Below, piece after piece: positions 1 to 23,775 of a DNA stretch of 23,775 bases (the stretch's first letter is position 1; each line of letters opens with the position of its first letter). The position numbers and the translations under genes are program-made. The notes below the pieces were generated by a model. It did not search any database. It was not told where the DNA came from and saw only the letters and a list, made by a program, of their open reading frames with translations. Source of the stretch: a virus; IMG/VR virus record IMGVR_UViG_3300022074_000381, positions 1-23,775 of that record, one strand, 5' to 3'.

Positions 1-177
1 GGCTTTCAGATTGTATCTTACAAAATGGAAGAAGACGACTACGATGGATATGTTTTAAAGTTCCCAACCTTTATATTACAAAGAGGGCAAAAGCAAATTA
101 AGATAGTTGTATCACAAGACGAGGAGGGCAACGATGGTGGCTTCCTATTTATAGAAGATAGTGAGGTGATAGTATGA
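1..177 (+). CDS. C-terminal part of an unknown phage protein (5' end outside window)
   Basis: An open frame runs from base 1 to a TGA at 175-177, giving 58 residues with no start codon in sight, so the gene begins before the window. The visible part is rich in charged residues (EEDDYDGY, QDEEGNDGG) and alternates strand-like stretches such as TFILQR and KIVVSQ. Its stop overlaps the ATG of the next gene in an ATGA arrangement, which indicates the same transcript and translational coupling. No family is recognised. It is probably a small early-region protein. Confidence 0.7.
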   Translation, partial: GFQIVSYKMEEDDYDGYVLKFPTFILQRGQKQIKIVVSQDEEGNDGGFLFIEDSEVIV

Positions 178-398
178 GTAACAAATCTAATTACAAAAAA
201 TTAATTCAAATATTTAATGTTAGTTTTAATTTCAAAATTCCTTTTGAGGATTGGAGTAAATCTGAATTCATAGAATTTGCTAAAGATTTTATGAGTGGAA
301 ATACTGAGTATTATCAAGATGAATATTTCATTAACAATTACCAAAAAGTTGTTAATGATCTACTTATCAACCTAGAAAGTGAGGCTATTGATGTCTAA
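174..398 (+). CDS. Hypothetical protein, 74 aa
   Basis: Small acidic-aromatic protein that starts at the ATG inside the ATGA overlap with the preceding gene and ends at a TAA overlapping the start of the next. It is rich in Phe, Tyr, Asn and Asp and looks like a compact helical protein (FEDWSKSEFIEFAKDF). There is no membrane segment or signal peptide. The tight overlaps on both sides support it as a real gene. I do not recognise the family. Confidence 0.7.
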   Translation: MSNKSNYKKLIQIFNVSFNFKIPFEDWSKSEFIEFAKDFMSGNTEYYQDEYFINNYQKVVNDLLINLESEAIDV

Positions 399-654
399 GC
401 ATATAATCAAAGAAGAGTGTGAGGATTGTGGTGGTGTAGGGTCTTGGGACTCTACACCTTTCCCCAACTATATTGCTTGTGAATCTTGTGATGGCGAGGG
501 CGAAGTTGAGGTAACCTTGACTGAGTTCTTTGTCACAGAGAAATACATAGTCAGAGCCAAGACCATAGATGATGTTCACGAAATGATTGCAAGTGATTGT
601 TTTGAAGACAACTTTATTAAAATGGTAGACATAGAAATACAACCCAACTTTTAA
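391..654 (+). CDS. Small zinc-knuckle protein (DnaJ-like CxxCxGxG motifs), 87 aa
   Basis: The chosen start is the ATG at 391, which overlaps the TAA of the previous gene and has GAGG at 381-384 about six bases upstream; an upstream GTG at 379 would add four residues. The N-terminal half holds two zinc-knuckle-like motifs, CEDCGGVG at about residues 10-17 and CESCDGEG at about 30-37, the spacing seen in the cysteine-rich domain of DnaJ. DnaJ has four such motifs, so this is a single zinc-binding unit, not a chaperone. The C-terminal half is acidic with predicted strands and helix. Small proteins of this kind are common in phage early regions; the function is unknown, with zinc-stabilised binding to protein or nucleic acid inferred. 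Confidence 0.75.
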   Translation: MSKHIIKEECEDCGGVGSWDSTPFPNYIACESCDGEGEVEVTLTEFFVTEKYIVRAKTIDDVHEMIASDCFEDNFIKMVDIEIQPNF

Positions 655-657
655 GAT

Positions 658-738
658 GTGACTAAAAACAATATATTTATCTTACTTGTTATCTTAATCT
701 TGATTATCAGTTACTACCTAATGTTGTTTGATTATTAA
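658..738 (+). CDS. Possible 26-aa single-pass membrane peptide
   Basis: A GTG-initiated frame starts four bases after the preceding stop and ends at TAA 736-738. The translation begins VTKNN and is then a near-continuous run of Ile, Leu and Val for about 15 residues (FILLVILILII), ending SYYLMLFDY. That is a credible transmembrane helix filling an otherwise unused gap. There is no clear Shine-Dalgarno sequence and the start is not ATG, so it could be chance in AT-rich DNA. Confidence 0.4.
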   Translation: MTKNNIFILLVILILIISYYLMLFDY

Positions 739-779
739 GATAGTTGACAAGCCATTTTCGATGTGTCATAGAAAGTCCT

Positions 780-1532
780 ATGGCACATTTTTATGACTGC
801 AAAAACAAAAAGCAACCTCACTTACTTGAGGATATCAAGACATCATCACAAGCTAGAAAAGTTGGCCCCAATGTCTTTCCAAGTATAACAACTATTATCG
901 GACAAACTATTAAACACCCATTTCTGGATCGCATCTGGAAGCCCAAAAAATTAGTTGAGTTTGCTAGAATGGAGGAATATTGGGACTTGGATTACCCACA
1001 ACTTGAACAACTTTGTTATGGATTTGTTGTAAGCCCAAGTGGACAAGAAATATCAAGTGCTGAGTTTGGGACTAAAGTACATGCAAGTGCTGAGAAGCTC
1101 CTGAACCAACACAAGTTCGGTGGACAAGTGCTTGATAGTGAGTACGATGAGTATGCGCAACCATTTTTAGATTGGGTTATAGAAAAAGACCACGAGATAA
1201 TTGGTACTGAAATAGCAATAGCTGATGGTACTATTAAGACTTGTGGTACTATTGATGTAGTGCTTAGAGATAAGGAGTCAGATGAAATTTTTATTTGTGA
1301 TTACAAATGTAGAAAGTCTAAGCAGTTCTACGACAAAGACTTATGGCAGATGGCTATTGAGTGTGAAATGCTTAGAAGAAGAGGTTTAGACTATTTACCC
1401 AAATGTGTGTCAATTTGTATTGACATAAACAAGAAGATACACCATCACAAAGTATGGTCAGAAGATGATCAGAACAAAGCTATTAAAATAGTGAAACACA
1501 TTTCAAAACTTTATTGGCTTTTAAATATGTAA
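780..1532 (+). CDS. PD-(D/E)XK family exonuclease (RecB/Cas4-like), 250 aa
   Basis: Likely 5'-3' exonuclease that resects double-stranded ends to supply single strands for the ERF annealing protein encoded downstream. The nuclease core is visible: E144 (in GTEIAIAD), D159 (in GTIDVVL) and D174-Y175-K176 (in ICDYKCRKS), followed by QMAIECEMLR, which resembles the QxxxY helix region of RecB-type nucleases. I chose the ATG at 780, preceded by GAAAG; an in-frame TTG at 744 would add 12 unconvincing residues. The length suits a phage RecB-like exonuclease. Exact polarity and substrate cannot be told from sequence alone. Confidence 0.8.
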   Translation: MAHFYDCKNKKQPHLLEDIKTSSQARKVGPNVFPSITTIIGQTIKHPFLDRIWKPKKLVEFARMEEYWDLDYPQLEQLCYGFVVSPSGQEISSAEFGTKVHASAEKLLNQHKFGGQVLDSEYDEYAQPFLDWVIEKDHEIIGTEIAIADGTIKTCGTIDVVLRDKESDEIFICDYKCRKSKQFYDKDLWQMAIECEMLRRRGLDYLPKCVSICIDINKKIHHHKVWSEDDQNKAIKIVKHISKLYWLLNM

Positions 1533-1558
1533 CTAAACTAAAACTAAAACTAAATTAT

Positions 1559-2803
1559 ATGAATCATGTGGATACTACCCAAACAATTAATCATCTCTCA
1601 CTCTGCACAGGTTATGAGGGAATCGGACAAGGAATCAGAAGAGTTCTGCCAACTCTGCGAGAAATCGCTTATGTGGAGATCGAAGCCTTCGCAGTTGCGA
1701 ACTTGGTTGACAAGATGGAAAAGGAAAGACTTCATCCATGCCCTATTTACACGAACCTTAAAACCTTCCCATACGAAGAGTTTTGTGGAAAAGTTGATGT
1801 CATGTCATTTGGATTCCCATGCCAACCTTTTTCAAGTGCTGGCAAGAAGCGAGGTGTGGAAGATGAAAGACATCTATTCCCCTACCTTGCTGAAGGAATC
1901 AGAGTCATGCAACCTCGAATTGTTCTCGCAGAAAATGTACTTGGAATACTCAGTTGCAAAACCGCAGAGGGAGAACCAGTTCTCAAATATGTCGGAAGGA
2001 CATTGGAACAAATGGGTTACTCAGTTGAAATCGGAATATTCTCAGCGAGTGAAGTTGGCTTGCCGCACCAAAGAAAAAGAGTCTTCATCTGTGGCATTTC
2101 CAACACCGAGATCGAGCGACTCAGAGGGTGGAAGAGTGGAGACGATTGTGACCAAGGATGGATTCAAGAGTCTTCGCAAGAAAAGCAATCAAATGTTTGG
2201 AGCGAAGCTCAGAGATGCAGTCGAGACAATGCACGAGAATCAAACACAATGGAAAACACCAACAGCAACACAAGTACAACGAACCAAGGAAGGGATGGAG
2301 AAGAGACTCGAAGAGAGAGCCAAGACCAACCGAGGGTACAACGAGGGGTGCTTGGAGGAACAAGTAGTGATGAGGGAACAGAAGAATTGGTCCACACCGA
2401 GAGCGAGTGCGACAGATTCGACAAGACCGAATCGCAAGGGAGGGATACCTTTAGCACAACAAGCGAAGGAGTCATGGGCTACTCCGACTGCGAGGGACTT
2501 CAAGGACAGTCCGAACGACAAAACGGGGAGGGATTATACTTTAGGCAAACAAGTCAATGGATGGTCGCCCAATCTCCAAGCAGACCCAACCATGAACAGT
2601 ATCAATGGGAAGCCCCACGAGTCATTACAAAAGGGTTATCTGAATCCGAATTGGGTGGAGCAACTGATGGACTTACCACAAGGGTGGACTCAATGCTCAA
2701 TCGAACCGATCGACTCAGGCTACTTGGAAATGGGGTCGTCCCAGCAGTAGCTGCTAAAGCCTTCGCAACTTTAACATCTAAACTATTGAGTGAACAAATA
2801 TGA
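1559..2803 (+). CDS. DNA C5-cytosine methyltransferase (Dcm-like), 414 aa
   Basis: Transfers a methyl group from S-adenosylmethionine to C5 of cytosine, probably shielding phage DNA from host restriction. Start ATG 1559 follows the exonuclease stop closely. Conserved blocks: motif I at residues 13-23 (LSLCTGYEGIG), motif IV with catalytic Cys88 (GFPCQPFSSAG), motif VI ENV at 125-127, motif VIII QRKRVF at 171-176, and motif X at 389-397 (LGNGVVPAV). Between VIII and X, residues about 185-355 are low-complexity, rich in Ser, Thr, Glu, Arg and Gln, and contain no ordinary target-recognition domain or motif IX. Sequence resembling those lies in the +1 frame of the same DNA (separate entry). The region is richer in G+C than its neighbours (33 of 60 bases at 2101-2160), consistent with acquisition by transfer. 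Confidence 0.88.
   Translation: MNHVDTTQTINHLSLCTGYEGIGQGIRRVLPTLREIAYVEIEAFAVANLVDKMEKERLHPCPIYTNLKTFPYEEFCGKVDVMSFGFPCQPFSSAGKKRGVEDERHLFPYLAEGIRVMQPRIVLAENVLGILSCKTAEGEPVLKYVGRTLEQMGYSVEIGIFSASEVGLPHQRKRVFICGISNTEIERLRGWKSGDDCDQGWIQESSQEKQSNVWSEAQRCSRDNARESNTMENTNSNTSTTNQGRDGEETRRESQDQPRVQRGVLGGTSSDEGTEELVHTESECDRFDKTESQGRDTFSTTSEGVMGYSDCEGLQGQSERQNGEGLYFRQTSQWMVAQSPSRPNHEQYQWEAPRVITKGLSESELGGATDGLTTRVDSMLNRTDRLRLLGNGVVPAVAAKAFATLTSKLLSEQI
2091..2750 (+). other. Alternate-frame (+1) methyltransferase target-recognition and motif IX region
   Basis: The frame with codons starting at multiples of three is open from an ATG at 1566 to a TAG at 2748-2750, inside the methyltransferase gene. From 2091 on it reads like the C-terminal region of a large class of phage and bacterial Dcm-type enzymes. 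It has repeated W/F-x-TP-x-A units (AFPTPRSSD near 2094, QWKTPTATQ at 2247, NWSTPRASATD at 2385, SWATPTARDFKD at 2472) and then LNPNWVEQLMDLPQGWT at 2640-2690, the motif IX-like block of that class. Motif X is missing from this frame and lies in the main frame at 2699. Possible explanations are ribosomal frameshifting, overprinted coding, an ancestral frameshift tolerated by both frames, or two sequencing indels. Which is correct cannot be settled here. Confidence 0.6.
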
Positions 2804-3050
2804 AATCAAATATAAACACTACGACATGCCCAAAGAATATGTGGGCAAGACTACTAAATGGGCGAGGGATGAGAAGCAAGCGCTATCTTTCTTGTGTACT
2901 AGCAAGCCTACTAAGGATGGCTATTGCTCTACGAAAAAAGGTGCGAGACTTCAAATCCTATCTGTTAAATGTATATACCCGCAAACAAAATTAAAAAGTT
3001 CAGAGATGAACACAAGCCAAGAGTCTGCCCAATTCTCCTTAGAGAGTTAG
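2790..3050 (+). CDS. Hypothetical protein, 86 aa
   Basis: GTG-initiated frame overlapping the methyltransferase end by 14 bases; an internal ATG at 2826 is an alternative start. The translation (YEIKYKHYDMPKEYVG, then ARDEKQALSFL, then a KKGARLQILSV strand) resembles the small one-strand/helix/two-strand phage proteins that convert a reading of the form 'x-W/Y-V-G-x-A-x-x-x-x-A' into a compact fold. The last 27 codons overlap the next gene. A competing 64-residue frame at 2800-2994 lacks this protein-like character. Function unknown. Confidence 0.6.
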   Translation: MNKYEIKYKHYDMPKEYVGKTTKWARDEKQALSFLCTSKPTKDGYCSTKKGARLQILSVKCIYPQTKLKSSEMNTSQESAQFSLES

Positions 3051-3475
3051 CAAACCCTTGTGTTGACCACGATCATCGCCATGGAGAAATCCGTGGTGTG
3101 ATTGATGGCAATGCTAATAATCTTATTGGTGTCATTGAAAGAAAGTATTACTCTTTCTGTAGTGGTGACCCAAAAGATTTGCCTGATGTACTACGAAGAA
3201 TAGCAGACTATTTAGAAAAGCCTCGGTCCGGGCATCTACATCCAGTTGGATTAAACCAACTTATTTCTAAGTTCAAGGGGTGTAGTAAGGATCAACAAGA
3301 AAAACTTATGGGACAATTTTATTTTTCTAAAAAAGATAAAATAAAGTCTTGTAAAAATATTAAAGAAAGAATTAAATACTACCGCACATTACTAAAAACT
3401 TTTTATGAAACTAAAACTATGCAAAATATCGAGCGAGTTGAAAGCTCCCAAAACTCAATTCAACAAGTTCGGTAA
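2969..3475 (+). CDS. Recombination endonuclease VII-like (His-Me finger) nuclease, 168 aa
   Basis: Likely resolves branched DNA such as Holliday junctions or cuts during packaging and recombination. The signature CVDHDHRHGEIRGVI at residues 31-45 followed by N48, N50 and N51 matches the Asp-His-x-His ... Asn core of T4 endonuclease VII relatives. C20 in RVCPIL recalls the start of the T4 zinc site, but the partner cysteines are absent (IDGNAN occupies the place of the usual CxxCN), as in several phage variants. A basic C-terminal region from about residue 85 (KKDKIKSCKNIKERIKYY) may bind DNA. It overlaps the gene before by 82 bases and the ERF gene after by 71 bases in other frames, which is unusually long. 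Confidence 0.75.
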   Translation: MYIPANKIKKFRDEHKPRVCPILLRELANPCVDHDHRHGEIRGVIDGNANNLIGVIERKYYSFCSGDPKDLPDVLRRIADYLEKPRSGHLHPVGLNQLISKFKGCSKDQQEKLMGQFYFSKKDKIKSCKNIKERIKYYRTLLKTFYETKTMQNIERVESSQNSIQQVR

Positions 3476-3854
3476 TTATTATTACCGAAACCACGAGGAT
3501 CAATGCAATGCATTGAAACCTCTTTTAGAGAAATACTCATGTACTCTAGTTATATCAGACGAAATACATGAATTAGGAGGAATCTTATTCTGCGAAGCTA
3601 CTGTTGCTTTGTATTGTACTGATAACAATAAACTTATAGCTGCAGCCAAAGCCCAAGCTGGGATTGACCCCAAGAAAAAAGGTATGGATATTTCTATGAC
3701 CTTTGGTGCTGCCTCAAGTTATGCTAGGAAATATGCAGTTAATGCACTATTCCTATGTGATGACAACAAGGATGCTGATGCTACTCACAAGTTTGATGAG
3801 AAGCCTACAACAGAAAAATCTCCCGAAGAAACTGAAGAGGAGGAATGGATTTAA
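3405..3854 (+). CDS. ERF-family single-strand annealing protein, 149 aa
   Basis: Anneals complementary single strands in homologous recombination, working with the upstream exonuclease. The ERF hallmarks are clear: SSELKAPKTQFNKFGNYYYRNHED near residues 9-32, KPLLEKY, the strand pair around LVISDEI and CEATVALY, and MTFGAASSYARKYAVNALFL with CDDNKDAD near 98-128. The acidic tail (EETEEEEWI) is typical of proteins that also touch a single-strand binding protein. The ATG at 3405 is assumed; it lies within the end of the endonuclease VII-like gene and has no obvious Shine-Dalgarno. The AGGAGG that encodes part of its own acidic tail (3838-3843) serves the next gene. Confidence 0.85.
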   Translation: MKLKLCKISSELKAPKTQFNKFGNYYYRNHEDQCNALKPLLEKYSCTLVISDEIHELGGILFCEATVALYCTDNNKLIAAAKAQAGIDPKKKGMDISMTFGAASSYARKYAVNALFLCDDNKDADATHKFDEKPTTEKSPEETEEEEWI

Positions 3855-3856
3855 TT

Positions 3857-4078
3857 ATGACAAAACAATACGATAATACTAATGGGGGTGCTTTGTTTCC
3901 TAATGATAAAAAGCAAAAGGAATCACACCCGGACTACAGAGGCAACATAGATGTTGACGGAACTGAATATTGGATCAAGGGGTGGAAGAAAACCTCAAAG
4001 ACGGGGATGAGATTCTTATCCTTATCATTGACCAAGAAAGAGGATACCCAACCAACAACTGAGGAAGACCCATTCTAA
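3857..4078 (+). CDS. DUF736-like phage protein, possibly single-strand DNA binding, 73 aa
   Basis: The N-terminus (YDNTNGGALFPNDKK) and the core (HPDYRGNIDVDGTEYWIKGW, then KTSKTGMRFLSLSL) match a small protein widespread in phages and mobile elements and related to DUF736. It looks like a small beta-barrel. Its position directly after ERF suggests a single-strand binding or replication accessory role, which is inference. I use ATG 3857, giving MTKQYDN as in relatives; AGGAGG at 3838-3843 lies 13 bases upstream. An ATG at 3845 would put that sequence one base away, too close. Confidence 0.75.
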   Translation: MTKQYDNTNGGALFPNDKKQKESHPDYRGNIDVDGTEYWIKGWKKTSKTGMRFLSLSLTKKEDTQPTTEEDPF

Positions 4079-4467
4079 TGACACCTTCTTCAGATAGCCC
4101 TACAACTCCTGACAGATCAGATTACTATGATAAAGATTGGTATGATGAGTACAGAGAGTTAGTAGTCAAAAGACTTCTTGATGTAACTGCAAAGAAAAAC
4201 AATGACTATACAACTGGTGAGAGCGCAACAAATCCTTTCGCCAACTTTGATAGATCAACGGACTTTGGTGTGCATCCTCTTACTGGTCTGTGCATTAGGA
4301 TGCAAGACAAGTTTCAGAGAGCTATGACATTTGCAAAAGATGGTAAGCTAGAGGTTATCGAGGGGAATGATCAAGTCGAAGATATATTCTTAGACTTAAT
4401 GGGTTATTCTCTTTTGGCTTTAGGTATGCTTGAGAGAGACAAGCAAATCAAAAAGCATTTATTTTAA
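4078..4467 (+). CDS. DUF1599 / nucleotide modification associated domain 1-like protein, 129 aa
   Basis: The stop of the previous gene and this ATG share one base (TAATG). Recognisable features are KKNNDYTTGESATNPFANF near residues 39-57, then GVHPLTGLCIRMQDKFQRAM, a helix around VEDIFLDLMGYSLLALGML, and a charged tail. This pattern matches DUF1599 (Nmad1), a phage family proposed from gene context to act with DNA base modification. Association with the methyltransferase in this cluster fits that idea, but no reaction is proven for the family. It is followed directly by a strong terminator. Confidence 0.75.
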   Translation: MTPSSDSPTTPDRSDYYDKDWYDEYRELVVKRLLDVTAKKNNDYTTGESATNPFANFDRSTDFGVHPLTGLCIRMQDKFQRAMTFAKDGKLEVIEGNDQVEDIFLDLMGYSLLALGMLERDKQIKKHLF

Positions 4468-4487
4468 ACCATTATCTACTAATCACG

Positions 4488-4521
4488 ACTAGGCTTGTTG
4501 GGATGCAAGCCTAGTTTTTTT
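4488..4521 (+). terminator. Intrinsic terminator after the Nmad1-like gene
   Basis: A perfect 10-bp stem, ACTAGGCTTG (4488-4497) paired with CAAGCCTAGT (4506-4515), with an 8-base loop and a run of seven T at 4515-4521. This is a textbook rho-independent terminator for plus-strand transcription. The next coding region starts five bases after the T run, so downstream genes rely on read-through, antitermination, or a promoter not evident here. Confidence 0.85.
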
Positions 4522-4525
4522 AACC

Positions 4526-4693
4526 ATGAAAGACACTATGCCACAAATAAAAGAAGCACTACAAATTGCAATAAACACACAAGAAGAATTGACACTAAGG
4601 GGCCAAACAGAATCTAATAGGGTTTTGATCAAAGCACTAGGGCAAATCTTAAACTCACTAAAGAATAAAATTGAGCAATATCCCACACAGTAA
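4526..4693 (+). CDS. Small helical protein, 55 aa
   Basis: ATG at 4526 lies just after the terminator T tract; the frame ends at TAA 4691-4693, overlapping the helicase start by 23 bases. The product is almost wholly helix-compatible (MPQIKEALQIAINTQEEL, then NRVLIKALGQILNSLKNKI) with heptad-like hydrophobics, suggesting a short coiled coil. No Shine-Dalgarno is visible and an alternative ATG lies at 4538. Location directly before DnaB raises the possibility of a helicase accessory factor, but no family is recognised. Confidence 0.6.
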   Translation: MKDTMPQIKEALQIAINTQEELTLRGQTESNRVLIKALGQILNSLKNKIEQYPTQ

Positions 4694-5951
4694 AGATGCA
4701 GAGCAAGCCATATTAGCATGTTGCCTCATCGGAGAGAGTGACAAAGTATTTGAACAAGTAAGCTCTCAGATAAGCACACAAGATTTTTACGATGAAGCAA
4801 ATCAAGATATATGGAATGGGATGTTAGAACTTTCGAGCGAGTCAGTAGCCATAGATATGGTTACCCTCGCAGAGAAAGTAAAACACCAAGGTCATTACAT
4901 ATGTGAATTATCAAACAAGATTAATTCAACGATTTCTCTTAATCACTATATAGATATACTGTTAGAGAAGTCTAAGCTCAGAGCAATGCGAAGACAATAC
5001 TCCTTGGCTCTTGAAAGAATAGAATTAGATGCAAAGCCAGACTCCATTGAAGAGAAAGTAAACAAGGAGCTTGAGTCATTTAAGCCAAGACAAAAAGAAA
5101 ATACTCACATTAAAAGTTCTTTGGATATAATCAAAGATGATTACGAGAAGATAGCTCTTGGAGAATACAAGCACGACTATGTTAAGACACACATTTCACA
5201 CTTAGATGAGAAGATAAAGCTAGAGTTAGGGACTGTGTTTACCATAGCTGCACCCACGAGTGTAGGTAAATCTGCCCTTAGTTTAAATATAGCGCTACGA
5301 TGTGCTAAGAAAGACCTGTATAGTAGCCTCATATTTAGCCTTGAGATGCCACAGAAACAGCTTACAAAGCGAATGATAGGGGCTATGTCCAAAGTTAATT
5401 TAAATAGGATTGAAGAGGGTGTAGCGACCGATTCTGATACCAAAAAAGTTAACAAAGCAATAGGCGATCTTGAGAACCTACCAATCCATACAATACATTC
5501 AGTCAAAGACATCCGAAAAATAGCCTCAGATGTTAAGAGATACAAGAAAGATAAGGATATTAAGCTAGTAATTATAGACTACTTACAACTCATACCCTTT
5601 GACTCAGGTCGTATGGGCAAGGCAGATGGGATTGCTATGATCTCACAGAAGATAAAACAGATAGCTTTAGAGAATAATGTTGCTATCATTTTACTATCAC
5701 AACTAAATCGTGAGGGTGCTAGGTCAGAGTTCCCTGACTTGTATCATTTAAAAGATAGTGGATCAATCGAGAACGATGCAGATATTGTATTGATAATGAA
5801 CTGCAAAGATAATAACCCAGAGGCAGCACAAAGCACAGATAACTTTGGACCATACATAAGCATCAATTACTTGATAGCTAAAAATAGAGAGGGAGAACGA
5901 GGAGTCCGGGGGAAGTTTAAATTTTATGCTTGCCAAGGTAGATTTTTTTAA
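4671..5951 (+). CDS. Replicative DNA helicase, DnaB-like, 426 aa
   Basis: Hexameric ATP-dependent helicase that unwinds DNA at the phage fork. The N-terminal domain begins with the typical SNIPHSKDAEQAILACCL, so the TTG at 4671 is preferred as start even without a strong ribosome site. Walker A AAPTSVGKSAL lies near residues 193-203, the arginine-containing SLEMPQKQL follows, Walker B is LVIIDYLQL with D303, and SQLNREG precedes the C-terminal motif AKNREGERG. The length is close to bacterial and phage DnaB. The protein ends soon after the last motif (CQGRFF). No primase or polymerase is seen in the window, so these lie elsewhere or come from the host. Confidence 0.92.
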   Translation: MSNIPHSKDAEQAILACCLIGESDKVFEQVSSQISTQDFYDEANQDIWNGMLELSSESVAIDMVTLAEKVKHQGHYICELSNKINSTISLNHYIDILLEKSKLRAMRRQYSLALERIELDAKPDSIEEKVNKELESFKPRQKENTHIKSSLDIIKDDYEKIALGEYKHDYVKTHISHLDEKIKLELGTVFTIAAPTSVGKSALSLNIALRCAKKDLYSSLIFSLEMPQKQLTKRMIGAMSKVNLNRIEEGVATDSDTKKVNKAIGDLENLPIHTIHSVKDIRKIASDVKRYKKDKDIKLVIIDYLQLIPFDSGRMGKADGIAMISQKIKQIALENNVAIILLSQLNREGARSEFPDLYHLKDSGSIENDADIVLIMNCKDNNPEAAQSTDNFGPYISINYLIAKNREGERGVRGKFKFYACQGRFF

Positions 5952-5963
5952 ATAACAAAAGCC

Positions 5964-6395
5964 ATGACTACAGGAAGCCACTCATTTAAAGATCGCCAAG
6001 ATTGTCCAGACTCTGGAGAAATTTTGTTTGAACAATATTGTGAACAATCAGGACTCAAGTACCACCATGTGGGATTTGATAGTAAGCTAGACCCAGTATC
6101 TTATTTTTGGAAAGTACACCCAAGTATAAGATCATTACCAGATTACTTAGTAGAGAAAGACGGAGAACTTATATGGTGTCATGTTAAGGGTACTGCTAAT
6201 CTTAAGATACATGATATAGCTGAGTACATTAACTTTGATAGAAATTGGAAACATGACTGTTCTTTCTATGTGGTATTTTGTTTCAAAGGAGAGTCGCCAA
6301 TATTTAGAACAATCGAACATTTAAAGCAACTTTTAGTTGGACAAACAATAAAACAATGGCACGATGGTGTGCAATACATTACAGTAAAGTTATGA
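5964..6395 (+). CDS. Putative PD-(D/E)XK-like nuclease or resolvase, 143 aa
   Basis: Begins at ATG 5964, 12 bases after the helicase stop. The layout recalls small Holliday-junction/VRR-type nucleases: an N-terminal helix with E19 and E23 (SGEILFEQYCEQSG), then LPDYLVEKDGELIWCHVKG at residues 58-76, where P59-D60 and K75 fit a PD...xK core. The usual acidic residue two places before the lysine is His73, so the active site is not canonical. A C-terminal domain with alternating strands follows (CSFYVVFCF). Its place after DnaB and near ERF fits repair or resolution. The assignment is tentative and rests on motif spacing. Confidence 0.5.
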   Translation: MTTGSHSFKDRQDCPDSGEILFEQYCEQSGLKYHHVGFDSKLDPVSYFWKVHPSIRSLPDYLVEKDGELIWCHVKGTANLKIHDIAEYINFDRNWKHDCSFYVVFCFKGESPIFRTIEHLKQLLVGQTIKQWHDGVQYITVKL

Positions 6396-6574
6396 AAGAA
6401 GAAATAGTTACACTTAAAAACAATACAGTAGAACGATTACAAACTAGGATTACCATGATTCGAGAAGAATCAAGAACTTTATCTCATCGAATAGCTATCA
6501 TGAGCGATAGGCGCAAAGAGCTACAAGATGAAAAGAAAAAACTTAAAGCTTTACTAGTGGAGCTTGAGTCATAG
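6392..6574 (+). CDS. Short coiled-coil protein, 60 aa
   Basis: The ATG at 6392 overlaps the preceding TGA (ATGA), which is preferred over an in-frame upstream ATG at 6356 lying inside the previous gene. The protein is entirely charged helix, with heptad-like hydrophobics (TLKNNTVERLQTRITMIREE, then HRIAIMSDRRKELQDEKKKL), and almost certainly forms a coiled coil. It is the last gene of the plus-strand block. No family is recognised. Confidence 0.65.
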   Translation: MKEEIVTLKNNTVERLQTRITMIREESRTLSHRIAIMSDRRKELQDEKKKLKALLVELES

Positions 6575-6576
6575 TA

Positions 6577-6582
6577 TATAAT
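6577..6582 (+). promoter_or_regulatory. Candidate -10 element TATAAT
   Basis: A perfect TATAAT sits just past the last plus-strand gene. A start about seven bases downstream would fall near 6588-6589, exactly where the foldable segment begins. The matching -35 position (about 6554-6559, CTAGTG) is poor, and TATAAT arises often by chance in AT-rich DNA. Confidence 0.3.
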
Positions 6583-6587
6583 AAATT

Positions 6588-6690
6588 TTGAGGTAATGTG
6601 TCTCAGTAATGAACACAACGAATTTATTCATATTTCGTAGTTAAGCCCTCAATGTGTGTAGCCTCACTTAGTTTTCTAAGTGGGGCTTTT
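6588..6690 (+). ncRNA. Candidate small structured RNA between the converging gene blocks
   Basis: This gene-free segment can fold as a junction. Stem P1 pairs TTGAGG (6588-6593) with CCTCAA (6647-6652); inside it P2 pairs TGTGT (6597-6601) with ACACA (6613-6617) and P3 pairs ACGAA (6618-6622) with TTCGT (6634-6638). An intrinsic terminator hairpin follows. With a TATAAT directly upstream, this resembles a compact small-RNA gene of about 100 nt. It matches no RNA family I recognise and is not a tRNA. The stems are short, so chance folding is possible. Confidence 0.3.
6660..6690 (+). terminator. Intrinsic terminator ending the plus-strand block
   Basis: AGCCTCACTTAG (6660-6671) pairs with CTAAGTGGGGCT (6676-6687) over 12 bp with one G-T pair and a TTTT loop, followed by further T residues to 6690. 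It stops plus-strand transcription just before the end of the convergent 1840-residue gene (its stop codon is at 6689-6691). On the minus strand the hairpin is followed by mixed sequence instead of a T tract, so it would be weak in that direction. Confidence 0.85.
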
Positions 6691-9600
6691 ATATACCTAA
6701 CATTTCTCTAGTTACTGGTATTGGTTTACGACCTTCAATGGGTAATCCAAATAAATTGTAGTTCTTTTGGAATGGGTCAGGTGATCCAAAGAGTGTACCT
6801 TCTTGCCTCATTCTGCTTCTCATGAACTTTCTTTGCCTTTGTTGTTTAAACTTTCTCATCTCTGGAACTACATAGTGCATAGTATCGTACAATGGTAATG
6901 TAGTCATGAATCTTGATTCGATAACTCTCTCGCTCAAGCTACCATCTTTCTCCATGATATCAAAGAATCTATTGAATGCATCAACTGTAGTTGACAATGG
7001 TGCTGGCATAAAGAAGTCAGCAAATGCATCTCCGTATCCTTCGATCTGTCCTTTGTATAAAAAGTATTTGTTGATACCAAGCATACGAACACCCGAGTTA
7101 AACATATAGTCTGTTACATATCCAAGTCTTCCTGATATAACATCTTTAACTAAATCAATAGGCATACCCATAAGCATAAAAAAGAACATAAGTTTTACCA
7201 ATGCGCCCATACCTTCTTTGAATAATTCAAAGTCACCATTTCGTACACCACTAGCAATCTTATTGAATGCTAAGTTTCTAGCAGTATTTAATTGTACAAT
7301 CATAAATGACTTCATGGTAAAGAACATACGAGCATTTGGATTTTGTTTAGCAATCAAAGGCATACGAAGTTCAGTCAAAGGTTGATTGATAAATAGTTTT
7401 TGCACTAATGTTGATCCAATCAACTCATTCTCTGCTTGGCCCCTTTGTTCCGCAGGAGTTTTCATAGCTCGCCAAAATCTACCATTCTCTCCCGGATTAG
7501 TTATCTCATCACTAAGAAGTAAGTTAATCTCTGATTGTATCTTCTTGAACTTCTTATTGTTTTCATATTGTTTCTTGAGTGTACCATCGCCATTGAATGC
7601 TTTCGCAGCCTTCATGTATCTGTTGTAGTTAGCATCCATTGTGGTGTTCTTCATTATCTTATCTAATGCTTTGAACCCAGTAGCAGTTAGACCATAGCTA
7701 ATAATAGATGCTAGTCCTTTGTCTTTGCTTTGGAAACTTTCTTCAACTAACTTATCGTTGTCTAAAAATTCTTGAACCTTATATCTCTTGTCACCAATCA
7801 TTGATTGAAGGGTAGGTAAAAACCCATTGTCATACATGATAAATGGTAAATCATATAGCTGAGATAATGTTGATGTAAATTCTACTAATAAATTAAAGTA
7901 ACTATATTGCCTAAGACCAACTAACAATGGCATTTCTCTTGCAGTTCTATCCATCAAAACATTATAAATTTGCGGGAATGTGCTATATAGCTTTTCTTGA
8001 TCTACTTCATTTTGGAATCTAGGGTCATTGGTTAATGCTTGTACTACACGACCTACTGTAGAGTTAGGATTGTATTGTACCCTTACATTACCACCATCAT
8101 TACTTATAGTTGGTTGTGATACACCAGTAAACTTAGCAGTTTCAATAGTTGTAACCATCTCTGTTATGTATCTACCTAATGCTTCTGAGGGGGTGACATA
8201 AAAGTCTACATCACTATCATCCATTAACTCAATGATACGATTCTTGAATGGCCCCGGCTTGCCCCTTCCTTGGAATCTTTGATTGATAATCTTTTGTATA
8301 AATATTTCTTCCTCAAATGAATTAGGTTGTAGTGGCGGCAATGGCTTTGGTGCATCCTTATCTTCAGCAAACTGAACACTAGCTTCGCCATGCCTAGCTT
8401 GCCTTTGTTTGAATATCCTGTTGGCTAGTTTTCTATTGTTAGTAGAGAACACTTGTTCGCCATCAACTATAATATTAAATACAGTACCCCTGTTTTCTCT
8501 TCGTCTTTTATTCTCAGCAGCAATAGCACTTCTAAAATCTTTTACTTGTATGCCATACTTCTTAGCAAATCCTTCTAGTCCTTTCTTACCATCAACGAAT
8601 CTAGGGAAGAAGTTCTTTGTGAACTCCATCTTTAGTCCTGCTCTTGTGGCTTGAGTATGTAAATTGTCGAGCATTGAACGAACTGCTAGGTAATCATTTA
8701 AGATACCATACTTTCTTAACAATGAATCTCTTTCCTCGAATAACTCTTGAGCTTCTTCTTCTGTATACCTAGATTTTTCTTGATCCATTCTAGGACTAAA
8801 TGATATAAGTGCCGCAAGCCTACGATACTCCTTTACATTCTTTTTCTTAACCTTATTAAGAGACTTTGATAAATTCATTCCAACTTGTTGGAACTGCAAT
8901 ATCTTAAAGTTTCTATCTCTTATAAATGTATTGAATGCTTTTGCTAGTTCTGGGTGTATGTTCTCTAGTAGCTGACCAACTGGCACTAAGAAACTCTCTA
9001 TGTATCCAACTGCTTTACTTGCCCCTTCTTGTTCTGCTGTTTTCTCTGCATCCTCAATAGCTTCTGCTGGTGATGCTATAGGGTTTCCAATCACATCATT
9101 TACATTTAGGTAAAGCTCACCAGTAACAGGAGATATTCTCTCTTGAACTTGGTCTATTAGTTTTTGATTTACAGGTCTAGCCTTGGGGTCTAGCTCCTTC
9201 ATCAATGCCGATGAATCAAGAAGTAGTTGCGCTAGTGTTGGGTCAGCCAATACTTCTTTACCAAATATATTTGCTATATATGATTGAACATCTTTGATAA
9301 ATAATTTAGCAGTTCTAAAGACTTCTCCTTCTCTGAAGATACCATCTTTATCTTGCTTGATATCTAAATTACTTTTAGTATTTGACTCTTGTTCAGAGGT
9401 CATACCATAGAAGAACTCTTCCATAACTGCACGAGTTAGTTCATATCCTCTAAGTAAATTCCTAGGTGATTTAAACTCATATCCTTTACCACCATATGCT
9501 TCGTCTAATATTTTTTTCTGTTTATTGCTCAGTCTCTTAGACATTGACTCCATTTTAGATTTATACCCTTGAGGGCCATATCTATTTTCTAGTGCTACCC

Positions 9601-12211
9601 TAGTCATAGCATGAAGCAACTCATGCCTCATCAATCTGTCAGCTCTAGCAGATGTAGTTCTCCTATCTCCATCTAACAATGTATCTAAATTAATTACAAT
9701 CTTATGTTCATCAGGACTGTAAAAACCCATAACATTTTTTTTACCTTTTCTTGGTCTGTACTCTATCCTTAACTTTTGACCACCCTTTGTTTTAAGTAAC
9801 TTATTATCTATTATGTTCTTAAACTTTTTCTCAAGATAGCTTATAAGACCTGAATGTTCTAGCTCTGTTATTGGGTCTGGTTCAGGGGTTGGGTCTAACT
9901 CTAAATCTGTTTTAAGAAGTTGCTTTCTTCTGAAGCCAACATCGCTTTCGTATGATGTTTGATCTTCGTTTAGGAAAAACCCAAATTTTTGTTTATCTGA
10001 TTCTGAATTTAAATCAAGAAAGTTAAGTGCAACATTATCAGGAACTAACTTTGTTTCTATATTAGTGTTACCTTTGAAGATTAACCTCTTTTCTTTATCG
10101 TCAGCATAATTTAGTATTAACTCTCTTAGTTCTTTGCGACTATCTTCATTTAAATTATCACGAACTTTGGGATTAAATTCTATCTCAATTGACTCATCAG
10201 TTTCACGAATGTCTAAAGGTATATCTCCGAACTTCTGTTTGACTTGCCCATCAAGATCATCTTCAGTAAATGGATTGTCATCAGTCTCAGTCTCTACCTC
10301 TTCTTCAGTCTCTGTTTCTTCTTCTGTCTCTACTTCTTCTTCGGTCTCTACTTCTTCCTCTTGTTGGGTATCTGTATCTACTTTTGTTTCACTATCTGCT
10401 ACAAGTGTATAACCTGCATCAGAAGAATATAAATTCTTATATGACTTCTTGAACTCAGCCTCAGCTTGTTCTCTTGAGTCAGCTTCTACTGTACCATATA
10501 CTTGCTCCCCAGTTTGCTTTGAGAAATACTTAAAGGTGTATTTTGTCTTTGCATTAGTGTCGCCTTTGATCGGTGTTCTCTTGTCTCCTTTAGTTTCTTC
10601 CTTTCGGCTTCTTCTGTATTGCTCAACAAGCAATGCTTGTAAGTCAAGGTTAGCGGCATCTATCTCTGCTTGGTTCTCAGAACCCTGTTCTATCTTCTTT
10701 TGTAGACCAAGTATATTATCTGTTACTTCTGAATCTGTAAGTTCGCCTACTGTTTTATCTACTGTAGATAATTTAAAGTCTTTAGCTCTAGGGTTTCTTG
10801 AATAAAAAGCACCAAGCCCATCCAATGTAAATGATTGTTCAGGGTCAGAGCTATTTGGGTCTCTGTATGTAATAGTTTGTTTACCATCAGGATCAGTAGT
10901 GTATCCCGTCATATCAACAATAGTGGTATTACCATCTCTATCAAATACTTCAATCTGAGTTGTTTCACCCTCTTGTTTATTATCAAAGTCTATGATTGAT
11001 TGACCTAAATCAAGGTTAGGTGTTGATGAATCAATAATTATCTGTACATCCTTACCTTCTTTTTGTAAGAGTTTCTTCTCTTCGTTATTCAATGTAATAT
11101 CTTGACCTAGTGCAGTTCTAGTAGTGTCACCTACTGTAGAACCAATAGCACCAGTTAGTCCACCTACTGTGAACTCCATGATTCTTCGACTAAGAGCTTC
11201 TCCTGTAATAAATTCTCTGTCACTATCATAGAGATTTTTGGCAATCAAATCTAATACCATACCATCTCCGATAGATTCTTGTGTTCCTTCTAATGCACCT
11301 CTACCTAGTGCATTTTTTGAGGCAACACTAAATGCAGTCTTAGCAGCCTTCTCAGAAACTTTGCCACCCCTAGCTAATGTACCAAGAGTCTTGTTTATAA
11401 AACTAGGCGCACCTGCTACATATTTAAATACAGTAGCATCTAAAGCACCTGCAATAGCACCATGAATCATTGAACCATTTGTAACCATGTCTCTTTCATC
11501 TTGATTCATTTCAAGCAATGACTTCTTCATGGTTCTTTCTGCATCAGCAACAAACTCATCTGCTCTATTCATAAATGCAGTATAGTAGACTGCACTTGTA
11601 CCTGCCCCAGCACCTAATGCTGGGTTACCTGTAGCTAATGTTGTAGCACCACCAACAGTAAAACCAGCAGTACCATATCCAGCAAACTGACCAAGACCCC
11701 TAGCCACTTGACTAGCTATAAGACCTAATCCACTTTGTCCAAATTTAGGGTCAACATCCAACATCTCTGGTAAAGTTTTGTCAAAAAAATTACCCATATC
11801 TTGAGCATGAAGTAATGCCTTCTCTTGTACCTCTCTTTTTTCTTCGTTTCTTTTTACATAGTCTTCGTATGGCGCTCTTATAATTCTTCTACCTCTGTCT
11901 GTTCTTTGAGGTAAAGCATTGTATTCCTCTTCGCTTATTGTTTCCCTAGCGATGATATCGCCAAATGTTCTAGCACTTTGCTCGTATGTCTTCCCAAATG
12001 TTTCAGAAAATCCCAAAAGTCCTTGCTTGAATAATTCAACAAATGCATTGCTTCGTCTTACTGATTCATCAAATCTATATAAATATTGTGGATGTTTGTC
12101 TAATACTTGGTAGACCAAAGTATTGTCATCTACATTAGCATATTTACTAGGGTCTTTTGTTCTTACCCTTGCTGCAAAAGACTCAATGGTTTCTGGAGTG
12201 GGTCTAGCCAT
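6689..12211 (-). CDS. Giant internal virion / polyvalent-type protein with HELLH zinc-peptidase motif, 1840 aa
   Basis: Probably packaged in the particle and ejected with DNA, as are the large internal proteins of podoviruses. Residues about 160-240 form a Gly/Ala-rich, partly hydrophobic stretch (GTAGFTVGGATTLATGNPAL). About 613-644 hold an acidic tandem repeat of VETEEE-type units. Residues 863-867 are HELLH in LMRHELLHAMTRV, a zincin active site, with a candidate third ligand in AVMEEFFYGM about 75 residues on. The last 700 residues are mixed helical, with a hydrophobic segment (LMFFFMLMGMPIDLV) and a basic tail (KFKQQRQRKFMRSRM). Peptidase function is inferred from the motif; it might open a path through the host envelope. 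It is the last gene of the late block. Confidence 0.8.
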   Translation of the reverse strand: MARPTPETIESFAARVRTKDPSKYANVDDNTLVYQVLDKHPQYLYRFDESVRRSNAFVELFKQGLLGFSETFGKTYEQSARTFGDIIARETISEEEYNALPQRTDRGRRIIRAPYEDYVKRNEEKREVQEKALLHAQDMGNFFDKTLPEMLDVDPKFGQSGLGLIASQVARGLGQFAGYGTAGFTVGGATTLATGNPALGAGAGTSAVYYTAFMNRADEFVADAERTMKKSLLEMNQDERDMVTNGSMIHGAIAGALDATVFKYVAGAPSFINKTLGTLARGGKVSEKAAKTAFSVASKNALGRGALEGTQESIGDGMVLDLIAKNLYDSDREFITGEALSRRIMEFTVGGLTGAIGSTVGDTTRTALGQDITLNNEEKKLLQKEGKDVQIIIDSSTPNLDLGQSIIDFDNKQEGETTQIEVFDRDGNTTIVDMTGYTTDPDGKQTITYRDPNSSDPEQSFTLDGLGAFYSRNPRAKDFKLSTVDKTVGELTDSEVTDNILGLQKKIEQGSENQAEIDAANLDLQALLVEQYRRSRKEETKGDKRTPIKGDTNAKTKYTFKYFSKQTGEQVYGTVEADSREQAEAEFKKSYKNLYSSDAGYTLVADSETKVDTDTQQEEEVETEEEVETEEETETEEEVETETDDNPFTEDDLDGQVKQKFGDIPLDIRETDESIEIEFNPKVRDNLNEDSRKELRELILNYADDKEKRLIFKGNTNIETKLVPDNVALNFLDLNSESDKQKFGFFLNEDQTSYESDVGFRRKQLLKTDLELDPTPEPDPITELEHSGLISYLEKKFKNIIDNKLLKTKGGQKLRIEYRPRKGKKNVMGFYSPDEHKIVINLDTLLDGDRRTTSARADRLMRHELLHAMTRVALENRYGPQGYKSKMESMSKRLSNKQKKILDEAYGGKGYEFKSPRNLLRGYELTRAVMEEFFYGMTSEQESNTKSNLDIKQDKDGIFREGEVFRTAKLFIKDVQSYIANIFGKEVLADPTLAQLLLDSSALMKELDPKARPVNQKLIDQVQERISPVTGELYLNVNDVIGNPIASPAEAIEDAEKTAEQEGASKAVGYIESFLVPVGQLLENIHPELAKAFNTFIRDRNFKILQFQQVGMNLSKSLNKVKKKNVKEYRRLAALISFSPRMDQEKSRYTEEEAQELFEERDSLLRKYGILNDYLAVRSMLDNLHTQATRAGLKMEFTKNFFPRFVDGKKGLEGFAKKYGIQVKDFRSAIAAENKRRRENRGTVFNIIVDGEQVFSTNNRKLANRIFKQRQARHGEASVQFAEDKDAPKPLPPLQPNSFEEEIFIQKIINQRFQGRGKPGPFKNRIIELMDDSDVDFYVTPSEALGRYITEMVTTIETAKFTGVSQPTISNDGGNVRVQYNPNSTVGRVVQALTNDPRFQNEVDQEKLYSTFPQIYNVLMDRTAREMPLLVGLRQYSYFNLLVEFTSTLSQLYDLPFIMYDNGFLPTLQSMIGDKRYKVQEFLDNDKLVEESFQSKDKGLASIISYGLTATGFKALDKIMKNTTMDANYNRYMKAAKAFNGDGTLKKQYENNKKFKKIQSEINLLLSDEITNPGENGRFWRAMKTPAEQRGQAENELIGSTLVQKLFINQPLTELRMPLIAKQNPNARMFFTMKSFMIVQLNTARNLAFNKIASGVRNGDFELFKEGMGALVKLMFFFMLMGMPIDLVKDVISGRLGYVTDYMFNSGVRMLGINKYFLYKGQIEGYGDAFADFFMPAPLSTTVDAFNRFFDIMEKDGSLSERVIESRFMTTLPLYDTMHYVVPEMRKFKQQRQRKFMRSRMRQEGTLFGSPDPFQKNYNLFGLPIEGRKPIPVTREMLGI
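10281..10372 (-). repeat. In-frame acidic tandem repeat (VETEEE-type units)
   Basis: Short repeating units, roughly 18-24 bases, encode runs such as EEVETEEE and ETETEEE within the 1840-residue protein; on the plus strand they read as repeats of CTTCTTC and GTCTCTAC. The stretch is likely a flexible acidic linker between the N-terminal region and the zincin-containing region, and is prone to length change by slippage. Confidence 0.75.
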
Positions 12212-12215
12212 TTTA

Positions 12216-12944
12216 TTAAATACCCATGCCAGTTGGAATAGACCCCCCTAAGCCACCAGTTGGAAATCCTCTAACTGGTATTGCTCCTGTTTCTGCACTA
12301 ATTTCTCTATCATCTGTTTCTGTAACAGGTATAGTAACCTTTCTAGGACTTTCCAATTTACTTACTGAATTACCATAGAGGCTCATTGGGTCTCCCGATA
12401 TCATTGATATTGCTTCAGATGCACCTTCAAGTCCATATATTTCATCGCCGGGTTTTACAATATATCTCTCTCCATCCATGACTCTTACGACTTGGTTTTT
12501 GCCATCTATTTTCTCTATGTCGTATTGGTCATTTGTATCTATAAAATCAAACACCCCTTGTACTGATTTTGCAGAAATTTCCTTAGGGTCTTTCTTTTCT
12601 TTAAGTAAATCACCAAACAATACTTGTCCAACAACAGTAGTGTAAGTCTCCTCTCCTAAACCTTCTCTCATATCTTTAACGAATGCTTTACCTACTTCAT
12701 CTGTGTAGGATTCTCCTAACACAGTCATAGCTATCTTTGGATTGTTTTCTAGCTTTCTTAAAAATGCATCATCCAACTTCTTGACTTGTCTATTTTTTTG
12801 AAATCCTTGTATGACACCACCTACTTGTTCTCCAAGTTCTATCATTGATTTTGCTTGTATGGCTGCTGCATTAGACATGCCTTGTGCATATCCACTATAG
12901 TCTAGTAACCTTGGGTCTATTCTACTGCCTGATTGAAATGCCAT
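12216..12944 (-). CDS. Putative internal virion protein, 242 aa
   Basis: Four bases separate its TAA from the start of the 1840-residue gene, and its ATG lies two bases after the stop of the preceding gene. The N-terminus has small-residue and helical sequence (SGYAQGMSNAAAIQAKSMIEL), then a charged helical centre (KLDDAFLRKLENNPKIAM) and a Gly/Pro-rich tail ending GLGGSIPTGMGI. No catalytic motif is seen. Placement between another Ala/Gln-rich particle protein and the giant protein suggests an internal core or ejection protein. That role is inferred from position and composition only. Confidence 0.65.
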   Translation of the reverse strand: MAFQSGSRIDPRLLDYSGYAQGMSNAAAIQAKSMIELGEQVGGVIQGFQKNRQVKKLDDAFLRKLENNPKIAMTVLGESYTDEVGKAFVKDMREGLGEETYTTVVGQVLFGDLLKEKKDPKEISAKSVQGVFDFIDTNDQYDIEKIDGKNQVVRVMDGERYIVKPGDEIYGLEGASEAISMISGDPMSLYGNSVSKLESPRKVTIPVTETDDREISAETGAIPVRGFPTGGLGGSIPTGMGI

Positions 12945-12946
12945 GA

Positions 12947-13822
12947 TTAACCAAAAATTGAACTTGCTAAACCTGCTGGACCACCAATAAATGCTCCACC
13001 TATACTACCTAATGCGCTCAAACCACCTGCTCTACTACTAGCATCAGCTTGTGCTTGTGCGCCTAATAAATTCATATTTTGTGACCTTTGTTGCATAGCA
13101 AGATTTACTCCCATGTTTGGATCATATAACTGTGGCCCAACTTGTTGACCCGCTAGGTTGAATGCTTGCCCATAAAGTTGTGAACCCATTTGAGTAGCTT
13201 GTGTGGGTCTTAAAAACAAAAACTGTGATGGGTCACCACCAATAGCTCTTGATTGTTGGAATCCCATACCACCTGCTTGTCTTGCTTCTGCTCTTAGTTG
13301 CGCTCTTGATGTTTCTCTACCAAGTAATTCACCCGCTAATGTAGATGAATCACCCACTCTACCACGAGCAGCACCTGCCATACGAGCAGCTTGCTCTGCT
13401 TCTCTAGCCCTTTCTGGAGATAACATACCTTGTGATTCAGCATATAATGTCTCTGCTTGTTGGGCTTGTAAGTCAGCAAGTCTTGTAGATGTAGGGTCAG
13501 CGGCTCTCAATGCAGCTGTTACATCTCCACCAAGTTCTCCAAGTAAAGCAGTCTCTCTTCTTTTAGCTTCTTCTTCTATTGGGGCAAATTGTTCTGCTGC
13601 CCTAGCTTGCATATCAATCAAGCCCATTTGGTCATCAGTACCAAACAATGAAGTTTCTTGATCAGCTAACTCCAATGCAGTAAATTGTGGTCTACCTACT
13701 GCTTCAGCACCAATAATCTTAGCTTGCAAATCTGGATCGCTTACAGCTTCAATGTATTCTCTCATTGACTGACCAACATTAATTGGATCAGGTTGCTCTA
13801 TAACTGTTTTTCCTTTACCCAT
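12947..13822 (-). CDS. Putative internal virion / DNA ejection protein, 291 aa
   Basis: Very rich in Ala, Gln, Gly and Met, with long amphipathic helices (AEQAARMAGAARGRVG, then ETSRAQLRAEARQAGG) and a glycine-rich hydrophobic C-terminus (GSIGGAFIGGPAGLASSIFG) that could insert in membrane. This composition is common in podovirus internal proteins expelled with the DNA and recurs in marine phage genomes at this position. Its ATG overlaps the preceding stop (TAATG). There is no enzymatic motif. Confidence 0.7.
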   Translation of the reverse strand: MGKGKTVIEQPDPINVGQSMREYIEAVSDPDLQAKIIGAEAVGRPQFTALELADQETSLFGTDDQMGLIDMQARAAEQFAPIEEEAKRRETALLGELGGDVTAALRAADPTSTRLADLQAQQAETLYAESQGMLSPERAREAEQAARMAGAARGRVGDSSTLAGELLGRETSRAQLRAEARQAGGMGFQQSRAIGGDPSQFLFLRPTQATQMGSQLYGQAFNLAGQQVGPQLYDPNMGVNLAMQQRSQNMNLLGAQAQADASSRAGGLSALGSIGGAFIGGPAGLASSIFG

Positions 13823-14286
13823 TATATTCTACTTAATTTTTTTAAAAACTTTTGTGGATATTCTACCCTTTCTGGTCCACCATTTCTTTGTCTTATACTA
13901 ATTAATTTTTTATTTTCTATATCTAAATTCTTTTGTAGTAAATCAATAGCTAGTTGTTGCATAACATCTCTATTATCTGCAAATAAAAATGCTAAGAATA
14001 CTGTATCTCCATCTGCTCTGTCTTGTTCCCAGTTTTTGATAAAGTCCCAACCATCGTCATAGTTACAATTATACCACATGTGGACACCCACAACTTCATC
14101 ATCTTCATATATTACTGATATTGTGTCCTTGGCTAAATGATAAGCCACCATTGTTGTAATGACCCCTTCGTTCCAATCATCAAATACTTTGCCATTTTCC
14201 TTTCTTATACAATATCCCACTATGTCTTTTACTTTTTTAGGTGTTCCATTTATTTCTAACCATTTTCTAATGTAGCTTGCTAACAT
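13822..14286 (-). CDS. Possible GNAT-like acetyltransferase, 154 aa
   Basis: The pattern of an N-terminal helical part, a central strand pair (ISVIYEDDEVVGVHMWYN), a further strand (DTVFLAFLFADNRDVMQQLA) and a C-terminal basic part (GPERVEYPQKFLKKL) resembles small GNAT-fold proteins found among phage structural genes. The acetyl-CoA binding loop (Q/RxxGxG/A) is not clearly present, so an active enzyme is doubtful. It sits between a fibre gene and internal virion genes, with an 18-base gap upstream. It could equally be a structural adaptor. Confidence 0.55.
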   Translation of the reverse strand: MLASYIRKWLEINGTPKKVKDIVGYCIRKENGKVFDDWNEGVITTMVAYHLAKDTISVIYEDDEVVGVHMWYNCNYDDGWDFIKNWEQDRADGDTVFLAFLFADNRDVMQQLAIDLLQKNLDIENKKLISIRQRNGGPERVEYPQKFLKKLSRI

Positions 14287-14304
14287 TTATTTAAGATATT
14301 TTTA

Positions 14305-15222
14305 TTATGCTAATCTTACAATGGCAATTTCTATGTTATTTGGTGTCATCTCTTGAGTTAAACCAGTATTTGAACCTCTTTTGCGACCTACTATAAAATT
14401 AAAATTTACTCCACCAGTAAATACACCACTAAGTGAATTAGCTAATACAGTCGAACCCTCTCCAGCCTCAAAGCTACCAGTCGATACTGTAGTTCCATCT
14501 CTTTCAATCTTCATCCTACCCGTAACACTTGAACCACCAGTAGGATTGTTAAATGTAATGTCTTTAATATTGTATGTTATTAAATAAATACCAGATGGAA
14601 CAGCGATATCTGCACTACTTTGTGATACAGTAATTCCATTGTTACTTATAGTAAAACTATCAGTTATATCGTGATCTACAGTTGCACCACTAGCACTAAA
14701 TGTTTGAGATGATAAAGTTAAAGTAGCATAACCTAATCCACCTACATTTAATTGACTTTTAACATATGCAGTAGTTGCTATCTGTGTGGTATTTGTACTC
14801 TCACTTGCAGTTGCAGCAGTTGGAACACCACCTAATGCCACATCATCTTTGATGCTAGTTACACCAGCATTAGTCATGGTAACATCACCACTAAGTGCAG
14901 CGGCAGTAAAGCCAGTTCCGTCACCTATAAGTATCTGTGTATCAGTAACTGCTTTTGCAGATACTGCACCAGTTGAGTTAGCATCTCTAACTAATACAGT
15001 ATTAGCGGCAGCTTGTTGCAACTTAGCAAATGTTACACCATCACTTGTGCCTGTGCTGTCTTTAAGTTGAATCTTTGCTCCACTACTCCCGGTATCTATC
15101 TGAAATGATGTTGAATCAATAGAGTCAGTAGATATTTTTGCATTGTTTACAGCATCATTTAAACTGCTTGCTGTTACTTGGTTTCCTGTACTGAATGTAT
15201 TACCTGTTACGAATCTTGCCAT
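14305..15222 (-). CDS. Tail fibre / appendage protein, 305 aa
   Basis: N-terminal part (MARFVTGNTFSTGNQVTASSLND) is typical of phage fibre attachment regions. The middle is Thr/Ser/Ala-rich with repeat-like strands, including TNTTQIATTAYVKSQL, a motif recurrent in tail fibres. The C-terminal half (from about residue 170) is beta-rich (YATLTLSSQTFSASGA, IYLITYNIKDITF, NIEIAIVRLA) and could be a C1q/TNF-like receptor-binding head. Trimerisation is expected from the family type. Its ATG overlaps the stop of the tail gene upstream (TAATG). Confidence 0.75.
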   Translation of the reverse strand: MARFVTGNTFSTGNQVTASSLNDAVNNAKISTDSIDSTSFQIDTGSSGAKIQLKDSTGTSDGVTFAKLQQAAANTVLVRDANSTGAVSAKAVTDTQILIGDGTGFTAAALSGDVTMTNAGVTSIKDDVALGGVPTAATASESTNTTQIATTAYVKSQLNVGGLGYATLTLSSQTFSASGATVDHDITDSFTISNNGITVSQSSADIAVPSGIYLITYNIKDITFNNPTGGSSVTGRMKIERDGTTVSTGSFEAGEGSTVLANSLSGVFTGGVNFNFIVGRKRGSNTGLTQEMTPNNIEIAIVRLA

Positions 15223-17495
15223 TATATTGCTGGGTTAGTTGATCTAAATGTTTGAGTAGCTGATGTTTTTATTGTTTTTATTTTAGGTCTACCTAGAGTA
15301 TTTTCTATTTGCATTTGAGCGCCATAAGCTCTTTTATTACCTATTCTACCACGAATGGCAATATCTTCACCTGCTGGAATGGTGCTACCACCATTAAATG
15401 TGCTTGCACTTCCTAATAATGAACCACTATCAGTAAGGTCTAGGTCAATATTCTCTGTCTGTAATTTGATAGTAAAGTCAGAAGCAGTTGATTCAGAGCT
15501 TTCAGCTTGTATATCAAAGGCATTAAATTTCTTTCTACCTATATCGGCATAAGTGTACATTCTTGTTTTCGCTAATCCTAGTATACTCGTTGTTTCTTTT
15601 GATCCACTTATAGCTGTAATAGTAACATCGCTTCCTTCCAAAGCTGAACCAGAAAAATTAGAATCATCTCCAGCAATTAGGTGTATGCCTCCATCTATGT
15701 TTGTAGAATAAACACCTCTCTTTGACCCTATTCCTGCTACTACCATGTTTGTATACTCAAAGTCAGTTGATGAGTTAATTTTGTCTACTGACTCCCATTG
15801 TCTTGTTAGGAAATTATAAATGATGATGTGGCTATTGAAATCATTACCATCAAGTGGAACTGCTAAATAATACCTATTATCAAAATAAACTCCTACTGCT
15901 TTATCAGCAGCATTTTGATTTATCCTATCTATAGTTGATTGAATAGGTTCTGATAACGGGGTTTGTGTACCACGAAGATTATATTCATCTAAGAACTCCA
16001 AACTATATACACCATTATCTGATAAGAAAAATACATTTTTACCAACTTGGGCTATAGACTTCCTAGATAAACAACCAATCTCATTGGTCAAAATTTGAGA
16101 TGTAGAATTAGCGGGATTTGTTGTTCCACTAACTCTATATATACTATTCTTGTTAAATACTAATATTGAGTCTTCTGTAAATGAAACAATACCTACGGTA
16201 AAATCACTAGCCCCTGCATTGAATCTAAATGATGCATATATTTTGTCATATGTATCACTATCTAAAATATCTGAGGCAATAAGTTCATCAAATACTTTTC
16301 TTGATGTAATTGTTGCGCTACCAGAACTACCAGATTGGTCGAACTGATATGGTACTATAAGTCTTCTTTGGTGTAGAATGCCAAACTCTGGGCAAGGCAT
16401 ATGTATAAATCCTAGTCCCTGTGAAACTGCTTTTGTAAATTTAGGGTAAATACCTACTGATGAATCTGCTACATCTACTACAGTATTGTCAAAAAAAGTA
16501 AATGTATCGGGAGAAGCACTTGTTACTTCAGCTACTATAAAAGATGAATTAGCAGTCAAACCACTATCTCCGACTACACTACATTTAATTGAATCTCCAA
16601 CAGAGTATCCATGACCCTCTAGCCCAACTACTACTTTACCTGCGACTGCATCAAATACTGTTGCAGTTTGTGTGGCATTAACTGCATAGTCACCATTTGC
16701 AACTTTAGTAATAGTGGGACTGCTTGTAATATTATTTGCAGCTAAATCTACCTCAAGTGCTACTTCTCCTTTTCTAAATATAAACACTTTATTGAATGCT
16801 TGTATCATATCAACCTCCGAAGATACCGATATGTTACTATCATAGTTTAGTGTATATGTCTGTACACTTGTATTCGATGTATTGAATGTACTTGTTTGAA
16901 CAGCTATAACACTTGAATTAGTAGCCATCAATATATAACTCTCATTGTCATTTGAGTTAGGATCAGAAAAAACACATGAGCCATATATTTGATTTACTGC
17001 ATCATCATTTAATATTGGATACTTTACAGTTACAGATGCATCAGCAGCTCCAGTAAAACTCCCTGCTACGGTTAATTCGTTTGTCGCTGTTTTTGTATAT
17101 GGTTGGTCTGCATTTGGATCAGGATTTGAAATACCAGATACATTAGATAGATTAATAGTACCACTATTTGCATACAAACTTCCAGTTATATTTGTTATAA
17201 CTAAATTGCCACTATTACTATCAGGATCAGCTATTGCCGCATCTGTATCGTCTGCCGCTAAAGTAAAAGGCAAAACTAATGCATCAACACCAGTTGCTAT
17301 AGGTACTGATTTTATATCAGTTCCATTTCTTACATTCCATTCACCATTACGATCAAGTCTTGCATTCTCGCTTTTCTCCAACATACCAGCTGTAAGTTGG
17401 TCTGGGCGCAAACGATTATTGAACCCAACAAACCCAGCATCTAGGTCTTCGAGGGTTCTATCATCCTGCGCTCCATATTTATCATATCTAGGCAT
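15222..17495 (-). CDS. Tail tubular / nozzle-type structural protein, 757 aa
   Basis: Starts at the ATG directly after the stop of the 78-residue gene. The N-terminus (FVGFNNRLRPDQLTAGMLEKSENARLDR described over residues 23-50) includes the LxxGxxxxAxNxR-like pattern common at the start of phage tail-tube or stabilisation proteins. The centre is beta-rich with blocks such as FGILHQRRLIVPYQF, ILVFNKNSIYRVSG, VFFLSDNGVYSLEF and NRYYLAVPL, which look like blades of a beta-propeller. These features resemble podovirus tail hub or nozzle proteins (functionally like T7 gp12 or P22 gp10). Assignment is by architecture, not by a specific match. Confidence 0.7.
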   Translation of the reverse strand: MPRYDKYGAQDDRTLEDLDAGFVGFNNRLRPDQLTAGMLEKSENARLDRNGEWNVRNGTDIKSVPIATGVDALVLPFTLAADDTDAAIADPDSNSGNLVITNITGSLYANSGTINLSNVSGISNPDPNADQPYTKTATNELTVAGSFTGAADASVTVKYPILNDDAVNQIYGSCVFSDPNSNDNESYILMATNSSVIAVQTSTFNTSNTSVQTYTLNYDSNISVSSEVDMIQAFNKVFIFRKGEVALEVDLAANNITSSPTITKVANGDYAVNATQTATVFDAVAGKVVVGLEGHGYSVGDSIKCSVVGDSGLTANSSFIVAEVTSASPDTFTFFDNTVVDVADSSVGIYPKFTKAVSQGLGFIHMPCPEFGILHQRRLIVPYQFDQSGSSGSATITSRKVFDELIASDILDSDTYDKIYASFRFNAGASDFTVGIVSFTEDSILVFNKNSIYRVSGTTNPANSTSQILTNEIGCLSRKSIAQVGKNVFFLSDNGVYSLEFLDEYNLRGTQTPLSEPIQSTIDRINQNAADKAVGVYFDNRYYLAVPLDGNDFNSHIIIYNFLTRQWESVDKINSSTDFEYTNMVVAGIGSKRGVYSTNIDGGIHLIAGDDSNFSGSALEGSDVTITAISGSKETTSILGLAKTRMYTYADIGRKKFNAFDIQAESSESTASDFTIKLQTENIDLDLTDSGSLLGSASTFNGGSTIPAGEDIAIRGRIGNKRAYGAQMQIENTLGRPKIKTIKTSATQTFRSTNPAI

Positions 17496-17732
17496 TTAAC
17501 ATTTCCATCTCTTGAGGGCTAAAGCTTTTCTAGTAGGTCTACCCTTTTTATCTTTCATAGGGCCTTTTACACCACTCATTCTAGCACAAAAAGATTTCTT
17601 TCTAGCTTTGTCTTTACCTTTAGGGTTAGAAGAAGTAACTGGTGGCTTGAGATTAGCACCAGTCTTTCTTTTGAAGTAAGCTCTTCCTGCAGCAGTAAGC
17701 CCACCCTTTGAACTCTTATGTACTTTTCTCAT
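17496..17732 (-). CDS. DUF6321-like small basic protein, 78 aa
   Basis: Lys/Arg-rich protein with the pattern KGGLTAAGRAYFKRKTGANLK, PVTSSNPKGKDKARKKSFCARMSGVKG and a C-terminal LKRWKC, which recur in small marine phage and algal-virus proteins annotated DUF6321. A cluster of basic residues suggests nucleic acid contact, though function is unknown. The start overlaps the preceding stop (ATGA). Confidence 0.75.
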   Translation of the reverse strand: MRKVHKSSKGGLTAAGRAYFKRKTGANLKPPVTSSNPKGKDKARKKSFCARMSGVKGPMKDKKGRPTRKALALKRWKC

Positions 17733-17962
17733 TTTCTTTTATGTGAGTAAGGGATTCTCTTACTACTTGTTTTTGTTCTTTTGAATCTAGCTTTCTCTGA
17801 TGAAGACATCTCTGATTGAGTCTTTGGAGTTTTAGAGCTAACTCTTTTCGTGGGTCTACAGGCTGGGTATCCTCGCTTGCTCTTCTCAATATTCTTTCTT
17901 CCACAAGGTTTACCAGTCTTTACATCAACCCATTTTTCTTGATGCCATCTTCTAAGGCTCAT
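17729..17962 (-). CDS. DUF5872-like small basic protein, 77 aa
   Basis: Contains KWVDVKTGKPCGR near residues 10-22, GYPACRPTKRVSSKTPKT near 31-48 and a closing IPYSHKRK, the marks of the DUF5872 family known from phages and large DNA viruses. Function is unknown. A GAGGAG ribosome site at 17969-17974 lies six bases upstream of its ATG, inside the coding end of the previous gene, and the two genes share an ATGA overlap. Confidence 0.75.
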   Translation of the reverse strand: MSLRRWHQEKWVDVKTGKPCGRKNIEKSKRGYPACRPTKRVSSKTPKTQSEMSSSEKARFKRTKTSSKRIPYSHKRK

Positions 17963-18126
17963 ACCTTTCTCCTCTTACTGTAACCACTAGCAGTTTTCTT
18001 TTTTCCATCAGGACCTTTAACTTGTCCTTTACAAACACGAACTGCATAACTATTGGCATAAGCACTAGGATATACTTTATACTTTCTTTTGGCGGCTGCC
18101 TTACCTCTTGGACATAGTTTACCCAT
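17959..18126 (-). CDS. Small lysine-rich protein, 55 aa
   Basis: Translation starts MGKLCPRGKAAAKRKYKVYP, continues with SAYANSYAVRVCKGQVKGP and ends in a GYSKRRKV tail. The combination LCPRGKAAAKRKF/YKVYPSAYAN is one I recognise from short conserved proteins in cyanophages and algal viruses; their function is unknown. Two cysteines (residues 5 and about 32) might pair or bind metal. Overlaps both neighbours (TAATG upstream, ATGA downstream). Confidence 0.7.
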   Translation of the reverse strand: MGKLCPRGKAAAKRKYKVYPSAYANSYAVRVCKGQVKGPDGKKKTASGYSKRRKV

Positions 18127-18242
18127 TACTTGCATCCTTTCTTTTTCATCTTAGCCATTCTTTTCAATGTCTTAGATTGACCTGCATGAGCTTTACTAGC
18201 TTTGTCTAGTTTCTTAGCTACTGATATGAGTTTTCTGTGCAT
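18126..18242 (-). CDS. Tiny basic protein, 38 aa
   Basis: ATG at 18242 to TAA 18126-18128; the product is MHRKLISVAKKLDKASKAHA followed by GQSKTLKRMAKMKKKGCK. It is a highly basic, probably amphipathic helical peptide. Both ends overlap neighbouring genes by one base (TAATG), which strongly supports real coding despite the small size. No family is recognised. Confidence 0.6.
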   Translation of the reverse strand: MHRKLISVAKKLDKASKAHAGQSKTLKRMAKMKKKGCK

Positions 18243-18355
18243 TACTTAACCTTTCTGCGCTTTAAGGCTTTGAAGTCAGCACCAGTAATTTTGTCACGAG
18301 GTGCTGCTACCCTAGCTATTTTTTTTTGCTTTGGACTGTATTTACTAAATGGCAT
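18242..18355 (-). CDS. Tiny basic protein, 37 aa
   Basis: The product begins MPFSKYSPKQKKIARVAAPR and ends KITGADFKALKRRKVK. The MPFxKYSPKQKK...AAPRxKITGADxKALKK pattern is familiar from short open frames in marine phage contigs. Strongly basic; function unknown. Its stop shares a base with the next start (TAATG). Confidence 0.65.
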   Translation of the reverse strand: MPFSKYSPKQKKIARVAAPRDKITGADFKALKRRKVK

Positions 18356-18357
18356 AA

Positions 18358-18459
18358 TTACATTTTCTTTTTCTTTTTCATCATTGCTCTACCTTTGGCT
18401 TTTGCAGCTTTAGATGGGCGACCTCTTTTACTTCCGTATGTTCCTTTTCCGAATGGCAT
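18358..18459 (-). CDS. Tiny basic protein, 33 aa
   Basis: Product starts MPFGKGTYGSKRGRPSKAAK and ends in AMMKKKKKM, with about 40 percent Lys and Arg. GSKRGRP resembles an AT-hook core (xRGRPx), so binding to the minor groove of AT-rich DNA is conceivable. A good AAGGAG site lies nine bases upstream, formed by the end of the preceding gene. Two bases separate its stop from the next ATG. Confidence 0.65.
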   Translation of the reverse strand: MPFGKGTYGSKRGRPSKAAKAKGRAMMKKKKKM

Positions 18460-18461
18460 AA

Positions 18462-18779
18462 TTATTTTCTCCTTTTTATCATTGTTATTAATAGTAATGT
18501 AAAACCTAGTGCTAAACCATAAAAAGATGGTTCTGGTATAACATCGTATTCTACTTGTAATCTGTAATCAAATTCTTGCCAGCTATATTGTACTCCTTCA
18601 AACTCTAGTCCCTTATAATCTTCTCTGATAAACTCTGGCATATTTGGTACATAAAAGAACGGAGTATCAGATATAGTAATAGATATTGGCTCTTCTATTT
18701 CAATAGGTTGCTCTATTGGAAACAATGGATACTCTGGCTCAATAATAGGGAATAAGGGGTATTCGGATTCGTGGCTCAT
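18462..18779 (-). CDS. Phage protein with PEP-CTERM-like C-terminal sorting signal, 105 aa
   Basis: The final 25 residues carry the three parts of a PEP-CTERM signal: IPEPS (81-85), a hydrophobic helix (FYGLALGFTLLLITMI, 86-101) and a terminal basic cluster KRRK (102-105). In bacteria such tails are recognised by exosortase during export. The N-terminal part is acidic and Pro-rich with a direct repeat, EYPLFPI at residues 6-12 and again at 16-22. There is no N-terminal signal peptide, which known substrates have, so a simple C-terminal membrane anchor for a lysis accessory protein is an alternative. Its start overlaps the TGA of the preceding gene (ATGA). Confidence 0.7.
   Translation of the reverse strand: MSHESEYPLFPIIEPEYPLFPIEQPIEIEEPISITISDTPFFYVPNMPEFIREDYKGLEFEGVQYSWQEFDYRLQVEYDVIPEPSFYGLALGFTLLLITMIKRRK
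18469..18474 (-). promoter_or_regulatory. Ribosome binding site AAGGAG inside the preceding gene's last codons
   Basis: On the minus strand AAGGAG is nine bases before the ATG at 18459. The same bases encode the Lys-Arg-Arg tail of the PEP-CTERM-like protein (codons AAA AGG AGA AAA), so the signal serves two purposes and couples translation. Confidence 0.65.
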
Positions 18780-18940
18780 TTTTTGAATAAAGATGTAAAG
18801 ATTGATGCAAAACTTAGAAAGAATTTTTTGATGAAATTATCCTTTGGTAAGAACATCATCACTATTGATATTATACCAATATAGGCAAATGCCATAGCCA
18901 TTAGATCGTCTTTGTAGTTACTGAATATATATTCTATCAT
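18776..18940 (-). CDS. Small membrane protein, 54 aa (holin-like?)
   Basis: ATG at 18940, stop 18776-18778, with ATGA overlaps at both ends. An N-terminal soluble part (MIEYIFSNYKDD) precedes one clear transmembrane helix (LMAMAFAYIGIISIVMMFL, residues 13-31). A lysine-flanked hydrophobic tail (KFFLSFASIFTSLF) then ends in KK. Size, topology and position in a membrane-protein cluster suggest a lysis-related role. No family is recognised. Confidence 0.6.
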   Translation of the reverse strand: MIEYIFSNYKDDLMAMAFAYIGIISIVMMFLPKDNFIKKFFLSFASIFTSLFKK

Positions 18941-19743
18941 GATTGTGGTGATACTTGTCTTATTGTCGTGTCTTCAGAATCAAAAGGTGTTTCTATTATA
19001 GGTAATTCATTGTTGACTTCTTCTGTCTGTGTCTCACTATCAGGGGATGTTTCTTGAGATTCTTCTATATCTTCAGCTTTTTGTTCTTGGTCTTGCTCTT
19101 GTTTGGCTTGTTCACTTTCTTCTGAATCTTCTGCCTTAGATGTTTCTTTTTCTTTGGATTCCATTTCTTCTGATTTTTGCTCTGTGTTACTTTCTTGCGA
19201 GTCAGAAGGAGTATCGGAGGAACTATCTTGTGAAGAAGAGGAGGTATCAGATTTGGTGTCCTCGATCTCAGCAGATGGTGTGGAAGTCTGCGGTAATTCG
19301 GAAGCCTCGGCTACGAAAGCCTGTGCCTCAGAAACCTTTTCAGCAATGACTTCTTGCCCCCAATTATTAATACTAGAAAAGTCTACAAAGCTATCAATAA
19401 ACATTGGGACTTCAAATCTTTCTTCTACCACATCTTGAGCAACCTCTGCTACAAAAACCTCGGTCCTATCTTTTGCTATATCCACTTGTGTTACTGCGGC
19501 AGTAGACACAGCTACAGTCCCGGCAGCTCCAAGTTGTGAGACTTGGGTCACTACAGGTAAATCTTTGATTCTTTCAATTAAAGATTTTTTAAGAGCTTTA
19601 GCCCCTTCTCGAGCAGACTCTTGAGCTTGCCCAATACTTTCTTTAATGTCTGAGGAATCAGTTTGAGAACCCTTGTCACCAAGCACTTGAGTGATTGAAT
19701 CCCTGAGAGTTCGCAATTCTTGTTCTGCTTTCCTGTTATCCAT
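18937..19743 (-). CDS. Acidic low-complexity protein, 268 aa
   Basis: The first 90 residues are helical with balanced charge (RKAEQELRTLRDSITQVLG, REGAKALKKSLIERI) and a short apolar stretch (LGAAGTVAVSTAAVT). From about residue 150 on it is a Ser/Glu/Asp/Gln run (EESEQAKQEQDQEQKAEDIE), almost certainly disordered. Large net negative charge contrasts with the basic proteins encoded next. No domain is recognised. Its stop overlaps the start of the 54-residue membrane protein. It might be a scaffold, a charge mimic or a tether; none is shown. Confidence 0.65.
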   Translation of the reverse strand: MDNRKAEQELRTLRDSITQVLGDKGSQTDSSDIKESIGQAQESAREGAKALKKSLIERIKDLPVVTQVSQLGAAGTVAVSTAAVTQVDIAKDRTEVFVAEVAQDVVEERFEVPMFIDSFVDFSSINNWGQEVIAEKVSEAQAFVAEASELPQTSTPSAEIEDTKSDTSSSSQDSSSDTPSDSQESNTEQKSEEMESKEKETSKAEDSEESEQAKQEQDQEQKAEDIEESQETSPDSETQTEEVNNELPIIETPFDSEDTTIRQVSPQS

Positions 19744-19762
19744 TTACATAAACATTTCATAA

Positions 19763-20170
19763 TTATTTACTTACTGCCGCTGATCCAAAATAAAACGATA
19801 TAATCGATATAACTGCGGTCTTAATTTCTGGTAGTATTAAGTACCCATGCAAGGTCTGATAGCTAGTACCAGAAGATAGACCAAACCATTTACTGTATTC
19901 AGCAGCTACTGTGATTCCTTCTTCACTATGTGCTAAAATAAAAGGTGCTATGATTACTCCGAACAATACAGTCAGTACAATAATCCTTCGTGTCCAAGCA
20001 CCGAATGAATCCACTCTAGCTGCGGCTGCATCTGCACTAGAATCCATAGCTTGTTGTTTTTTTATCAAGCCCTCTGTCACAGCAGCTTGATTAGCTACCA
20101 TAGTTCCTATTAATTTAAATATAAAGCCAGAGAAACCACCACCTAGCATTGCTAATAATTCTGTACTCAT
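19763..20170 (-). CDS. Holin-like 3-TM protein, 135 aa
   Basis: Probably forms the membrane lesion that times lysis. There is an N-terminal apolar helix (LLAMLGGGFSGFIFKLIGTM), a cytoplasmic helical linker with Ala/Asp/Gln, a strong transmembrane helix (RRIIVLTVLFGVIIAPFIL, about 62-80) and a third (TAVISIISFYFGSAAV) near the C-terminus. This resembles the 3-TM holin family of gene-transfer agents and marine phages. It has the best ribosome site in the late block, AAGGAG at 20176-20181. Confidence 0.7.
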   Translation of the reverse strand: MSTELLAMLGGGFSGFIFKLIGTMVANQAAVTEGLIKKQQAMDSSADAAAARVDSFGAWTRRIIVLTVLFGVIIAPFILAHSEEGITVAAEYSKWFGLSSGTSYQTLHGYLILPEIKTAVISIISFYFGSAAVSK

Positions 20171-20325
20171 TTCATCTCCTTGATTAATTTATATATTGAA
20201 AGTCCTAAGAATATAAGTGTAGCACACCCGACAATAAGACTAACCACTTGATTAATCTCTTGTAGCCCAAGGCAAGCGAAAAACCCCGCTGAACCCATTG
20301 CTACTCTGCCAGTCATTGCTTCCAT
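20167..20325 (-). CDS. Small membrane protein, 52 aa
   Basis: ATG at 20325, TGA at 20167-20169 overlapping the holin-like gene's ATG. A first apolar stretch (VAMGSAGFFACLGL) and a clear transmembrane helix (VVSLIVGCATLIFLGLSIY, about 27-45) precede a KLIKEMK tail. Two-pass or single-pass topology is possible. The setting suggests a lysis accessory or second holin, an inference from context only. Confidence 0.65.
   Translation of the reverse strand: MEAMTGRVAMGSAGFFACLGLQEINQVVSLIVGCATLIFLGLSIYKLIKEMK
20176..20181 (-). promoter_or_regulatory. Ribosome binding site AAGGAG for the holin-like gene
   Basis: On the minus strand AAGGAG is five bases before the ATG at 20170, inside the last codons of the 52-residue gene. 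It is a strong consensus site compared with the A-rich leaders of most neighbouring genes. Confidence 0.7.
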
Positions 20326-20328
20326 TTA

Positions 20329-20574
20329 TTATTCTTCCTCTACTGGAAATGTGACATCAGTTACTATAGCTGTTGTCTCATCGTCTGTTAGTTCGTATCC
20401 ATCCACAACTAGTGCATACTTTGCATCAGCAGTCTCTTGAGGGTAAGTTCTATAACGAGTCCCGCTACCAACTCTGTGGTAAGCATAGCCTCGTCTAGCA
20501 CCCTCTGTGTCTGCTCTAGCAATAGCATCGTCTAGTGTTTCGTATACTAAGTAATTAATTGTTTCTTCGCTCAT
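20329..20574 (-). CDS. Hypothetical protein, 81 aa
   Basis: Acidic small protein with a helix (YETLDDAIARADTEGARRG) followed by strands (RYRTYPQ, AKYALVVDGYEL) and an acidic tail (FPVEEE). Similar short proteins often follow tail fibre genes in marine phages and may be fibre chaperones or caps. There are two bases between the fibre stop and its ATG, so it is cotranscribed with the fibre gene. Confidence 0.65.
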   Translation of the reverse strand: MSEETINYLVYETLDDAIARADTEGARRGYAYHRVGSGTRYRTYPQETADAKYALVVDGYELTDDETTAIVTDVTFPVEEE

Positions 20575-20576
20575 AA

Positions 20577-23500
20577 TTAGTAAATATTGTAATGATTGTT
20601 TATTTCGTCTCTTATTGAATCTATTTCAGAAATGTTGTCTCCGCTATAAATATAACATTCTTTGCAAAGACCAGATGTTGACCTTGAAGAAGTTGCTGGA
20701 TAAGCTCCAAATAAAGAAAGTGCTGTAGTTGAAGATGTATCTAAGTCAGCATCTATGTCACTAGAAGCCGCTGATTCACCATTAACTTTTACAGTAAATG
20801 TTCTGTTATCTGTTGTGCCAGAAAAGACAACATCTGTATTTGTTTTGTCATTTGATGAATCAGTACCAAAATTTTTAGTAACTCTCTTAACTGAACCACC
20901 TACTTCGTTTGCCAAAGACCATTGTTGAGTACCACTTGTTTTTATATTTAAAGCAACACCACCACCTTGATAAGTTCCAGCACCTCGTCCACCACCCCAA
21001 AGCACCGATGGGTTTCCAGTTGATGGACCATCAAAAATCTTACCAACATAAATAATACCTAGTTTAGTTCCACCATTTGCCCAGTCATTAGTTCCAAAAT
21101 CAACTGAACTACCATCAGATGTTATTTGTAAATTTTGCATAGTAGAACTACTTGATGCTACATCTGCACCAACTCCATTTGCAAATCCTCCATTTTTAAC
21201 AATGTATGGTTGCTCAGTAGCAGTTGCTTGAATCATATCTCTACCATTACTACTTTGGTCGTACCAAGTTTCTACAAAACCATTACGAGCTATGCGAGAT
21301 GCCTTAATATCTTTAACACTAATAGTTATATCAGCATCAAGACCTAAAGTTTTAAACATTAAGTTGTCTTCTGTTCCACTTGTACTATTTCTAGTTAAAG
21401 TTACACTATGAAAACCAACAGCTGAAATATCTGCATCATCAGTTAGTGCAGTATAATTATCGTTTATTGATAGTTTTAATCTAAAATCTGAATCGGAAGG
21501 AGCTTCTTCAACAAATAGAGATACTTGTACTGTATCACCTTGAGCTAATCCGATGAAATCACTACCCGAATCAAGCATATATCTAGTGAATACATTTTCA
21601 TCATCATCTGGATTATAACTGTATTTAATACTGTTCTTAGAATTAGTGGTTACAGTTTGGCTTGTGGTGGCACTTTCAGTTGTTCCATCAGATTTGGTTA
21701 TTGTAGATGTTACAGTTCCGGGAGATACTACACTTGTAAAATTCAACTCATCATTGTACAAACTATAATAGTTATTGTTGTTGGACTCAATCTTAAAACG
21801 ATTGGCTGTTTGGTCTGATGTAAATAAAATAAGTTCTTTAATAGTTCCATCAAAGTAATTAGCACTAAAGTGCGAGCCAATCGTATTAGTACCAGAACTT
21901 GGATTACTACTAGAAGAACTAACTGATGCACTTTCAAGTGCATTGCCAAAAGATTTAGCAGTTGATGAACCAGCTATTGATGTAAATAAAAATCCATTTT
22001 GAAACTGACTAACTGTGCTTGTAGTATTATTAGCAGCAGCCGCATATCCAAATAATACATTGGAATCATTTCTTCCTTGATAAAAAATATTTGAATCACC
22101 ACTTGCACCTTGAGACCAACAAATTTGAGTTGCTCCAGTTGTTCCATCTGACTTAGCAAACATAAAGGCACTAAAATTATTAATGTTATCACAAATGTCA
22201 CCTAATAATAAATTATCATTACTACCATCAAAGTCTATACCATCAGCAAGCAATGCTCCACTCTCTGCAATCTTTGGTTGGTTAGCAGCAGTCTCTTGAA
22301 CTGCATTGTTTGACCCAGTTTGGTCGTACCAAGTGTGGACAAAGGCTTGGTGAGTATGAGATACTACTTGAAAGTCGCTAATTGTGTATGAACCAAAATG
22401 ACTGTCTGCAAACATAAGATGTGTTCCATCAGCAGTAGCTGTCATTGTATCCGTATATGTTCCATTAGCCGTAACTATAGTACCACCAGAGGTTTTACTT
22501 GTTACACTATTAACACTTAATACTCCTCTAAGTTGTGGACTTAAACTGCCAGATGTGTTATTAAAGTTACTTACTGTATACTTTAATACAATTACATCAC
22601 CAGTAGCAAAAGAATAAGGAAATCCAGCTGAACCAATTCCTCCTCCAGAACTATTGTCAGCAGAAAACCCAGTACTAGAAACATTAGTTAAAGTGTAATG
22701 GTTAAAAGAGCCAGTACCATTAACTGCTGTTCCTAATGTTAGGACTTCATTTAAAAATCCATTAAGGTCAGTAGCAGTTGTTCTTCCACTTTCGCCACCT
22801 TGTTCTGTTTCATTCTCTACAAGAGAACTATTACTTATTTTATCATCTGAATCAAAAGCTACATTTACCTCAATGTTATCTGAGCTTCTACGAATACGAA
22901 GAGGAAACAATGGTGTAGCACTTACAGATATAGCTGAAATATAATATATGTCTCCATCGTCAGCAGTTGCTTCAACAAATGGTAAAACATTTGGTTCTGC
23001 CTCATTGGTAATAGTTATAAATTCTGCTCCGAAAGCATCAGTAAATTTATCAGTTCCACCATACTGAGAACCATAACTTAAAGTAACCTCTGTCCAAGTT
23101 CCTCCTACTATTTGAACCCCTATGTTTGTTCTTATTCTAGCACCTCTAGAACCAGCATTTGCTCCAGCATCGTGAGAACCAATCTGCCAAAACTTCCCAA
23201 TAATAGGATGACCACTAGGAACATAGTAAGTAAATGTTACTTGACCATTTCTTGTTAATTGATAATTATCCCTAACTAATTGTAATTGTGGACATACAGT
23301 AGCATTATTTTCTATTTTAAGAACATTATCCTTAGGTGTACTACCATCTGATATTCCATTAATATTACCAGTAACAGTAACAGCACTATTAGCAGCTGGA
23401 CTTTGAATACCATCTACACCACTACTATAATCACCAGTGTAAACATTAGAATTAGATGATACTTTACGAAGACTATAAGCAGCTGCGGCTGTTGCTACAT

Positions 23501-23775
23501 CTGCTGGTAGTGTATTCTCTAGTTTACCATTTACCCAATCTTCTAATGCACCGCTTTGTATTTGGCTTGCTGAAAAATCTTCTTCTGGGTCTGATGTTTC
23601 TCCTACATCTCTACGAACTTTTACAACTCTACCATTCATCGCACCAACATCTCGTAATGAGTAAGCAGCTGCAGAGCCACCGAATCTACGAGATATTCCT
23701 AGATCAGTATATGCATCAGCATAGCCATGCTTAATATCCCAAGCACCACCTAGATTACCCTTGAGAGTATTCTCT
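20577..23775 (-). CDS. Large tail fibre/spike protein with two LamG/arabinofuranosidase-like modules (5' end outside window)
   Basis: The frame stays open from the window's right edge; an internal ATG at 23639 is not the start, since the upstream codons continue a recognisable phage-fibre segment (ISRRFGGSAAAYSLRDVGAM). At least 1065 residues are present. The N-terminal part has a repeated element (ENTLKGN...AAAYSLRDV and ENTLPAD...AAAYSLRKV). Two modules then each carry FV-H/E-TWYDQ-T/S and a lectin-like beta fold, the first preceded by LRIRRSSDNIEVNVAF, resembling concanavalin-type arabinofuranosidase or LamG domains. The protein is Ser/Thr/Asn-rich throughout. It likely binds or trims host surface glycan; catalytic residues cannot be assigned. 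Confidence 0.8.
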   Translation of the reverse strand, partial: ENTLKGNLGGAWDIKHGYADAYTDLGISRRFGGSAAAYSLRDVGAMNGRVVKVRRDVGETSDPEEDFSASQIQSGALEDWVNGKLENTLPADVATAAAAYSLRKVSSNSNVYTGDYSSGVDGIQSPAANSAVTVTGNINGISDGSTPKDNVLKIENNATVCPQLQLVRDNYQLTRNGQVTFTYYVPSGHPIIGKFWQIGSHDAGANAGSRGARIRTNIGVQIVGGTWTEVTLSYGSQYGGTDKFTDAFGAEFITITNEAEPNVLPFVEATADDGDIYYISAISVSATPLFPLRIRRSSDNIEVNVAFDSDDKISNSSLVENETEQGGESGRTTATDLNGFLNEVLTLGTAVNGTGSFNHYTLTNVSSTGFSADNSSGGGIGSAGFPYSFATGDVIVLKYTVSNFNNTSGSLSPQLRGVLSVNSVTSKTSGGTIVTANGTYTDTMTATADGTHLMFADSHFGSYTISDFQVVSHTHQAFVHTWYDQTGSNNAVQETAANQPKIAESGALLADGIDFDGSNDNLLLGDICDNINNFSAFMFAKSDGTTGATQICWSQGASGDSNIFYQGRNDSNVLFGYAAAANNTTSTVSQFQNGFLFTSIAGSSTAKSFGNALESASVSSSSSNPSSGTNTIGSHFSANYFDGTIKELILFTSDQTANRFKIESNNNNYYSLYNDELNFTSVVSPGTVTSTITKSDGTTESATTSQTVTTNSKNSIKYSYNPDDDENVFTRYMLDSGSDFIGLAQGDTVQVSLFVEEAPSDSDFRLKLSINDNYTALTDDADISAVGFHSVTLTRNSTSGTEDNLMFKTLGLDADITISVKDIKASRIARNGFVETWYDQSSNGRDMIQATATEQPYIVKNGGFANGVGADVASSSSTMQNLQITSDGSSVDFGTNDWANGGTKLGIIYVGKIFDGPSTGNPSVLWGGGRGAGTYQGGGVALNIKTSGTQQWSLANEVGGSVKRVTKNFGTDSSNDKTNTDVVFSGTTDNRTFTVKVNGESAASSDIDADLDTSSTTALSLFGAYPATSSRSTSGLCKECYIYSGDNISEIDSIRDEINNHYNIY

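Follow-up and report, generated by a model that had tools for sequence, protein, structure and literature searches.

Two genes that overlap along almost their whole length in a 23,775-nucleotide stretch of viral DNA (IMG/VR record IMGVR_UViG_3300022074_000381; hereafter, the window) very probably (about 0.85) encode one heteromeric C5-cytosine DNA methyltransferase, in which alpha would be the catalytic and beta the specificity subunit. Based on profile searches (PF00145: 2.9e-34; phrog_363: 1.3e-46; TIGR00675: 4e-30) and motif content, alpha (main frame, 414 aa) is a C5-cytosine methyltransferase with motifs I, IV (PCQ), VI (ENV), VIII, and X all on one gene. The TRD and motif IX are absent from the alpha chain between motifs VIII and X, and are found in the +1 frame instead. 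This frame encodes beta (394 aa), which is nested in alpha and matches phrog_1008 (2e-18), as do all of its about 39 aligned relatives; the same profile searches returned no Pfam or NCBIfam model for beta. With the +1 frame open already 7 bases past the main start, the overlap covers nearly the whole main gene and extends beyond the recognition region (Table 1).

Table 1 Features of the overlapping alpha and beta genes in the window.
Feature	Position	Strand	Content	Support or remark
Alpha gene	1559..2803	+	Motifs I-VIII and X; low-complexity stretch from VIII to X	PF00145, phrog_363, TIGR00675
Beta gene	1566..2750	+	W-x-TP repeats and motif IX	phrog_1008, tblastn to C75C1, 0 stops
Dual start site ATGAATCATGTG	1559..1570	+	Alpha ATG 1559, beta ATG 1566, possible second alpha start GTG 1568	
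Alpha motif I (HLSLCTGYEGIG)	1592..1627	+		
Alpha motif IV, catalytic Cys (GFPCQPFS)	1811..1834	+		
Alpha motif VI (ENV)	1931..1939	+		
Alpha motif VIII (HQRKRVF)	2066..2086	+		
Beta W/F-x-TP repeat region	2097..2501	+		Module gain/loss, beta codon-position signature
Beta repeat FPTPRSSD	2097-2120	+		
Beta repeat WKTPTAT	2250-2270	+		
Beta repeat WSTPRASATD	2388-2417	+		
Beta repeat WATPTARDF	2475-2501	+		
Main-frame string SNTEIERLR	2099-2125			
Main-frame string MENTNSN	2249-2269			
Main-frame string VHTESECDR	2390-2416			
Main-frame string YSDCEGLQG	2480-2506			
Beta motif IX (LNPNWVEQLMDLPQGWT)	2640..2690	+		Profile match to in-frame motif IX of single-frame enzymes
Main-frame string SESELGGATDGLTTRVD	2639-2689	+		Opposite beta motif IX
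Alpha motif X (RLRLLGNGVVPAVAAKAF)	2711..2764	+		In beta frame in L007

A preliminary description of the window had reported both frames as open, and both were recovered at these positions together with every amino acid string that it quoted. Its estimate that the open +1 frame exceeds chance was borne out by permutation: beta contains no stops in 394 codons, whereas 2000 synonymous-codon shuffles within alpha that kept both the protein and the codon usage gave 9.9 on average and at least 3 each. Five relatives gave the same outcome as the window, and the +2 frame of the window contains 18 stops. At the far end of the window, a long minus-strand ORF (20577-23775), still open at the window end, contains repeated segments of the kind FVETWYDQ... 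and looks tail-associated, with repeated domains.

Relatives were collected with beta and with alpha as query. In phage C75C1, beta is kept at 45% (tblastn, residues 1-375) and alpha at 48%. A search of IMG/VR by beta alignment returned 289 relatives. Among the best 80 of these, beta always lies in the alpha+1 frame wherever the motifs could be located, and both frames are open over their full length in at least 55 loci, across which beta ranges from about 300 to about 510 aa with gains and losses of whole W-x-TP modules. A survey with the alpha of an enteric-type relative as its sole query covered 80 viral and 80 bacterial loci, 134 of which were analyzable. From motif IV to motif IX, the +1 frame is stop-free in 132 of the 134 loci (7.1 expected), i.e., in 74/74 viral and 58/60 genomic loci, and the +2 frame is open in none of them. 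Phage loci with both frames include those of Escherichia, Rhodobacter, Klebsiella, Aeromonas, Komagataeibacter, cyanobacterial, and Paenibacillus phages, and two E. coli chromosomes likewise carry both. In the enteric group, stops in the +1 frame are confined to the part of the gene that precedes a point about 41 codons ahead of motif IV; the 6000 codons that follow have none, and 104 of 150 sequences have an ATG at -42 codons from motif IV. As a negative control, 16 single-frame relatives, in which the repeats and motif IX lie within the main ORF, have no open +1 frame (0/16; mean of 5.75 stops).

Public annotations split this pair of genes, giving beta in some loci (L091, L093, L097, and L098) and alpha in others (L092, L094, L095, L096, L099, and L100), under the names methyltransferase or hypothetical protein. 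The suggestion that the two kinds of amino acid string mark separate families, as frame variants of one DNA segment, is apt as a description of how annotators have divided alpha and beta, but the two are products of the same gene and not alternative families. Judged from sequence comparison, many phage and bacterial 'cytosine methyltransferase' genes appear to contain the same second half, unannotated.

Both frames are conserved and under selection. The preliminary description had proposed a check for suppressed synonymous rates, and this suppression was found: in a comparison of the window with six relatives (rows 'SSB' and 'orf4078', which were read out of frame, were left out), divergence at 4-fold sites of alpha is 0.11 in the TRD part and 0.24 in motifs I-VIII, compared to 0.46-0.59 in three neighboring genes. 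Changes in motifs I-VIII that are synonymous for alpha created no beta stops (0/1269), although 46.6 were expected. Using 40 marine loci, we found that alpha third positions are the most variable in motifs I-VIII, and that in the TRD part beta third positions are more variable (0.53) than the others (0.35). Variation in the TRD part therefore follows the beta codons, implying that the alpha linker is hardly constrained there beyond staying open. Opposite motifs I-VIII, marine beta sequences show no residue-level preference beyond stop avoidance, which counts against the two-subunit reading.

With regard to expression, both chains would be initiated at one ribosome-binding site, with start codons that overlap or are adjacent. 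ATGTG is present in 44 of 50 distinct marine start regions, with beta starting at its ATG and alpha at its GTG, two bases further along. In 30 of the marine starts alpha has no nearby start other than this GTG, and all of these (30/30) have an SD match of at least 4/6. For the remaining marine starts, an alpha ATG lies 7, 10, or 13 bases upstream. In the window an upstream ATG is present; there is no clear SD before the start site, which counts against this scheme. Two initiations at one ribosome-binding site would be the simplest mechanism.

Programmed frameshifting, an option raised in the preliminary description, would produce a single polypeptide by translating motifs I-VIII in the main frame, shifting by +1 near position 2090 into the TRD and motif IX, and shifting back for motif X. 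It likewise accounts for the TRD and motif IX in the +1 frame, but needs two opposite shifts. Whereas the second frame of a frameshift gene has no start of its own and is entered by the shift, the +1 frame described here has its own conserved 5' start and is open from that ATG across all of motifs I-VIII, where stop-creating changes have been purged; a stop-free beta opposite these motifs is not needed for a shift near 2090. The sharp stop boundary of the enteric group, which lies just upstream of the ATG shared at about -42 codons from motif IV, also argues against frameshifting.

Two alternative layouts bear on this question. In layout B (nine loci: L027, L039, L043, L047, L055, L070-L072, and L086), alpha terminates immediately past motif VIII and its frame carries many stops throughout the TRD, with beta intact. 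Motif X is conserved in the alpha frame past the beta stop, where it adjoins in-frame GTG and TTG or TTA, and the alpha frame is closed between; this arrangement favors frameshifting and counts against the two-subunit reading, but the stop after motif VIII is explained by the overlapping beta codons. In layout C (L007:2456-4001, the same as L033), the alpha frame ends about 130 codons past motif VIII, and the beta frame holds motif X. This beta-X fusion indicates that a joined TRD-IX-X chain is viable, again in favor of frameshifting, which we nevertheless regard as very unlikely on the evidence of the beta start and of the stop-free frame opposite motifs I-VIII. Together, layouts B and C show that the alpha linker is dispensable and beta is not, and that motif X can lie on either chain. 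Homologues with only one conserved frame, which the preliminary description had expected to speak against overprinting, do exist in two lineages; in these, it is the main frame that is interrupted over the TRD and the +1 frame that stays open. In a deep-sea phage (L010:2530-3458), alpha is fragmented near motif I and beta (2779-3366) is intact, a case of either sequencing indel or decay.

Comparison with enzymes encoded in one ORF suggests what beta does. In profile comparisons with actinobacteriophage methyltransferases encoded in one ORF, enteric beta aligns to the segment that spans the repeats and motif IX (probability 94%, E 1e-7), and marine beta to motif IX (81%, E 1e-5), so that beta is homologous to the TRD-IX part of the single-frame enzymes. 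A single chain of these enzymes contains motifs I-VIII, then in some of them PTP repeats, and then motifs IX and X. A structural model of one single-frame enzyme matches the M.HhaI fold and is confident in the catalytic domain and the C-terminal part, but does not resolve the repeat region. AlphaFold modeling of the window beta alone (with 39 relatives) gave no confident fold (pLDDT 51.8, pTM 0.20), which counts against the proposed role. In C5-methyltransferases, as is generally known, motif IX organizes the TRD and the small domain contacts the target (PMC3404938). Relative to positions 2097-2640 of the window, L001, L003, L006, L007, and L008 have gained, lost, or reordered W-x-TP modules (30-60 residues) as blocks, always in multiples of three, and therefore both frames survive. 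Serial TRDs of multispecific Bacillus phage methyltransferases resemble such block-wise module shuffling. The W-x-TP repeat region of beta is probably the target recognition region that picks the DNA target. The relatives, the codon statistics, and the single-frame homologues thus agree with the earlier proposal of conserved overprinting, with the TRD and motif IX in the +1 frame and motifs I-VIII and X in the main frame. Among the actinobacteriophages, the one-ORF enzyme represented by ShiLan gp70 (L102) is split in two within the catalytic domain in Mycobacterium phage Jarcob (gp69-gp70, L101).

In the proposed heteromeric enzyme, alpha would provide the cofactor-binding and catalytic motifs I-VIII plus the C-terminal motif X, and beta would provide the recognition repeats and motif IX, completing the enzyme in trans. 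The alpha segment from motif VIII to motif X would be mostly a linker, with a sequence that is a by-product of beta. From these sequence data, we infer that both proteins are made and associate, and that the complex would methylate DNA. It is very unlikely that alpha is instead a complete methyltransferase and beta a separate overprinted protein, for instance one that regulates or inhibits either the enzyme or restriction. Alpha alone has a good PF00145 score end to end (11-399), and the lack of both a Pfam or NCBIfam model and a confident fold for beta is compatible with such a protein. However, motif IX is missing from alpha, whose linker evolves like non-coding sequence, and beta shares homology with the TRD-IX segment of methyltransferases encoded in one ORF, is kept where alpha is truncated after motif VIII, and is able to carry motif X (L007).

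That the second open frame is a functionless by-product of base composition and W-x-TP repetition is hardly conceivable: some codon biases do lengthen +1 frames (13/134 permuted expectations are nonzero, in GC-rich genomes), but permutations that keep codon usage and protein still yield stops, the suppressed synonymous divergence and the beta codon-position pattern contradict it, and the +1 frame is closed in high-GC single-frame relatives. An old accidental frameshift with both readings tolerated, as the preliminary description had also considered, is not supported. A sequencing indel or artefact is ruled out, including the indels near 2090 and 2690 that had been named as a refuting finding, because about 200 independent loci share the layout.

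Beyond the window, there is likely a very large unrecognized class of phage and bacterial C5-methyltransferases with two fully overlapping genes, one dual start, and a modular, rapidly reshuffled specificity subunit in the +1 frame, most database entries for which would represent one half. If so, many annotations of 'complete' cytosine methyltransferases describe one half of the enzyme, in Escherichia, Salmonella, Klebsiella, Rhodobacter, and cyanobacterial phages as well as bacterial chromosomes. Recoding the annotated ORF for cloning would then abolish the second half. Comparison of beta repeats could then assign targets to orphan phage methyltransferases, and the two genes would be among the longest and most widespread same-strand overlaps of two selected proteins. 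Layouts A, B, and C and the single-frame enzymes allow testing of how overlaps arise and resolve. New here are how broadly the layout occurs, the placement of the recognition region in beta, the alternative layouts, and the dual start.

Our search of the literature on overlapping or frame-shifted cytosine methyltransferases found only mentions of M.EcoHK31I and M.AquI, and none of this class. Beta matches PHROG 1008, which is annotated as DNA methyltransferase; its annotation is silent on the overlap. Like the beta frame of L007, the profile includes motif X, and PHROG 1008 therefore probably mixes beta-only and beta-X proteins. ShiLan gp70, CheeseTouch gp88, and their IMG/VR relatives share the catalytic domain and motifs IX and X with the window family, as well as PTP repeats in some cases, but the actinobacteriophage single-frame enzymes differ in having all motifs in one ORF and a closed +1 frame. 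M.AquI carries motifs I-VIII on one chain and IX-X on the other (PMC3404938). The window differs from M.AquI in that motif X is on alpha and the genes overlap along about their whole length and are not in tandem. In L007, by contrast, motifs IX and X lie together on the second chain, with the same distribution as in M.AquI (I-VIII / IX-X), and L007 thus appears to be an M.AquI-like motif distribution inside the same family.

Two-polypeptide C5-methyltransferases also include M.EaeI. For M.EcoHK31I, Lee, Kam and Shaw (1995) reportedly found the small polypeptide to be encoded in an alternative frame inside the large gene, with both polypeptides needed for activity; overlap in different frames is thus seen in the window and reportedly also in M.EcoHK31I. 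The descriptions of M.EcoHK31I found mention neither the ATGTG start nor layouts B and C, nor a wide distribution; the window family reaches far beyond the small number of enzymes described so far. The window beta spans nearly all of alpha and carries the W-x-TP repeats, whereas the predicted TRD of M.EcoHK31I was placed in the larger subunit (PMC3404938), which counts against assigning the recognition region to beta. Of the two M.EcoHK31I polypeptides, the larger carries motifs I-VIII and X and the smaller carries motif IX (PMC3404938), the same motif distribution as in the window. By published motif distribution, the window thus fits best as a variant of the M.EcoHK31I kind.
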